Shown here piece after piece: positions 1 to 64,000 of a stretch of 64,000 nt of DNA; within the stretch, counting starts at the first letter, position 1; each line of letters opens with the position of its first letter. Source of the stretch: Phycisphaerae bacterium (GTDB taxonomy: Bacteria > Planctomycetota > Phycisphaerae > UBA1845 > PWPN01); assembly GCA_018003015.1 (NCBI GenBank), contig JAGNEZ010000008.1, positions 1 through 64,000 of the forward strand, given 5' to 3'. Under the pieces are notes generated by a model, which made no database searches, had not been told where the DNA came from, and saw only the letters and a program-made list of their open reading frames with translations. Position numbers and translations under genes: made by a program.

Positions 1-179
1 AAACCCAACCGCCCACCATCCCTCCACCGCCCCCGCCCAGCGTCCTCCGCCAAACCAGCTTCGCCGGCCCCCCAAACCCCCCTCCCCCACAATCGCCTTC
101 TCCGCCCGCCCTTGATAGAATCCCTTCGTCCGAAGACCCAGGGGGATGCCCCAGAAAAGACCGTCAGGTGGATGGACCC
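1..179. other. Left-edge non-coding leader of the C25 peptidase gene
   Basis: No gene is supported here. The first 110 bases are strongly C-rich on the plus strand. A TAGAAT hexamer at about 116-121 could be a -10 element for the peptidase gene, but no convincing -35 accompanies it. AGGTGG at 166-171 is the likely ribosome binding site of the next gene. Confidence 0.4.
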
Positions 180-1646
180 ATGAAGCTGGATGCGAATCTT
201 CTCCGCGTGCTGCCGGCCGCCCTTCTCATCACCCTCACCACCCTCGGGAATCTCACCGCCTCCGAGCCTGCCACCACCAGGCCGGATGCAGCGGCCACAC
301 CCCCGCGATTCCTCATCATCGCCCCACAGCGATTCCATGAAGCCCTCAAGGAGTACACCCGCTCCAAACAACAGGCTTTCACCGTCGAACTGACCAGCCT
401 CGAGACAGCACTCGCCGACAAGGACTCGGGCGATGATCCGGAACGGCTCAAGCGCTTCATCTACCACATCTGGAAAACCCGTGGGCTCCGCTACGTGCTC
501 CTCGTCGGTGACGCCGACGTCCTGCCCGTGCGTTACATGGTCCTCGATCGGATCACGCCACCGGCCTTCGACTACGCGTTCTACCCCAGCGACCTGTACT
601 ACGCCGACCTGGCCAAGCCGGACATGCATTTCGAGGACTGGAACGCCAAAAAGGACGGCTTCCATGCCCGCTACTTCGGCGAGGTCCGAGGCGAAAAGAA
701 TAAGAAAGACCCCATCAACTACGACCAGATCGACTACCGCCCTGAGATTGCCGTCGGACGCTGGCCGGTCAGTACCCTCGAGGAGGTCCGCCTCCTCGCG
801 AAGAAGTCAATGGCCTACGAAGAATCACTGCGTGGGCCTGATAAAGACCCCCGGCGAGCAGCGTTCTTTGTCGTGGGGGGATGGGTTGACGTACGCGACC
901 GCATGAGCCGCATCGCCGCCCGGTTGCCGTCAGCCTGGGTGATCGAAAAACGATACTACGCAGACAAAGGCCAGACCGCTTCAACACCGCCACCTGATGA
1001 GAAGAACGTCGTCGACCTGCTGAACTCGGGCGTCCGGCTGGCTCTTCACGCCGGTCACGGTGAGGACCTCCACTGGAACGATTCCCTGACCGTCAACAGC
1101 ATCGGCAAGATCCACAACGCCGGCCATCTGCCGATCCTGCTCTCCGCCGGCTGCCTCACCGCGAGATTCGCCACACTACCCCCCTACGAGCCGTACGTCG
1201 ATCTCGAAGGACGCCCCCACGTCGGTTCGGACCACGGCGAAGTCTTCAGCGAACCACCTCTGCCGCCGGCCCCCTACCAGACCGGAGCCTACAACCGCAC
1301 CAGCCTGGGCGAGCAGCTCCTGCGGGCCAAGCCGGATGGCGCTGCGGCCTACTTCGGATGCAACACCGGCAGTCAGCCGTGTGGCATGACCCTGCTGGAG
1401 GGCTTCATGGACACCTTGGCCCGCCAGGCCGATCCACGCCTCGGCGATTGCTGGGCCGGTGCGATCGCCTACTACTACGAACATGAGAATCTCGCCCGGC
1501 TCAAACCCAACAACGACTGGTATCCGCCCAGCATCTTCTTCCAGGGAATGAAGTTCATGCTCTTCGGCGATCCCACGCTGCCAATGCCCGGACGACCACC
1601 CGCCCCGGGATCGCAGCCTGCCAGCCCGAAACTGGCTCGCGAGTAG
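180..1646 (+). CDS. Secreted C25 (gingipain-like) cysteine peptidase
   Basis: Predicted exported cysteine peptidase of the C25 (gingipain/caspase-like) fold, 488 aa. Residues 1 to about 27 form a signal peptide (MKLDAN, then a long Leu/Ala/Thr stretch). The core starts at FLIIAP and has the family strand YVLLVGDADVLPVRY followed by the EIAVGRWPV segment. The likely catalytic pair is His293 in HAGHGE (His290 lies just before it) and Cys325 in SAGCLT, the order and spacing expected for C25. I chose the ATG at 180 because AGGTGG lies eight bases upstream; a GTG at 168 is in frame. No type IX C-terminal sorting domain or propeptide is visible, unlike in Porphyromonas gingipains, so the enzyme is probably released or kept in the periplasm. 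Substrate unknown. It converges on the giant gene at 1676. Confidence 0.8.
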   Translation: MKLDANLLRVLPAALLITLTTLGNLTASEPATTRPDAAATPPRFLIIAPQRFHEALKEYTRSKQQAFTVELTSLETALADKDSGDDPERLKRFIYHIWKTRGLRYVLLVGDADVLPVRYMVLDRITPPAFDYAFYPSDLYYADLAKPDMHFEDWNAKKDGFHARYFGEVRGEKNKKDPINYDQIDYRPEIAVGRWPVSTLEEVRLLAKKSMAYEESLRGPDKDPRRAAFFVVGGWVDVRDRMSRIAARLPSAWVIEKRYYADKGQTASTPPPDEKNVVDLLNSGVRLALHAGHGEDLHWNDSLTVNSIGKIHNAGHLPILLSAGCLTARFATLPPYEPYVDLEGRPHVGSDHGEVFSEPPLPPAPYQTGAYNRTSLGEQLLRAKPDGAAAYFGCNTGSQPCGMTLLEGFMDTLARQADPRLGDCWAGAIAYYYEHENLARLKPNNDWYPPSIFFQGMKFMLFGDPTLPMPGRPPAPGSQPASPKLARE

Positions 1647-1675
1647 CTGCCCACGAGGGCCGCCAGATCCACTGC

Positions 1676-4600
1676 CTACGGCGAGTGGTTCATCCATCCC
1701 GGCGTCGGAGCCATGGCCCCCCAGGCAACTGACCCGTCGGGATAGCGACCGTAGGACACATCGGCCGCCTGCGTGCCGAAGACGATCTGGTCAACCGGGG
1801 TGACTCCGTCCACCGCGTAGAGGCCGATCTCGTCGCCGCTCTTGCTCAGTTTGAAGTTGACGTGCATCCTGCCCAGGGTCGGAAGCTCGTCGGCCCAGAA
1901 CACCAGATGCCCCCCCTCAGGAATAATCACCCCTTCGGGAATGCGACCTTTGGTCGGATCAGCGAAATCGTCCGTCAGGCTCATGCCGCCCATGTCAACG
2001 GCAAAGGGGTTGGGGTTGTACACCTCGATCCAGTCCGAGTAAACACCGGGAAGATCCGGGTTCACAATCGTCGTCTCGTTGTCGGCCATGAACTCGTTGA
2101 CCACCAGGGGAAGCGCCGGAACGCTGAAGACCCCTTCAACCAGGGCACTCCATTGCCCGTTGCTGTACAGCCGGGCCTTGACCGTCATGGGGCGGTCAAT
2201 CACCACCGTCGTGCGAACCTTCAGCGTGCCGGTCAGTTCCAGGTCGAAGCTCAGGTCGTCGCTCGTGACCGAGCACTGGTGAACCTCGACCGCCAGAACG
2301 TTGCGGCCTCCGGCGACGCAGAAGGAAGGATCCATCGTCCCGGCGAAATACGTCGTCTCATTGGCGCCCTCCGCGCAGGTACTGGCCAATCGCCGGTAGT
2401 GCCAGCTCGACGGCATGTTGGTCGTGGCCGGCGGCGTCCGGCCATTGAGATGGATGACCGCCCCGTCATCGCGCAGGATCCTGTACTGCAACTGGGTGCA
2501 TACCGCGCCCACGGGCACGTCGAATGACTTGCGGAAGTAGGTCGTCACGAACTTGTTGGAGGGGTACGGCCCGTAGCTGACCGTCGTGACCTCGTCGTGC
2601 TCCGCAGGGCTGTAACCAAACTGAGCGTTCCCTTCCTTCCAGCCGCCGTCGGCGAAATCCGTGGCCGTCCAGGCGGTGCCCTGATCGGAGCCGTCGTCCA
2701 GGTAGAGCCACCTCGAGCCGGTCGGGATGAACGTCACGTTGGACGTACTCTCGGTGGCTGTCAATGCCGCGGGCGACACCGCCCCGCCCCGCAGTCGGGG
2801 ATCGCTGCCGTCGACCGTGTAGTATACGGTCCCCGAGGCGCCGCTCGGCTTCGACAGCGTCAGAATGAAACCCGCCTCGACACTCCCCCCGGTCTGGCTC
2901 AGCAGCGGCGCGGGCACCGTCGGATACCAGCCGTGGCTGGTGAGCTGATTCAATACCACGGCGTTCCGCTCCGGGAAGTAGGTGTTCATGATCCAGTTGA
3001 TCTCGGGAATCCAGTGATCGTTCCGATTGAGCGGCGGATACCTCTTGGCGTCTCCCCAGCGAGCCGACTCGGCGATAATGGCCAGGTCAATCTGACTCGC
3101 GCGGGCCTGGAATCGGGCGACGTTCTCCGACACGGTCAGCGCTCCGCCGTTGAACATGTGCTTCTGCACGCGGTCGCCGAAACGCGTGCGATACTCCAGG
3201 TTGGCCGCAAGGCGCTGGTGCAAGTATTGGGGGTTGAACGCGCTGAACTCCGATCCGGCGGAGAAGGGCCCGGTCCGATCCTCGTTCACGTTGAGCAGCG
3301 TGTGCTCGTTATCATGCCTCATGAACTTGAAGCCCGACGGGTCCACGCGGTTGTAGATCGCGTACATGTTGTTGGGCCGAACGTTGCCCAAAAAGGCGGA
3401 AACTGGACCATCAAGGTCGCCGGTAAAAAACGTGAGCAGGTTGTAGTCGATGGTGTTGTCCACATCCACCAGGACCTCGTAATCGGGGTTGCGGCTGCCG
3501 TCCGGATTGAGGCCCTGCACCTTGTAGTAGGCCTCGTTCGAACTGAAGCCCGCCTGACAAGCCTGCCACAGCCGGTACCAGGCGCTCATGTTGCCGTCCG
3601 TGGCGTAGATCGTGTACGGACCTGCGTCCACCTTGACTACGTCGTAGTCGTCCGCATCCCCGCCCAGGTAGGAGGCCGCGAAGTCGGCCTGGGCCCGCTC
3701 CTGCGTCTCGAAGATACCCCAGTACTGACCGTCCAGGTACAGATGATAGTACCGGCTGCGCGTGTAGGGCTGGCCCATCGCGCCTTGCGTGTCGCGCGCA
3801 AAAAGGTCCCGGATCATGGTATTGCGCGAGTCCCCGCCAAAGCTCCAGGAATAGTTCTGGTCGGTGCGAAGGTCCATCTTCCAGAAACTGCTCACGCCTT
3901 CGGTGTCAAACAAAGGGTACTCCAGCGACTTCTGGCCGTACGCGGCCCTGAAAAACAACCGGAACGCATGCTTGGGATTGTCCCCGCTGCGGCTGTATCC
4001 GCCTCGGATCCGCAAGCCGGCGTTGATCTGGAAGCCGGGTGCGCCGTCCGGGTGGATCAACTCGACCGAGACCGGGCGCTCCCAGGCTTCGCCATCCCCC
4101 GAGGCGTGGGTGTAGATGCCCGTACTCGCATCAAACAGGTGCTTCAGGTCGGTCACCAGCGAAATGGACGGGATCGCAAGCAGGGCATCGTCGATCAGGC
4201 TGGAGTAACGCGCGCTGTTCACGATGTCCGGGTCCATGCCGTAGTCGAACACCTGGCCGCTCACCCAGCCCGAAGGCCAGCCGGCCGGGGCCTGCCCGTT
4301 CGCCGACTGGGTGACGATATCGCCCAGGAACAGGTAGGTGTGCGTCATAACCTCCGAGGGAAGCCAGTGAGGCCGGAAGCCCGCGGCCCGCACGACGCTC
4401 GTACGACCAACGGCGATCGGACCGGTGTAGAGAATGCCGCTGGCCTCCGAGGGCGTGGACCCGTCCACCGTGTACCGGATCTCCGCACCAGGAGTCGGGC
4501 AGGAAAGTCTCAGGCTGAACGGCGCGCTTCGGAAACCTCGCGCCTGGTCAAACTCCACCGGCCGAACGAAATCCACCACCCCGGGTACGTTCGGCTCACC

Positions 4601-6418
4601 GGGCGTCGGCTGCGGAAGATACTGGGCCAGGAAACTGTTGCTCGAGATCACCAGTTCCGGCAGGATGACGAAGTCCCCGTCCGATGCCGCGTTGTTCAGG
4701 CCGTGGACGGCCAGCACATTCCGGCCCGCCTTCAGTTTGTCCTGGCAACCGGGAAGGTTGATCTCCTCATACACCGCCGCCGCCTTGGCAGTCCGGACGG
4801 CCGTCGCCGCGGCATCCCAGGAAAGGATGCCCGGCGCATTCCGGCGAGCCACTTCCTCGCCGTTCAGAAAGGCCACGAAACCATCCCCGTACTTCATCCG
4901 CAGAGTCACCCGGGTATACCCGGCGGGATCATCAAAGTAGAACGGGACGCGCATCCACATCGAGCTGTTGACGTTCAGCATGGCCGGCCCCACGTCGGTC
5001 GCCAGATCGGCCCCCAGGCTGCCCAACGTCAAACCGCCGTTCACCGCGTCACCCACCAGCCGGAATGCGCCCGACGAGAATGCCTCGTAGTACCCCTGCG
5101 CAGCGTACAACTCAACCGACGAACTCCCGTTGTATTCGAAAAACACCAGACGCACGGCGTAGACCCCCGGCTCAGTGATGACCAAGGGAGTCAGCGTGTC
5201 GCCTTCGCTGCGCAACGCCGGATACGAGGCGGTCAGGGTCTGGGTGCCACGACTCATCGTCAACCCGAACCCGTCATCGCTGGTCACCCCGATCGTCCAC
5301 TCGCCCGCGGCCGGTATGACCACCGAACCGGTGGCCAAAACAACAAAGTGATCGTAGTCCCGGGAGGAATCCAAACCTGGAAAAGGCAAGTCCCCAGCGA
5401 AATGGCCGCCTCCTCCACTGTTGACGAAATTCACGGTCGAGGCCCGAGACGTCACCACGGAGGTCCGCTTGCTCGGATCACTGATGACCGCCTCAGCCGT
5501 GGCCAGGCTGGTCACGGCCAGGTTCGCGGTGTAGACCGTCACCTCGAAGCTGGTCGGGAGCGAACTGAAGCCGAGGCCGGTCTGGCCCGTGTCCCAGGTA
5601 CCGTCCGGGAAGTCCTCCGCCGTCCAGCCTTGCTCCAGAGCCGCATCCTCCGCCCTGGGAACGTGATACCAGGCCTGGGCTCGAATCGTGACCGGCCGCA
5701 TGGAAAGCTGAGCCAGGCCATAGGAGACATTGGTCAGCTGCTCGGGAGCTCGGGGCGCAAAGGAGTGCAGCACCGTCTCGCCGTCAGGTAGCACCAGCGC
5801 CAGGTACTCGCCGCCCTTGTCCAGCTGGAAGCTGGTGTGCAGCGGACTGCCAGACTCGTGACGGTCTTTCCCCGAGGCAAAGACCACAAGGTACTCGCCG
5901 CGCGGTAGACCGACCGGAGGGAAAACCCACTTCCGGAGATCAGAGGGATCATCGGTCAAAAACCAGCCACCAAGGTTCAGAGCCGGCTGGCAGGGATTGT
6001 AAATCTCGATCCAATCCGGGTGGTCGCCGTCTTCATCCTCCAGGCCCGAGTCGTTGGAGGCCATGAACTCCGAGATCGCGGCCAGGGGCAGGTCCGTGCC
6101 CGGATAGGGACGCCCAGACCCCGAAAGACAAGCCCTGAAGATGGCTAGATCCTGCTGGTCAACATAGTCATGCCCCGCTAGTCGTGCATCCAGACAGGCC
6201 GGATTCGTCTGAGGAACACCGTACCCGCTGAAACACCCCTGCAGATACCCGAAATCCTCCTGGTCAACGTCCCCATCGTGATCGAAGTCGCAAGGCACAC
6301 AGGCGCAGTCCCCGGCCCGCGCGATCCGGTCGGTCATGGCCACCAATCCGGCCGGAACGGCAACGACCCATAAGAACACGGCCCGATCGAGCCATTCGCG
6401 ACAACCCGCTCTCCGCAT
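1676..6418 (-). CDS. Giant secreted CotH-kinase / lamin-tail / dockerin-like protein
   Basis: 1580-aa exported multidomain protein. After a signal peptide (about 1-38) comes a dockerin-like calcium motif with paired Cys (CDFDHDGDVDQEDF and a weaker second repeat, about 40-95). Then follow a lamin-tail domain with DWIEIYNP (about 105-250), a PA14-like region (about 320-460), a chitobiase-type beta domain with YTVDGSTPS (about 650), a CotH-like kinase domain (about 750-1040, with RHDNEHT near its end), a second YTVDGSDP unit (about 1195), a galactose-binding-like module (about 1215-1395) and a C-terminal lamin-tail domain (about 1440-1580). The start at 6418 is set by GGGAGG seven bases upstream; an in-frame start at 6448 lacks this. 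The architecture resembles the protein at 23234. CotH proteins of other bacteria phosphorylate secreted proteins; the substrate here is unknown. Confidence 0.85.
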   Translation of the reverse strand: MRRAGCREWLDRAVFLWVVAVPAGLVAMTDRIARAGDCACVPCDFDHDGDVDQEDFGYLQGCFSGYGVPQTNPACLDARLAGHDYVDQQDLAIFRACLSGSGRPYPGTDLPLAAISEFMASNDSGLEDEDGDHPDWIEIYNPCQPALNLGGWFLTDDPSDLRKWVFPPVGLPRGEYLVVFASGKDRHESGSPLHTSFQLDKGGEYLALVLPDGETVLHSFAPRAPEQLTNVSYGLAQLSMRPVTIRAQAWYHVPRAEDAALEQGWTAEDFPDGTWDTGQTGLGFSSLPTSFEVTVYTANLAVTSLATAEAVISDPSKRTSVVTSRASTVNFVNSGGGGHFAGDLPFPGLDSSRDYDHFVVLATGSVVIPAAGEWTIGVTSDDGFGLTMSRGTQTLTASYPALRSEGDTLTPLVITEPGVYAVRLVFFEYNGSSSVELYAAQGYYEAFSSGAFRLVGDAVNGGLTLGSLGADLATDVGPAMLNVNSSMWMRVPFYFDDPAGYTRVTLRMKYGDGFVAFLNGEEVARRNAPGILSWDAAATAVRTAKAAAVYEEINLPGCQDKLKAGRNVLAVHGLNNAASDGDFVILPELVISSNSFLAQYLPQPTPGEPNVPGVVDFVRPVEFDQARGFRSAPFSLRLSCPTPGAEIRYTVDGSTPSEASGILYTGPIAVGRTSVVRAAGFRPHWLPSEVMTHTYLFLGDIVTQSANGQAPAGWPSGWVSGQVFDYGMDPDIVNSARYSSLIDDALLAIPSISLVTDLKHLFDASTGIYTHASGDGEAWERPVSVELIHPDGAPGFQINAGLRIRGGYSRSGDNPKHAFRLFFRAAYGQKSLEYPLFDTEGVSSFWKMDLRTDQNYSWSFGGDSRNTMIRDLFARDTQGAMGQPYTRSRYYHLYLDGQYWGIFETQERAQADFAASYLGGDADDYDVVKVDAGPYTIYATDGNMSAWYRLWQACQAGFSSNEAYYKVQGLNPDGSRNPDYEVLVDVDNTIDYNLLTFFTGDLDGPVSAFLGNVRPNNMYAIYNRVDPSGFKFMRHDNEHTLLNVNEDRTGPFSAGSEFSAFNPQYLHQRLAANLEYRTRFGDRVQKHMFNGGALTVSENVARFQARASQIDLAIIAESARWGDAKRYPPLNRNDHWIPEINWIMNTYFPERNAVVLNQLTSHGWYPTVPAPLLSQTGGSVEAGFILTLSKPSGASGTVYYTVDGSDPRLRGGAVSPAALTATESTSNVTFIPTGSRWLYLDDGSDQGTAWTATDFADGGWKEGNAQFGYSPAEHDEVTTVSYGPYPSNKFVTTYFRKSFDVPVGAVCTQLQYRILRDDGAVIHLNGRTPPATTNMPSSWHYRRLASTCAEGANETTYFAGTMDPSFCVAGGRNVLAVEVHQCSVTSDDLSFDLELTGTLKVRTTVVIDRPMTVKARLYSNGQWSALVEGVFSVPALPLVVNEFMADNETTIVNPDLPGVYSDWIEVYNPNPFAVDMGGMSLTDDFADPTKGRIPEGVIIPEGGHLVFWADELPTLGRMHVNFKLSKSGDEIGLYAVDGVTPVDQIVFGTQAADVSYGRYPDGSVAWGAMAPTPGWMNHSP

Positions 6419-6663
6419 CGTGATCCCTCCCGCCGAACACCCTCTCATTCGGCATCGGTCTGCGATTCCAGACAGGATGTCAGACGGTTAACCTCCGCCC
6501 CCGCCGCGACGACGCCGGGCATGGAACCAATGAGCAGTCAAAGGCAATCTGTCCAAAACGTATTCTATCGTTCAATCGATGACATGTTAAGGGCAGACTC
6601 CAGACGCCCCCGCATTGACGCCGCTATTCCCATCCGTTACTACCTCCCCAAAGGAGACTCCCC

Positions 6664-7983
6664 ATGCTGACCTCCCTTGCCCTACTCGCGTCCCTGGCCG
6701 CCCTCGCCGCGGAGCCCTCCCCGGCCGCGCGGCAACTCCTGACCGACGCCGATGCCCGCATCCAGAAACACCGAACCGCCGACGCCGTGATCAAGCTCAC
6801 ACCCAAACCCGGCGAGACCCTCGCCGCCGGCACAAGGGTCCGAATCGAGCAGGTCCGCCACGCCTTCCTGTTCGGCAGCAACGTGTTCAACCTCGGTCGG
6901 CTCCGCACGCCACAAGACAACGAGGCCTACGCCCGCCGCTTCGCCGAACTCCTCAATTTCGCCACCCTGGCCTTCTACTGGTGGAGCTACGAACCCCAGC
7001 AGGGACAACCGGCCTACGAACGCTCACGCCGCGCCGCCGAATGGTGTTGGGAGAACGGCATCGTACCCAAGGGCCACCCGCTCGCCTGGAACTGGGCCGA
7101 TCCTCCCTGGTTGCCCGACGACCTCCACGCGGTCATGAACATGCAGCTCACCCGCATCAGCCAATGCGCCCAACACTTCAAGGGTCAGATCCAGTACTGG
7201 GACGTAGTCAACGAGGCCACCCACTACGACCGCCCCGAACTCAAGAACAAACAGGCCGTCAAGCTCACCGCCGCCATCGCCAAGATCGGCGTCGGCCCCT
7301 ACGTCCGCAAGGCCTTCCTCGCCGCCCGTCAGGCCAGCCCGCAGGCAAAACTGATCATCAACGACTATCGGCTCGACGCCGATTTCGAGAACCGCGTCCT
7401 CAAGCAGCTGGTCGACGAAAGCGGCGAGAAACTCTACGATGTCATCGGCCTGCAATCCCACCAGCACGGCGGAGCGATACCCGCCGAGACACTCTGGGCA
7501 GCCTGCGAGCGATTTGGAAAGTACGGCAAACCCCTGCACTGGACCGAGACAACCTTCGTCTCCGGCGAACAAGGTTACAACCTCGCCGAGACCCGCCCAG
7601 GCTTCAAATGGGACTCCACCCCCGAAGGCGAAAAACGCCAGGCCGAAGACGTCACCCGCTTCTACACGCTCCTGTTTAGCCACCCGGCCGTCGAGGCCAT
7701 CACCTGGTGGGACTTCAGCGACCAGGGCGCTTGGCAAAGAGCCCCGGCCGGCCTGCTTCGAAAAGACATGTCGCCCAAACCGGCCTACCAGGCCCTCCTC
7801 AAGCTCATCAAAGGTAAGTGGTGGACCAAAACCGAAGCCGTCGTCGAACAGGACGGCACCCTTCGCTTTCACGGCTTCTACGGCCAATACAAGGTCACCG
7901 TCGGCGAGGGGGAAAAGGAACGCAAAGGCCTGTTCACACTCAAGCCGGGAACAGGCGAGCCAATCCCGGTCGAGCTTCAGTAA
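6664..7983 (+). CDS. GH10 endo-1,4-beta-xylanase
   Basis: 439-aa glycoside hydrolase family 10 enzyme, expected to cut the xylan backbone outside the cytoplasm. A short signal peptide (about 1-16, Leu/Ala-rich) is followed by a beta-rich N-terminal segment (about 20-65, ending near HAFLFGSNVFN) and a TIM barrel. Family landmarks are KGHPLAWNW, the acid/base Glu184 in WDVVNEA and the nucleophile Glu295 in HWTETTF. The last 60 residues form a small beta unit typical of planctomycetal members. AAAGGAG lies about eight bases before the ATG. The gene diverges from the CotH gene at 6418, and the 245 bases between them must hold both promoters. It is monocistronic as far as can be seen. Confidence 0.9.
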   Translation: MLTSLALLASLAALAAEPSPAARQLLTDADARIQKHRTADAVIKLTPKPGETLAAGTRVRIEQVRHAFLFGSNVFNLGRLRTPQDNEAYARRFAELLNFATLAFYWWSYEPQQGQPAYERSRRAAEWCWENGIVPKGHPLAWNWADPPWLPDDLHAVMNMQLTRISQCAQHFKGQIQYWDVVNEATHYDRPELKNKQAVKLTAAIAKIGVGPYVRKAFLAARQASPQAKLIINDYRLDADFENRVLKQLVDESGEKLYDVIGLQSHQHGGAIPAETLWAACERFGKYGKPLHWTETTFVSGEQGYNLAETRPGFKWDSTPEGEKRQAEDVTRFYTLLFSHPAVEAITWWDFSDQGAWQRAPAGLLRKDMSPKPAYQALLKLIKGKWWTKTEAVVEQDGTLRFHGFYGQYKVTVGEGEKERKGLFTLKPGTGEPIPVELQ

Positions 7984-8512
7984 GCCTCCACCTCTCGTCA
8001 CCAGCCGACTCAACGGTGACTCACGCCAGCCAGCCCGCGAGAAGACGCACCCCGCGCATCCAGGTCATCACCCTGCGCGTTAAACCCGCGGTCGCGGAAC
8101 GGGCAACGTGTTCTTGCATGAGATACCCTGCTCGGTCCAGAAGCGTCCAGGCAACCTGACCGACGGAACTCATCGAGACCCGTAGACAACACGCGCCCCA
8201 TACACGAAACACAAGCAAAGAAAGAAAACGACCAACGAGTGCATTCCGAACCGTCAAACCCACACGCGAGCACCCGGTCGCGTCTCCGCAGCACACCAAA
8301 CCCACCGGCTGGCCGATGCCGTCGAAACCATAAGTACCGCTGGCTAGCCCGCTTCCGGACAACACCGAGCGGCTCATTGGCTTCGTTTGGCGCTGGCCCT
8401 TAAGCAGCCGACCGCAGTCAGAACCCGTTACCAGTGGACCAGGGACGCTTCCGGCCTCAAAATGCAAACAGCACAACCAACCCTTGAACCGGCACCAGCT
8501 CCGTTCCGCCGG
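7984..8512. other. Gene-free stretch between two convergent genes
   Basis: This interval lies between the ends of the xylanase gene (plus strand) and the GH172-like gene (minus strand). Open frames exist on both strands, but none has a ribosome binding site, a recognisable motif or plausible residue use. I see no clear terminator hairpin with a T-run. It may be the decayed remains of former coding sequence. Confidence 0.4.
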
Positions 8513-9718
8513 CTACCGCGAGGCAGACCCGTTCACCGGAGGCGGATTGTCCCGCTCGAAATTGAAATCCACCCGGCGCTGGTCCAGGGGCGCCAACGGA
8601 CACAGTCTCTGGTTGACACCTTCCTGGTACCAGAAAGCGACACTGCAGTAATCGTTGGCCATGTTGTTGGCATGCCCGTGCTCCAGCGAGACCCGGATCG
8701 ACTTTCGAAATCGCAACGGATCCGTGAGGTAGAACCGGTACATGCCGTTCGTGCCCCACCACCGGTAGCCGCTTCGGTTCTCGACGCAATGGAACCCGGT
8801 GTAAGGACCACTGTATTCGCGCGGCGGAGAGGCCCCGCCTCCAAAGATCTCTTCCGTGCCCGTGCCGTGGATGGACGGCGGAAACTCCTCGCCATCGATG
8901 AACACCATGTCGTCGCCCTCGCCCCACCAGCCGCGATGAGCGTTGACCACGGTCAGAAAGTACCCCACGAACTGCCCGTTGCCTTCCACCTCCAGGATCG
9001 TGTAGTTCTCTTTGCCGGTCGTGTTGCGGGCCTCCTTTCCAGCCTCGACCCGAGAGATGGCCTTGGTCGGCCGCTCCCGGTTCCACTGCGCGTGCAGCCG
9101 CCCGGCTTGCCCGGCGACGCCGGCCGCATCACCGTACAACTGGTAGTCGATGTGATACCAGATCCGGGCGTTCACGCCGCCTTGGTTCTCAACCTCGATC
9201 CGTGCTCCACGACTGAACGGCATGGGCAGGTAGCAGTTGAAACCCCACGAGTTCTGGGCTTCAACTTCAAAACCCAGATTCGTCGTGAAGGCCAACGAAC
9301 GAATAGGCCGGATCTGACCGTTGCTGATGCCGAACAAGTCACCCAGCGGCACTTCGATACTGGGCTTGCCCGCCCCGTCCCAATAGGCCCGGAGCACCAG
9401 CCCGCGAATCAGGTTCAGCCTCGGCACCTCCCCGGCATCGATGTAGGCCCAGTAGAAGTGCTTGACACAACCCGCCTCCTTCTCCTCCAGCAGCACCTCG
9501 GTCTTGCCGGCTGGAATCACCAGCCAGTCCGCGTTCCCCCCGGTGCGATCCCAACTCGAAGCCCGCTTGCTGCGGAAATCGCGCAGCACACACACGTCAG
9601 ACAGCAGGCCGCCGTCCGCCGGCTTCAATCCCGTCTGAGCCGTGAGGATCGCGCTCGGGAGCATGAAGGATATGCCCAATACCATGCATCGATACCTGTA
9701 CCTTCTCCCGACAAGCAT
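8513..9718 (-). CDS. GH172 / DUF2961 family glycosidase-like protein
   Basis: 401-aa exported protein of the DUF2961 family, now partly classed as GH172, whose studied members act on alpha-D-fructofuranoside or arabinofuranoside linkages. A signal peptide covers about 1-27 (ending near AILTAQ). Family features are the early SSWDRTGGNADW segment, HFYWAYID, YWDGAGKPSIEVPLGDLFG, WGFNCYLPMPF and the late GTGTEEIFGGG with YRFYLTDPLRF. The start at 9718 has AGGGAGG eight bases upstream. It follows the DUF4091 gene on the same strand with a gap of about 50 bases, so the two are probably co-transcribed. The exact substrate cannot be read from the sequence; a role in arabinose- or fructose-containing glycans is an inference. 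Confidence 0.8.
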   Translation of the reverse strand: MLVGRRYRYRCMVLGISFMLPSAILTAQTGLKPADGGLLSDVCVLRDFRSKRASSWDRTGGNADWLVIPAGKTEVLLEEKEAGCVKHFYWAYIDAGEVPRLNLIRGLVLRAYWDGAGKPSIEVPLGDLFGISNGQIRPIRSLAFTTNLGFEVEAQNSWGFNCYLPMPFSRGARIEVENQGGVNARIWYHIDYQLYGDAAGVAGQAGRLHAQWNRERPTKAISRVEAGKEARNTTGKENYTILEVEGNGQFVGYFLTVVNAHRGWWGEGDDMVFIDGEEFPPSIHGTGTEEIFGGGASPPREYSGPYTGFHCVENRSGYRWWGTNGMYRFYLTDPLRFRKSIRVSLEHGHANNMANDYCSVAFWYQEGVNQRLCPLAPLDQRRVDFNFERDNPPPVNGSASR

Positions 9719-9769
9719 GCCGTTCGCCTCCCTGTTCTCTATCCACGATCAACCCGTCCGTCCAACGCC

Positions 9770-12700
9770 TCACTTGCCGGCCAAGCCGCCCCCCAGCCGC
9801 TCGATCATCGCCGCGATCATCGCCCGACGCTCATAGATCGGCCGCGAGTCAAACGTGTAGTCGGTCATACTCGCAGTGATCTCCCTGGGAACCTGCAACA
9901 GCCTCCTGGCCTCGGCAATCCGTTCCGAGCTCGCCCCTGCCGGCTGAGCGTCCAGCCGGTTCTTCAGAATGTGAAGATAGTCCACGTCTTCAACCCCCTC
10001 CCGGAGCATCTCCCACCGAATGCTGCTCACCGGTCCGTCCAAGACCGCCTTGTCACTGCCCCCGGCAGCCGCAAGCGGAGGATACAAAAACCGCCCGTCG
10101 CCGTTGCCCCAATACAACTTCGTACCCTTCGGCGTCGAGTAGCCGCTCACGTAACCCATCGGGTCTTCATAAGGATTCTGCAGCGAATCCGGAAAGGCCG
10201 CACTGCTCGTCCAGTAAGTGCTCGACCAAATCAGAATGCCCTCAACCTGGTGCTGCCAGGTCTGCCACAGCCAGACACGCAAATCCGTGGCCGGATGATC
10301 AATGAACAAACCGCAATAAGGCGCCCGCGGACCGCAGCAGACGTACCACCAGAAATGATCTCCGGCCGCTCGCCGGCGACCGGCCATGTCAGGATGGAGA
10401 TTCGGGGTCAACGGGCACCACAGGTCCACCGCACCGGCCAGAGCGTCGGCCGGCTCCTCGGTCAACATCCGCCGCAGGCCGGGCCCGTACCGGTGAATTC
10501 GCTCCATCCCCCTGCGAACGAACTCGTAGTCCTTCTCGTCCGGCTCGTCAAACCAGTAGATGTACGCCAGGTCCAGCCAACCCTTGTCCCGAAGGTGCTG
10601 TTCGAGCTGCTTGACCATGCTCGAGAACATCGCCTCATATTCCGGCGAGCCGGCCTTGAAGCCCGCGATCTCGCCCTCGTATCGCTCATGGAACGTGCCT
10701 CCGCCCATCCCGGGAATCGAGAGATTGAACGCGGTGATGTGGTTCTTCGCCACGGCCTCCGCCATCGCCGGGTCGAAGCGGGTGAAGTCGACCTTCGCAC
10801 GCGGCGGCTGAGCCTTGGGCTCCCACTGAACGTCAATGCGGTCAAACAGGGTCGGATCGTACGGGCTAATCCGGTGATCGGTGAAACTCTGCATGTACTT
10901 GGCGTAGACCGCCCTCTTGTCCACGTCTGTCTTCAGACCCTGGTAGCGGAACGGATCGCCCATCGACAGGCCGAAGCCACTCTGCGTGAAGGGCTTCTCC
11001 GGCAGCGCGAAGTCCCAAACGTGCAACTGGATCGGCACCGACGCCGACCACCCCTCGGCCTTCAGCTGGACCGCCCCTTCGTAGTCGCCGGGCGACGCGT
11101 CGGCCGGTACGCGAACCAGAATCCACAGCGGCTGGTTCACACCCGCCGGCACGTGCAGCGGCCGGTCCAGCGGCGGCAGGGCGTCCGGCCAGTCGTCGGC
11201 CACACCATGGGCATCCAGAACCACCCGCACCGGATGATAGTACACCCACAGAACCTGGATGCGACCCGCGGCAATCACCGCCGGGCGACCCGTCCGAGCA
11301 TCCTCGGGACCGCTCAGCCCGGAAACCGACGCGGTCAGCCCGCGCAGCTCGCTCCCGGGCCGCACCACCAGCTGGGCCGCTTCAAACTCATTCCGCGCCG
11401 CCCACAACGCCACCGCCTTGCCTTGAGCCTCAGGCACCGGCCGCGTCCGGGCTATCTTGCGGGTCGCATCGCTCCACCAAAGCTGCACAACTTCATCTCC
11501 GCCCGCCAAACGCTCGCCGTAGTCCGCAGCGTAGAGCACCGGAACTGTAACCTGCCACTCACCCCTGAACACCGGCTTTTCACCCACGACATCGAGCCGA
11601 CCGGCCACCCGGCGGCCTCCGGCGATCACCGTCGGAATGCTCACCTCTCGCGTCTCGCCGGCTGGAACATCGACGCTCACACCCTCCGCCGCGGACGAGG
11701 CAGCCGGTTCCTCGAGCCTGGCCAGGGCTCGTTGCCGGGCTACCGCACCGCCCTCACCCTGCTTCGCGGCCCGGATCACACGAGAGACCCGGAAAGACCG
11801 GGCACCCAGGCCTCGGTTGGTGATCGACACCCGGACCTCCTCGCTTCCCGATGGCCGAACTGCCGGCAGCCGGTCAACACGCACAACGGCGCTCGCATCC
11901 AGCGACGTCGTCTCCACAAACTGAGTACCCCCACGCACGCCCACTGCCGGCCCATCAATCACCGCCTGGTAGTGATAGCGGTCAATCTGAACCACACCAC
12001 CCCCATCCCCTCGCAGCCGGACCAGGATCTCGGTCGCCAGAAACACTTCCGATGGAAGGGTCGCTTGCACGGTCCCCTCCTTCTCGCAGGCGGCCAGCAG
12101 CCTCCATTCTTTGCCGTCCTTGCTGGCTTCGATGACACATCGCCCCCCATCGGCCACATAACAGGCGTTCACCTCGATTTGACCGGAGGTCTGATGTCGA
12201 CCAGCCAACCGGTGGCCATACACAACCTCCTGCCCTTGGCCAAGCACCCAGCGATTACTGTTGAAGCCCGCAGTGAAACCGCGGATCGGGCGGCTGAAAT
12301 TGCTGCTCTCCCCGCCCAGCGAAGACGTGAACGTGTACGTGTGGCCGGCAACCTCCTCCCCTTCCCCCAATTCCAGATCACCACAGTGAACATGTACCGC
12401 CTGTACCGGGGTGAGTATCGGATCGCCGATGTCGACCACGCCCTTCACCTGCCACTGCCCCAGCCGGAACCGCCGCTCGTTCGCACGTGGCGAAGCCATG
12501 AACACAAATCCGACCTCGCGGAGCTCGCCCGACTGCTCACAGGAGAAGTCCCGATTGACCCCCTCCGGCCCGGCCACCACGCACCCGCCGGGCTTCTCAC
12601 CCCGCCAGATGTAGAAGAAGTCAAATCGGTAAAGCTGCCCCGGCTCGAGAGGCGCGTCCGTCACCCAGGCATTCCAGTCCGTGCCCTGTCCGCTGACCCG

Positions 12701-12877
12701 GAAGCCCGGCTTGCCCAGCTGACCCTCCAATGGGATCCGCTCCCCGGCACCGCCCGACAGCTTCCATTCACAGCCGGAAGACAACGACACGGCTGCCCAC
12801 GCCGGCGATTCGAATGCCGCCCAGGCGCCGAGCACCCCCAACGCAACCCATCCTGTCGGCTTCCGGAATCTGCGCAT
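9770..12877 (-). CDS. Large secreted DUF4091 / GH123-like glycosidase
   Basis: 1035-aa exported protein. The signal peptide (about 1-28) starts MRRFRKPTG. The N-terminal 500 residues are beta-rich, probably carbohydrate-binding or galactose-binding-like modules. The second half is a DUF4091/GH123-type TIM barrel: QSGFGLSMGDPFRYQG opens it, and YIYWFDEPDEKDY carries the acidic D-E-P motif at the expected catalytic strand. The C-terminus has the helical DUF4091 tail (EGVEDVDYLHILKNRL). I place the start at 12877, where AGGAG lies seven bases upstream, rather than at 13003, which would run into the cupin gene. GH123 enzymes remove N-acetylgalactosamine, but many DUF4091 proteins are untested, so specificity is open. 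Likely co-transcribed with the cupin gene upstream and the GH172-like gene downstream. Confidence 0.8.
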   Translation of the reverse strand: MRRFRKPTGWVALGVLGAWAAFESPAWAAVSLSSGCEWKLSGGAGERIPLEGQLGKPGFRVSGQGTDWNAWVTDAPLEPGQLYRFDFFYIWRGEKPGGCVVAGPEGVNRDFSCEQSGELREVGFVFMASPRANERRFRLGQWQVKGVVDIGDPILTPVQAVHVHCGDLELGEGEEVAGHTYTFTSSLGGESSNFSRPIRGFTAGFNSNRWVLGQGQEVVYGHRLAGRHQTSGQIEVNACYVADGGRCVIEASKDGKEWRLLAACEKEGTVQATLPSEVFLATEILVRLRGDGGGVVQIDRYHYQAVIDGPAVGVRGGTQFVETTSLDASAVVRVDRLPAVRPSGSEEVRVSITNRGLGARSFRVSRVIRAAKQGEGGAVARQRALARLEEPAASSAAEGVSVDVPAGETREVSIPTVIAGGRRVAGRLDVVGEKPVFRGEWQVTVPVLYAADYGERLAGGDEVVQLWWSDATRKIARTRPVPEAQGKAVALWAARNEFEAAQLVVRPGSELRGLTASVSGLSGPEDARTGRPAVIAAGRIQVLWVYYHPVRVVLDAHGVADDWPDALPPLDRPLHVPAGVNQPLWILVRVPADASPGDYEGAVQLKAEGWSASVPIQLHVWDFALPEKPFTQSGFGLSMGDPFRYQGLKTDVDKRAVYAKYMQSFTDHRISPYDPTLFDRIDVQWEPKAQPPRAKVDFTRFDPAMAEAVAKNHITAFNLSIPGMGGGTFHERYEGEIAGFKAGSPEYEAMFSSMVKQLEQHLRDKGWLDLAYIYWFDEPDEKDYEFVRRGMERIHRYGPGLRRMLTEEPADALAGAVDLWCPLTPNLHPDMAGRRRAAGDHFWWYVCCGPRAPYCGLFIDHPATDLRVWLWQTWQHQVEGILIWSSTYWTSSAAFPDSLQNPYEDPMGYVSGYSTPKGTKLYWGNGDGRFLYPPLAAAGGSDKAVLDGPVSSIRWEMLREGVEDVDYLHILKNRLDAQPAGASSERIAEARRLLQVPREITASMTDYTFDSRPIYERRAMIAAMIERLGGGLAGK

Positions 12878-12963
12878 CGCCACGCTCCTCTCGTCAAGCC
12901 GAATGACAAACCACCGCCGGCAAGGCTTCGTCCGCCAAGTCCGGGGACAATCGCCAAAAGGAC

Positions 12964-13320
12964 TCACCCGCAACCGCAGGACTTTGGCGCCGGGATCAGG
13001 CAAATGAACTCGCAGTGCTCCGCCCCGGTGTTGCAGAACTGGTGCTTCTCATTCGGTGGAACGAAAACAACATCACCCGCCTTGAACGGCCGATCGCCTT
13101 CGGCGCTTTTGGCAACGCCGCTCCCCTTGAGCACGAGGACTTCATGCTCGTAATCATGCTGGTGATGAGGCGTACAGCCGCCAGGTTCGACTTCGAAATG
13201 CCGCATGTGAAAGGTCGTCGCGCCGTCGTCCGGACCGATGAGCATGCGCATCCGGGCCCCCTTGGCCCCGTCCATTACTACCGGTTCCTGTCGATGAGCC
13301 TTGATCGCTCGCACTTTCAT
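12964..13320 (-). CDS. Small cupin-domain protein
   Basis: 118-aa single-domain cupin. The two conserved motifs are visible: GGCTPHHQHDYEHEVLVLKG (metal-binding His/Glu set) and the second with GDVVFVPPNEKHQF. The very C-terminus ends in a Cys-rich tail (SCGCG), which may bind a metal. GAGGTG five bases before the ATG sets the start. It begins 21 bases after the Crp/Fnr regulator stop codon on the same strand, so both probably share a transcript. Stand-alone cupins of this kind serve as metal-dependent enzymes or small-molecule sensors; no particular reaction can be assigned. Confidence 0.8.
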   Translation of the reverse strand: MKVRAIKAHRQEPVVMDGAKGARMRMLIGPDDGATTFHMRHFEVEPGGCTPHHQHDYEHEVLVLKGSGVAKSAEGDRPFKAGDVVFVPPNEKHQFCNTGAEHCEFICLIPAPKSCGCG

Positions 13321-13341
13321 CGTCGCACCTCAATCTGCCGG

Positions 13342-14052
13342 TCAGTCAAACTCGCCGGCGGGCAGGCCGGCGGCCACGTCCTCGAGCCGGGCACGGTCCA
13401 TTATCCGAATCCGCTGCTGGTCCAGCAACTCGATCAGCCCGGCATCCGCCAGTCGCCGGATGGTCCGCGACAACGTCTCGCCGGTCAGATTCAGATGGCT
13501 CGCCAGATCCTTCTTCAACATGGGCAGGAGAAAAGCCTCCTCGCCGGCCGCTGCCCCCGCATGCAACAGGTGCCTCGCCACCCGCCCGGTGGAATCACGC
13601 AGCACAAGGTCCTCAAGCAAGCCCACGAAGTGCTTTACCCACCAGGCAAAAGTCTCCATGATCTGAAGACAAAGGGCGTGGTCAGCCCGCAGCAGCTGCG
13701 TCAGCCGGTCCTGGAGAATCAGCACGCAAAGCGTGTCTTCCATGGCCTCGGCCGTCGCCGGGCAGGGGAAACGCCCGATCGCCGCTACCTCGGCAAAGGT
13801 CATCCCCGGATACGCCAGGTGAAGGACGTGTTCCTTCCCGCTGGGCGCGTACTTCACAACACGAACCAGCCCCTCGGCCATCACGTAAATGCCCGGACAT
13901 GGGGCACCTTCGCGGAAGATGGTCTGTCCCTTGGAAAAGCGACGGGAGATCGAAATCTCCGCCAGCTTGGCCGTCGAGGCTTCATTCAATCCCCGAAAAA
14001 GCCCACATTGCTGCAAGTAACGCTGAATGGGGGAGTTTCCGCTGTCGACCAT
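13342..14052 (-). CDS. Crp/Fnr-family transcription regulator
   Basis: 236-aa regulator with an N-terminal cyclic-nucleotide-binding-like beta barrel (about 20-130, with FREGAPCPGIYVMAEG) and a C-terminal winged helix (about 160-230). The recognition helix GETLSRTIRRL shows the E--SR pattern of FNR, which reads TTGAT half-sites. Exactly such a site lies 28 bases upstream. Four N-terminal Cys of the classic FNR iron-sulfur cluster are not arranged in the FNR way, so the protein more likely resembles HcpR/DNR regulators that sense NO or redox state; this is an inference. The ATG at 14052 has no strong ribosome binding site; longer in-frame starts would overlap the ferredoxin gene. It is divergent from the ferredoxin-hcp pair and precedes the cupin gene. 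Confidence 0.85.
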   Translation of the reverse strand: MVDSGNSPIQRYLQQCGLFRGLNEASTAKLAEISISRRFSKGQTIFREGAPCPGIYVMAEGLVRVVKYAPSGKEHVLHLAYPGMTFAEVAAIGRFPCPATAEAMEDTLCVLILQDRLTQLLRADHALCLQIMETFAWWVKHFVGLLEDLVLRDSTGRVARHLLHAGAAAGEEAFLLPMLKKDLASHLNLTGETLSRTIRRLADAGLIELLDQQRIRIMDRARLEDVAAGLPAGEFD

Positions 14053-14079
14053 AGCAAAACCGGAAAAAAAACGCCTCGC

Positions 14080-14093
14080 TTGATCCAGATCAA
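14080..14093. promoter_or_regulatory. FNR/DNR-type operator TTGAT-N4-ATCAA
   Basis: A perfect palindrome, TTGATCCAGATCAA, matching the FNR consensus in every defined base. It sits in the divergent promoter between the Crp/Fnr gene and the ferredoxin gene. Its centre (14086.5) is about 40 bases upstream of the expected start of ferredoxin transcription, the geometry of a class II activator site. It lies only 28 bases before the regulator's own ATG, where it would rather block transcription. Confidence 0.8.
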
Positions 14094-14113
14094 GGTCTGC
14101 CGGAACCGAGTGG

Positions 14114-14119
14114 TATATC
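14114..14119 (+). promoter_or_regulatory. Putative -10 element of the ferredoxin-hcp promoter
   Basis: TATATC is the best -10 match downstream of the FNR box. It would place transcription start near 14126, about 40 bases after the centre of the box and 44 bases before the ferredoxin ATG. No good -35 hexamer is present, as is normal for activator-dependent promoters. Confidence 0.45.
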
Positions 14120-14169
14120 CTTGGGCACCAGGATCGACGATTTCGCCGTCGGTTCCAGCGAGGTGAGAC

Positions 14170-15018
14170 ATGGTACGCGATATCGTGGTGATTGACGAGG
14201 CAAAGTGCGATGGCTGCGGTCAGTGCGTGACCGCCTGCGCAGAAGGAGCCATCCAGGTCATCAATGGCAAGGCCAGGCTCGTGTCCGAACTCTATTGTGA
14301 CGGACTCGGCGCCTGCCTGGGACACTGTCCCCAGGGGGCCATCACCGTCCAGAAACGGGAAGCGGTCGCATTCGACGAGGCGGCCGTCGCCCAGCATCTG
14401 GCTCGCTCCGGCCGGAAGCCCCAGCCTCATTCAAGCCCGACCACTGTTTCCGCCCCGGCGGCGACCGCCCGCACCGGCTGCCCGGGAAGCCGCTTCCAGG
14501 ATCTGACCGCGTCCTCCGGCCACCACCCCGGAGGCGGCTGCCCGTCTGCCGCGTTCGCTCAGTTCGAGGCAAGGCACGCCACGCCACCCCGCCCAGGCCC
14601 CCACGCCTCCGCCGAGACGCCGTCGGAACTCACCCACTGGCCTGTCCAGCTCCGCCTCCTGCCCCCCGGCGCCCCAGCCCTGCAAAAGGCACACCTGCTG
14701 CTGGCGGCCGACTGTGTACCCGTCGCCTACCCCGAATTCCACCGCAACATGCTCCGCGGCCGAGCCGTGGTCATCGCCTGCCCCAAGCTCGATGATCCGG
14801 ACGGCTACGTCGAGAAGCTGACCGAGATGCTCCAGATCGGAGACATCGCCTCGATCACCGTCGCTCACATGGAGGTGCCCTGCTGCACCGGAATCCTGCG
14901 CATGGCGATCGAAGCCCGCAGCCAAAGCGGCAAGGGAATACCCCTGCACGATGTGGTCATCAGCCGCCAAGGAGAAATCCTGGCCCGCCGCGAAGTACCG
15001 TTCACCATAACGAATTGA
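14170..15018 (+). CDS. Two-cluster 4Fe-4S ferredoxin-like protein next to hcp
   Basis: 282-aa cytoplasmic iron-sulfur protein. The N-terminal 65 residues hold two 4Fe-4S cluster motifs, CDGCGQCVTAC and CDGLGACLGHCP. A Pro/Ala-rich linker with CPGSR and GGGCPSA (about 90-150) leads to a C-terminal domain with AADCVPVAYPEFH, VIACPKLDD and VPCCTGILRMA. This ferredoxin family is commonly found beside hcp in anaerobes and is a likely electron donor to Hcp. The ATG at 14170 has AGGTG five bases upstream. It is the first gene after the FNR-type box and is followed after 294 bases by hcp on the same strand. The extra Cys in the C-terminal part might bind a further cluster, but this cannot be shown here. 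Confidence 0.85.
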   Translation: MVRDIVVIDEAKCDGCGQCVTACAEGAIQVINGKARLVSELYCDGLGACLGHCPQGAITVQKREAVAFDEAAVAQHLARSGRKPQPHSSPTTVSAPAATARTGCPGSRFQDLTASSGHHPGGGCPSAAFAQFEARHATPPRPGPHASAETPSELTHWPVQLRLLPPGAPALQKAHLLLAADCVPVAYPEFHRNMLRGRAVVIACPKLDDPDGYVEKLTEMLQIGDIASITVAHMEVPCCTGILRMAIEARSQSGKGIPLHDVVISRQGEILARREVPFTITN

Positions 15019-15312
15019 GCACTCGCCAAACCTGTATGGGCCATGATATGATGTACTCGCAGCCGACCCAGATCCATGTGAACCAGCATCAGATCAGCAC
15101 CAGCGTGCAAACACGGCCATCGGTACTGCTAACACCCGGCCGACCGCCGGGCGACGCGAGAAGCCACGAACTACTCGGGCAGATGCCTGCTGCTCAGCGG
15201 CAGGATCGACTACCTGCTCCATCTGTGGTTCTGACCAACCGGGATCCGCGACGGCGGCCTGGTCGTTTTCCATCACCCAGCCCTGCAACAGGGCGGAAAG
15301 GAGTTCGCTGAC

Positions 15313-16623
15313 GTGTTCTGCAATCAATGTGAACAGACAGCTCGCGGAACGGGATGCACCATCACCGGCGTGTGCGGCAAAAACCCGGACATCCAGTCGC
15401 TGCAGGAAACCCTGCTGTACGGATTGAAGGGAATGGCCGCCTACGCCCACCACGCCCGCAGGCTGGGAATGATCGACGAAGAGGTCGATGCCTTTGTCGA
15501 AGAGGCCCTCTTCGCAACCGTCACCAACGTGAACTTCGATCTCGACAGCCACATCGAACTCGTCCTGGAGTGCGGCAAGCAGAACCTCCGGGTCATGCAG
15601 ATGCTCGACGAAGGCCACGTCAAACGATTCGGTTCGCCGTCACCCGCCAAGGTCTACGAGGGCACCAAGGCCGGCCCTGGCATCCTGGTGACCGGCCACG
15701 ACATGGTCGATCTGGTCGACCTCCTCGAACAAACCAAGGGCACCGGCGTGAATGTCTACACCCACGGAGAGATGCTCCCCGCTCACATGTACCCGGGACT
15801 CCGCCAATACCCGCATCTCGCCGGCCATTTCGGCGGAGCATGGCAGAAGCAGCGCAAGGAGTTCGCCCAGTTCACCGGCGCCATTCTCGCGACCACCAAT
15901 TGCGTGCTCATCCCCGAGGCGGGCTACAAGGACCGTCTCTTCACCACCCGCGTGACCGCCGTCCCAGGCGCCACCCGCCTCAAGACGAACGATCTCTCAG
16001 CGGTCATCGCCTGCGCCAAGAAATCCCAGCCGCTGCCCCACGCCCCAGTCAAGGAATCCACCATCGGATTCCATCACTCCGTACTGCTGGGGCTGGCCGA
16101 CAAGATCGTGGCCGCCATCAAGGCCAAGAAGATCAACCACTTCTTCGTCATCGGTGGCTGCGACGGCGCCGAGCCCGGCCGCAACTACTTCTCCGAGTAC
16201 GCCCGCATGACTCCGCCCGATTCACTGGTCCTCACCCTGGGATGCGGCAAGTACCGCATTCGCGACAACGACTTCGGCACCCTCCACCTAGAGGGTGTCG
16301 GCCCCATCCCGCGACTTCTCGACATGGGCCAGTGCAACAACGCCTATGGGGCAATCCAGGTGGCCGTCGGACTCTCCAAGGCATTCCACTGCTCGGTGAA
16401 CGACCTGCCCCTGACCCTGGTGATCTCCTGGTTCGAGCAGAAGGCGGTCGCGGTGCTCCTCACCCTTCTCTATCTCGGCGTCAAGGGCATCCGCATCGGG
16501 CCGGCCGCACCGGCTTTCATCTCGCCAAACGTGTTCAAGGTGCTCCAGGAGAAGTTCGACCTGCGTTTGACCGGCACGGACCCCGCCGCTGATCTGAAAC
16601 AGGCAATCAGCCCTGCAGCCTGA
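15313..16623 (+). CDS. hcp: Hybrid cluster protein (hydroxylamine reductase), short form
   Basis: 436-aa Hcp, an oxygen-sensitive iron-sulfur-oxo enzyme that reduces hydroxylamine in vitro and is thought to act on NO in cells. The N-terminal cluster motif is C3-x2-C6-x8-C15-x5-C21, as in class I proteins that bind a 4Fe-4S cluster. The hybrid-cluster ligands all appear present: His129 (TGHD), Glu153 (HGEMLP), Cys197 (TTNC), Cys283 (GGCDG), Cys311 (LGCGK), Cys341 (GQCNN), Glu375 and Lys377 (WFEQKAV). At 436 aa it lacks the roughly 110-residue helical insert that follows the first motif in the 550-aa Desulfovibrio protein, which is the class III layout. The GTG start has AAGGAG nine bases upstream. 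Likely co-regulated with the preceding ferredoxin by the FNR-type box. Confidence 0.93.
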   Translation: MFCNQCEQTARGTGCTITGVCGKNPDIQSLQETLLYGLKGMAAYAHHARRLGMIDEEVDAFVEEALFATVTNVNFDLDSHIELVLECGKQNLRVMQMLDEGHVKRFGSPSPAKVYEGTKAGPGILVTGHDMVDLVDLLEQTKGTGVNVYTHGEMLPAHMYPGLRQYPHLAGHFGGAWQKQRKEFAQFTGAILATTNCVLIPEAGYKDRLFTTRVTAVPGATRLKTNDLSAVIACAKKSQPLPHAPVKESTIGFHHSVLLGLADKIVAAIKAKKINHFFVIGGCDGAEPGRNYFSEYARMTPPDSLVLTLGCGKYRIRDNDFGTLHLEGVGPIPRLLDMGQCNNAYGAIQVAVGLSKAFHCSVNDLPLTLVISWFEQKAVAVLLTLLYLGVKGIRIGPAAPAFISPNVFKVLQEKFDLRLTGTDPAADLKQAISPAA

Positions 16624-16669
16624 TCCGCCGGTTTGCCGAATCCCGGCGGCACCGATCACCATAACGAAC

Positions 16670-16701
16670 GCGGCGGACAAGCCACATCGCTTGCCCGCCG
16701 C
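16670..16701. terminator. Stem-loop between convergent hcp and DUF1571 genes
   Basis: GCGGCGG-A-CAAGC pairs with GCTTG-C-CCGCCGC around a six-base loop: twelve pairs with one mismatch. It starts 46 bases after the hcp stop and ends 35 bases before the stop of the opposing gene. The plus-strand tail is only pyrimidine-rich (TCTCTCATT), so it may act in both directions with moderate efficiency. Confidence 0.6.
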
Positions 16702-16735
16702 TCTCTCATTCCAGCCGGCCGATGCCCGGCCCGGC

Positions 16736-17632
16736 TTACTGAAGACCCATGCCTTCCTTCGTGAAGGTTGAGTCCGGAAGATTCACGTTGAACTTGGCGT
16801 CCACCATCTGGTAGTGACCCAGCAACACGCTCTTCGCGTCATCGGCGTACGACTGGCACAGTGTCGGGAGCAGGTGTTCCTTGTCAATATGCACGACAAG
16901 AACGCGATCGGGCCAGGTGCTCCCATCACCGGTGAAAGGCAGATGCCGCTCGAACAAAAGGGTCTCGCGACCGTCCACCTCACTCGTGCCTTTGTACGCG
17001 AAGTCACCGACCCCCTGCTCCCTCGCGAGCTTCGCGTATTTCAGCGTCAGGGCCAGCGTGTTGCGGAAGCCGAACTGGTCGATCGTCCGCCGGGAACTCC
17101 GCTTGGCGTCATCGCCATGGATCGGTCGCATGACGTAAGGCACGACCAGGCGGGCAATGGCACCGGGCTCGACCACGGCAAGCTCATTGCCGTCCTTCAC
17201 CCACTGCTTCGCCACATAGAGGACGCGCGCGCACTTGTCCTGGTTCTTGATCCACTTGAAGCGAACACTGAGCGGTCGCTCGCGGAACATCACCTCGACC
17301 ACCTGCATCGCACCAAGCGTATCGCCCAGACGCTCCTGCTTGCTGAACGTGCAGGTGTAGTCGCGGACGCCCCGATCGTAAACGTCCAGGAGGCTCTCAA
17401 AGAAGGCGACAGGATCTCGAGCCGCCCGGGCCTCGACGCTGCTCGCCGACACCTGAACCGCCGTGGCCGGACTGGCGAAGGCCTGCTCCGCGCGGGGCGC
17501 CACCGGCGGCGAAGCGACCATCTCCGCGTTCCGGTTTACCATCGCCCGCTGGCATTGAATCGCGAAACTCGCGGCAAGCGCCAAGCACAAGAGCACGCGA
17601 ATCCGACGCTTGCTGACGTGGTGCTGAATCAA
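16736..17632 (-). CDS. Secreted DUF1571 protein
   Basis: 298-aa exported protein of the DUF1571 family, which is common in Planctomycetes and has no known function. A signal peptide (KRRIRVLLCLALAASFAI) is followed by a linker and then the domain (about 80-295) with YTCTFSKQERLGDTLG, FRERPLSVRFKWI, RTIDQFGFRNTL and a late VDGRETLLFER. The fold may be LolA/LppX-like, so a lipid or lipoprotein role is possible but unproven. I prefer a TTG start at 17632 because GGGAG lies about six bases upstream and the signal peptide then follows closely; a GTG at 17692 extends the protein by 20 residues without a ribosome binding site. Confidence 0.75.
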   Translation of the reverse strand: MIQHHVSKRRIRVLLCLALAASFAIQCQRAMVNRNAEMVASPPVAPRAEQAFASPATAVQVSASSVEARAARDPVAFFESLLDVYDRGVRDYTCTFSKQERLGDTLGAMQVVEVMFRERPLSVRFKWIKNQDKCARVLYVAKQWVKDGNELAVVEPGAIARLVVPYVMRPIHGDDAKRSSRRTIDQFGFRNTLALTLKYAKLAREQGVGDFAYKGTSEVDGRETLLFERHLPFTGDGSTWPDRVLVVHIDKEHLLPTLCQSYADDAKSVLLGHYQMVDAKFNVNLPDSTFTKEGMGLQ

Positions 17633-18073
17633 AGACCGCTCCCGATTGCTTGGACTCCCTCTCGTCTCACGGCCGGCGTCAAGTCCATTCACCGACCGCA
17701 GACCCCCTCGCGCCGTCTCCTCAACCGGCCGCAGAGCGCCGTCCTGCGCACAGCCAACTATCTATCGACTGTTAGATGGTCGCTCCTCAAACGCATTCAT
17801 CTCCCGGGAACCCTTCCGCAGGCACCCTCGTCGTCCCGGCCGCAGGGCCCCAGTCCGTCAGCCCCTTCCCCAGCCACTCACATCCTAGCCGCCGGCTCCC
17901 CCGAACTCAACAGTGATCCAGCGGCAAGCTCATCTCGCTCTCCTCTCCCCTTATACACGCCACGCCGGTACCGACTGCACGCGCCGCTTATAGGACCATG
18001 CCGGTCCTATAAGCCGTGGAGGGCACCGCGCGGTCGTTACCCTCAGGGAGCTTCGGCAAGGGTGGAAGTTACC
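17633..18073. other. Gene-free stretch between DUF1571 and kinase genes
   Basis: Both flanking genes are on the minus strand, so the interval holds the end of the kinase transcript and the promoter of the DUF1571 gene. The only clear structure is the 12-bp inverted repeat at 17986-18014. The rest is rich in C and A, and I see no convincing open frame. Confidence 0.4.
17986..18014. repeat. Perfect 12-bp inverted repeat
   Basis: GCTTATAGGACC and GGTCCTATAAGC are perfect reverse complements separated by five bases (ATGCC). The element begins about 60 bases downstream of the kinase stop codon. There is no T-run on either side, so it is not a standard intrinsic terminator. It could be a dyad operator, a processed RNA hairpin or a copy of a dispersed palindromic repeat. 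Confidence 0.7.
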
Positions 18074-19159
18074 CTATGCGGCCGGTGTCTTGGATTGGCA
18101 GGGCAGCCGGACGGAGAAAGTCGTTCCGCTCTCGGGGGTTGAGCAGAAGGTGACGCTTCCCCCCAAGTCACGGACGATGCCGTGGACCACCGCCAAACCG
18201 AGACCAGGATGGTCGGCGGAGCCCGTCGCATCGAGTCCCTTGGTCGTGAAGAACGGCTCGAAAACTCGCGTCAGCTGGTCCTCGGGGATGCCTTGGCCGG
18301 TGTCGCTGACGCGCAGGACGAACTCCCGCCCGTTCGCCGCCGGCTCCAGTCCCAGGGTCAGCACCCCCCCATTGGGCATCGCTTCCGAGGCATTCGCCGC
18401 CAGGCAGTCGAGTATTGTGGTCAGCTGTTTGGCGGGCAACTCGGCATTGACTGGCTGGAGGTGGGACCTGATTTCAACCTTGCGGACCGCGGCGACGGCT
18501 TTCACCGACTCGAGGAAACGGGTGACGATCGTGGTGACGTTTTCCGGCGGACTGTGGCTGTGGTCGCCTTCGGCAAACGCGAGCAGGCTGCGTGTTAACA
18601 CGCTTGCCCGGTTGAGGATGGGAACGATGGCCCGCAGCGTGCGTTGCAGGACCTGCGGATCGGTACTGTCTCGGGCGAAGTCCACCGAAGTGATCAGGCC
18701 GCAGAGCAGGTTGTTGAAGTGATGACTGATTGCCCCGGCCATTGTACCCAGGGCGGCCATCTTGCGGCTCTGGGCCATGCTGCGTTCAGCCTCGATCCGG
18801 CGGGTGACGTCACGAATGTGGATGGTCACGCCGGCATGGTTTCCCTTCGTGTTGATGATCGGCGACACGGTGATGGCCAGGTACACGGCGTGGCCGGCCG
18901 CATCCCGAAGAGGGAACTCGAACTCGGTAACCTCGCCGGACTGGAGTGTACGGCCGATCAGTCGTTCGGCCAGTTCCCGCCGCTCATGGGGCACGATCGA
19001 AGCGATCGGCTGGCCGTACATTGACTCCGCCGATCCACCGAAGATGCGTGTGGCCGCACGATTCCAGAAGCGAACGTGCAGGTTGGCGTCGGCCGCGATC
19101 ATGGCGACACCGGCGTGCAGGCAGGCATCTCTCAGGAACTCGTCGCTGACTGGCTCCAT
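18074..19159 (-). CDS. PAS-domain sensor histidine kinase
   Basis: 361-aa soluble histidine kinase without membrane segments. A PAS domain (about 10-125, with ADANLHVRFWNRAATRIFG) precedes a dimerisation/phosphoacceptor helix whose H-box reads GAISHHFNNLL. The ATP-binding domain follows, with N-box LAANASEAMPNGG, G1 box SDTGQGIPEDQL, F-box VFEPFFTTK and G2 box HPGLGLAVVHG. The H-box with HHFNN is typical of NtrB-like kinases. The start at 19159 has GAGGTGG nine bases upstream. It begins 31 bases after the lipoprotein gene on the same strand. No response regulator gene lies in the neighbourhood, so its partner must be encoded elsewhere. Confidence 0.88.
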   Translation of the reverse strand: MEPVSDEFLRDACLHAGVAMIAADANLHVRFWNRAATRIFGGSAESMYGQPIASIVPHERRELAERLIGRTLQSGEVTEFEFPLRDAAGHAVYLAITVSPIINTKGNHAGVTIHIRDVTRRIEAERSMAQSRKMAALGTMAGAISHHFNNLLCGLITSVDFARDSTDPQVLQRTLRAIVPILNRASVLTRSLLAFAEGDHSHSPPENVTTIVTRFLESVKAVAAVRKVEIRSHLQPVNAELPAKQLTTILDCLAANASEAMPNGGVLTLGLEPAANGREFVLRVSDTGQGIPEDQLTRVFEPFFTTKGLDATGSADHPGLGLAVVHGIVRDLGGSVTFCSTPESGTTFSVRLPCQSKTPAA

Positions 19160-19190
19160 TGTTTTCGGCCACCTCTTCCTGGGCCAGGCT

Positions 19191-20231
19191 CTACTTCGGC
19201 TTGGCAGGCTCCACGTCGCCGCCACCGTTCAACACCCTGGGCGTGATGACGTACAGGGCCTCGAAGCGCTGCCCGTCCACCTCCTCGCACAGCAGCAGCG
19301 AACCCGGGAGATATCCTCGCTGTGCGGCGGCTGATGGTCCGATAGCCAGGAAGTGTTCCGGCCTGATGGTCAGCCTGACGGACAATTCGCGGAAGGGCCG
19401 AGACGGCGGATCGATAGGCGGCGGTTGCGGCCAGCTCAGATCGAAGGCGGGGGACGTATCGACTCGCTGCATGCGGATCTCGGGCATCACGTCCACGATC
19501 ACCGTGTTCGCCTCAGCGCTCGAAAGGCCGTACTCCAAACGGAGCACGTTTGTGCTCCTGGGGAAACTCGCACCGGGCATGGTTCCATCCGCTCGATAGA
19601 GGAACATAGTCTGATCTCTAGGGGATTGCTCGAGATCGATGATGAGCGGCAGGCCGTTGAAGACCGCCTTGTGCCGATCCACCACTTCCACCCTCTCCGC
19701 GTCGAGGATTGCCTTGATCTGCGGCCAGTCCTCGGCTTTGCCCACGCCCACCCGAATCCCGTTCCGCTGCAGGAGCCGCTGCATCGGGATGGACACGACC
19801 TCCTCGTTGATTGGATTCCAGATCTTGCCGGATTGGCTGAAGGTGCCGATAGGAGCCCGGATGCGAAGGATGCGGAAGTCGATGCTCTGGAGTATCACCG
19901 GCCGGCGAGGTGCGTCCTCCGATGTCGCGGGGAGTTCAGCCGTCTCCAGCGGGGTGGGCACATCATCAGCCGGACGGCTGGCGACGGCCGGGCCTTGCTC
20001 TGCCTCCTCGGGAGCGGGCAGGACGCTCGAGAGTGGCTGGAACGGGGCTGGGGTCGGTCCCTTGGCGTCTTTGCAGCCCGAGGTCACGACGACAGCCAGG
20101 ACGGCCGCAGCGGCGCACCACCGTCGGCTCGCGTGCCCCCGAGTTCGAGGTCGACCCGATTGCGCAGTGGATCGAATGGCCTGCACGGGCCCACCGGGAT
20201 GTACGGAACGAAGAGTGTCTCGAAACAACAA
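19191..20231 (-). CDS. Putative lipoprotein of unknown function
   Basis: 346-aa protein I cannot assign to a family. A hydrophobic stretch CAAAAVLAVVVTSGC at about 39-53 ends in a good lipobox, so it is probably a lipoprotein. A Pro/Ala/Glu-rich linker (about 55-110) leads to a folded region with ILQSIDFRILRIRAP, an internal segment VGVGKAEDWPQIKAIL and a C-terminal beta-rich part with LYVITPRVL. That ending is mildly like secretin-related domains, but this is weak. The TTG at 20231 gives a long region before the hydrophobic stretch; a GTG at 20186 with GGTGG just upstream is a good alternative. It precedes the histidine kinase and could supply its signal, which is an inference from position only. 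Confidence 0.65.
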   Translation of the reverse strand: MLFRDTLRSVHPGGPVQAIRSTAQSGRPRTRGHASRRWCAAAAVLAVVVTSGCKDAKGPTPAPFQPLSSVLPAPEEAEQGPAVASRPADDVPTPLETAELPATSEDAPRRPVILQSIDFRILRIRAPIGTFSQSGKIWNPINEEVVSIPMQRLLQRNGIRVGVGKAEDWPQIKAILDAERVEVVDRHKAVFNGLPLIIDLEQSPRDQTMFLYRADGTMPGASFPRSTNVLRLEYGLSSAEANTVIVDVMPEIRMQRVDTSPAFDLSWPQPPPIDPPSRPFRELSVRLTIRPEHFLAIGPSAAAQRGYLPGSLLLCEEVDGQRFEALYVITPRVLNGGGDVEPAKPK

Positions 20232-20333
20232 GCCATGAGATTAAGCTTGTCAAGGGCTTATGTCAATGGAGCGAAGCCGCAGGCGTTCAATGACCAGCAT
20301 GACAGAAGGACAAGGCCGCGGGATCGATCCGGC

Positions 20334-21383
20334 TCAGTTGCACGAAACATCGTTGGGCAGGCACGGGTTGCTGGTGCCCTTCCAGTTGCGGACGGTCTCG
20401 CAGTGCCCGTCCAGGAAGGCGGCGTTGGTCCGTCCGTCGGTGAAGCGCGGGGACCTCGGGTCGGTGTCGGCCTTGGTTTCGCCCATGGTCAGGCCGAACT
20501 TCCTGGTGGTGGTGTGGAACGCCCAGCCGGGGATTGCCATGTCGCCGTTGGGCGAGATCGAACTACTGTTGCCCTGCACATAGGGCCACGTCCCGCCGGC
20601 CCGGATGCCGCCCGATCCCTGCATCTCGCCGTACCAAGCATCGGCGAACATCCACTCGGCGCTGGGCCGCGGTATCACCTCGATCTTCTTGGGCACCCTC
20701 TGTCCGGGTCTCAGACCGTTGTTGCGGTCAAACTCGCTTCGCCCGCTGCCGTCGGTCACGGACCACTGTTCCCAGGTGTAGCCATGGTAGATGACGCCAA
20801 AGTAGAACGGCGGCTTGGTTCCGTGGCGAGGGTACTGTCCGGCCGTATTCACGCCGCTCCCCGAATCCTCGGTGACTTTGGCGCTGTTGACGATGTAGTG
20901 GAACGGCCGGTAACCCGCATAGCCGCTCCAAGCGCCGGAGTCGATGATCTTCTTGATGTTGCGGGTCATGATGCCCTCGGCGGTTGGGCAGGTGGAGACC
21001 TTGTCGGTCAAGCTGCCCGTCCGCGAGGCCTCGGTGAAGTACTTGCGGATGTAATGGACCAAGTGAGCCCGCCGATAGTACCCACCCGCCGACGTAGGGT
21101 CATTGGCGTCCCTGCTCAAGTAGAAGGCGTCGTATGTTTCCCGGAAGAGCATTGGGTGCAGGGGACCGGGCAGGTACGACTTCTGGTCCGTCACGTACAT
21201 CATCGTGGCGGTCCCCACCTGCCTCAAATTGGATGTGCACTGCGCGGAGCGAGCACTTTCCCGGGCACGGGTGAGGGACGGCAGGAGCACTGCGATCAAC
21301 AGGGCAATGATCGCGACGACGACAAGCACTTCGATGAGTGTGAAACCCCGCCCGATGCTGTTCCCGCGATTCCGTCCCAACAT
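20334..21383 (-). CDS. Planctomycete-type pseudopilin (prepilin N-terminal motif)
   Basis: 349-aa protein with a type IV prepilin leader cut before the Phe of [17 protein letters not shown], followed by one long hydrophobic helix and [13 protein letters not shown]. The long C-terminal part contains Gly/Tyr/Trp-rich segments and ends with the planctomycetal signature around [14 protein letters not shown]. Proteins of this type occur in dozens of copies in planctomycete genomes; they are exported through type II secretion/pilus-like machinery, but their function is unknown. No other pilus or secretion gene is nearby. GGGAGG lies eleven bases before the ATG. The gene is divergent from the GH62 gene. 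Confidence 0.85.
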
Positions 21384-21633
21384 GACTCTGCAAACCTCCC
21401 TGCCCCGTCAAACCGGCCACTCCGACGGGTCGACAGCGCCCCGCCGCAGTACAATCGCCGTGGCGTCAGCCCGGGTGTCGCAGGACATCGCACGGCATGA
21501 GGCCATTATAGCATACTGCCGTCTTCAGGGAATACACCTGCTGAACCGACCGGGATGGGTTCTCTTGCCACCCGCCATTCAGTCACTACACTCATTCCGC
21601 GGCGAGGCAAGGAGGCAGAAACATGGAGGTCTC

Positions 21634-22683
21634 ATGTCGACCACACCCCCTTCCCTTTTGATGGGTCTGCTCCTGGCCACTTCTGCGGCGGCTTGGGCGG
21701 CGTCTCCCGAATCCGGTCCCGCGGCCAGCGTGGCGGGTGCCGACCTGCTCGCAGGCGAGTTCCGATGGACCACCGGTCCGCCCTTGGTGCGCCCTGCCGA
21801 CCGTCCGGAAGACCCCTGCCAGGCGATCAAGGATCCCACCATTGTCCGATACCAGAACCGCTGGCACGTGTTCTGCACGATCCGCAGCGAGAAGCGTACC
21901 CACCAGATCGAGTACCTGGCGTTCGCCGACTTCAAGGACGCAGACAAGGCATCACGGCATGTCCTGCAGGTCAGTGACGGGTACTTCTGTGCCCCTCAGG
22001 TATTCTACTTCACCCCGCAGCGGCGTTGGTATCTGATCTACCAGGCGGTCCTCGACGGCGAGAAGGGGATGGTGCCGGCCTGCTCGACTTCCGCCAATCT
22101 CACTGATCCAGCCTCCTGGAGCCGACCGATCGCGCTCATTGATCGAAAGCCCGACCACGTGAGCGCCTGGATCGACTTCTGGGTGATCTGCGACCGTCAG
22201 CGGGCCCATTTGTTCTTCACCTCACTTGACGGGCGGATGTGGCGAAGTGAGACGGGACTGGCCGACTTTCCGCGCGGATGGAGCCGTCCCGAGGTCGTTC
22301 TCCAGGATGACATCTTCGAGGCCGGCCACACCTACACCCTCAAGGGGATGGACCGCTATCTCACCGTCGTGGAAGCCCAGGCTGACGGCCGGCGATACTA
22401 CAAGGCCTACCTGGCCGACACCCTGGGCGGGAAATGGAGACCACTAGCCGCCACCCGCGAGCGCCCTTTTGCCTCCCCGGTCAACGTGAGGGAGATCGCG
22501 GGGCACTGGACTGATTCCTTCAGCCACGGCGAGTTGATACGCACTGGCCACGATGAGCATCTCGAGGTGGACCCGGCTCGGCTCAGATTCCTGTTTCAGG
22601 GCGTTCTTGACGAGCACAAGGCGGGCAAGCCCTATGGCCGGATTCCCTGGCAGCTCGGACTGCTGGAGTGGGTCGCACGATGA
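21634..22683 (+). CDS. GH62 alpha-L-arabinofuranosidase
   Basis: 349-aa exported enzyme of glycoside hydrolase family 62, which removes arabinofuranose side chains from arabinoxylan. A signal peptide (about 1-23) ends at AAAWAA. The five-bladed propeller shows the family segments KDPTIVRYQNRWHVF, IEYLAFADF, APQVFYFTPQRRWYL and AWIDFWVICD. Likely catalytic residues are Asp67 (KDPT), Asp181 (WIDFW) and the acid Glu229 (DIFEAGHTY). I start at 21634 because GGAGG lies just upstream and the signal peptide follows at once; the frame is open further upstream but crosses the divergent promoter. Together with the GH10 xylanase and the esterase at 36871 it points to arabinoxylan use. Confidence 0.9.
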   Translation: MSTTPPSLLMGLLLATSAAAWAASPESGPAASVAGADLLAGEFRWTTGPPLVRPADRPEDPCQAIKDPTIVRYQNRWHVFCTIRSEKRTHQIEYLAFADFKDADKASRHVLQVSDGYFCAPQVFYFTPQRRWYLIYQAVLDGEKGMVPACSTSANLTDPASWSRPIALIDRKPDHVSAWIDFWVICDRQRAHLFFTSLDGRMWRSETGLADFPRGWSRPEVVLQDDIFEAGHTYTLKGMDRYLTVVEAQADGRRYYKAYLADTLGGKWRPLAATRERPFASPVNVREIAGHWTDSFSHGELIRTGHDEHLEVDPARLRFLFQGVLDEHKAGKPYGRIPWQLGLLEWVAR

Positions 22684-23233
22684 TCATCACCGTTCAGTCG
22701 ACTCGCTTGAGGGCCGCCCGCTGACCGCTTCTGCCGCTCTTCATCCACGGGGGTCTTCGCACCCCCGCACGTCTTCGTGGCTCGTTCCCAGAGGTATTCG
22801 GGCGGCATCCGAGGTGATTCCTGACCGCATGTCGCTCAGGCGAAGCCTCTCCAACGCGGAGAATGGCGGGTGAGGGGCCGCTGTCTGGTCGGCGGCCGGC
22901 GGGAACTATTCAGCCACAGTACAAGTCTTGGACTGGGCGCAGATTCTGAACAACGCCTCCTTGCCCATTCAGCCAAGCCGTATGGCCTCCAAGCCGATGC
23001 CATCCACGAGACGACCAGGCACCGGCATCCTGTTGACTGATAACTGTGATGATCGCGCGCAGGCTGCCTGCTTTCGCCGATTCATCGTCCCCAGTGATGG
23101 CTCTCGACTTGCGCTTCTCGAGACCTTTATTCTTGCCGCAAATGCGGATGCCAGGTATGATGAGATCACACGAATCGTCGCGGTTTCACCTACAGACTAT
23201 CGTGGATGATGGCACATTCACGGGAGATACAAA
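22684..23233. other. Gene-free stretch with terminator-like hairpins
   Basis: This interval separates the GH62 gene from the giant CotH gene, both on the plus strand. It contains two adjacent hairpins (see 22748-22767 and CACG-TCTT-CGTG just after) and then about 400 bases without clear motif. The short open frames here have no ribosome binding site. The promoter of the CotH gene must lie in the last 150 bases; no strong hexamers are visible. Confidence 0.4.
22748..22767 (+). terminator. Terminator-like hairpin after the GH62 gene
   Basis: CGGGGGT pairs with ACCCCCG around a six-base loop, starting 65 bases after the GH62 stop codon. A second small hairpin with a TCTT loop follows directly. 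No T-run is present, so termination may need Rho or these may only protect the mRNA end. Confidence 0.4.
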
Positions 23234-26200
23234 ATGTACGTTTCATGGCCGCGGGCGTTTTCATGCGGAGAGTCTTCGCGCCTCCTACTGACGCTCGTCA
23301 TCATCGGCAGTCTGCCGGCGGCATGGATCGGTGATCCGGCTTTTGTCCGCGCTCAGAGTGTCATCTGCCAAGCCTGCGATCTGGATGGGGACGACGACAT
23401 TGACCAATCGGACTTCGCGAAGTTCCAGCTCTGCTATAGTGGATCCGGTATTCCCCAGGCAGACCCGAGCTGCGCTTTCGCCCGGTTCGACTCCGACTCG
23501 GACGTAGACCAGGACGACCTGACCCTGCTTGCCGCCTGTGTTTCTGGCCCGATGGTTCCGATCCCGCCCGGACGGCTGTACATCACCGAATTCATGGCCT
23601 CGAACTCCGCCACGATCGTGGATCCCGATGAGCCAACCGAGTATCCGGACTGGATCGAGCTGTACAACGACACTCCGGCGCTCCTCGAGCTGGGCGGAAT
23701 GTACCTCACCAACGACCTCGATCAGAAGACCCTGTGGCGCATCCCTGACGGCGTGCGGATCGAGGGCGGCAGCTACCTGCTGTTCTGGGCGGACAACGAA
23801 GCAGAGCAAGGACCGCGTCACACCAGCTTCAAGCTGCCGAAAGAGGGTGGTGACGTCGGCCTGATCGCGCCCGACGGTACGGCGGTCATCGACAGCCTGA
23901 GCTACGGCACCCAGAGTACCGACATCTCGCTGGGTCGCGTGCCTGATATCAGCAGCATCTGGGAGTCCGTGCAACAACCCACGCCTGGCCAGCCGAACAT
24001 CCACAAGCTCGATGAAGCCAAGGTTCTGATCACCGAGATCATGTACCGCCCCTACGCCGCCGAGTTCGCCCCTGAGCCGACCGGTGAGGAGTTCATTGAG
24101 TTGTACAACGCGGGTGATGCTCCGGTGGACATCAGCAGCTGGAGGTTGTCGGAAGGTGTCAGCTTCAAGTTCCCGGCCGGCACAGTGCTCGGGAGGCACG
24201 AGTACCTGACCGTGGCGGCCGATCTCGCGGCGTTTCAAGCCAAGTACCCGACCGTGACCCACGTTGTGGGAGGATGGACCAAGCGGCTGAGCAACGACTC
24301 CGAGACCGTGTCCCTCGTAGATGGAGGCGGCCGCGGCATCGATCAGGTCCAGTATGCCGACGAGGGCGACTGGGCGGTCCGCCAGCGCGGCCCGCTGGAC
24401 CATGGGCATTATGGCTGGGAGTGGTACACGGCGTCGGACGGGCTGGGCTCCTCGATGGAACTGACCAACGCGGCCCTGCCCAGCAAGTACGGCCACAATT
24501 GGGCGGCCAGCACGGTTGCAGGGGGTACGCCCGGGGCGCCTAACTCCACGGCGTCCATCGACATCGCCCCGATCATCGGCGACGTCAAGCAGACGCCGAT
24601 CATCCCCCACTCGGACGAAACCGTACTCGTGACCGCCCAGATCATCGACGAGTCCACGACGGGCCTGAGCGTGAAGGTCCGCTATCGGCGCGACGGCACA
24701 GACACGTTCACCGCTCTGGACTTGCTCGACGACGGAAACCACGGCGACGGCACCGCGGGCGACGGCGTGTACGGCGGGACGTTGCCCGCCCAGCCCAACG
24801 GCACGATCGTCGAGTACTACTTCGAGGCCACGGACGCCGCCGGCCACGTGCGGCATCAGCCGGCGTTCGCCCTGCCCACGAACACACCGCTGGCCAACCG
24901 ACTCTATCTGGTGGACGACGCGTTTGACCCGACGTGGCAGGTCGGCAGACAGCCCACCTACTACATCATCATGACCGCCGCCGAGAGAGCCGAGCTGGCC
25001 GACATCGGCGACTCGAGCACCGACGGCATCAGCGAGCAAGAAAGCAACGCCCAGATGAACGGCACGTTCGTCAGTGTCGACGAGGAAGGCGTGAAATCGC
25101 GCTTCAACGTCGGCATCCGCAACCGCGGCAAGGGCACGCGCACCGGTCCCCCCAACAACTACCGCATCAACTTCGTCACCGAGCATCTCTGGAACGACAT
25201 GGCTCAGCTGGTTCTCAACTGCCGGTACCCGTGGCTGCAATTGATGGGCAACCAGGTCTTCCAGGCCGCCGATTTGCCCAACGCCGACACCAAGTTGGTC
25301 CAGGTGCGCGTGAACGGCCAGAACCTGGCCCAATCCGGACGCCTCATGTACGGCTCCTACATGTTCCTTGAACCCTATTCGGGCGAATGGGCGGAGAATC
25401 ACTTCCCCGACGACGACAACGGCAACGTCTACCGCTGCATCGGTTTCGTCGGCTCGCCCCAGCGGTTCGCCACGCTCACTTACCTTGGACCGGACCCGGC
25501 GTCCTACCGGCTCAACTACAACAAGGACAGCCATAGCTCGCTCGAGGATTGGGCGGACCTGATCAATCTGGCCAACGTGCTGACCTATGCCCCGGACGCC
25601 ACCTACGAGCAGGACGTCGCCGGCGTCATCAACGTCGATCAGTGGTTGCGGTGGTTTGCAGTTCAAAGCCTCCTCGGCAACGCGGAAACGAACCTGGGCA
25701 ACGGCGTGGGTGACGACTACTCGATGTACAGTGGCGTCACGGACCCCCGATTTGTTGTCCTGTCTCACGATCTCGACACCGTGCTCGGGACCGGCAACGG
25801 CACTCCCGCGACGGTGGCCGATTCCATCTGGCTGGCCGCAAAGGTGCCCAACATGAAGAGGTTCCTGCAACACCCGGCGTTTTGCCATCGATACTATCGC
25901 CAGCTGCGCGAGCTGATGCAGACGGTCTTCGCTCCCACCCAGTTCAATGCCATGGTAGACAACCTGCTGGCCGGTACGCCCGCCACGGCCGAGGCGGCGG
26001 CCATGAAGCAGTTCGTCGCCAACCGGAACGTATACGTCATCTCGCAAATCCCTTCCGCGCTGACCATCCAGAGCGATCTGCCGACCCTGGCCGGCCACAG
26101 GTACAGTACCCAGGCGATCGCCGCGCTGTACGGGCAGGGCAATGCGTATGACACCCGCTCGGTGGTCGCCAACGGGCAGATCGCCCAATGGGATTGCGTC

Positions 26201-28867
26201 GCTGGAACCTGGAAGATCGGGACCAGCGGCAATGTGGACACGATCACCCTGGTCAGCAAGGGTTCCACATGGCGGTATCTGGACAACGGCTCGAACCAGG
26301 GAACGGTCTGGAAGGAGACCGGTTTCAACGACAGCTCATGGAAGGGACCGCAGGCCGCCCGTCTGGGCTACGGTAATGACGGGGAGACCTTACCGGCGCT
26401 TTCATACGGATCGGATTCGAGCAACAAGTACGTCACCTATTACTTCCGGCGGGCTTTTTCTGTGGGCGATTCGACCAAGTACACCGGCCTCAAGCTGCGA
26501 CTGCTTCGCGATGACGGGGCGGCGGTGTACCTCAACGGCACCAAGTTGACCCTCCCGCAGACGGTCGACAACATGCCCGACACCTTTGACTGGACAACCC
26601 TGGCCAGCAGCAATGTCGGAGATGAGGAAGAAGACACCTACTACGAGGCCAGCATCAGTCCGAGCCTGCTCACGCCGAACACCACCAACGTGATCGCGGT
26701 CGAGGTCCATCAGTCCGTGCGGGACAGCACGGATCTCGGCTTTGACCTGGAGCTGGTGGCCGAAACGTCGGCCATGACCCTGGTCAGCAAGGGTTCCACA
26801 TGGCGGTACCTGGACAACGGCTCGAACCAGGGAACGGCCTGGAAGGAGACCGGTTTCAACGACAGCTCATGGAAGGGACCGCAGGCCGCCCGTCTGGGCT
26901 ACGGTAATGACGGGGAGACCTCGCCGGCGCTTTCATACGGATCGGACTCGAGCAACAAGTACGTCACCTATTACTTCCGGCGGGCTTTTTCTGTGGGCGA
27001 TTCGACCAAGTACACCGGCCTCAAGCTGCGACTGCTTCGCGATGACGGGGCGGCGGTGTACCTCAACGGCACCAAGTTGACCCTCCCGCAGACGGTCGAC
27101 AACATGCCCGACACCTTTGACTGGACAACCCTGGCCAGCAGCACGGTCGGAGACGAGGAAGAAGACACCTACTACGAGGCCAGCATCAGTCCGAGCCTGC
27201 TCACGCCGAACACCACCAACGTGATCGCGGTCGAGGTCCATCAGTCTGTGCGGGACAGCACGGATCTCGGCTTTGACCTGGAACTGGTGGCGGAAACCGT
27301 GGCCTTGACGACCGGCGTACCTCTGACACCAGGGCTTAACACCTTACTGATCCAGGCCTTCGACGGTCCCGACGGCGCAGGCCAGGAGATCGAGCGGGGC
27401 ACAATCGATATCCTCTACGACGACACGACCCAGAACGTCCTGTCGGGAACCCTGTCAAGTGACAAGACCCTGAGCGCCGCTGTCGGCCCGTGGCACGTCG
27501 CGGGCGACGTCACCGTCCCCGCCGGGGTCACCCTGACCATCGAACCGGGCGCGAGCCTGTTCTTCCAGCCGAGCACGGGCTTGACCGTGAACGGCAGACT
27601 GGTCGCTCAGGGGACCGAGGCCGCCCACATCATCCTGACCCGGGCGCCGGGTACCACCGGAACCTGGGACGGTCTGGCTTTCAACAGCACACAGCAGGCC
27701 AACGTCGTGAGTTATGTTGACCAGAGCTACGGGGATGCCCAAGGCCATTCGATCGGCGTCACCTCTTCGCGGTTGCTGCTGGACAACGTGACCTGGAGCA
27801 ACGTGACCACCACCATGCTGGAGGTCGATCACCCCTCGATCGTGGTCCAGAACTGCGTCGTTCCGGGAGCCGGCTCAAAGGAGCTGTTCCACGGACTGTA
27901 TCTCAGCGGCTCCGAGTACTTCATCATTCAGAACACCACCTTCGGCGTGCCCACCGGTTACAACGACGTGATCGACTTTTCGGGCTGCAAGCGACCGGGG
28001 CCGATCCTCCAGATCTACAACTGCACATTCCTGGGCGGACGCGACGACGGCCCGGACCTGGACGGCACGGACGCCCACATCGAGGGCAATGTCTTCACCG
28101 ACTTCTACTGGGGCACCGGCAACCCCGGTACCAGCAGCGCGATTTCCACCGGCATACGGCTCGACTTGAATTCGGAGGTCACCGTGGTGCGCAACGTGTT
28201 CATCAACTGCGATCACGCGCTCCTGCTCAAGGAGGATTGTTTCGCCTGGTTCGAGAACAACACCGTCTACGATAGCAACATCGCGGTGATCAACTTCGGC
28301 GAGCCGGAGCGGGGCTACACGCCGGGCCGGGGTGCCGCCCTCGACGGCAACATCCTCTACGGCTATCCGCTGGTCTTCCAGAACCTAGACCTCAACCCCA
28401 ACCTGCAGCTGACGATGAACCGTACGGTGGTCGCCGCCAGCGAACATGGCTACGGAGTGGGCAACATCGACGCCGATCCGCTGTTCGTCAATCCCCCGGC
28501 TGATCTGCACCTGCAGCCGGACTCCCCGGCCATCGGTGCCGGTCCCAACGGATTGGATATGGGTGCGTACGTGCCCGGAGGAGCTTCGGTCTCAGGCGAG
28601 CCAAACGGGATCACCGATCACACCACCGCGACCCTGACCGTGGCCGGCCCCGGCGTCACCCACTACCGCTACCGGATCCGCGATGACGGAACATGGGGCC
28701 CTTGGACCACGGTCGATCGACCTGTCAATGAAGCCCTGACGCTGACCGGCTTGCAGGACGGCCACTCCTACGCTGTTCAGGTCATGGGTCGGAACTCGGC
28801 GGGAATCCTCGAATCCGAAGTTGACGCCGTCACCTCCAGGACCTGGGTCGTGGACACCAGTCCCTGA
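23234..28867 (+). CDS. Giant secreted CotH / lamin-tail / beta-helix protein
   Basis: 1877-aa exported protein, one of the largest in the window. A signal peptide (about 1-41) is followed by a Cys-rich dockerin-like motif with two calcium loops (CDLDGDDDIDQSDF and DSDSDVDQDDL, about 44-110). Then come two lamin-tail domains (about 113-420), a CotH-like kinase domain (about 567-940, with SHDLDTVLG near its end), two near-identical 177-aa galactose-binding-like modules (about 1005-1358), a right-handed beta-helix (about 1400-1780) and a C-terminal fibronectin-like domain. GGGAG lies seven bases before the ATG. The overall plan matches the protein at 1676-6418, with the beta-helix added and the module doubled. 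Likely an extracellular protein that binds or modifies other secreted proteins or polysaccharide. Confidence 0.87.
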   Translation: MYVSWPRAFSCGESSRLLLTLVIIGSLPAAWIGDPAFVRAQSVICQACDLDGDDDIDQSDFAKFQLCYSGSGIPQADPSCAFARFDSDSDVDQDDLTLLAACVSGPMVPIPPGRLYITEFMASNSATIVDPDEPTEYPDWIELYNDTPALLELGGMYLTNDLDQKTLWRIPDGVRIEGGSYLLFWADNEAEQGPRHTSFKLPKEGGDVGLIAPDGTAVIDSLSYGTQSTDISLGRVPDISSIWESVQQPTPGQPNIHKLDEAKVLITEIMYRPYAAEFAPEPTGEEFIELYNAGDAPVDISSWRLSEGVSFKFPAGTVLGRHEYLTVAADLAAFQAKYPTVTHVVGGWTKRLSNDSETVSLVDGGGRGIDQVQYADEGDWAVRQRGPLDHGHYGWEWYTASDGLGSSMELTNAALPSKYGHNWAASTVAGGTPGAPNSTASIDIAPIIGDVKQTPIIPHSDETVLVTAQIIDESTTGLSVKVRYRRDGTDTFTALDLLDDGNHGDGTAGDGVYGGTLPAQPNGTIVEYYFEATDAAGHVRHQPAFALPTNTPLANRLYLVDDAFDPTWQVGRQPTYYIIMTAAERAELADIGDSSTDGISEQESNAQMNGTFVSVDEEGVKSRFNVGIRNRGKGTRTGPPNNYRINFVTEHLWNDMAQLVLNCRYPWLQLMGNQVFQAADLPNADTKLVQVRVNGQNLAQSGRLMYGSYMFLEPYSGEWAENHFPDDDNGNVYRCIGFVGSPQRFATLTYLGPDPASYRLNYNKDSHSSLEDWADLINLANVLTYAPDATYEQDVAGVINVDQWLRWFAVQSLLGNAETNLGNGVGDDYSMYSGVTDPRFVVLSHDLDTVLGTGNGTPATVADSIWLAAKVPNMKRFLQHPAFCHRYYRQLRELMQTVFAPTQFNAMVDNLLAGTPATAEAAAMKQFVANRNVYVISQIPSALTIQSDLPTLAGHRYSTQAIAALYGQGNAYDTRSVVANGQIAQWDCVAGTWKIGTSGNVDTITLVSKGSTWRYLDNGSNQGTVWKETGFNDSSWKGPQAARLGYGNDGETLPALSYGSDSSNKYVTYYFRRAFSVGDSTKYTGLKLRLLRDDGAAVYLNGTKLTLPQTVDNMPDTFDWTTLASSNVGDEEEDTYYEASISPSLLTPNTTNVIAVEVHQSVRDSTDLGFDLELVAETSAMTLVSKGSTWRYLDNGSNQGTAWKETGFNDSSWKGPQAARLGYGNDGETSPALSYGSDSSNKYVTYYFRRAFSVGDSTKYTGLKLRLLRDDGAAVYLNGTKLTLPQTVDNMPDTFDWTTLASSTVGDEEEDTYYEASISPSLLTPNTTNVIAVEVHQSVRDSTDLGFDLELVAETVALTTGVPLTPGLNTLLIQAFDGPDGAGQEIERGTIDILYDDTTQNVLSGTLSSDKTLSAAVGPWHVAGDVTVPAGVTLTIEPGASLFFQPSTGLTVNGRLVAQGTEAAHIILTRAPGTTGTWDGLAFNSTQQANVVSYVDQSYGDAQGHSIGVTSSRLLLDNVTWSNVTTTMLEVDHPSIVVQNCVVPGAGSKELFHGLYLSGSEYFIIQNTTFGVPTGYNDVIDFSGCKRPGPILQIYNCTFLGGRDDGPDLDGTDAHIEGNVFTDFYWGTGNPGTSSAISTGIRLDLNSEVTVVRNVFINCDHALLLKEDCFAWFENNTVYDSNIAVINFGEPERGYTPGRGAALDGNILYGYPLVFQNLDLNPNLQLTMNRTVVAASEHGYGVGNIDADPLFVNPPADLHLQPDSPAIGAGPNGLDMGAYVPGGASVSGEPNGITDHTTATLTVAGPGVTHYRYRIRDDGTWGPWTTVDRPVNEALTLTGLQDGHSYAVQVMGRNSAGILESEVDAVTSRTWVVDTSP
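26246..27307 (+). repeat. Two-copy direct tandem repeat of 531 bp inside the CotH gene
   Basis: Copy 1 covers 26246-26776 and copy 2 covers 26777-27307. The unit is 531 bp, a multiple of three, so the reading frame is kept. By eye only about a dozen base differences separate the copies, mostly silent; I count three amino-acid changes before the junction (Val/Ala, Leu/Ser, Asn/Thr). The paralogous gene at 1676-6418 has one diverged copy of the module. This points to a recent duplication. Confidence 0.9.
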
Positions 28868-28868
28868 C

Positions 28869-28887
28869 CGCCGGGTGCTACCCGGTG
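28869..28887. terminator. Small hairpin at the convergent ends of the CotH and recO genes
   Basis: CCGGGT-GCT-ACCCGG, extended by one G-T and one C-G pair, straddles the ten bases between the two opposing stop codons and reaches into the recO stop. It has no T-run. It may help stop transcription in both directions, but the evidence is structural only. Confidence 0.35.
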
Positions 28888-29597
28888 ACATGCCGCACCG
28901 AAGTCGTCCGCCCCATGGCCTGGACAAAGGCGTGATCGAGGAGTTCGACGACGCCGCGTGCCTCGGGCCCGTCGAATCGTTGTTCCCGGAGAGCGGTAAG
29001 GACGGACGCCGCGACCAGCCGCGTGCCCGCCTGGGTCGGCAGGCACCGCCGACAGACCAGCCCTCCCTGATGGGCGGCGTAGTAGGCGCCTCGACCGGCA
29101 GGGGCCGGCCGGTCACAGATCACGCAGCGACCGAGGTCCGGCCATAGTCCGACGGACTGGAGCAGCCCACACTGGAAAGCAGCCGTCAGCGGCAGAGCCT
29201 CGTTGCCTCCGGCCAGGCCGGCGAGCAGGGCGTCCAGGCCGTCGAAGACGTCCGGGTGGGGATCCGCTTCCTCGCACATGGCGGCCGTGATGTCGGCCGC
29301 ATACTGGGCCGCGTACCATCGCCTGATTTCGCCCCGAAGTGCCAGGTAGGGCTCGGTCTGCCGCCACTCGCTGACCGTACCCAGACCGCCTTCCGTCCGC
29401 AGGCAAGGTCGATAGGACAGGTCGCCGCGCTCGAGGAGGTCGATACCGGGGGTGAACTTGGTTTTGGTGCTTCGCTTGACGCCCTTGGCCAGCAGACGAT
29501 GCAGCCCGTGACGGCGGGTCAGGAACACGAGAACCTGGCTGGTCTCGGAGTAGTCGAGCCGACGGATGACGATGGCCTGGTCATTGACGACGTGCAT
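28878..29597 (-). CDS. recO: DNA repair and recombination protein RecO
   Basis: 239-aa RecO, which helps RecR load RecA onto SSB-coated single-stranded DNA. The N-terminal OB-fold runs over about 1-80 (DQAIVIRRLDYSETSQVL, then LLAKGVKRS). The helical C-terminal part carries a zinc-finger-like set CVICDRP and VCRRCLP. The length is normal for the family. I place the start at 29597 (MHVVNDQ), where the family usually begins; longer in-frame starts run into the uppP coding sequence. It is the last gene of a five-gene run on the minus strand and converges on the CotH gene with only ten bases between stops. Confidence 0.9.
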   Translation of the reverse strand: MHVVNDQAIVIRRLDYSETSQVLVFLTRRHGLHRLLAKGVKRSTKTKFTPGIDLLERGDLSYRPCLRTEGGLGTVSEWRQTEPYLALRGEIRRWYAAQYAADITAAMCEEADPHPDVFDGLDALLAGLAGGNEALPLTAAFQCGLLQSVGLWPDLGRCVICDRPAPAGRGAYYAAHQGGLVCRRCLPTQAGTRLVAASVLTALREQRFDGPEARGVVELLDHAFVQAMGRTTSVRHVTG

Positions 29598-29628
29598 GAG
29601 CGGACACCGCAGCGACGGGCAGGGCCTC

Positions 29629-30522
29629 CTACCCGCGACCTCGTTCCACGAAGAAATATCCCAGCACGACGATTCCCAGGATGATCCGGTAGATCGCAAA
29701 TGAGGTAAACCGGTGCGTCTGGATGAAACGCATGAAGACCTTGACCACCAGCCAGGCGACGATGAAGGAGACCGCGAAACCGACGGCGAGGGTCAGGAGC
29801 TGCGAGGAGTCGATCTCGTTGATGTGTTTGAGCAGTGAGTAGCCGCCGGCCGCGAACATGGTGGGGATGGCCAGGAAGAACGAGAACTCCGCCGCTGCCG
29901 AGGACGACAGGCCGAGCAGCAGGGCTCCCATGATGGTGGCCGCTGACCGCGAGGTTCCCGGGAAGATCATTGCCAGACATTGGGCGACGCCGACCAGGAA
30001 GGCGGTCGTGAGCGTGACCGAGGCAGCATCCGTGATCTTCGAGTTGCGGACGAGATACTCGATGAGGAGGATGGCGACCCCGCCGACCACCAGGGCGCAA
30101 GCGACCACGAAGGTCGTCTTCATGTGAGCCTCGATGAAGTCCGCGGTGAGCATGCCGATGATCACGGCAGGGAGAAAGGCCACGAGGATCTTGCCCAGGA
30201 TGTGCTCCTGAACGAACGCCTTGAGAAGTCCGAGCAACGGCCCCGGCCTGGCCAGCGAGAGGGCGACCGGGGCGTGCCTTCGACGGACCGCGTCGGCCTG
30301 CTCGAAGGTTAGCTTCCACAGGCGGGTCCAGAACAGCGCCGCGACCGCGAGGATGGCCCCGATCTGGATGAAGACATCGAAGGTGCCGCTCCAGAAAGGG
30401 TCCTTCTCCGGAATCCCCAGGAGCGGCTCCACCAGGATCATGTGTCCGGTACTCGACACCGGCAGGAACTCGGTCAAGCCCTCCACGACACCCAACACCA
30501 CTGCTCGCAGAACATCAGTCAT
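29629..30522 (-). CDS. uppP: Undecaprenyl-diphosphate phosphatase
   Basis: 297-aa integral membrane enzyme that recycles the undecaprenyl-PP carrier of cell-wall and glycan synthesis; it also gives bacitracin resistance when abundant. Both catalytic motifs are present: EGLTEFLPVSSTGH near the N-terminus and FPGTSRSAATI at about 190. Seven to eight membrane helices are apparent. It lies 56 bases after pgpA and 31 bases before recO on the same strand, so all are likely co-transcribed. Its presence supports a normal lipid-linked peptidoglycan pathway, as now accepted for Planctomycetes. Confidence 0.95.
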   Translation of the reverse strand: MTDVLRAVVLGVVEGLTEFLPVSSTGHMILVEPLLGIPEKDPFWSGTFDVFIQIGAILAVAALFWTRLWKLTFEQADAVRRRHAPVALSLARPGPLLGLLKAFVQEHILGKILVAFLPAVIIGMLTADFIEAHMKTTFVVACALVVGGVAILLIEYLVRNSKITDAASVTLTTAFLVGVAQCLAMIFPGTSRSAATIMGALLLGLSSSAAAEFSFFLAIPTMFAAGGYSLLKHINEIDSSQLLTLAVGFAVSFIVAWLVVKVFMRFIQTHRFTSFAIYRIILGIVVLGYFFVERGRG

Positions 30523-30578
30523 TTGGCCTCACTTCACACAACAGGGGCGGCGCCCCGCCCGGTCCAGGGGTATCGGGC

Positions 30579-31094
30579 TCAGCCGGCCACGATCAGTCGA
30601 AGGACGACCTGCCCGATGACGTTGGCGTACACCCCGGCAGCAAGATCGTCCATGAGAATGCCCCAGCCCGCCGGCAGCTTCTCCATGCGTCGCCCGGGCG
30701 GCGGCTTGAGCACATCGAACACCCGAAACAGGAAGAACTGGAGGGTCAGGGCGATCAGCGTCCGGTTCAGCGACGCGCTCGGAAGCGGGATCAGGACCAG
30801 CGAAAGCCACTGGCCGGCGAACTCGTCGATCACGACCTGCCCCGGGTCGCCCTCCTTGGGCGAGCGTCCGGCGTAGTACTGGGCCGCCCACGAGCCATAG
30901 GCCACGCACACCCATCCCGCCCCCAACGTCAAAATGACCCAGGCCGCATTCAGAACGAACGGCGTGCTGTCCACCTGCCGCGCCATCAGCCAGAGAACGA
31001 AAGCGATCACGACGGCCCCGGCCGAGCCGAACGTCCCGGACGCCACCGGCGCGTATCCGAGTCCAAAGCCGCTCATCAGGGCGCGACGCATCAT
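30579..31094 (-). CDS. pgpA: Phosphatidylglycerophosphatase A
   Basis: 171-aa membrane enzyme that removes the phosphate from phosphatidylglycerophosphate, the step after PgsA. Family motifs are GFGLGYAPVASGTFGS at the N-terminus, VIDEFAGQWLSL in the middle and FRVFDVLKPPPGR, with several hydrophobic helices. The start at 31094 forms an ATGA overlap with the stop of pgsA, which indicates translational coupling of the two consecutive enzymes; the very next codon is a second ATG. Confidence 0.93.
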   Translation of the reverse strand: MMRRALMSGFGLGYAPVASGTFGSAGAVVIAFVLWLMARQVDSTPFVLNAAWVILTLGAGWVCVAYGSWAAQYYAGRSPKEGDPGQVVIDEFAGQWLSLVLIPLPSASLNRTLIALTLQFFLFRVFDVLKPPPGRRMEKLPAGWGILMDDLAAGVYANVIGQVVLRLIVAG

Positions 31095-31708
31095 GAAGTG
31101 GGCACCGAGGTTTGCGAAAGGACGCCCTTGGCGGCCCACACATAGGAAACGCCGGACAGAAGGGTCACCGCGATCATGAGGTAGATCACGAACGGCCGGG
31201 CCTGCACCAGCATGGGGGAACCATGCGGATGGGCCACGGTGACGAGGATCCAGACAATGGTGAACGACTGCAAGAACATCTTGGCCTTGCCGTGAAGGTT
31301 GGCGCCGAATGCCTTTCCGCCCGCCTCAGTCACGCCGCGGAGACTGGTCACCAGCAGTTCGCGGCCAAGAATGACCACCACCATCCAACCGGAGACACCG
31401 CTAACCATTTCCCCGCCGGGATCCACGAAACCCTCGCCGGCAAGGAATACGTAGCCCCCGATGACGAGGATCTTGTCCACGAACGGATCGATCACCCGGC
31501 CAAAGGACGTGACCTCATTCCATCTGCGGGCCAGGTAGCCATCGACGACGTCCGAGAGGGCCGCCACCAGGAACAGCGCCGTGCACCAGTCAAGCAAGCC
31601 GGAACTGGGCACGATCGCCCGAGCATCGTACTGTGCCAGGCAGACGAAGAAGATGATCGCCAGCACCAGCCGGCCGAGTGTAATCTGATTGGGCAGATTG
31701 ATTCGCAT
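31091..31708 (-). CDS. pgsA: CDP-diacylglycerol-glycerol-3-phosphate 3-phosphatidyltransferase
   Basis: 205-aa membrane enzyme making phosphatidylglycerophosphate from CDP-diacylglycerol. The CDP-alcohol phosphotransferase motif is complete: SDVVDGYLAR, then FGRVIDPFVDK, i.e. D-x2-D-G-x2-A-R-x8-G-x3-D-x3-D. Five to six helices follow. The start MRINLPNQ at 31708 fits the family, but its AGGAGG lies 15 bases away; the same AGGAGG is six bases before an in-frame ATA at 31717, and a GTG at 31735 is also in frame. It lies 39 bases downstream of rimO and overlaps pgpA. Confidence 0.93.
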   Translation of the reverse strand: MRINLPNQITLGRLVLAIIFFVCLAQYDARAIVPSSGLLDWCTALFLVAALSDVVDGYLARRWNEVTSFGRVIDPFVDKILVIGGYVFLAGEGFVDPGGEMVSGVSGWMVVVILGRELLVTSLRGVTEAGGKAFGANLHGKAKMFLQSFTIVWILVTVAHPHGSPMLVQARPFVIYLMIAVTLLSGVSYVWAAKGVLSQTSVPTS

Positions 31709-31747
31709 TCCGAGTATGAGCCGCCTCCTTGCCACTCCGGTGCGACC

Positions 31748-33244
31748 CTATCGAGGGCCGTCAAGCAGAGGCAGGATATCATCCATCGGACGAGCGAGCA
31801 AATCGTAACCATCAGACCTGTGGCATCGGACGCGGATCACTTGGGCGGATCTGAGCTTGCGGCCGGTGAGGTAGGTGACCGAGTCAACCTCGGGGGCCTG
31901 CCCGGCGTGGCGGCCGACGAAGCGGCCCTTGTCGGCGGAGCCGTCAACCAGAACGTCGAACGATCTCCCGACCTGGGCGGCGGCATGAGCGAAGGCCACC
32001 TGTTGCTGAACCTCCATGATGGCGTTCGCCCGGGCCTCCTTTTCCTCGGCCGGCAGCTGGCCTTTCATCCGCCCCGCGGGCGTGTCCGGCTCAAGCGAGT
32101 AGGGAAAGACGCCCACTGCCGAGAACCCAGCCCCTTTCACGAAATCGAGCAGTTCCTGGAATTCAGCCTCGGTCTCGCCGGGAAAGCCGGAGATGAACGT
32201 CGTTCGGATGGTCACGCCGGGAATGCGCCCGCGTATCCGCTCCAGCAGCCGCTCGGTCTGAGCCCGGGTTACCCGGCGATGCATCGCCTTCAGCACCCGA
32301 TCATGGATGTGCTGCAGAGGGATGTCCACATACTTGACCACCCGCTCACATTCACCGATCGCCGCGATCATGTCGTCGGTGAAGACCGAAGGGTAGGCAT
32401 ACAGAAGGCGTATCCAGCGAGTCCCGTCGAGCCGGTCCAGCTCGCGAAGCAGGCCCGCCAGACCCGGCGTGAAGCCGATGTCCTGACCATAACTGGTGGT
32501 GTCCTGGCCGATGAGGTTGAGCTCCAGGGCCCCGTCGGCGATCAGTTCGCGGGCCTCAGCCAGGATCACATCCAGCGGCTTGGAATGCAGTGGTCCGCGG
32601 ATCGAGGGAATCGTGCAGAAGGTGCACTTCTGGTTGCAGCCTTCGCTGATCCGCAAGTAGGCGTAGTGGCGGGGAGTCAGCCGCAGCCGAGCGGTGTCCA
32701 GGTCCACGTGGGGATGGTACTTGCCCAGGTAGAGAGCAGGCTCGGACCGTGCAGTGGACCTGCGTCCCCGGGGACCGCGCCCGACCTCGAGGACCGCCTT
32801 CACCACGTCTTCGCGCCGGTGCACACCGACCAGGGCATCAATGCCGGGCACGTCCGCAAGCAGCCGCTCGCCGTCACGCTGAACCAGACAGCCGGCCACG
32901 ACTACGCGCCTACATCGCCCCTTCGTCTTCTGCCGGACGGCTTGGGCGATGGCCTCGTGGCCCTCGGTCCGCGACGCTTCCAGAAAGCCGCAGGTGTTGA
33001 TGACGATGACATCCGCATCGGATTCGTCGCTGGTGATGGCAACACCGGCCTCCGCCAGCTGGCCAAGCATCTTCTCCGAATCCACCAGGTTCTTGGCGCA
33101 GCCCAAGGCCACGAAGGCAACGGTCGTCGGTCGATCAGTCCCCAAGGAAGTCCTCACCAGCGAGCTCGGTTCGGGTACGCGTCCGGCCCGTACGGGAGCA
33201 CAGTGCCCGGCACTGGAGCGATGGCTCCTGCCATGCGTGCTCAT
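31748..33244 (-). CDS. rimO: Ribosomal protein S12 methylthiotransferase
   Basis: 498-aa radical-SAM enzyme that methylthiolates an aspartate of ribosomal protein S12. An N-terminal MTTase domain with three Cys (VALGCAKN, INTCGFL, VAGCLVQ) binds one cluster; the radical-SAM motif is CNQKCTFC. A TRAM domain ends the protein. The choice of RimO over MiaB rests on ALGCAKNLVDSE and GCNQKCTFCTIPSIRG. I place the start at the ATG at 33244, where GGAGG lies seven bases upstream, which adds about 30 residues before the usual family start; GTG 33157 and TTG 33145 are later alternatives. It is the first gene of the rimO-pgsA-pgpA-uppP-recO run. Confidence 0.93.
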   Translation of the reverse strand: MSTHGRSHRSSAGHCAPVRAGRVPEPSSLVRTSLGTDRPTTVAFVALGCAKNLVDSEKMLGQLAEAGVAITSDESDADVIVINTCGFLEASRTEGHEAIAQAVRQKTKGRCRRVVVAGCLVQRDGERLLADVPGIDALVGVHRREDVVKAVLEVGRGPRGRRSTARSEPALYLGKYHPHVDLDTARLRLTPRHYAYLRISEGCNQKCTFCTIPSIRGPLHSKPLDVILAEARELIADGALELNLIGQDTTSYGQDIGFTPGLAGLLRELDRLDGTRWIRLLYAYPSVFTDDMIAAIGECERVVKYVDIPLQHIHDRVLKAMHRRVTRAQTERLLERIRGRIPGVTIRTTFISGFPGETEAEFQELLDFVKGAGFSAVGVFPYSLEPDTPAGRMKGQLPAEEKEARANAIMEVQQQVAFAHAAAQVGRSFDVLVDGSADKGRFVGRHAGQAPEVDSVTYLTGRKLRSAQVIRVRCHRSDGYDLLARPMDDILPLLDGPR

Positions 33245-33703
33245 TCTAATCCCTCCACACGGGCACGGCCAGCCAGTTCCCCGCCCCGGCCGGGCGCCCT
33301 GGGCAAGACATCCTGCTGCGCACCAGCGTACTCTTTTTACCTCGATATGCCATTGTCGCGGGGATCGCGGGCCCACCCCGAGATCCGCGAACCTCGGCCC
33401 GGGCAACCTGACCAACCGACCCCTTCGCGGCTGGAATGCCCTCCCGACCCGGCGTCTCCGGTCGCGTCTCCCGAACCCGCGCCCCAACCCTTGGACAGGC
33501 AGCGGCCACCTTGACGGAGTCTATTCCAACCCTCCAAAGCCCGTCAGAACGGCCTCCGGCCCCCGCCAAGGCCCCCCAAACGGGGATAAGCGGCCCTGCA
33601 CCGGGTTTACTGTGCGACTGTATCTCCCACATTTCCGATGTATGCGGCCATTTTTGACTAATTGGGGGTTGCGGACCTTACCGAGAGCCGGTTAGGATAA
33701 CTT
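33245..33703. other. Gene-free stretch upstream of rimO and of an orphan terminator
   Basis: The interval holds the promoter of rimO (minus strand) and, on the plus strand, about 460 bases with no gene that end in a strong intrinsic terminator. The open frames here are short, Pro/Arg-rich and lack ribosome binding sites. A small non-coding RNA or a leader RNA on the plus strand is possible. TTGACT near 33655 is a fair -35-like hexamer, without a well-spaced -10. Confidence 0.4.
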
Positions 33704-33773
33704 AAGCCCGAGGCATCCCCCCCAAAGCCCGTCTGGTTCACCCCGGCCAGACGGCACCGCCTCGGGTTTTTTA
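33704..33773 (+). terminator. Orphan intrinsic terminator with nested hairpin
   Basis: An outer stem AAGCCCGAGGC / GCCTCGGGTTT (11 pairs, one G-T) encloses an inner hairpin CGTCTGG / CCAGACG (33730-33736 with 33747-33753). The outer stem runs into TTTTTTATT. It is a convincing plus-strand terminator, yet no plus-strand gene precedes it; the nearest upstream gene, rimO, runs the other way. It ends 86 bases before the DUF547 gene. Confidence 0.75.
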
Positions 33774-33779
33774 TTGCCC

Positions 33780-33807
33780 TCGACGAACGCATTCGCTTCG
33801 GTACAAT
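33780..33807 (+). promoter_or_regulatory. Putative sigma-70-like promoter of the DUF547 gene
   Basis: TCGACG (four of six bases of TTGACA) and TACAAT are separated by 16 bases, directly after the orphan terminator and about 50 bases before the ATG. The position between terminator and gene supports it; the -35 match is modest. Confidence 0.45.
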
Positions 33808-33858
33808 GACGCCGCCAACGATCCGTGAATCGGCGCGATCAGAAAGGGGACCACGCGG

Positions 33859-34749
33859 ATGTCAAAAGGCCGCAACGCACGCGGGCGTGTCTCGCCACCC
33901 GTGATAGCTTCCATCCTCACGGGACTCTGTTGTGTTCTCACTACAGGTTGTGCGGACCTGACGCTGATACCCAATCCTGCGTTGGCGCCTAAGGAGAATC
34001 CCCCCATCTACAGGGATCGGGACTGGTCAGAGGTTCTGAGTGACCACGTCCGAGATGGCTTGATCGACTACGAGAAGTTGGCCGCTTCCCGCGAACCCCT
34101 GGACCGCTTTTACGCGCTGATCAGTGTTACCGGCCCGTCGCGCACGCCGGACCAGTTGAACTCGCGAACAGCGAAAACCGCCTATTGGATCAACACGTAT
34201 AACGCTTTGGTGCTGCTGGCGGTCCTGCAACGTTATCCGTGCTCTACTGTCTACGACCTGTCCATGCCGGTGCTGGAACAGGATTATCGATTCATGGTCG
34301 ATGGTAAATCGCGCAACATGTCCGAAGTGGAAGCGGAGATGCTCAAGGACAGCAGTGGAGATGTGCGGGCGATGTTCGCCACCAGCCGAGGAGCGCTAGG
34401 TACGCCGCGGCTGATGAGCGAACCCTATCGCCCGGACTACCTTGAGAGCCAACTGACACAAGCGGCACTGAAAGCCCTGGACAACCCGGATCTCTGCGCC
34501 GTGGATCACGTCGGCAGGTCGATATTCGTGTGGCAGAACGTCCTGCGCCGCGAGCAGGAGTTCGTGGCCTACTGGCAGGTGCGCCGGCGTGTGAGGACGG
34601 CGTACCTCTACAATGTATTGATGGACATGGCCTCACCGAACCGCCAACAGGCCTTCCAAAGCGCCGTCGGATACCAGATCCGGCCCATCCCGTTCAACCG
34701 CAGGCTCAACAAGTGGCCTGTCGACGGATCGTCAACGGGTGGCAGGTGA
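33859..34749 (+). CDS. DUF547 lipoprotein
   Basis: 296-aa protein with a signal peptide ending in the lipobox LTTGC (about residue 31), so probably membrane-anchored. The rest is a DUF547 domain: DWSEVLSDHVRDGLIDYEKL, then TAKTAYWINTYNALVLLAVLQRYP, and a C-terminal helical part. DUF547 proteins are widespread and of unknown function, although the fold has been compared to papain-like and transglutaminase-like folds. AAAGGGGA lies eight bases before the ATG. Its TGA overlaps a GTG that could start the M20 peptidase gene, which suggests translational coupling. Confidence 0.82.
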   Translation: MSKGRNARGRVSPPVIASILTGLCCVLTTGCADLTLIPNPALAPKENPPIYRDRDWSEVLSDHVRDGLIDYEKLAASREPLDRFYALISVTGPSRTPDQLNSRTAKTAYWINTYNALVLLAVLQRYPCSTVYDLSMPVLEQDYRFMVDGKSRNMSEVEAEMLKDSSGDVRAMFATSRGALGTPRLMSEPYRPDYLESQLTQAALKALDNPDLCAVDHVGRSIFVWQNVLRREQEFVAYWQVRRRVRTAYLYNVLMDMASPNRQQAFQSAVGYQIRPIPFNRRLNKWPVDGSSTGGR

Positions 34750-34784
34750 CGGAGAGCCGGACGGTCGTTGCGAGCAACCGACTG

Positions 34785-36488
34785 ATGAACAGCAAACTGG
34801 ACATCAAAGTGGTGGAGTACATCCGGGAAGCCGCCAAGAGCGAACAATTCGCGACTTACCTCAAGAACACGCTGGTCGAGCTGGTGAAGTTCAACACCGC
34901 TCCAGACGACGACTTGTATGCCAGTGCGAGTCGAGAGAAGGCCTTCTTCGACTGGGTTGAACGTGAGGTGAGGCAGATTGCAGGCCAAGAGATCGCAGTC
35001 GAACGACCGGCGGTCGATCCGCGCATCGCCGACGATCCGGCCTACTCGCCCCCGGGATACGCCGCGGGGCCTGGCGGCCAAGTACCTCCGGCGGGCCAAG
35101 TCTACGCCGGCCGCACCAACCTCCTGATCCAGGTGCCGGGCAAAGGGCCCCAGAGCCGGGCGGCGGCCATCCTACACGCCCACGCGGATGTGGTTTCGCC
35201 CTGGTTCGGACCCAGGGAAGCCGGCAGTCGGGTTTTCGGCCGGGGTTCCTGCGACAACAAGGCTCAGATCGCCGTGATCCTGGCCGAGTTGAAGCTGCTC
35301 GGCGAGCTCCGCCAGAAACTGGGATACGAGCTGGCCAACGGCTTCGTCATTCAGCTTGCCATCGACGAGGAGATTGGCGGCAACGGTTCGCTGTCGCTGA
35401 GCATGGACACCCGGTTCGCCCGGTTACCCGTGCTAATGCTCGAGTCAACGGACCTTGTACCGTACTGCGCCCACCGCGGGGCGGTGTACTACCGCTGCCG
35501 GCTCTCCTCCAGAGGATTGCCCAACGTCGGGGCGGTCGAGATGTTCCCGCTGGTCGTCTACCAGCTGGAGAAGGAAGGCCGGCGGATCAAGGAGGAGACC
35601 AACGCCCCGCTGTTCACGCCCGACCACGTCCAGACCAACCATGGCGTGCTCGGGCCCTACGGCAAGCACCCGGGCAGCGTTTGTGACCACGTGGCTCTTG
35701 AACTCATCGCTCGCTCCGGGGCCAAACCGGAACGGATGGCGATGAAGATGGGCGAGTTTTTTGAGGACGCCCTGGCGGAGTATGTGAAGGTCTACGGTGA
35801 CAAGACCAAGGTCACGGACTCGGCTACCGGCAAGCTCAAGGTCGCCAGGCACTTCGACATCAAGGTGCTGCCGAACGCGACGACGCAGAACTTCCGCATC
35901 GACATCTACGGCAAGAGTGGACACATGGCCGCGGTGGCGGACTGCGACAGCGCGATCACCAAGGCGGCCTACATGCTCGGCGGCCTGCTGCGGATCGCCC
36001 CGAACTTCCCGAACATCAAGGCTACCGGGCGATTTGCCGACGGTGGCGGCGATGACCAGGAGATCGTGCTCGAAGGCGGGCAGGGTTTCACGCCATCCCA
36101 CCGGATGGCCGACATCCAGGACCGTATGGCCGCCGCCGCCCGGCGCGGCGTCGAGTCCTACTGCAAGCTGCGTCGCTTCAAGTTCGACGAGGCCATGGTG
36201 CAGATGTCGTTCGATCGATTGCACAACGATGCCTATGCTGACACGCCAGACAGTGTCCCGATGCAGGCTCTGAAGGCGGCCTTCGCCGCGATGGGCTCGC
36301 CCTGGCCGCAACCGGTAGCCTGGCAGACGAGTTGCGACGCCAGGATCTACCACCATAAAGGGCATCCAGTGGCCATCTTCGGTGCCGGCAGGCTCGAGGC
36401 GGCCCATGGCGAGGACGAGTACGTGGATATCCCGGATCTGCAGAAAGCCCTGGCGGTCAGCACCCTGGCCACCCTCGCGTTGACCTGA
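34785..36488 (+). CDS. M20 family zinc dipeptidase / amidohydrolase
   Basis: 567-aa metallopeptidase of the M20 family. Metal ligands are visible: His133-x-Asp135 in HAHADVV, Asp157 in GRGSCDNK, and the general base and ligand pair Glu195-Glu196 in IDEEIGGNGS. A dimerisation domain lies in the middle (GKSGHMAAVADCDSAITKA). No signal peptide is seen, so it acts in the cytoplasm, probably on peptides or N-acyl amino acids. The ATG at 34785 gives the usual N-terminus, but no strong ribosome binding site precedes it; GTG 34746, which overlaps the stop of the DUF547 gene as GTGA, would add 13 residues. Confidence 0.87.
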   Translation: MNSKLDIKVVEYIREAAKSEQFATYLKNTLVELVKFNTAPDDDLYASASREKAFFDWVEREVRQIAGQEIAVERPAVDPRIADDPAYSPPGYAAGPGGQVPPAGQVYAGRTNLLIQVPGKGPQSRAAAILHAHADVVSPWFGPREAGSRVFGRGSCDNKAQIAVILAELKLLGELRQKLGYELANGFVIQLAIDEEIGGNGSLSLSMDTRFARLPVLMLESTDLVPYCAHRGAVYYRCRLSSRGLPNVGAVEMFPLVVYQLEKEGRRIKEETNAPLFTPDHVQTNHGVLGPYGKHPGSVCDHVALELIARSGAKPERMAMKMGEFFEDALAEYVKVYGDKTKVTDSATGKLKVARHFDIKVLPNATTQNFRIDIYGKSGHMAAVADCDSAITKAAYMLGGLLRIAPNFPNIKATGRFADGGGDDQEIVLEGGQGFTPSHRMADIQDRMAAAARRGVESYCKLRRFKFDEAMVQMSFDRLHNDAYADTPDSVPMQALKAAFAAMGSPWPQPVAWQTSCDARIYHHKGHPVAIFGAGRLEAAHGEDEYVDIPDLQKALAVSTLATLALT

Positions 36489-36536
36489 TCGGGTTGGCGC
36501 ACGCGTGTTCCTCCGAGTTCCAGGGAAGCCCATTTC

Positions 36537-36855
36537 ATGCCGTGCTGCTTTCCGAACTCGACAACCATCACCGTCCCGAACGGTCTGCTGAGGATCAAGC
36601 GTGGGCCGCCTCCCCGGCGAGTCGACCACGAAATCCTGGAGGCGAGCATCGACCAGATCTGCTGCCAACGGAGAAAACGCGGGGGGCCGGAGGAATCAAG
36701 TGGCCGACGAGGTCAACGCCGTGCTGACCCACAACCGGAAGATCACGCTGGCGACCTCGCTGCACGATGAGGACGAGGCCTTGCTCATTGAGCAGGTCCG
36801 CGAAGAACATCCGGACATCGTCAATCGACGAGTGCCGGGCGAGTACCGATTCTGA
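36537..36855 (+). pseudogene. Possible frameshifted gene remnant
   Basis: Two overlapping plus-strand frames look protein-like in different parts. One (36537-36660) reads RIKRGPPPRRVDHEILEASI; the other (about 36700-36855) reads THNRKITLATSLHDEDEALL and then IEQVREEHPDIVNRR, ending in a proper stop just before the esterase gene. Neither has a convincing start and ribosome binding site. I read this as the remains of one small gene broken by a frameshift. I cannot name the family. Confidence 0.35.
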
Positions 36856-36870
36856 TCGAGGTGGATCACC

Positions 36871-39105
36871 ATGCCGACAGTGATTGTTCGATGGATCGTT
36901 CTATCCGCGCCGATGTGGACCGCAACGACCGGCGTGCAGGCCCAGGCCCCGGCTGCGAGCGAGGAGTGCCGGCTCCTCGCGCCACCGCTGTCGTGGTTCG
37001 ACGCGTGGAGACAAAAAACGGGCGAAAAGACCCCGGATTTCGCGTCAATGAGGTCGTGGGCGGATCTGCCGCCGCTATTGCGGTTCGAGGACGGCTCGCC
37101 GGTGCGGACGGCCGAGGACTGGGGGAGACGCCGGGCCGAACTGCGCCGCCTGCTTTGCGACGACATTCTCGGGCATGTCCCGCAGGAAGTACCGGCCCTT
37201 GCCAAGGCCGAGATCGTTCGTGAAGACAAGCTGGCCGGGGGCGCGCGACGCGAGGTCCGGCTGACATACTCGACTCGGGCAACGACTGTCCCGGAAGTAC
37301 CTGTTACGATCGAACTGCTGGTGCCCGACGGAACAGGCCCTTTCCCGGTCTTCATGACTCAGTCCACCCACCGGCGCGTCGGGCTCATCGGCCTGGCGCG
37401 CGGCTACCTGGTGTGCATCTACCCGGGCGGCGACGGCAATGATCAGGGTGACAAGTTCGCCGAGGCCTATCCCAAGGCGGATTGGGGCAGGCTCACCCGG
37501 CGAGCGTGGCTGGCCAGCCGGGTCCTCGACTACCTCGTGACCCTGCCCGAGGTGCGGAAAGATCAGATCGCCCTTACCGGGCATTCACGTAACGGCAAGC
37601 AGACGATGATTGCGGCCGCCCTGGACGAGCGTTTCACCGCGGTCGTTTCCAGCAGTTCCGGCACCGGCGGGGACTCCCCGTTCCGGTTCGTCAGCGAGAC
37701 GGCATTCGAGGAGAGTGTCGAGTTCATGTCTCGCCAGCAGGGGACCGCCGACTGGTTCCATCCGCGAATCCGCATGTTCACCGGACGCGAGGACAAGCTG
37801 CCCACCGACATTCACGCCTTGGCTGCCTTGATTGCCCCGCGATTCTGCCTTTTCTCCACGGCGTGCAACGACGACGTGACCACGACCTTCGCCGTGGAGC
37901 GCAACTACGTAGCCAACCGCGAAGTCTACCGGCTGTTGGGCAAGCCGGAAGCTCTGCGAATCCGCTGGCGCGAAGGGGGCCATGAATGGAATGCCCAGGA
38001 CGCGGAATCCTACTTCGATTGGTTCGACCGTGCGTTCGGACGGAACCCATTCGAGTTCCCGGAGCAGCTGTTCCATGCCTTCGCTTGGTCGGAGTGGAAG
38101 GCTAAACAGGTCTCCGCTTTGCTGCCGCCGCCAACCGGCAAGGATGCTCGACAGGCCGTTCTCTGGGCCTTGGGCGAGCCACCCGTGAGTGGTATCGATC
38201 CCGGCGGCACCTATTGCCGGGAGGTCGCCCACGAATCCGCCCTGATGGGCCGCGAGGACGGCAAGCCGAAGGAGGTGACTCGCCTGGCGATCAGCTTCGG
38301 GCACAATGTGCGGGGCGACCTGTTCTATCACGCCAACGTCAAGGACCCGATGCCTTGCGTCATCTGGCTGCACCCCTACTCCTTCTCCTCGGGCTATACG
38401 GGGGGGTACATGCTGGGCCCGCGAATCTACCATAGCCTGGCCCAGAGAGGGTATGCCGTCCTGGCCTTCGATCAGTTGGGCTTTGGCCGGCGACTGGCGG
38501 AGGGTCGGGACTTCTATGGGCGATACCCTCGTTGGTCGAAGCTGGGGAAGATGGTAGCGGACGTCCGGGCCGCGGTCGATTTCCTGACCGGCAAGGGCGG
38601 ACCGGCTGGCCCGGGTCAGAACGGCATCGAATTGCCGCCGATCGACCGGACGCGCGTTTTCTGCGTCGGCTACTCGCTCGGCGGCACGGTGGGGCTGTAC
38701 TCAGCGGCCCTGGACGACCGGATCACCGGTGTCGCTTCTTTTGCCGGCTTCACCCCGATACGAACGGATACCGATGCCAAGCCCACCGGGGGTCTCCGGC
38801 GACTGTGGGAATGGCACGGCCTGATCCCGCGACTGGGACTGTTCCATGAGCGCGAGGGCGAGCTGCCCTATGACTGCGAGGATCTCCTGGCCATGATTGC
38901 CCCTCGTCCGTGTCTGATCGTCTCGCCGATCCACGATCGGGAGGCCAGCCTGTCGGACGTCACCGCTTGTGTCGCCAAGGCTCGGGCATCGTGGGAGTCC
39001 AAGGGTGCTCCGGCCGCTCTGACCCACCTGACGCCCGACGACTACAACCGCTTCCAGGGCGAACAGCAGCGGACGGTTGCGGATTGGCTCGAGCAGTCGA
39101 AATAG
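36871..39105 (+). CDS. Two-domain alpha/beta-hydrolase, CE15-like plus acetyl-esterase-like
   Basis: 744-aa exported protein with two alpha/beta-hydrolase domains. A signal peptide covers about 1-25. The first domain (about 60-420) resembles CE15 glucuronoyl esterases: DWGRLTRRAWLASRVLDYL, nucleophile Ser239 in TGHSRNGKQT (the family has G-C-S-R-x-G-K), and His371 in GGHEWN. The second (about 450-744) has nucleophile Ser602 in VGYSLGGTVG and resembles dienelactone-hydrolase or acetyl-xylan-esterase proteins. Its catalytic His is less clear; HLTPDDYNRF near the end is a candidate. Cleaving lignin-xylan esters and acetyl groups would suit the GH10 and GH62 enzymes in this window. GAGGTGG six bases before the ATG sets the start. 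Confidence 0.8.
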   Translation: MPTVIVRWIVLSAPMWTATTGVQAQAPAASEECRLLAPPLSWFDAWRQKTGEKTPDFASMRSWADLPPLLRFEDGSPVRTAEDWGRRRAELRRLLCDDILGHVPQEVPALAKAEIVREDKLAGGARREVRLTYSTRATTVPEVPVTIELLVPDGTGPFPVFMTQSTHRRVGLIGLARGYLVCIYPGGDGNDQGDKFAEAYPKADWGRLTRRAWLASRVLDYLVTLPEVRKDQIALTGHSRNGKQTMIAAALDERFTAVVSSSSGTGGDSPFRFVSETAFEESVEFMSRQQGTADWFHPRIRMFTGREDKLPTDIHALAALIAPRFCLFSTACNDDVTTTFAVERNYVANREVYRLLGKPEALRIRWREGGHEWNAQDAESYFDWFDRAFGRNPFEFPEQLFHAFAWSEWKAKQVSALLPPPTGKDARQAVLWALGEPPVSGIDPGGTYCREVAHESALMGREDGKPKEVTRLAISFGHNVRGDLFYHANVKDPMPCVIWLHPYSFSSGYTGGYMLGPRIYHSLAQRGYAVLAFDQLGFGRRLAEGRDFYGRYPRWSKLGKMVADVRAAVDFLTGKGGPAGPGQNGIELPPIDRTRVFCVGYSLGGTVGLYSAALDDRITGVASFAGFTPIRTDTDAKPTGGLRRLWEWHGLIPRLGLFHEREGELPYDCEDLLAMIAPRPCLIVSPIHDREASLSDVTACVAKARASWESKGAPAALTHLTPDDYNRFQGEQQRTVADWLEQSK

Positions 39106-39214
39106 GCACAACAAACCGATCCGAATCGTCCTCGGCGGGTTTTCACGGACCGCGTTTCCGCCTACGATAGCAGGCTGCGGACCCGGATTGGACCGGGCCT
39201 GCGGGAGTGCGGTC

Positions 39215-39841
39215 ATGGCTGGAACAATCGAGGCATTTGTCGAGAAGCTGCAGGCCGAGGGGGTGGAGGCCGGCCGGGCTGAAGGGGAGAAGATCCGCAG
39301 CGAAGCCGAGCGGAAGGCCGCGGCGATGATCCAGGAAGCGGAGAGCCGGGCTCACGGGATTCTGGACAAGGCCGCAGCCGAATGCCGCGTCCTCCGAGCC
39401 CGCACCGAGACGGAGCTGCGCCTGGCGGCACGCGATACGGTTGTTCGGCTGCGCGAGACGCTGACTCGCGCCCTGCGGTGTGTTCTGGACAAGGCGGTCA
39501 GGGATCAGCTGGCCGAGCCGACTTTCCTCGAGAGAGTCCTTCACGATGTCATCATGGCCTACGTCAAGGCCGACGTCGCCGGTGACGAATCGGTCACGAT
39601 CAACGTGGCCCCGGAGATGCGCCAGAAACTCGCCGCCTGGGCGGTCTCGTCCCTGCAGGCGGAGGCTCAAGCACAAGGGGTGACAGTCAATCTTCTCGGC
39701 ACATTGAAGGCCGCCGGGTTTGAATACCAGGTGACGGAAGGCACGGTTGACGTCACCGCAGAATCGGTGGTATCGATCCTCTCCGAGCTAGTGGGCCCCG
39801 AGCTGCGCAGGCTGCTGGCCGAGGCCGGGGCCACAACCTGA
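39215..39841 (+). CDS. atpE: V-type ATPase subunit E
   Basis: 208-aa peripheral stalk subunit of the V/A-type rotary ATPase. The first 110 residues form a long charged helix (AEGVEAGRAEGEKIRSEAER), and the C-terminal half is the globular domain. The ATG at 39215 has GGGAG seven bases upstream. It opens an operon of seven genes on the plus strand, in the order E-DUF2764-A-B-D-I-K. No stalk partner subunit G/H is encoded beside it. Confidence 0.88.
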   Translation: MAGTIEAFVEKLQAEGVEAGRAEGEKIRSEAERKAAAMIQEAESRAHGILDKAAAECRVLRARTETELRLAARDTVVRLRETLTRALRCVLDKAVRDQLAEPTFLERVLHDVIMAYVKADVAGDESVTINVAPEMRQKLAAWAVSSLQAEAQAQGVTVNLLGTLKAAGFEYQVTEGTVDVTAESVVSILSELVGPELRRLLAEAGATT

Positions 39842-39856
39842 CAGGAGACTGCGGAC

Positions 39857-40630
39857 ATGCCGGGCCGACCGTACTACGACCTTGCCTCCCTGCCCGCCGT
39901 CGGCGAGTTGGGTAGCCCCGCGCCGCTGAATGCCGAACAGCTGCTCGAACGCTTCGAGCGGGAATCGTCTGCCCGGACGCTGATGGAGACGTTTTTCCTG
40001 TTCGACGATCTCGTGCAGCGAGAGGCATTCCTCGCCGGGGAGATTCAGGAGACTCATCCGGTTGTCCTTAGCGTTCCGGAAGCCCGCGGGGAGAGTCCGC
40101 TACCGCCCTACCTCGCCGGGTTTGGCGTCGATGACGGCGCGGCGGAAGATGGATTGAACGCTCGACATCGGGCGGTCGAGGTGGACAGTCTCTGGGAGGC
40201 CTACTTTCGCTACGCCGCCGGGGTGGCCGAGCGAACCGGGAGCGGCGTCTTGTCCGGCTGGGTTCGAAGTGAAGTCGGGCTTCGGAACGCCCTGGCGACG
40301 GCCCGCGCCCGGCGGTTGGGGCTGGATCCAGCCGACTACCTCGTGGCGTCCGATCTGGCGGAAGGCGGCCGCGACTTCGCCGCCACCGTCAATGACTGGG
40401 CCTCCGCGAGGACCCCCCTGGCCGGCCAGCAGGTCTTGATCCAGGCTCGTTGGGCGTGGCTGGCGGAGCGCGATCCGTGGTTCACCTTCACCGACGACGA
40501 GTTCGCCGTATATGCCGCCCGCATCATGCTGCTTGAACACTGGCGGCGGATCGTGGAGGCGAACGAACGCCGGGCGGCGGGCGAACCCGTCCACGGGGCA
40601 TCGGGGACTGTGGAAAGGGTGAGCTCGTGA
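39857..40630 (+). CDS. DUF2764 protein of V-ATPase operons
   Basis: 257-aa cytoplasmic protein of the DUF2764 family. The start RPYYDLASLP, the central GWVRSEVGLRNALATARARR and the acidic DRYLVASDL-like segment (here DYLVASDLAEGG) mark the family. It is found in V-ATPase operons of Bacteroidetes, Chlamydiae, Spirochaetes and Planctomycetes, in the place of subunit C, which it probably replaces as central-stalk adaptor; this role is an inference from position. AGGAGA precedes the ATG, and its TGA overlaps the GTG start of subunit A. Confidence 0.82.
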   Translation: MPGRPYYDLASLPAVGELGSPAPLNAEQLLERFERESSARTLMETFFLFDDLVQREAFLAGEIQETHPVVLSVPEARGESPLPPYLAGFGVDDGAAEDGLNARHRAVEVDSLWEAYFRYAAGVAERTGSGVLSGWVRSEVGLRNALATARARRLGLDPADYLVASDLAEGGRDFAATVNDWASARTPLAGQQVLIQARWAWLAERDPWFTFTDDEFAVYAARIMLLEHWRRIVEANERRAAGEPVHGASGTVERVSS

Positions 40631-42354
40631 CAGGCAAGATTGCAGCCGTCTATGGAAGCCTGGTGATCGCCGAAACCGGTGATCGCGTGGTGCAGAACTC
40701 GGTGGGTTACTGCGTGCGGTCGGACGGCGTGCGGCTGCTCAGCGAAGTGGTTCGGGTGCGCGGCCGGCGCGCCGATCTCCAGGTCTTTGAGGACACCCGA
40801 GGACTCAAAGTCGGCAACGCGGTCGAATTCACCAGGGAGATGCTTTCCGTGGACCTCGGTCCCGGGCTGCTCGGGCAGGTGTTCGACGGGCTCCAGAATC
40901 CGCTGCCGCAATTGGCGGAGAAGACGGGGTTCTTCCTTCAGCCGGGTCAATACCTGCCGGCCCTGCCCATCGACCGAAGCTGGAGCTTTGCCCCGGCGGT
41001 CAAGCCTGGCGATCTCGTGGTGGCCGGCAGCACGTTGGGCACGGTCCCCGAGGGCATCTTCACCCACCAGATCATGGTGCCGTTCGGCTGGCAAGGCACA
41101 TTCACGGTCGAGCAAATCGTCGCCGACGGCGATTACACGATCAACCAGGAAATCGCGGTGCTGAGCGACCTGAACGGCCAGGGGCAGACGGTCACCATGC
41201 AGCAGCGCTGGCCGGTGAAGGTGCCCCTGAACGTCTCGCGCCGGCGGCTGATGCCCACTGAACCCCTGGTAACCCGTGTGCGGATCATAGACTCGATGTT
41301 CCCAATCGTGCGCGGGGGAACATACTGCATCCCCGGCCCGTTCGGAGCGGGCAAGACCGTGCTCCAGCAGATCACGTCGCGAAACGCCGAGATCGACGTG
41401 GTGATCGTGGCGGCCTGCGGCGAGCGGGCCGGCGAGGTGGTCGACACGCTGCGTGAGTTCCCGGAGTTGACCGACCCACGAACCGGCAAGAGCCTCATGG
41501 ATCGCACCATCATCATCTGCAACACGTCGGCCATGCCGGTCGCGGCCCGTGAGGCATCGGTCTACACCGCGGCAACGCTCGCCGAGTACTACCGGCAGAT
41601 GGGGCTTCACGTCCTGATGCTGGCCGACTCGACATCGCGATGGGCCCAGGCCATGCGCGAGTTGTCCGGCCGGCTGGAGGAGATACCCGGGGAAGAGGCG
41701 TTCCCCGCCTATCTGGAGAGCCGCATCGCGGCCTTCTACGAGCGGGCGGGAGCGATCGAGCTCCGGGATGGCCGTATCGGTACGCTGACTATCGGGGGCA
41801 CGGTGAGCCCTGCGGGCGGCAACTTCGAAGAGCCGGTCACCCAGGGTACGCTCAAGGTCGTCGGGGCGTTCCACGGCCTGTCGCGGGCCCGCAGCGACGC
41901 CCGGCGGTATCCGGCGATTGATCCGCTCGATTCCTGGAGCAAGTATACGGGCATCATCGCCCCGGCGAAGGTCCGGAAGGCCCGCTTCCTGCTCTCGCGC
42001 GGGAACGAGATCCGCCAGATGATGACCGTGGTGGGCGAGGAAGGCACCTCCACGGATGATTTCACCGACGCCCTGCTGGCGGACCTCTTCGACAACTGCT
42101 TTCTCCAGCAGAACGCATTCGATGAGGTTGACGGGGCCACCCCCGCGGAACGACAGGTATTCGCCTTTGACAAGATGCTCGAGGTCGTCGACGTCGGCTA
42201 TGACTTCGCGGACAAGAACGAAGCCCGTGCGGCCATCGTCAGGATCACCGATCTTTTCAGGAACTGGAACTACGCCGCCACCGACAGCGCGGAGTACCGG
42301 CGACTGCTGAGCGAGATCGATCGATTCATCGCCACCCGAGGGCGCCAGGCATGA
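40627..42354 (+). CDS. atpA: V-type ATPase catalytic subunit A
   Basis: 575-aa catalytic subunit. The nucleotide-binding P-loop [12 protein letters not shown] lies at about 235. The catalytic Glu lies in [10 protein letters not shown], and [13 protein letters not shown] and [19 protein letters not shown] further mark the A subunit with its bulge insertion (about 110-195). The length is typical. The GTG start overlaps the DUF2764 stop as GTGA, and its own stop overlaps the subunit B start as ATGA, so the three are translated in a coupled way. Confidence 0.96.
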
Positions 42355-43652
42355 GGAAGTACTACAACGAGATCAGCCGTATCGCCGGCAACGTGGTCAC
42401 GGTCCGGGCCGGGGAGGTCGGCTATGACCATCTGGCAGTGATCACCTCGGATCGCGGTGAGTCGCTCGCCCAGGTTATCCGCCTGGAAGGCCAGCAGGTC
42501 AGTTTGCAGGTGTTTGCTGGCACACAAGGCGTGTCCAACAACGACCGGGTCCGGATGCTGCACAAGCCCATGCAGATGCCGTTCTCCGAGGCCCTGCTCG
42601 GCCGGGTGTTCGACGGATCGGGCCGCCCGCGCGACGGACGCGGCGAGGTCGATGCCGAACGGGTGAGTACCGGCTCGCCGCCGGTCAACCCCATCAAGCG
42701 CCGCCGGCCGGACAAGATGGTCCAGACCGGCATTCCGATGATCGATGTGTTCAACTCCCTGGTCGAATCGCAGAAGCTGCCGATCTTCTCGGTTGCCGGC
42801 GAGCCGTATAACGAATTACTGGCCCGGATCGGCCTCCAGGCCGACGCGGAGATCATCATTCTCGGCGGCATGGGCTTGAGGCACGACGACTACCTCAAGT
42901 TCCGTCACACCTTCGAGGAGGGCGGGGTGCTCGGACGGGCCATCATGTTCGTCCACACCGCGGCGGATCCGGTGGTCGAGTGCCTGATGGTGCCGGACCT
43001 GTGCCTGGCGGTCGGCGAGCAGTTCGCATTGCAGGGTAAGCGAGTTCTGGTGTTGCTCACCGACATGACCGCGTTTTCGGACGCCCTCAAGGAGATCGCG
43101 ATCATCATGGAGCAAATCCCGTCGAACCGCGGCTACCCCGGCGATCTTTACACCCAGCTTGCCCGGCGCTACGAGAAAGCGGTCGATTTCGACGGGGCCG
43201 GCTCGATGACCCTGCTGGCCTGCGTGACCATGCCCGGCGGCGACGTCACCCACCCGGTACCAGACAACACCGGTTACATCACCGAGGGGCAGTTCTACCT
43301 GCGCAACGGGCGGATCGAACCCTTCGGATCGCTCTCGCGGCTCAAGCAGCAGGTCAACGGAAAGACCCGCGACGACCACCGGGCGATCATGGATGGCTGT
43401 ATCCAGTTGTACGCCCTCTGCCGCGAAAGCCGCGAGAAACGGGACATGGGCTTCGAGATGTCGGACTGGGACAACAAGCTGCTCAAGTACGGACAGCTGC
43501 TCGAGGAGCGGATCATGGACCTGTCGGTCAACATTCCGTTGTTCGAGGCCCTGGACCGCTGCTGGGCGATTCTGGCCGAGTGCTTCGAACCGGCCGAGAC
43601 CGGCATTCGCCGGACGATCATCGAGAAGCACTGGCCGAAGAGCGCGTCGTGA
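42351..43652 (+). CDS. atpB: V-type ATPase subunit B
   Basis: 433-aa non-catalytic nucleotide-binding subunit. It has no Walker A Lys motif of the catalytic type; at the corresponding place stands [15 protein letters not shown]. Conserved segments are [34 protein letters not shown] and [20 protein letters not shown]. It starts with an ATGA overlap with subunit A and is followed by 82 bases before the subunit D start. Confidence 0.96.
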
Positions 43653-43734
43653 GGTTTCGAGGACACCGGCGGGACGCCGATGCCGCGTGCGGGGCACAGC
43701 ACCCCTGAGAATGGACGAGGGAACGGATAGAACC

Positions 43735-44421
43735 GTGGCCGCGAAGGTCAAACTCACCCGCCCCGAACTGAAGCGCTACAGAGATGCCCTGCATCGCTTC
43801 CAGCGCTATCTGCCCATGCTGAAGCTCAAGCAGCAGCAGCTGCAGATCGCCCAGCGAGACATCGCCCGCAAGCGTCGCGAGGCCGAGGCGGCGTTGCGGG
43901 CGGCGGAGGCCGAGTTCCGGAGGTTCGAGGGCGTGATGGCCGATCTGGCTGGCGTGTCCGTGCGCAGATTGGCCGACCCGGTCGAGGTCAGGACCTCGAG
44001 CATGAACGTGGCCGGCGTGTCTGTTCCCGTGTTTCAGGAGGTGGTGTTTGCCCCCATCTCATACAGTCTGTTCGGCACGCCGCCGTGGGTGGACCAGGTG
44101 GTTGAAGGCTATCGCGAACTGAACCGCCGCAGCGCACAGATGGACGTCTACGCCCGCCAATACGAGTTGCTCACCCGGGAGCTGACTCGGATCACCCAGC
44201 GCGTCAACCTCTTCGAGAAGGTGAAGATCCCGGAAGCCCAGGAGGCCATCCGGGTCATTCGGATCAAGCTGGGCGACGAGATGACCGCAGCCGTCGGCCG
44301 GGCCAAGATCGCCAAGAGCAAGCTGGCTGCGGGCATGGAGCCCCTGGTCCTCGCCGAGGGCTCGGACACGGGCCCGGTCGGCTGGAGCGAGACAAATGAC
44401 CCCGAGGAGGCGGGCGGATGA
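43735..44421 (+). CDS. atpD: V-type ATPase subunit D
   Basis: 228-aa central rotor shaft subunit, mostly two long antiparallel helices: KLTRPELKRYRDALHRFQRY at the N-terminus and ITQRVNLFEKVKIPEAQEA near the C-terminus, the latter a clear family signature. I prefer the GTG start at 43735, which places KVKLT right at the start as in related proteins; an ATG at 43711 adds eight residues. Its stop overlaps the start of subunit I as ATGA. Confidence 0.9.
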   Translation: MAAKVKLTRPELKRYRDALHRFQRYLPMLKLKQQQLQIAQRDIARKRREAEAALRAAEAEFRRFEGVMADLAGVSVRRLADPVEVRTSSMNVAGVSVPVFQEVVFAPISYSLFGTPPWVDQVVEGYRELNRRSAQMDVYARQYELLTRELTRITQRVNLFEKVKIPEAQEAIRVIRIKLGDEMTAAVGRAKIAKSKLAAGMEPLVLAEGSDTGPVGWSETNDPEEAGG

Positions 44422-46184
44422 TCGTTCCGATGGCCAAGGTGTTCGTCGCTTACCGAGCTCGGGATCAGAATCGCGCGGTTGATGTCCTCGGTGATCTGGG
44501 CGTCATCCATCTTGTGCCGATCGACCCGGCCAAGGCCGCTCCTCACGAGAAGACGCTGGGCGAAATCGCGGACATTGAGCGGGCGATCCGGATCGTGTCT
44601 GCGATCGCGCCGGCCGGCTCCCCACCACCCTTATCGCCGCTCGACGCCGCCCGCGAAGTCCTGGCCATCCGGAATCAGGCCACCGACCGGCGCAACCGAC
44701 TTGCCGCCCTGGATCATCAACTGCGGCAGATCACCATCTGGGGCGATGTGCGGCTCGACCGGATCGCGTTGCTCCGCGGCGCCGGAGTCGATCTGCGCTT
44801 CTGTTCCGTGCCAACCCAGGATGTCGCCGCGATACATGCCCAGGTCGTCCAGGTGTTCAGCGAGCTGCCAGGCAGGCGCTTCCTGGTCGGCGTCGCCAGC
44901 CGCGATGGCAAGATCCGGCTGCCCGAATCCGCCGCGGAGTACCCCCTGCCCGAGCGAGATGCCCCGTCGATCCGGCAAGAGGCCGCGGAACTCGACGCCG
45001 CGGGCAAACAGGATGCCCTTCGCCTCGCTCAGCTGGCTTGCCTGGCTGACGCGATGCGCCAGGCCGTGCCTGGAATGCGGCTGCGTGCCGAGGTCGACGT
45101 CGCCCAGCGCAGCGCCCTGGACCGCGACCTGCTCTCCGCCTTCCAAGGGTGGGTACCAGCGAAGGAAGCGTCCTCGCTGGCCGGCAAGCTCGCCCAATCA
45201 GGACTTGACGCCGCCGTCCAGGTTCTCGAACCGGAGCCCGAAGAACACCCCCCTACCCTGATCCGCTCGCCCAAGTGGGCGGAGCCGATCGAGGGTCTGT
45301 TCAAAATGCTCGGCACGGTGGCCGGATATCGAGAGTTCGACGTCTCCGTGCCGTTTATGATCGCCCTGCCGCTCTTCTCGGCCATGCTGATCGCCGACGC
45401 CGGCTACGGAACCGTGTTGTTTCTTCTGCCACTGGTCTTCCGCGCAAAGCTCAAACGCCTTCTTGGCGCGTCCATGACGCATCTGCTCATTGTGATCGGC
45501 GCTGCCGCCATCGCCTGGGGACTGGTGATCTCCAGTTTCTTCGGCGTTGAGCTCTACTCACCGTTGATACGCGTGGATCTGAGCGAGGAGTCGCGAACCC
45601 TGATGATGAGGATCAGCTTCCTCATCGGCGCCGTACACGTCAGCTTGGCCCAGTGGTGGCAGGCAGCCCGGCTGTTTCCTGATCAATGCTTCCTCGGCAA
45701 GGTCGGCTGGGGGGTGTTCATCTGGGGCATCCTGGGCGTGGTCCAGATGTTCGTCCTGCGATCGCCTTTCGGTTGGGACACGGTCTATCCGTACCTGCTG
45801 ATCACGGGTGGCACCCTTGCCGTTCTGTTCGACAACAGCCATCGCAACCCCCTGAAGCGGGTTCTGCTGGGCACGGCGAATGCCCCGCTGGCCATGCTGG
45901 GCACCTTCTCGGATGTCATCAGCTACGTCCGTCTCATGGCCGTGGGTTTGGCCGGCAGCGTCCTGGCGGTGAGCTTCAACAACCTGGTCGGCACCCTGGG
46001 CTTCTGGCCCCTGGTGGCCGTGGCCTGGCTGGCCGCCCACAGCCTCAATCTGGCCCTGTGCATGATCGCCCTGTTTGCCCACGGCGTACGACTCAACGTA
46101 CTGGAGTTCTCGAACAACCTGGGGATGCAGTGGACCGGCTATCCCTACCGACCGTTCACCAAGACCGCAGTTCAGGAGGACTGA
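44418..46184 (+). CDS. atpI: V-type ATPase membrane subunit I (a-type)
   Basis: 588-aa stator subunit holding the ion half-channels. The N-terminal half (about 1-290) is soluble and partly coiled coil, and the C-terminal half has seven or eight membrane helices. The essential Arg of the ion path is probably Arg505 in SYVRLMAVGLAGS. The length is slightly short for the family, typical of bacteria. It overlaps subunit D by ATGA and ends two bases before the ATG of subunit K. Confidence 0.94.
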   Translation: MIVPMAKVFVAYRARDQNRAVDVLGDLGVIHLVPIDPAKAAPHEKTLGEIADIERAIRIVSAIAPAGSPPPLSPLDAAREVLAIRNQATDRRNRLAALDHQLRQITIWGDVRLDRIALLRGAGVDLRFCSVPTQDVAAIHAQVVQVFSELPGRRFLVGVASRDGKIRLPESAAEYPLPERDAPSIRQEAAELDAAGKQDALRLAQLACLADAMRQAVPGMRLRAEVDVAQRSALDRDLLSAFQGWVPAKEASSLAGKLAQSGLDAAVQVLEPEPEEHPPTLIRSPKWAEPIEGLFKMLGTVAGYREFDVSVPFMIALPLFSAMLIADAGYGTVLFLLPLVFRAKLKRLLGASMTHLLIVIGAAAIAWGLVISSFFGVELYSPLIRVDLSEESRTLMMRISFLIGAVHVSLAQWWQAARLFPDQCFLGKVGWGVFIWGILGVVQMFVLRSPFGWDTVYPYLLITGGTLAVLFDNSHRNPLKRVLLGTANAPLAMLGTFSDVISYVRLMAVGLAGSVLAVSFNNLVGTLGFWPLVAVAWLAAHSLNLALCMIALFAHGVRLNVLEFSNNLGMQWTGYPYRPFTKTAVQED

Positions 46185-46186
46185 CC

Positions 46187-46738
46187 ATGGTATCTGAGGC
46201 GATGAGTTCCCTGGCCCACACCAGCTTTCCGGCAATCCTCGGTGCCGCTGAGCCGGCCAACGTGTTCGGCACGGTGGGCGTGGCCCTGGCCCTGGGTCTG
46301 GCGGCCATGGGTAGTGCACTTGGCATCGGGGCCGCCGGTCAAGCCGCCGCGGGAGCCTGGGGCAAGGAGGCTCGATCCGGCAAGCCCTTGAGCTTCACCT
46401 ACATCATCATGGTCGGCGCCCCGATCAGTCAGACGCTCTATGCCATGATCGTCATGAACCGCCTGGGGGCACTTCTCAAAGACGCCCCCGACTTGGCGGC
46501 GGCGAACACCGGCCTTCTGCTGGGTATCGGCCTGGCCACCGGTCTCGGCGAGATGTTCTCGGCCTGGATGCAGGGACAAATCGGCGCGGCCGGCGTGCGA
46601 GCACTCAGCGACGGTGAAGGCAAGGGTTTCGCGTTCATCATCATCGCGTTGGGCATCGTCGAAACCGTCGGCATCTTCACCATGGTCTTCATGCTGGGCA
46701 TGATCCCTTCCATTCCAGCGGCCGTACAGGCCGGCTGA
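46187..46738 (+). CDS. atpK: V-type ATPase proteolipid subunit K
   Basis: 183-aa rotor-ring protein with two fused hairpins (four helices), after about 25 extra N-terminal residues. The ion-carrying Glu is Glu159 in GIVETVGIF. Ser81-Gln82 (PISQTLY) and Gln129 (MQGQIGAAG) align with the Thr64-Gln65 and Gln110 Na+ ligands of the Enterococcus hirae NtpK ring, which suggests Na+ transport. AGGAGG lies eight bases before the ATG, inside the end of subunit I. The operon seems to end here; a small GCTC-TTCG-GAGC hairpin at 46776-46787 is a weak terminator candidate. Confidence 0.93.
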   Translation: MVSEAMSSLAHTSFPAILGAAEPANVFGTVGVALALGLAAMGSALGIGAAGQAAAGAWGKEARSGKPLSFTYIIMVGAPISQTLYAMIVMNRLGALLKDAPDLAAANTGLLLGIGLATGLGEMFSAWMQGQIGAAGVRALSDGEGKGFAFIIIALGIVETVGIFTMVFMLGMIPSIPAAVQAG

Positions 46739-46829
46739 TCTTGTGCCCGGGACCATGGGCGATCCTCACAAAGGGGCTCTTCGGAGCAGCCTGGTGCATC
46801 AGGGGGAGTAGATTCTGGAGCGAAAGACC

Positions 46830-47335
46830 GTGCGATACCATCTCACGGTGTCAGTCGGAGCATTTGCCCTCAGCTGGCCAGCCTCTCCGGCCGCTGCGTC
46901 TATCATGATCGAGTTACTGCCCGGGCAAGCAGAGGTCGGCTGCGCGGAAATCCACGGTGTCGCCGCGGGTGAGTGTGACCTGTCCGCCTGGCAGTCCAGA
47001 ACACTGAACTTCATGGCCGACCTGCGAACGCCGCTGATGACTCCTCGGTTGGCGGGCACGTTCCGAAACATCGACGCTCCGTCGCCCGTACAGGTGCCCG
47101 GCGGCTGGCAACTCTTCTACGGAGCGTGGGACGGAGTGCCAACCGGCAACGACCGCATCGACTCGCTGCTGCCTTCAAGGCCATGCATCACGTCTACCGG
47201 GCTTCCGGGAAGGACGGGAAGCACTTTCAGTACGACGGAACCTGCCTGGCCACCGGTCACATGCTCAATGACGTGAAGGCGATCGAAAGACCTCGAGATT
47301 ACTGGCCAACAGCGACTCCGCCTCTGCCGGGCTGA
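46830..47335 (+). pseudogene. Broken propeller-glycosidase-like gene
   Basis: A GTG with GGAG nine bases upstream starts a protein with a signal peptide (SVGAFALSWPASPAAA) and a stretch resembling five-bladed propeller glycosidases (PSPVQVPGGWQLFYGAWDG, then VPTGNDRI). After about 47160 that frame becomes meaningless, while the frame shifted by one base continues with HVYRASGKDGKHF, QYDGTCLATGHMLNDVKAI. The gene is therefore frameshifted, and it then stops at 47335 where a truncated gene on the other strand overlaps it. The parent family and function are uncertain. Confidence 0.5.
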
Positions 47336-47612
47336 TCAGATCCGAGGAAACCCCGGCGAGGTCCTCGGCCGCTTGCTCAAGCTCCACTGCTTCCAGGCTC
47401 GATGCCGGACAAGCCCTGGCCAGCTCGGCGGCCACGCTGACCAGCCCCTTGCCCACCCGCAATCGAACCGCCGGAGCCCGCACCGCGCCGTCCGCGGGCA
47501 CAGCCCACAGGTAGTCCTCGACAATGGATAGGAAAGGGTGCGGATCACTGGCCTCCAGCAGGGCCAGTACCCTCTGGCAAAGCCGCCGGACCGGTGATGA
47601 GGCGGAGGGCAT
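47265..47612 (-). pseudogene. Truncated gene fragment (N-terminal part only)
   Basis: 115-aa open frame with protein-like composition at its start (SSPVRRLCQRVLALLEASDP, DYLWAVPADGAVRAPAVRL), looking like the N-terminus of a helical protein. It stops soon after it runs into the remnant of the plus-strand glycosidase-like gene. It starts 10 bases after the TIM-barrel gene stop on the same strand, as if it had been the next gene of that operon. I read it as a gene cut short by a deletion. The family is not recognised. It could also be a complete small protein. Confidence 0.45.
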
Positions 47613-47622
47613 GCGGTATGGT

Positions 47623-48549
47623 TCACACCTGAGCGGGCTTCGACAACTCGCCCCACAAGGCGACGTAGTATTGCAGGAATCGCATCACGTCCGCGGGATC
47701 GGCGTTCCTGGTCTTGAAACCCTGAGCCTCAATCAGTGCGAACCGGTCGTAACCGCTCTGGTTGAGCAGCCCGAACAGCTCTCCATAGGGATATCCGCCG
47801 GTCAATTCGTTGATGTGCACCGACATGATCTTGTCGCGAAGCAGATCGAAGTAGGGCTTGACCGAGCCGTCTTTGAGGTCCGTGCCGTTGGAATTCCATG
47901 TTGCACCGACGTTGGACCGGCCGGCGATATCCAGGATCCTCCGGATCCGCGGCGGATGGGACGTCTCAGAACCATGAACCTCGAGCCAGATCTCGACACC
48001 TGCATCGGATGCCGCCTGCCCACATGTGGCCAGAGCCCTGCCGATCTGGTCCAGTGTCTTCTCCTCGGGTACGCCCTTGGGAAGCCCGTTGGGCCGAACC
48101 TTGACGCCCTTGGCCCCGAGATCCTCGGCCAGGCCGATAAACTGCTTGGTCACCTCAATCTGCTTCGCCAGCCTGGCCAGGTCCGGATCGTGGTACTCGC
48201 AGGTCGAGCCCAGGCTGCACAACACTATGCCGGAATCGGTGAACCGCTTGCGGACATCGGCTCGCTCGGCTTTCGACAGCGCCGGCTCGACCCCGTGCTT
48301 GTGCGTGGTACGCAGCTCGACGGCGGCCAGCTTCAACTTGCGGCATCGATCGATGATCGTCGCCAGATCCCAGTCCGGGGCCATGTTGTAGGTCACCAGC
48401 CCCAGCTTCATCTTCCGCGCGCTCACCGGTGGCGCGGCCGCTCCCGCCTGAGCCAATGCCGCCCCGGCCGCGACGCAACCCCCGGAGGCTCCGGCCAGCA
48501 GAACCGCCGACCGCCCCAACAACTCCCGCCGATTCACCGCTTTGCTCAT
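47623..48549 (-). CDS. Tat-exported sugar phosphate isomerase/epimerase-like TIM-barrel protein
   Basis: 308-aa protein of the AP-endonuclease-2/xylose-isomerase-like TIM-barrel superfamily. The N-terminus has a twin-arginine signal, NRRELLGRSAVLLAGA, so it is exported folded, presumably with its metal. Metal-ligand-type residues lie in AAVELRTTHKHG, IWLEVHG, VHINEL and ALIEAQGF. Similar exported proteins are abundant in Planctomycetes and act in sugar oxidation or rearrangement; the substrate is unknown. AAAGGAGG six bases before the ATG at 48549 sets the start. It lies 41 bases after pckG on the same strand. Confidence 0.84.
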   Translation of the reverse strand: MSKAVNRRELLGRSAVLLAGASGGCVAAGAALAQAGAAAPPVSARKMKLGLVTYNMAPDWDLATIIDRCRKLKLAAVELRTTHKHGVEPALSKAERADVRKRFTDSGIVLCSLGSTCEYHDPDLARLAKQIEVTKQFIGLAEDLGAKGVKVRPNGLPKGVPEEKTLDQIGRALATCGQAASDAGVEIWLEVHGSETSHPPRIRRILDIAGRSNVGATWNSNGTDLKDGSVKPYFDLLRDKIMSVHINELTGGYPYGELFGLLNQSGYDRFALIEAQGFKTRNADPADVMRFLQYYVALWGELSKPAQV

Positions 48550-48590
48550 GTCCGGCCTCCTTTGCCCGGCCGTCCCGCTACCTCCACGAA

Positions 48591-50366
48591 TCAGGTCAGC
48601 AGCCGCCGATGCAGCGAATCCAACTCGTCGCCCAAGGCGTGAGGCAGGCGGTCCCCGAACGTCGCGAAGTACTCCCGAACGCTCTCGACTTCCTTGAGCC
48701 ATTCCGACCGATCCACCCGGAGCAGTCCCTCAACCACCTTGGGCGACAGGTCCAGCCCGGTCATGTCCAGGCTGTCCGGCGTGGGCAGGTAGCCGATCGG
48801 CGACGCAATCGCTTCAGCCTGCCCGCGGCAGCGGTCCAGGATCCACTCCAACACCCGCAGGTTGTCCCCGTAGCCGGGCCACAAGAACTCCCCTTCCTCA
48901 TCGGTCCGGAACCAGTTCACGTGGAACACCTTCGGCGGCCGCCGCATCCGCTGGCCCATCTGCAGCCAGTGACGGAAGTAATCGCCCATGTGGTAACCAC
49001 AGAACGGCAGCATGGCCATCGGGTCACGGCGAACCTCGCCGATCGTCCCGTATTGGGCCGCGGTCCGTTCGGAAGCCATGCTCGCCCCCATGAACACACC
49101 GTGCTGCCAGCTGTAAGCCTGGTACACCAGCGGCGACAGCCGAGCCCGGCGGCCGCCAAACACGATCGCCGAGATGGGTACGCCGTGGTGGTGCTCGATG
49201 CGGAAGCTGATCGAGGGACACTGCGTCACCGGAGCTGTGAATCGCGCATTGGCATGGGCGCCGGGTACGGGTTTGCCCTTCTCGTCCACCACGTCCGGTC
49301 GCCACGGGTCACCCTTCCAATCGATGCCCTGCGCCGGCGGCGGACCGTCGGCGCCTTCCCACCAGACCGTCTTGTTCTCGCGAAGCAGCACGTTGGTGAA
49401 AATCGTGTTCCGTCGTACCGTCGCGATCGCATTCGGGTTCGTCGTCGAGTTCGTGCCCGGGGCAACGCCAAAGAAACCCGTCTCCGGATTCACGCCCCAC
49501 AACTGGCCGTCGGTATCGATCCGCATCCAGGCGATATCATCGCCGACCGTCCAGATCCGATAGCCCTTGCGGGTCAGGCCCTCGGGCGGCACCAGCATGG
49601 CCAGGTTGGTCTTTCCGCAAGCGCTCGGAAACGCGGCCGCCAGATACTCAATTCGCCCCGACGGGGCTTCGACGCCGAGGATGAGCATGTGCTCCGCAAG
49701 CCAGCCTTCCTCACGGGCGAAATGGCTGCCCAGCCGCAGGGCCATACACTTCTTGCTGAGCAGCACGTTCCCGCCGTACCCCGAGCCGACGCTCCAGATC
49801 GTGTTGTCCTCAGGAAAGTGCAGGATCAGACGACGATCCGGGTTACAGTCCGCCTTGCCGTGAAGGCATCGGGTAAACCGACCGTCCGTGCCCAAGACCT
49901 CGAGAACCTCGCGCCCGCACCGCACCATGATGAGCATGTTGAGCACCACGTAGATGCTGTCCGTCAGTTCCACGCCCACCTTCGAGAATACCGAGCCGAC
50001 CGGCCCGAGCGAAAACGGAATCACATACATCGTCCGCCCGCGCATCGAGCCTCGGAAAATCTCTGCTGCCCGGCGATACCCCTCGCTCGGACTCATCCAG
50101 TTGTTGCTCGGGCCGGCGTTCTCCTTCTCCTTCGTGCAGATGTAGGTCAGATGCTCCGTGCGAGCGACATCCGTCGGGGATGTGCGGTGGAAATAGCAGC
50201 CCGGCAGCTTGTCCTGATTCAGTTCAACCAGTTCCCCGGTCGCCACCGCCTCGGCCCGGAGGACATCCCGCTGGGCGTCGCTCCCGTCAATCCAGACGAT
50301 CTTGTCCGGCTGGCAGAGCGCAGCGCATTCCTGAATCCACTTCTCGAGTTCTGTGTGCTGAGTCAT
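48591..50366 (-). CDS. pckG: GTP-dependent phosphoenolpyruvate carboxykinase
   Basis: 591-aa enzyme interconverting oxaloacetate and phosphoenolpyruvate with GTP, a key step of gluconeogenesis. The P-loop region AFPSACGKTNLAML includes the reactive Cys, and the nearby TVGDDIAWMR carries the metal-binding Asp. GPSNNWMSP, FSLGPVGS and HVNWFRTDEEG further mark the GTP form. The length is normal for the family. The start at 50366 (MTQHTELEKW) fits the family better than the longer in-frame start at 50432, which would overlap the VanZ gene. It follows the VanZ gene by 19 bases and precedes the TIM-barrel gene. Confidence 0.96.
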   Translation of the reverse strand: MTQHTELEKWIQECAALCQPDKIVWIDGSDAQRDVLRAEAVATGELVELNQDKLPGCYFHRTSPTDVARTEHLTYICTKEKENAGPSNNWMSPSEGYRRAAEIFRGSMRGRTMYVIPFSLGPVGSVFSKVGVELTDSIYVVLNMLIMVRCGREVLEVLGTDGRFTRCLHGKADCNPDRRLILHFPEDNTIWSVGSGYGGNVLLSKKCMALRLGSHFAREEGWLAEHMLILGVEAPSGRIEYLAAAFPSACGKTNLAMLVPPEGLTRKGYRIWTVGDDIAWMRIDTDGQLWGVNPETGFFGVAPGTNSTTNPNAIATVRRNTIFTNVLLRENKTVWWEGADGPPPAQGIDWKGDPWRPDVVDEKGKPVPGAHANARFTAPVTQCPSISFRIEHHHGVPISAIVFGGRRARLSPLVYQAYSWQHGVFMGASMASERTAAQYGTIGEVRRDPMAMLPFCGYHMGDYFRHWLQMGQRMRRPPKVFHVNWFRTDEEGEFLWPGYGDNLRVLEWILDRCRGQAEAIASPIGYLPTPDSLDMTGLDLSPKVVEGLLRVDRSEWLKEVESVREYFATFGDRLPHALGDELDSLHRRLLT

Positions 50367-50385
50367 GGCCGGTAGGTTAGCAGAC

Positions 50386-51810
50386 TCATACGAGTTTGCA
50401 AACTGGCTCGGCGCCCGTCCGGCATGGCCCAAACAGGACGCGGTCAGCTCGCTGGACCAGCCCGCCAGCCAGCAGCGCCAGGAAGATGTGAGCCGTGTCC
50501 ACGGGGTGCCCGCTCATCGCCAGAACCGCCTGCCCCAGAAGCGCGGCCGCGGCCGTGGTCGACGCAGCCCAACGCGGCACGCGGCCGGCAGCCCGGAAAC
50601 TCAAGACCAGCGAACCTGCGAAAAGCCCGTACCAGGCCAAACCGCTCAAATAGGCCCCCAAGAGACTATCCCATGGACGGTGGAATGAAGTCGCCATCGG
50701 CAGCCATGAAGACATCACCGCGTGCTCGCCGCCCGTCGGAAGCACAACCGCGACGGCGCCGCGCCCCGCCAAACCGATCGCCACGACGAGTACCAGGCCG
50801 CGCAGCACGTTCGCCGGCTGCGGAAGCCGACGCGGGGATCGGGCAATCAGCCGAGACCCAATGGCCGCTCCCAGTCCACAGCAGGCCCAGGCGATCAGGA
50901 GATCACGCGGATCGGCCACATGAGCCACCGTGAACAGCTGGAGCAGCTCAATCACCGTCGCCACGGTGAGCATCCGAGTTAACGCGTACCTCACGGCCAC
51001 CTCACGCAGGCGGCCCGCCTCGCACCCAGCCAACACCAGAATCATCGCCCCGAAACCGAAGGCCGAGGCGCCGATCAACTTGTCGACATTCTGCAGCGGA
51101 GTCAGCGGAGTGCTCGGACTGGCCGCAGCCGTCCAGGAAAGGGCCAGCGAGGATTGAGCCAACATGTGCAGCCGCCGCCCCAGATGGCTCATGGTCGGAT
51201 GCACGTCGAACGGCATCAGCGCCGCAACCGCCAGAACAATCAGCGTTGCCGCCGCCGCAGCGCCGTACGGCCGGCTGCGCAAACCAAGGTATAGAGCTGC
51301 ATGTTGATTGCGGATCACCCGCTGCACGGTCGGAGCCATGCTCGCTCCGATGGCCGCTCCGCTCACGTTGGAGATCACGTCGAGCCAGCTCGCCACTCGA
51401 TAGACCAGCACCGTCTGGCAAGCCTCAGCCAGATAGCTCAAACTCCCCGCCACGGCCACGGTTGCCGCGTATTCAGCCAGCCGGATCGACCCTCGCCGCC
51501 GAACCATGAGCCGCAGGCAGACCCCCATCGGGACATAGATCAGTACGTTGGCGATGGCATCGCTGGGAATGAAGGGATGCCAGAGCAGCCCCCAGCCAAA
51601 CTGGCGCGCGCGATCCACCTGGAACGGGGCAAAACTACCGTACAGAATGCCGAGAATACCGAGGAAGCAGAGCAGATAGATCGTACGCCGCCGCAGAACC
51701 GCAGGCTTGCCACCCGCCGAATCCGCCGCTTGGGGAACACCGCCACGATCGCCGCGATCATCGCCGCGCCACGCGTCGTTCAGGCTGGACCGTAGTAGTT
51801 CCGGTAACAC
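50386..51810 (-). CDS. VanZ-like membrane protein, duplicated domain
   Basis: 474-aa membrane protein with about ten helices. The N-terminal half is a VanZ-like domain: YGSFAPFQVDRARQF, DAIANVLIYVPMGVCLRL, then EACQTVLVYRVASWLDVISN. The second half repeats the pattern in weaker form (NVDKLIGASAFGFGAMIL, then ELLQLFTVAHVADPRDLLIA). VanZ gives low teicoplanin resistance in Enterococcus, but most relatives have no known role. The GTG start at 51810 has GGAGG eight bases upstream. It heads the run VanZ-pckG-TIM barrel, and a promoter-like element lies about 100 bases upstream. Confidence 0.8.
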   Translation of the reverse strand: MLPELLRSSLNDAWRGDDRGDRGGVPQAADSAGGKPAVLRRRTIYLLCFLGILGILYGSFAPFQVDRARQFGWGLLWHPFIPSDAIANVLIYVPMGVCLRLMVRRRGSIRLAEYAATVAVAGSLSYLAEACQTVLVYRVASWLDVISNVSGAAIGASMAPTVQRVIRNQHAALYLGLRSRPYGAAAAATLIVLAVAALMPFDVHPTMSHLGRRLHMLAQSSLALSWTAAASPSTPLTPLQNVDKLIGASAFGFGAMILVLAGCEAGRLREVAVRYALTRMLTVATVIELLQLFTVAHVADPRDLLIAWACCGLGAAIGSRLIARSPRRLPQPANVLRGLVLVVAIGLAGRGAVAVVLPTGGEHAVMSSWLPMATSFHRPWDSLLGAYLSGLAWYGLFAGSLVLSFRAAGRVPRWAASTTAAAALLGQAVLAMSGHPVDTAHIFLALLAGGLVQRADRVLFGPCRTGAEPVCKLV

Positions 51811-51912
51811 GACGTGCCCCTCCGGGTCCGCCCTTCCCCCCGCAACGCAGGAAACCCGTCAACAGGCAAACCGTACGATTCACGCCCCCCCCAGGGCAAA
51901 CATGAGGCCGCC

Positions 51913-51941
51913 ATTGTACCGCCTGGACGACCATTCACCAA
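51913..51941 (-). promoter_or_regulatory. Putative sigma-70-like promoter of the VanZ-pckG run
   Basis: On the minus strand TTGGTG and a perfect-looking TACAAT are separated by 17 bases, giving a start of transcription near 51906, about 95 bases before the VanZ GTG. The -10 is good and the -35 is partial. Confidence 0.45.
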
Positions 51942-52067
51942 GGAAAAAGGCGTTCTCGCCTATTCCCAGAAACAACCTAACTTATTTCCAGAAAAAGAGT
52001 TGGATTACATCGAGGGCTTCCCGTGCCCCGCACATGCCGATCGCCGGCGACGACCCGCACAACCCGC

Positions 52068-54278
52068 TCACCCGGCACCGCCTGCCTCACCGGGCGTGCC
52101 GGCCCGCCGACGCCAAACCAGGAAGAAACTGGGGATCAGCACCGGACGCACGAAGAAGGTGTCGATCAGGATACCCACCGCCAGGGCCAAGCCGATCTGA
52201 CGAAGGAGAGAAAGGCCGCCGACCGCCAGGGAGCCGAGCGTGGCCGCCATAATCAGACCGCAGTTGCTGATCACCGAACCGGTGTTGACGATGGCCCGGG
52301 CCGTGGCCTCGCGGACGTCCGCCCGCCGGGCCTCACGCTGGAGGCGCGACACAAGGAAAATGTTGTAGTCCTGCCCGACGGCCACCACGATCACGAACAC
52401 GATCATGCAGACTTTCCAGTCCAGGCCGCTCTCTCCGAACAAGTGGACGAAGCAGGCATCGCAAATCGTCAGCGTCGCGCCGTAAGTCAGCCAGGTCGCG
52501 AAGATCATGAACAAGGTCAGTGGCAGATCCCAGACCACGGCCACGACGATAAGACCGATCACAATCGTTACCAGGCACATGACCCGCACCTGGTCGGCAC
52601 CGGAGATGGTCCGAACGTCGATGATATACGGTGTCAGCCCGGAAAGCGTCACCTCCGCCGCCGACCCACCCGCACCCAGCTCGTGGCCATACGCCAGCGC
52701 AATCCCCTGAACCTCCCCGATCAGGGCCATGGCTTCTCGCGAGAAGGGCCGGTGTTTGATCAGCACTTCGAACCTGAGCAGCGGGCCCTTCGGCGACTGA
52801 TAGTATGGCTTGGCAGCGCGCTTGATCAGGCCGTCCACGACCGCGACCTGCCTGCCCCAGCCACGAGAACCCAGCGGGGCGTCGAGGGAATAGACATCCT
52901 CAACACCGGGGAGACGCATGATCCTGTCGCTGAGTTCACGGCATGTCTTCTCCAGAGCGTCACCTTCCGGCAAGGCTCTCTCGAAGTCTAACACGACCTG
53001 GGTCGAAAACAGCTGGCCGGGCGCAAAGTGCTTCTCCAGCAACCTGAACCCACGTTCGGAAGAAGAACCCAGGGGCAGTTCGGAAAGCGAGTCGTAACGA
53101 AGCTCGATCCACGGAGCCTTCAGTGCGGGAAGGCCTAGAACCAGGACGCCCAGGACGAGGATGGTTCCAGGCGCGCGGCCAACGTATCCGGCCAGGATCG
53201 GCCAGACCGTCCTCTGGCCCAGGCTCGGCGGGGCCTTCATCCCAACGGGCCAGAACAACGCTCTGCCCAGCAGCCGGGCGACGGCAGGAGAGAGAGTCAA
53301 TGCGGCGAGCAGGGCGACGACCAGCACCGGGGCCAGAACCCTGCCCACGTTCTTGGTGGGAATGAGGTCGGAAGCGATCATCATGCTAAGCCCGCAAATC
53401 GTCGTCGCGGCGCTGGCGATAATCGCCGGGCTGGTGCACCGGGTCGCTTCCACGGCGGCGGCGTTGAGGCCCGGCGTCTCCACAACCAGTTCCCGGTATC
53501 CGGCAATCCAGAACAGCGCATAGTCAACGCCCGCGCCGAACAGAAGAACCACCGCGAACAGTCGCTCGATGTCGGTAACCTGCCATCCCCCGTGGACCAG
53601 CAGGCTCAGTAGAACAAACGCCAGAAAGACGCTGGTGCCGATCGAGGCCAGGGGCACAAAAGCCCCTACCGGCGAACGATACACCACGACCAGAATGACC
53701 AGCACGGCGGTGATGGTCACCCACGTGGTGTGATGCATGGCTTTTCGGGTCGCGGCGGCATAATCACGCCCGATCGCGGCGACGCCGGTGAACTCCAGCT
53801 GCAGGCCCGCTGGACACCCCGAAGCCGCCAACGCCTCAATCCTGCGAACCTCGACAGCCGAGGCGTCGCTGATGAAGCCGGTCTTGAGATTGGCCACGAC
53901 CATGCCGACCTGCCTGTCCTCGCTGACCAACCTGAGGTTGAAAAAGGGCATCGCGGGCGAAAGAACCACCCCGCCAGTCGCCTTCCCGATCTCGACGGCC
54001 AATGAACCGAGCCAGGTGAAATCCTCGGACGTCAGGCCGGCTTCACGATGGGCCACGACGATCGCGCTGCTGCGGGCGGCCAGTTCCGGAAACGCTTGGC
54101 GAAGGACCTCCACGGCCTTGTTCTGCGGCGAACCCTCAGGCAGAAACGAACCGAGGTCGCTTGGCGGCAACGGCTCGGTAAACATGGCCCAGCAGACGCC
54201 GGCGGCCAGTACCGCCATCCAGACAAAGACGAGAACCCATGATCTGCGGGCAATCCACTGCCCAAGAAGGTCAACCAT
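52068..54278 (-). CDS. MMPL/RND-family exporter
   Basis: 736-aa membrane transporter with the RND topology: one helix, a large periplasmic loop, a bundle of about five helices, then the same pattern again. Typical segments are LFGAGVDYALFWIAGYRE in the first bundle and VGQDYNIFLVSRLQREAR in the second, carrying the Asp-Tyr pair of the MMPL proton relay. Such proteins export lipids, hopanoids or carotenoid-like compounds; the cargo here is unknown. I start at 54278 (MVDLLGQW); a GTG at 54308 is in frame, and neither has a strong ribosome binding site. It is divergent from the UroD-family gene, with 123 bases between them. Confidence 0.86.
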   Translation of the reverse strand: MVDLLGQWIARRSWVLVFVWMAVLAAGVCWAMFTEPLPPSDLGSFLPEGSPQNKAVEVLRQAFPELAARSSAIVVAHREAGLTSEDFTWLGSLAVEIGKATGGVVLSPAMPFFNLRLVSEDRQVGMVVANLKTGFISDASAVEVRRIEALAASGCPAGLQLEFTGVAAIGRDYAAATRKAMHHTTWVTITAVLVILVVVYRSPVGAFVPLASIGTSVFLAFVLLSLLVHGGWQVTDIERLFAVVLLFGAGVDYALFWIAGYRELVVETPGLNAAAVEATRCTSPAIIASAATTICGLSMMIASDLIPTKNVGRVLAPVLVVALLAALTLSPAVARLLGRALFWPVGMKAPPSLGQRTVWPILAGYVGRAPGTILVLGVLVLGLPALKAPWIELRYDSLSELPLGSSSERGFRLLEKHFAPGQLFSTQVVLDFERALPEGDALEKTCRELSDRIMRLPGVEDVYSLDAPLGSRGWGRQVAVVDGLIKRAAKPYYQSPKGPLLRFEVLIKHRPFSREAMALIGEVQGIALAYGHELGAGGSAAEVTLSGLTPYIIDVRTISGADQVRVMCLVTIVIGLIVVAVVWDLPLTLFMIFATWLTYGATLTICDACFVHLFGESGLDWKVCMIVFVIVVAVGQDYNIFLVSRLQREARRADVREATARAIVNTGSVISNCGLIMAATLGSLAVGGLSLLRQIGLALAVGILIDTFFVRPVLIPSFFLVWRRRAGTPGEAGGAG

Positions 54279-54401
54279 AGGACGACTTTGTAGCCGGTCC
54301 CGGTTCACTCGACAAGAAAAGGAATCACGGGTTGCCCGGCGAGCACCCCTGCGGTAGTCTGCAATCTGGTCCCACCGATATTCACGAGGAGCGAGCTATC
54401 C

Positions 54402-55415
54402 ATGAACGGACGCGATCGCGTTTTGGCAATGATCGAGGCCCGAACGACGGACTCAATCCCTCTGATGCCGATCACCATGATGTTCGCCGCGGACTGGATC
54501 GGAGTCGAGTACGGGCGATACGCAACCGACCACCGCACGCTGGTCGAGGCCCAAATCCGCACCGCTGAAGCATTCGACTTCGACCACGTCTCGTGCATCT
54601 CCGACCCGACCCGCGAGGCGGCGGACTGCGGAGCCAGGATCGAGTTCTTCGCTGATCAGCCACCGGCCATCGTCGAACAGGATGCCCGCCTGGCAAACAA
54701 GGCCGATCTGGTGCGTCTCCACATGCCCGACCCGCTGGGCGGCGGCCGAATGCACGATCGCGTCAAGGCTGCGGCACTGCTCAAGGAGCGCGTGGGCGGG
54801 ACGAAACTGATCGAGGGCTGGATCGAAGGGCCCATCGCAGAGGCCGCCGACCTGCGCGGGCTGAACACGCTGATGCTGGATCTCGTCGATGATCCGGGCT
54901 TCGTGCGCGACCTTTTCGCCTTTGTGGTGGAGATGGAGCTTCAATTCGCCAAGGCCCAGATTGAAGCTGGAGTGGAACTGATCGGCGTCGGCGATGCGGC
55001 CGCGTCCCTGGTCGGTCCGCGACTCTACCAGGACCTGGTCTGGCCATACGAGAAACAACTCGTCGACGGTCTCCATGCCCTGGGAACCCGCGTCCGGCTC
55101 CACATCTGCGGCAAGACGCGACAGATCACCGCCCCCATGGGCACCCTAAGCTGCGAAATCGTCGACCTGGACTCGATGACGCCCCTTTCCGAAGCCAGAA
55201 CGGCGATGGGGCCAAATCAGCTGCTTTTGGGCAATATCAATCCCGTGACCATTCTCCGGAACGGCACCCCAGAGGAGGTGCGGGCCGCGATCGCGGCGTG
55301 CCACCGGGAGGCCGGTCCACGGTACATCGTCGGAGCGGGCTGTGAGGTTCCGCGGGAGACGCCGGATGCCAATCTGCGCGCTCTGTGCGCCTATGCTCGA
55401 GAGCATCGCCCGTAG
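54402..55415 (+). CDS. UroD-family methyltransferase (MtaA/MtbA-like)
   Basis: 337-aa protein of the uroporphyrinogen decarboxylase superfamily. It carries the zinc set of the corrinoid-dependent methyltransferases, His234-x-Cys236 (HICGK) and Cys314 (GAGCEVPRET), which true UroD enzymes lack. Thus it more likely moves a methyl group between a corrinoid protein and another carrier than decarboxylates a porphyrin. No corrinoid-protein gene lies beside it, so the partner and substrate are unknown. GAGGAGCGAGC lies shortly before the ATG. It is divergent from the MMPL gene. Confidence 0.85.
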   Translation: MNGRDRVLAMIEARTTDSIPLMPITMMFAADWIGVEYGRYATDHRTLVEAQIRTAEAFDFDHVSCISDPTREAADCGARIEFFADQPPAIVEQDARLANKADLVRLHMPDPLGGGRMHDRVKAAALLKERVGGTKLIEGWIEGPIAEAADLRGLNTLMLDLVDDPGFVRDLFAFVVEMELQFAKAQIEAGVELIGVGDAAASLVGPRLYQDLVWPYEKQLVDGLHALGTRVRLHICGKTRQITAPMGTLSCEIVDLDSMTPLSEARTAMGPNQLLLGNINPVTILRNGTPEEVRAAIAACHREAGPRYIVGAGCEVPRETPDANLRALCAYAREHRP

Positions 55416-55741
55416 GTGGCCCAAGGCGGCCGATACAATCGGTTATACCCTTGACACGGAGCTGCTCAGAAGTCAACATGAAATAGGCCGCTCGGCGGCA
55501 GCCGCCGCCCGCACGGGCCGGGCGGGATTCGGCCCAGTCGCCGCGGCCGGCAAATCGAGGAAATCGCCGCGAAGGCAGGGAGGAGGAGGTATCCGTCCGC
55601 ATTTGAATCCACCGGTGTCTTTGGTGTAAGATGGTTCGTCGGGGAGTGCCGGCGTGCCGTGGGATAGGGTTCGCGCACGCCACGCGGGCCGAACCGGCTC
55701 GGTAGGGTTTCTATTTGGCCTGTTTTGGCAGGAGGAGAGTC
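55416..55741 (+). other. Gene-free leader of the PEP-CTERM gene
   Basis: About 325 bases between two plus-strand genes. A small hairpin CCGAT-ACA-ATCGG followed by TTAT at 55430-55445 could end the methyltransferase transcript. The later part holds the promoter and leader of the PEP-CTERM gene, with AGGAGGAG just before its start. I see no open frame worth calling. Confidence 0.4.
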
Positions 55742-56389
55742 ATGAGAGGTCTAGCGATTGTCGTGTGCGCTTTGGCTGCGGCCGTACCGGTGCTCGGTGC
55801 GGAACTCGTCGTCAACCCGGGCTTCGAAAGCGGCGATCTGGCGCCGTGGGTCCAGTGGGGACCGGGCTGGGGCGACTCCGGTCCGGTCGCGGTCCAGTCT
55901 GTCACCGTCTACGAGGGTACGTACGCTGCGGAAATCCCGCTGAACGCCAATGGGGGCAGCTACGGCTTCAAGCAGTTGGTGGATGTCCCCGCCAACACTC
56001 CGCTGACGTTCAGCTGCTACGTCAACGCGCCGAATCCCGGCCAGAACTGGGCCGAAGTCCTGCTCTTTCCCGACGCGGTCCTTGACGACACCAACATCGA
56101 CAGCGGCGATCTCTCCAAGCCGTTCATGATCTGGAAACGCGATTCGTGGACCGGCGTGCCCGGTCTGCCGGGCGGCACGTTGCCGACAGTCGATGCCCTC
56201 GGCGATGAAGGCTGGGAGAAGGTCACGGGCACGATCAGCTCCTCGACCGGCACCGTGACGATCGCATTCAAATGGGGTGGCTTTGTGACCAGTAGCATGC
56301 TCGTCGATGGCGTGTCGCTGACACCAGAGCCGGCTTCGCTGCTCATTCTGCTGGCCGGTCTACCTCTGCTGCGTCGCAGCCGCCGCTGA
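55742..56389 (+). CDS. PEP-CTERM sorting-domain protein
   Basis: 215-aa exported protein. A signal peptide (about 1-20) precedes a carbohydrate-binding-like beta-sandwich that opens with ELVVNPGFESGDLAPW and closes with SSMLVDGVSL. The C-terminus is a classic PEP-CTERM signal: TPEPASLLILLAGLPLL, then RRSRR. The exosortase/EpsH enzyme reads this signal and moves the protein to the surface or into exopolysaccharide; no exosortase gene lies in the window. AGGAGGAG lies just before the ATG, and a strong terminator follows, so the gene is monocistronic. Confidence 0.88.
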   Translation: MRGLAIVVCALAAAVPVLGAELVVNPGFESGDLAPWVQWGPGWGDSGPVAVQSVTVYEGTYAAEIPLNANGGSYGFKQLVDVPANTPLTFSCYVNAPNPGQNWAEVLLFPDAVLDDTNIDSGDLSKPFMIWKRDSWTGVPGLPGGTLPTVDALGDEGWEKVTGTISSSTGTVTIAFKWGGFVTSSMLVDGVSLTPEPASLLILLAGLPLLRRSRR

Positions 56390-56486
56390 GACCACAGGCC
56401 GGCATCGTCAACGCCGAATGGGCGGTCTGAAATCAGACGTGCCAGGACATTGAGGCCGGTCAAGCGAGACCGTTCCAGGACACACG

Positions 56487-56524
56487 AAGGCCGTGGGGAC
56501 TCGCCAGCGTCCCCATGGCCTTTT
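56487..56524 (+). terminator. Strong intrinsic terminator of the PEP-CTERM gene
   Basis: A 14-pair stem, AAGGCCGTGGGGAC with GTCCCCATGGCCTT (one G-T pair), around an eight-base loop, running into TTTT. It starts 98 bases after the stop codon of the PEP-CTERM gene and lies just before the end of the opposing gene. Confidence 0.8.
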
Positions 56525-56550
56525 CCTCTGGGCGTCGGAGAATACAGCCC

Positions 56551-57699
56551 CTATCGTTGATAGATGGGCAGGTAGTGATACTTGACTGACAGACTCAGTA
56601 TCGCCATCGAGGTCGCATACACACGGCCAGCGTCCCGCTCCTCACCCTGGCGTGCATCCCAGGATCCCGCGTGCTCGCCGTTGTTCTCCTGGTGGCGAAG
56701 CAGAATCGACTGCACGACCTCCCGGGCATGTTCCGCGTACTTGTCGCCGCGCTGGTACATGCCCTGAGCATAGTAGTAGGTCCCATACAGAAACCACTCG
56801 GTCTCCCACGTCGGCTTGAACTCCATCAGCCAGTCCGCCGAGCCCTTGACCGTCGGATCCTCGTAGAATCCACAGACCTGCAACGACAACAGCCCGGCCG
56901 CACCCATCGCATACTTGTGGTCGCCGCCACCGGGCTGGTAGCCGAAGGAGGCGGGAGCCACCGCCCGGGCATCAGCCCGAGGAGACAGCGCCCGGTAACT
57001 GCGCCGGATGTAGTCCGCCGCCAGGTCAACTGCCTCCTTGGGGACGATAATCCCAGCATTGCGGGCCGATCGCAAGGCCATGACCTGCCAGACGGTCACC
57101 GACAGATCGGAATCGCTGCTGTCCGGCTCATAGCGCCAGCCCCCGCGAAAGCGGGGCTCCTTGCGGACGTTCTGCGAACGGAGAATCAACTCGATCGCGA
57201 GCAGCAGCCGGGCACGAATCTGGCGGTCCTGTTCGCGATCCACGCCCATGCCCAGCATCTCCGCGAGCAGGAGACTGGCGATCCCGTGGCCATACATCCG
57301 CGAGTGATCACCCTCCCCAAAGTACCCGTCCTTGCGCTGACGCCGCTCGTCCAGCACGCATACCAACGCCTTGCGGAGTGCCTGACCCTCCGGAGTCTCA
57401 TCGGTCGGGCTGTGGCCGAGCGAAGCGATCGCCATGGCCGCCAGCGAGGTCAGTGCCGTGCTGTTGCGGCCAATCCCGGCGTTGGGCTTGCGTTTGCGGC
57501 TCTCCTTGTCGATCGAGCCATCCTCCCCCTGCTGGCGAATGAGGTAGGCGACGGCCTTCTCCAGGGCCCGGTCCGTCTCGTCCTTGCGGAACGGATCCAG
57601 TGCCGACCGCGTGGCCGGAGCGTATTCCTCGCCGGGAACGGCCAAGCACAGCCACGCGAGCCATCCGACAGCCAGCCATCGTGCGAGTACCCGGGTCAT
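56551..57699 (-). CDS. Exported prenyltransferase/squalene-oxidase-repeat (alpha/alpha toroid) protein
   Basis: 382-aa exported protein. After a signal peptide (about 1-24), helical repeats of the terpene-cyclase/prenyltransferase type follow: LEKAVAYLIRQQGEDGSI, then MYGHGIASLLLAEM, FRGGWRYEP, SVTVWQVMALRSARNAG and YYAQGMYQRGDKY. The repeats build an alpha/alpha toroid, but the catalytic Asp motif of cyclases is not seen, so it is probably a binding protein rather than an enzyme. Such proteins often accompany DUF4175/BatA-like operons in Planctomycetes. Its ATG overlaps the stop of the DUF4175 gene as ATGA, so the two are translated together. Confidence 0.8.
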   Translation of the reverse strand: MTRVLARWLAVGWLAWLCLAVPGEEYAPATRSALDPFRKDETDRALEKAVAYLIRQQGEDGSIDKESRKRKPNAGIGRNSTALTSLAAMAIASLGHSPTDETPEGQALRKALVCVLDERRQRKDGYFGEGDHSRMYGHGIASLLLAEMLGMGVDREQDRQIRARLLLAIELILRSQNVRKEPRFRGGWRYEPDSSDSDLSVTVWQVMALRSARNAGIIVPKEAVDLAADYIRRSYRALSPRADARAVAPASFGYQPGGGDHKYAMGAAGLLSLQVCGFYEDPTVKGSADWLMEFKPTWETEWFLYGTYYYAQGMYQRGDKYAEHAREVVQSILLRHQENNGEHAGSWDARQGEERDAGRVYATSMAILSLSVKYHYLPIYQR

Positions 57700-60600
57700 T
57701 GGGCGTTATCCTTGGCCTTTTCGGCAATGGTCTGGAAGTAAGTCTCCACCATGTCGCGGTAGTCGTCGGCGACCTTCTCCCGCCGTCCGGCCATCAGATC
57801 CTGGGCCAGCTTCGGCGGCAGCTTGCCCCAGGTTTCACCCGAGGCCGACCTGACCGCCGCGGGCAGCGCGCCGCTCTCCCCGCCAGCCACCGCGTTGAGG
57901 TCAGCACCACTCCTGCTATCCGGGGTGTCCCCCTCACTTCGGGGTGGTCGGCCGACGGTCGTCTGGCCGCTGATCCGCATCTGGCGCATGGCCCGGGCAG
58001 TTGCGGTGGCAGCGTTTCTTGCCAGAGCCGCAGCGTCGGAAGCCGCACGGCGAGTCTGCTCCGCCGTTTGACCGCGGCTATTCGGGGGCGCGGCAAGCGA
58101 CTGATCCAGCTGGGCCATCGCCCGGGCGAGTGATTCCGCGGCGCTCTGCGGCAAAGCAGTCGCGCTTGCCGACCCGGTGCTCTGCGCCGCCTGCTTGCCA
58201 CGCTCGGCCATGGCGTCAAGTTGAGCCAGGTGCGAGTCGATGGCCCTGCGAGCCTCGTGCACGCTTCGGGCGGCCTGGCCGGCACCCTTGGTTCGGAGCG
58301 CCGACGTCGCCGCGGGCAGTTCCTTCCTGGTAATTCCCTCTACGCCTTCGGCCAGGCTGTCCAGAACCTCATGCGCGGTCGCATCGCCGACTCGCTCCTC
58401 GAGTCGGGCAGCTCGTTCCATCGCCGCAGAGGCCGCATTGAGGTCGCGGCCGACCGGATCTTGACTGGCATGCAGGTCACCCGGAGAAGCCACCCGCTGA
58501 GCAGCCTCCTGGGCAATCTGCCGTGCGTCCTGAGCCATCCCCCGCAGGCTTTCAGCGACGACGGAGGCTCCCTCCGCGGATTGTCTCGCACCCTCGGCTT
58601 GAGCCTGATCCCCCTTCCCCGCTCTCTGGGCCTCCTTCGCCGCCCGTCGACCGATCTCGGCAAAGGCCTTGACGCCCTCCGCCGCCCCGGCAAGCTCGGT
58701 GGCAGTAGCCTTGGCCCGCCCAGCCAGATCCTCGATCGACTCGGAGGATACGGCGGCAGCCTTCTCCGAAGCTGCAGCCACACCCTGTTCGGCCTTGTCC
58801 AGACGCTCCTTGGACCCCACTCGACCTTGCTCCGCGTGTCTTCGAACGGCCTTCAGATCCTTGGCGGCGACCTCCTGGCTTCGCCTGCCAATCTGGGCCA
58901 GACGCTCGCTCAAGGCGTTGCGGCGGTTATTCTCCTCGCCAACCGGAGGGGCAAGACGTTCAGCGACCTGCCCCTCCTTGTCCGATGCCTCCACCAGCTC
59001 GGCGCGAGCCTCCTCCAGCGATTCCCTTGCGACTGCGGCCAAGGCCCTGCGCATCTCGTCGCTGCGACCCAGTTCCCGAGCCATAGCCGCCATCTGGTCG
59101 CCAGGCTCCATCTGGGCCAGGACGGCCACCCGCTCGGTGGCGGCAAACTGGGAATCGAGCGATTCCTGTAAACCGAGTCCCCGTTCCGCCCGGCGCAGGG
59201 CCGCTCGAGAAGCGGCCACGTCACCACCCGACTCCAGAGCCTGCTGGTGCTCACCGAGCTGCCGAAGGACATTCGCCAGATTGCCCTCCCGATCGGCGGC
59301 CGACGCAAGGTTGCTGACTTGCTGCTCGCGTTCCGCGGGCTCGGCGACCTGCTCAAACGCCCGATCCGCCTCATCACGCGGCTGTTCCAACATCGCTACC
59401 GCGTCATCGTCATCCCGCGCCCGCTCGCGACCCTCTGCTTTGCTGGCGTCCTGGAGATTCGCGTCCCGCCGCAAGGCATTCTCAAGGTCGCGCACACCCT
59501 CGCTCACCTTGGTCTGGCTGGCCTGCAGGCCGGCCAATTCGCGAGACGCCTCCTGCGGGCTCTTGCTCTCCAGACCCGCCGCAGTGTCGAGCGCCACCTG
59601 CCGCACCCGCTCAGCCTGGTCTGCCAGGCCGGCCATCATCTCACCCAGCGACGGAGCGTGAGCGGCAATCACTTGGCGAGCCTGCGCCAACCGTTCCTGG
59701 ATCGAGTCCTTCGTCTCGGCTGCCTCTCGAGCCACTCGATCCAGCTTGTCCGTCACCCGAACCACCGGCTCGGCCGTTCGCCGGCGCTGATGCATCTGCT
59801 CGCGGCTCTCTCGCCATGAAGCGCTATCCCGATTCCTGTACAACCGCTCCCGAGGCCAGCCGCGGATGCCCGCCGACTCCAGCCGGTCGGCAACCCCAAA
59901 CACGTGGTTCGCAAAATCGCTGTTCTCGGGCTGCTTCGTGTGCGCCGTCGGCGACGATGACTCCCATCGTTCGTGATTCCGCACCTCATCCAGAGCCGCG
60001 GCCAGCTCGGCAACACCATGGCCCGCGTCGAGCGTCTTGAACGCCCCGTTCACGGCGGCAAGAGACTTGTGAGCCAGGTCGTCCTCAATGGGGCGGGTCC
60101 GGATCGCCTTCAGGGCCCGATGCACGAGGTCCAGGTCAGACACGAAGGCCGGGTCGTGGTCCGGGCGGGCTTCCTCCAGCTTGGCCCGATCTGAGTAGAG
60201 CTCCAACACGGTTCTCCACAACCGGTCCCGGACCGCCTCGAGTTCCTTGAGCCGCTTGATGTCGTCTGGCATGTCTCCCGGCTTGTCGCCCTGTGCCTGA
60301 CGCCTGGTGATGTTGCGGCTCTGCTCAGCCGCTTCACGCGTCCGCTCGGTCAGTTCATTGAGGAGCGGTTCCATGACGGGGAGCTTGCTCTCGAGTCGTC
60401 GACGCTGGCCGTCCGCCTGTCCGGCCTCATCAGCGATGTACCCGCCCCAGTCGGTCCGAGCTTCGGCCAGCTGTCTGAGGACCCCACCGGACTCGGGCTT
60501 CGTCTTTGCCTCCTGCGATTCCACGAGTCGTTTGGCCAGCCCCTCACGAGTGGTACGCAGGCGTATCGCCAGCCGGCGACTGATCTCGGCGGGGCGACCA

Positions 60601-62780
60601 GCGTAGCGGCTCGCCAGATCGGCGAAACGCATCTCGACCTGCTTGATCTGCTTGAGGACAGTCTGCTCGCGGCGAGTCCAGCGCCCGACCGGCGCATCCG
60701 GCAGTCGCAGGATCGCGTCGGTTCGCTCCTGGTCCCGCTGGAGCTCGATCAGGTCCTGCATGGCCAGGCCGACTTCATCACTGACCAGCAGTTCCGAGAA
60801 GATCTCGCGGACCTCTCGGGCGTCTTGCTCGACCCGGCCGATCATCTCCGCGGCCTGACGGAAGGCCTCCCTCGTCTTGCCGGTATCGCCCAGAGACAGC
60901 GATGACTCCACTCGTTCCACCGCACCCTGAGCGGAGTCACGCTGAATGCGGGCCACAACCATGCCGGTGGCCGCCAGCTCCCAGCCGTCCGCCCCGCCAC
61001 CGGACGCCCGCGCCGCATCGGCGAGAGCCTCCCGGAGCGAACTCGCTTCCTGGCCAAGCCGACCAGCAACCGCTCGCAGCTTGTCGACACTCGCGCCCAG
61101 GCTCGCCACGTCATCGGGATTGAGGCGCCCGGCAACATCCTCGGCGGTGATTTTAGCCTCCGCGGCGAACTTCTCGAACTGGGCGAGCAGCTCGAATACA
61201 CCCCGCCTGGCCGCGATTGGCTGGAGATCGGCCGGCGAGAACCCGGGAGAGGCGATCATGATCCTGATCGGCAACGATTCGGCTACGCTACCTTTCAGAT
61301 CGGCAACCGCCAACCGAGTTGTCAGCCGATCGCCCGGCTTGAGACCCAGCGGCGTCAAGTCCCAGTCCTTCTGGAGACTCATCGTTGCAGCCGGCCCGGA
61401 AGGCAGCGACGTTGCCACGGGAAATGGCGATTCCTGCCACGTGCCCTCGGTGACCATGACCAGTTGCCACACACGAGCGAGCCCGACGTCATCGCTGGCC
61501 ACGCCGGCCAGCCGGACGATCTCGTTGGGCGGGACCAGCAAGTCCTTGGCGGGTTCCGTCAGCCGAACCGTGGGCCGCTCATCGGGCAAAGGTTTGATTT
61601 CATATCTCGGGCTGAACTTGCCGCTGTCGAAACCGGTGCCAGCCGCCAACAACGTGACCTTGTATTCACCGGCGGCCTGAATCGGGATCGCGGCCGCCAG
61701 CTTCTGAGGTTCGACACGTTCCACCGGCACGCGCGTGAACTGCCCTCCCTGCTCCATCTCGATCGCCGCCTGGCTCACAGGCTGGTCGATGTGCAGAACC
61801 ACGCGGGCAGTGCTCCCGGCATGGGCCGTCAGATCGCCGCGCCTTTGGGCATTCTCAGAACGCGGCCCCCGTGCCATGTAAGCCGGATACTCGTAGGTCA
61901 CATCGAAAGCGGTGACGTATGGCCGCAGGCGTGACTGGATGGTGTGCCATTGCGTGATCGCGTCGCCGGCCCGCACCCGGTAGGAGATCGCGTTCTCATC
62001 CGTCTGAAGCGTGACCTGGTACTGGAGCAGCCAATCGGCTGAGGGCATGGACACGAACTCGGCTCTTCGCCCCCCGCGAGCCATTTCCAGCGTCACCTCG
62101 GCCGGGGCGGGGCCCGAACAGGCCACACGGATCGGCACACTGTCACCCTGCGGCACCAGGGCGTCCGCGGGGGACGGTTCCAAAATCGAGAGCCGGGTCG
62201 ACGACACCCTCTCGATGTCCGCCATCGGAAGCAGTGTTCGAGCCACCAGTCGGCCAAAACGAATGTCCTTGTTCGTCAGAAGCCCGACGAAGACCACCAG
62301 ACTCACCGTCGCGAACAGGACCCATCCCCGAACGAGACGAGGAGGCAGAAGGACCCGCGGATTGAGGGTGCTCATCCGGCCAGCCACCGAGACCTGGAGC
62401 ATGGCCCGGAATTCGGATGAATCCAGCTCCGCCCCCGAATCCGCACTTCCCAGTTCCACCGCGGAGAGGAGATCTTCACGCAAATCCGGCCGCAGCCCTT
62501 CGACGAACACCGCTAATTGGCGCAGGCTCGGCGCTTGGAACGCCGGCCGGATCCAGTAGAACCACGCGGCAAGGGCCACGACCAGATAGACGCCGATGCT
62601 CAGGCCCCAGCGGGCTTGATCGGACAGTATCAGGTATCGGTCAATCGCCGCCCCGGCGATCAATGCGACTATAAGAGCCAGAAGGCTTGCGGACAAACCC
62701 CGCCGCCGCACCAACACCCGTCGCCGGGCGGCCAGGGCGTCGAGCCTTTCCTGCGTCACCTTGTCAAGCGGTATCTGCAT
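57696..62780 (-). CDS. Giant DUF4175-like membrane and coiled-coil protein
   Basis: 1694-aa protein. Near the N-terminus are two or three membrane helices (ASLLALIVALIAGAA, then LSIGVYLVVALAAWFYW, and LFATVSLVVFVGLL). They are followed by beta-rich Ig-like repeats (about 170-500, DUF4175-type, with PTVRLTEPAKDLLVPPNEIV). From about 540 to 1600 the chain is almost entirely charged and Ala-rich helix, with repeated Glu/Arg/Gln stretches, typical of very long coiled coils. The C-terminus (GKLPPKLAQDLMAGRREKVAD) fits the family ending. AAGGTG lies five bases before the ATG at 62780. It overlaps the toroid gene downstream and starts 11 bases after the GATase-like gene. Its role is unknown; an envelope-spanning scaffold is an inference. 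Confidence 0.8.
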   Translation of the reverse strand: MQIPLDKVTQERLDALAARRRVLVRRRGLSASLLALIVALIAGAAIDRYLILSDQARWGLSIGVYLVVALAAWFYWIRPAFQAPSLRQLAVFVEGLRPDLREDLLSAVELGSADSGAELDSSEFRAMLQVSVAGRMSTLNPRVLLPPRLVRGWVLFATVSLVVFVGLLTNKDIRFGRLVARTLLPMADIERVSSTRLSILEPSPADALVPQGDSVPIRVACSGPAPAEVTLEMARGGRRAEFVSMPSADWLLQYQVTLQTDENAISYRVRAGDAITQWHTIQSRLRPYVTAFDVTYEYPAYMARGPRSENAQRRGDLTAHAGSTARVVLHIDQPVSQAAIEMEQGGQFTRVPVERVEPQKLAAAIPIQAAGEYKVTLLAAGTGFDSGKFSPRYEIKPLPDERPTVRLTEPAKDLLVPPNEIVRLAGVASDDVGLARVWQLVMVTEGTWQESPFPVATSLPSGPAATMSLQKDWDLTPLGLKPGDRLTTRLAVADLKGSVAESLPIRIMIASPGFSPADLQPIAARRGVFELLAQFEKFAAEAKITAEDVAGRLNPDDVASLGASVDKLRAVAGRLGQEASSLREALADAARASGGGADGWELAATGMVVARIQRDSAQGAVERVESSLSLGDTGKTREAFRQAAEMIGRVEQDAREVREIFSELLVSDEVGLAMQDLIELQRDQERTDAILRLPDAPVGRWTRREQTVLKQIKQVEMRFADLASRYAGRPAEISRRLAIRLRTTREGLAKRLVESQEAKTKPESGGVLRQLAEARTDWGGYIADEAGQADGQRRRLESKLPVMEPLLNELTERTREAAEQSRNITRRQAQGDKPGDMPDDIKRLKELEAVRDRLWRTVLELYSDRAKLEEARPDHDPAFVSDLDLVHRALKAIRTRPIEDDLAHKSLAAVNGAFKTLDAGHGVAELAAALDEVRNHERWESSSPTAHTKQPENSDFANHVFGVADRLESAGIRGWPRERLYRNRDSASWRESREQMHQRRRTAEPVVRVTDKLDRVAREAAETKDSIQERLAQARQVIAAHAPSLGEMMAGLADQAERVRQVALDTAAGLESKSPQEASRELAGLQASQTKVSEGVRDLENALRRDANLQDASKAEGRERARDDDDAVAMLEQPRDEADRAFEQVAEPAEREQQVSNLASAADREGNLANVLRQLGEHQQALESGGDVAASRAALRRAERGLGLQESLDSQFAATERVAVLAQMEPGDQMAAMARELGRSDEMRRALAAVARESLEEARAELVEASDKEGQVAERLAPPVGEENNRRNALSERLAQIGRRSQEVAAKDLKAVRRHAEQGRVGSKERLDKAEQGVAAASEKAAAVSSESIEDLAGRAKATATELAGAAEGVKAFAEIGRRAAKEAQRAGKGDQAQAEGARQSAEGASVVAESLRGMAQDARQIAQEAAQRVASPGDLHASQDPVGRDLNAASAAMERAARLEERVGDATAHEVLDSLAEGVEGITRKELPAATSALRTKGAGQAARSVHEARRAIDSHLAQLDAMAERGKQAAQSTGSASATALPQSAAESLARAMAQLDQSLAAPPNSRGQTAEQTRRAASDAAALARNAATATARAMRQMRISGQTTVGRPPRSEGDTPDSRSGADLNAVAGGESGALPAAVRSASGETWGKLPPKLAQDLMAGRREKVADDYRDMVETYFQTIAEKAKDNAQ

Positions 62781-62791
62781 GACAACACCTT

Positions 62792-64000
62792 CTAGATCAA
62801 GCCAATTCGCTTGCGCACGACCCACTCCAGCGTCAGGAGCAGGATGATCGGGGCGAAAAACCAGTAGCTCTGGGCCAACCGGGTCTCGCTGACCACCGTG
62901 CGGCCCGCGCTGAGCGGCTTGAGCAAGCCGGCCAACCGGCCGACTTCTTCCTCACGGAGGTAAGTACCGCCGGATGTGGCCGCCATCGCCTTGAGCAACT
63001 CCTCGTCACTGCTCAGGCGGGCTGTCTCAGAACTCTGGCCGGGCTCGACGGCGAATGTCGTTCGTGCCTTGGTCTCCAATTCGGAGAAACCCTCGATCGA
63101 AACGCCCACTTCGTATTCGCCTTCGCCCAGGGCGGGAGTCGCCGCACAATACCGGCCGATCCGGCGGGTATCGGGTTCCAGGGGCATGGCCGCCACTTTG
63201 ACCCCACCGCGGTAGATGGCCGCTTCGCCCCGAGCGCCGACCAGGGGCTTGCCCTCCCGGTCGGAAAGCTGGACGCGAATGCGTGCGGACTCACCGGCCT
63301 GGTAGGCAGGACCACCCGCATCAAGGGCGAGGAAACGATCCTTGACGGCGAACGGAGCCTCCATGAGCCAGTTGACGATCTGGTTCCAGTATCGCGTCTG
63401 GTACCGGTCCGCCACCTCATATCGCCATCGCCAAGTCTCGTCCGAGGCACAGTAGAGCACGTGACCCGCGCCCACCTGGCGGTGAACGAGAAACGGAATA
63501 CGACGCTCATCGCGGCAGACCGCCTCGGCCAGCACCTCGGTACCCTCGAGAGCCCGGACCGGCGCGATCCAATGCGGTGCGGGCAGAATGGGCCACAACG
63601 CGGCGTTCATGCCCAAATCGTTCTCCAACCGCAGGGCAGCCGAGAGGCGACCCGGAGCGGCGAGTTCAAGATGGTCCGGAAGCGAACGCCCGAAACTGTC
63701 CGCGGGACCGACCGGGATCAACCGCCCAAGCACCGTCCGCTCATATTCCCTCAGGTGTCCTCGCTGTCCGTCGATCAGAACCAGCCCCCCGCCGTGCTTC
63801 TCAACAAAGTCACGGATCCACTCGAGCTCCTCACCCCGAAGGGCCCCCGGCGGCAGCTCCCCAAGGATGATCAACCCGTAGGCCATCAGCGATTCACGAT
63901 CCGGAGGAAACCGGCCGGGACCGTCAACTTGGCTCCACGCGGCTCCCTGGGCCCCGACATCCTGAATCAGGAGATCGATCCGCCACTGCCGATCACGATC
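62792..64000 (-). CDS. GATase-like / BatA-type membrane protein, N-terminus beyond the window
   Basis: 402 residues of a longer protein whose start lies beyond the right edge; the frame is open to the last base. The visible part begins inside a glutamine-amidotransferase-like fold (LMAYGLIILGELPPGA, then FVEKHGGGLVLIDGQ). A beta-rich Ig-like region (about 240-330) follows, and the C-terminus has a single membrane helix, SYWFFAPIILLLTLEWVVRK. This layout fits the large exported membrane proteins that stand near MoxR ATPase, DUF58 and von-Willebrand-domain genes in Planctomycetes. It is followed at once by the DUF4175 gene. Confidence 0.75.
   Translation of the reverse strand, partial: DRDRQWRIDLLIQDVGAQGAAWSQVDGPGRFPPDRESLMAYGLIILGELPPGALRGEELEWIRDFVEKHGGGLVLIDGQRGHLREYERTVLGRLIPVGPADSFGRSLPDHLELAAPGRLSAALRLENDLGMNAALWPILPAPHWIAPVRALEGTEVLAEAVCRDERRIPFLVHRQVGAGHVLYCASDETWRWRYEVADRYQTRYWNQIVNWLMEAPFAVKDRFLALDAGGPAYQAGESARIRVQLSDREGKPLVGARGEAAIYRGGVKVAAMPLEPDTRRIGRYCAATPALGEGEYEVGVSIEGFSELETKARTTFAVEPGQSSETARLSSDEELLKAMAATSGGTYLREEEVGRLAGLLKPLSAGRTVVSETRLAQSYWFFAPIILLLTLEWVVRKRIGLI

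Follow-up and report, generated by a model that had tools for sequence, protein, structure and literature searches.

Rodionov et al. 2005 described the regulator HcpR in front of hcp and frdX and a palindromic site ahead of the genes it targets, and the same account places dnr of A. ferrooxidans divergently from hcp-COG0543, with a DNR site (PMC1274295). For both DNR and HcpR, haem-based sensing of NO has been described (PMC12750200; PMC12403760). The planctomycete locus studied here lies in a stretch of 64,000 nucleotides from a Phycisphaerae bacterium, hereafter the window, and resembles both accounts: as in the HcpR regulon, a Crp/Fnr regulator stands beside frdX-hcp with a palindrome before the target, the likeness here being one of location, and the divergent layout is the same as that of dnr and hcp in A. 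ferrooxidans (PMC1274295). With DNR of Pseudomonas and beta-proteobacteria, the planctomycete regulator has in common the box TTGATnnnnATCAA, the absence of the FNR cysteines and the closest solved sequence (3dkw). However, Pseudomonas DNR controls denitrification genes, whereas the partner of the planctomycete locus is frdX-hcp, and in a profile alignment an invariant Cys16 stands opposite a histidine of DNR. The consensus of HcpR1 is TTGACnnnnGTCAA or CRP-like and that of HcpR2 is GTAACnnnnGTTAC, whereas at position 5 of the box studied here, 50 of 66 aligned loci have T and the other 16 have C. The E-x2-S-R of the recognition helix (E192, S195 and R196, each in 27/27 sequences) is shared with E. 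coli-type FNR, but the N-terminal cysteine cluster is not. Altogether, the arrangement corresponds to the known DNR/HcpR control of hcp, found in a planctomycete, and we leave the name undivided between DNR and HcpR. A literature search found no paper treating, by title or abstract, a planctomycete case of such a promoter map.

The palindrome TTGATCCAGATCAA (14080 to 14093, plus strand) sits between a Crp/Fnr-type regulator gene and a pair formed by a frdX-like ferredoxin gene and hcp. The regulator is a DNR/HcpR-like protein of 236 aa encoded on the minus strand (13342 to 14052; Pfam cNMP_binding 6.2e-21 and HTH_Crp_2 2.3e-16), and a small cupin gene (12964 to 13320, minus strand; Pfam Cupin_2) is probably cotranscribed behind it. 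Besides the window, only L046 and L047 of 18 order-level loci have a cupin directly behind the regulator. On the other side, the presumed target operon begins with a ferredoxin-domain protein of 282 aa (frdX-like; 14170 to 15018, plus strand; Pfam Fer4) followed by hcp, a hybrid cluster protein of the hydroxylamine reductase family (15313 to 16623, plus strand; Pfam Prismane 1.8e-128, NCBIfam NF003658 and TIGR01703 over cut-off). This Hcp is a short form of 436 aa: about 110 positions in the N-terminal part of NF003658 are missing from its match, a trait of short-form Hcp proteins, which we take to be class III. The two genes would be cotranscribed, although the 294 bp between frdX and hcp mean that hcp could have a promoter of its own.

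We propose that the palindrome is the predicted operator of the divergent DNR/HcpR-type regulator, which would act as an NO-responsive class II activator of frdX-hcp, a model that we regard as quite probable. The regulator would be activated, most likely, by binding of NO to a haem cofactor. The active dimer on the box, centered at about -41.5, would recruit RNA polymerase, in the manner of class II activators, to a target promoter in which the box replaces the -35 element and TATCCT serves as the -10. Expression of the frdX-like ferredoxin and of hcp would then result in the reduction of nitric oxide or a related species, protecting the cell. The computed evidence for this model is the site, its conservation, the 22-bp spacing, the link with hcp and frdX, the single Crp/Fnr protein over cut-off and the FNR-type recognition helix.

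The perfect FNR-consensus palindrome claimed in an earlier sequence-only reading is indeed present: TTGATCCAGATCAA matches the FNR consensus and is the sole match to TTGATNNNNATCAA at up to one mismatch in the window, with 0.50 expected from shuffling. The site also matches the DNR-type TTGATnnnnATCAA. An order-level search covered 60 relatives in addition to the genome of the window; the regulator was found at 52% identity or above in 16 of these 61 genomes, and the box lies between the regulator and frdX/hcp in 15/15 other close orthologue loci; it was not found at three weaker, distant regulator paralogues. All 16 regulator-bearing genomes, own included, hold hcp, compared to 7 of the 45 without the regulator (Fisher p 1.2e-9), and the TTGATNNNNATCAA box was absent from the hcp flanks examined in those seven. 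Two of these seven hcp loci hold a TTGACNNNNGTCAA palindrome (TTGAC-N4-GTCAA) near hcp, which argues against a perfect link.

At the scale of the phylum, the regulator gave matches at 1e-40 in 18 of 392 genomes, own included. Searching named genomes with nothing but the regulator alignment yielded 80 loci; most of them come from Phycisphaerae or Pirellulales, a few carry the labels Myxococcota, Bradymonadales or Competibacteraceae, and some belong to genomes already in the earlier searches. Either hcp or frdX is divergent from the regulator in 56 of the 80, and the box is present in all 56, versus 5 of the 24 others, three of these five having short upstream sequence. In 18 of the 80 loci, which encode close relatives of the regulator (L133, L137, L144, L153, L166, L169, L176, L178 and ten more), the sequence examined contains neither a divergent hcp/frdX nor the box; in L149, in addition, the only match has one mismatch and is chance-like. 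No hcp was seen in the flank examined of the regulator relatives L081, L082 and L083. Where the operator is present, it mostly keeps one direction with respect to the target gene: CCAG serves as spacer in 30 of 65 loci, the middle dinucleotide of the spacer is CA in 44 versus TG in 6, and 55 of the 65 loci have GG directly after the box, compared to 3 with CC before it.

The position of the box relative to the frdX promoter carries the argument for activation. When 15 order-level loci were aligned at the box, each read in the direction of its target gene, they pointed to an xAxxxT hexamer 22 bp after the box. It stands at this gap in 13 of these 15 discovery loci and in 7/12 phylum loci (20/27, the next offset reaching 7), and again in 31 of 39 further distinct loci outside the hypothesis-forming set, for which 2000 shuffles averaged 1.6 and reached 7 at most; the loci share descent, so that the shuffle figure is not a probability. 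Of all 66 distinct loci, 51 carry the motif at a gap of exactly 22 bp after the box and 15 do not, whereas other offsets average 2.6. These counts leave out L046 (near-identical to the window), the near-duplicates L124 and L155 and those of the 80 loci that exactly duplicate earlier ones, as well as L075, which has a divergent hcp and a degenerate box with one mismatch; the box region of L069 is included, and L149 (the one-mismatch match, without hcp) is part of the 39 and 66 counts and outside the 65-locus counts. As judged from these alignments, the arrangement is conserved with base-pair precision across the phylum.

Since 22 bp separate the 14-bp box from a hexamer at -12 to -7, the center of the box falls exactly at -41.5, and a class II placement before frdX, as predicted from this spacing, is strongly supported. 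In the window, the -10-like hexamer is TATCCT (14116 to 14121, plus strand), from which the frdX transcription start is predicted at 14127 to 14130 (plus strand), with the box centered at about -40.5 to -43.5, and at -41.5 if transcription starts at 14128. The class II activator distance of the earlier reading is thus upheld by the conserved spacing, held-out loci included. Its -10, TATATC, does occur at 14114 to 14119, but the register conserved across orthologues is that of TATCCT, two bases off. The -10 became visible only through the alignment of orthologues; a simple-consensus sigma-70 scan found 0 promoter-like sites, and a full -35 hexamer was not recognizable. A second xAxxxT peak was seen at gap 14 in 15 of 66 loci, within a recurrent ATTGTCC just upstream of the -10.

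The bases flanking the box are also conserved. It is directly followed by GGTC (14094 to 14097, plus strand), and column counts over the 66 loci give G at the first position after the box in 55, G at the second in 62 and C at the fourth in 38. The second-base G and the fourth-base C would correspond to the G and C of TTGACA in a -35 hexamer spaced by 17 bp, suggesting an overlap with a weak -35 region. Upstream of the box, the columns are enriched in A/T at 8 to 15 bp. In class II promoters, the alpha C-terminal domain of RNA polymerase contacts the region upstream of the box, a position that this enrichment would match. In the window, it takes the form of an A-tract 8 bp upstream of the box (14064 to 14071, plus strand) with a putative UP-like role; lying between the box and the regulator, the tract could serve as an UP element or belong to the regulator leader. 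In the FNR-activated cld promoter of Ideonella dechloratans, the box is centered at -41.5, the -35 overlaps it and the -10 is weak, with the A at -11 and the T at -7 reported as most relevant (PMC7349173). The predicted planctomycete frdX promoter shares this class II geometry, which in its case is seen in conservation over a phylum. The alignments supply a promoter architecture that can be put to the test, resolved to single base pairs, in a phylum for which the literature search listed no such map.

Nothing comparable was seen on the regulator side, where xAxxxT occurs at gap 22 in 5 of 65 loci only. A peak of 51 at 29 nt upstream on that side carries no information, as A-N3-T reads the same on the opposite strand. 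A bidirectional promoter was considered and rejected, as no downstream offset on the regulator side exceeds 13 of 65 loci. In Dinoroseobacter shibae, a single Fnr/Dnr site between divergent genes is described as activating both sides (PMC5398030); the planctomycete locus likewise has one box between divergent genes, but the spacing is found on the hcp side only. The same binding may limit the regulator's own expression, and autorepression is plausible from the position of the box close to the regulator start codon. This closeness had been pointed out earlier with a figure of 28 bases; the count is 27 between the box and the ATG at 14052 to 14050 on the minus strand.

The sequence of the regulator is consistent with such a site. 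We aligned 27 regulator sequences, leaving out the orthologues L069 and L078, which have an internal TAG in frame and are possibly decayed genes or assembly errors. The recognition helix T190-x-E192-x-x-S195-R196 is invariant in 27/27 sequences and is of the FNR type, which reads TTGAT according to the position-to-base rule given for this family (PMC1274295). A profile search against solved structures ranked DNR of P. aeruginosa first (3dkw, 8.3e-42), ahead of two Ruegeria pomeroyi proteins (about 4e-36) and A. fischeri FNR (2.7e-21). An AlphaFold model of the regulator (mean pLDDT 88.6, pTM 0.66) was compared with solved structures by Foldseek, which placed GlxR first by E-value and DNR fourth, with a TM of 0.64 (best among the matches listed) and 29% identity, while P. 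gingivalis HcpR (9day) reached a TM of 0.61 with 18% identity; judged on this model, fold alone does not name the regulator family. Conservation singles out H78 (27/27), H186 (22/27) and C16 (27/27) as candidate haem ligands. In the profile alignment, C16 lies opposite the DNR histidine near the N-terminus, and H186 aligns with the histidine of the DNR AGHL stretch; these DNR histidines are presumably its haem ligands. By analogy with DNR and HcpR, NO sensing by haem is likely.

Two alternatives question whether this regulator acts on the box at all. The palindrome could be there by chance: the genome (6.86 Mb, 144 contigs, 98.67% complete) contains four perfect copies, and the other three all lie within open reading frames (L064 position 4487, L065 position 4708 and L066 position 2781). 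The genome scan for random occurrence suggested in the earlier reading thus gave a mixed answer, in that the bare palindrome does recur, but the copy at 14080 to 14093 alone stands before a gene and between divergent genes. All 56 named loci in which hcp or frdX is divergent keep its position and sequence, as do the 15 order-level loci, and this conservation refutes chance, which is hardly conceivable as an explanation. Alternatively, a true oxygen-sensing FNR encoded elsewhere in the genome could use the box for simple anaerobic induction, as the match to the FNR consensus would allow. A search of the 98.7%-complete genome with the HTH_Crp_2 profile returned a single protein over cut-off, the divergent regulator, with two sub-threshold matches, and a genome-wide profile search for PF00325 gave no match. 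FNR was rejected as the binder on this basis, a reading that could be revived only by a Crp/Fnr gene hidden in an assembly gap and that is very improbable. The FNR named by the sequence-only reading is hence replaced by the divergent regulator, since the latter is the sole Crp/Fnr protein over cut-off, lacks the FNR cysteines and is closest to DNR. More generally, in a genome without FNR, a sequence that looks like an FNR box can belong to a nitric oxide switch of the DNR/HcpR type.

Two further alternatives accept the regulator and differ on how it works. The regulator could sense oxygen or redox through conserved cysteines rather than NO through haem. C16 is invariant and C128 (25/27), C97 (24/27) and C52 (22/27) are frequent, these three and C109 all falling within 21 to 25 of 27. 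FNR holds its [4Fe-4S] cluster through an N-terminal CX2CX5C motif; no N-terminal cysteine cluster of this type was found in the 27 aligned regulators, where C16 is the only N-terminal cysteine. The closest solved relative is DNR and the targets in relatives include nitrogen-oxide genes, so that cysteine-based sensing appears unlikely. The regulator could also be mainly a repressor, its dimer blocking polymerase at the frdX promoter until released by NO. Such a mode is proposed for HcpR2 of Desulfovibrio desulfuricans, described as a putative Fe-S protein that is inactivated by NO and represses the same gene pair (PMC5701242). An HcpR of another phylum can thus act as a repressor of this pair, and the conserved cysteines (C16, C128, C97 and C52) would suit a protein of this kind. 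Nevertheless, a repressor does not need a fixed spacing, and the 22 bp to the -10 in 51 of 66 loci argue against this Fe-S model, as does the absence of a recognizable full -35 hexamer; we give repression little credence. Within the preferred model of an NO-responsive activator, it is possible, though we say so tentatively, that one regulator serves one target: the sole Crp/Fnr protein of the genome would control nothing but the locus divergent from it, by way of an oriented operator (spacer CCAG toward the target), perhaps with a cysteine-ligated haem in which Cys16 takes the place of the DNR histidine.

In the window's own genome, the switch looks local, given that the three other perfect boxes lie within open reading frames; the genome also has 105 sites with one mismatch. 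A wider regulon in this genome was rejected: the promoter-grade pattern TTGAYNNNNRTCAAGG-N21-ANNNT matches just twice, in the window and within an open reading frame. No NrfA was found in this genome. We searched the same pattern in 28 regulator-bearing genomes together with a reversed control, which had no match. It matches in 23 of the 28, with 18 of the 29 matches at the regulator locus and 11 away from it (6 within open reading frames and 5 before genes). Promoter-grade sites stand before an unlinked hcp in G010, before nrfHA in G412 and before a gene encoding a DUF438-hemerythrin-PAS protein in G331. G412 also has such sites before a radical-SAM pair and an alginate-export-like gene, neither linked by Pfam to nitrogen oxides or stress. 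In L196, the box lies at position 170, before hcp. The suggested link to nitrogen-oxide genes is supported by these neighbors in relatives (hcp/frdX and nrfHA), and the 42-base pattern is offered for finding planctomycete nitrosative-stress genes. The simpler pattern, which is not of promoter grade, gave a bare palindrome near the nrfA region in G049 and a palindrome in front of the NrfA gene in L085. With this simpler pattern only, a perfect TTGATCCAGATCAA was also seen upstream of feoB in G013 (L096, 1501 to 1514), a possible iron-uptake target.
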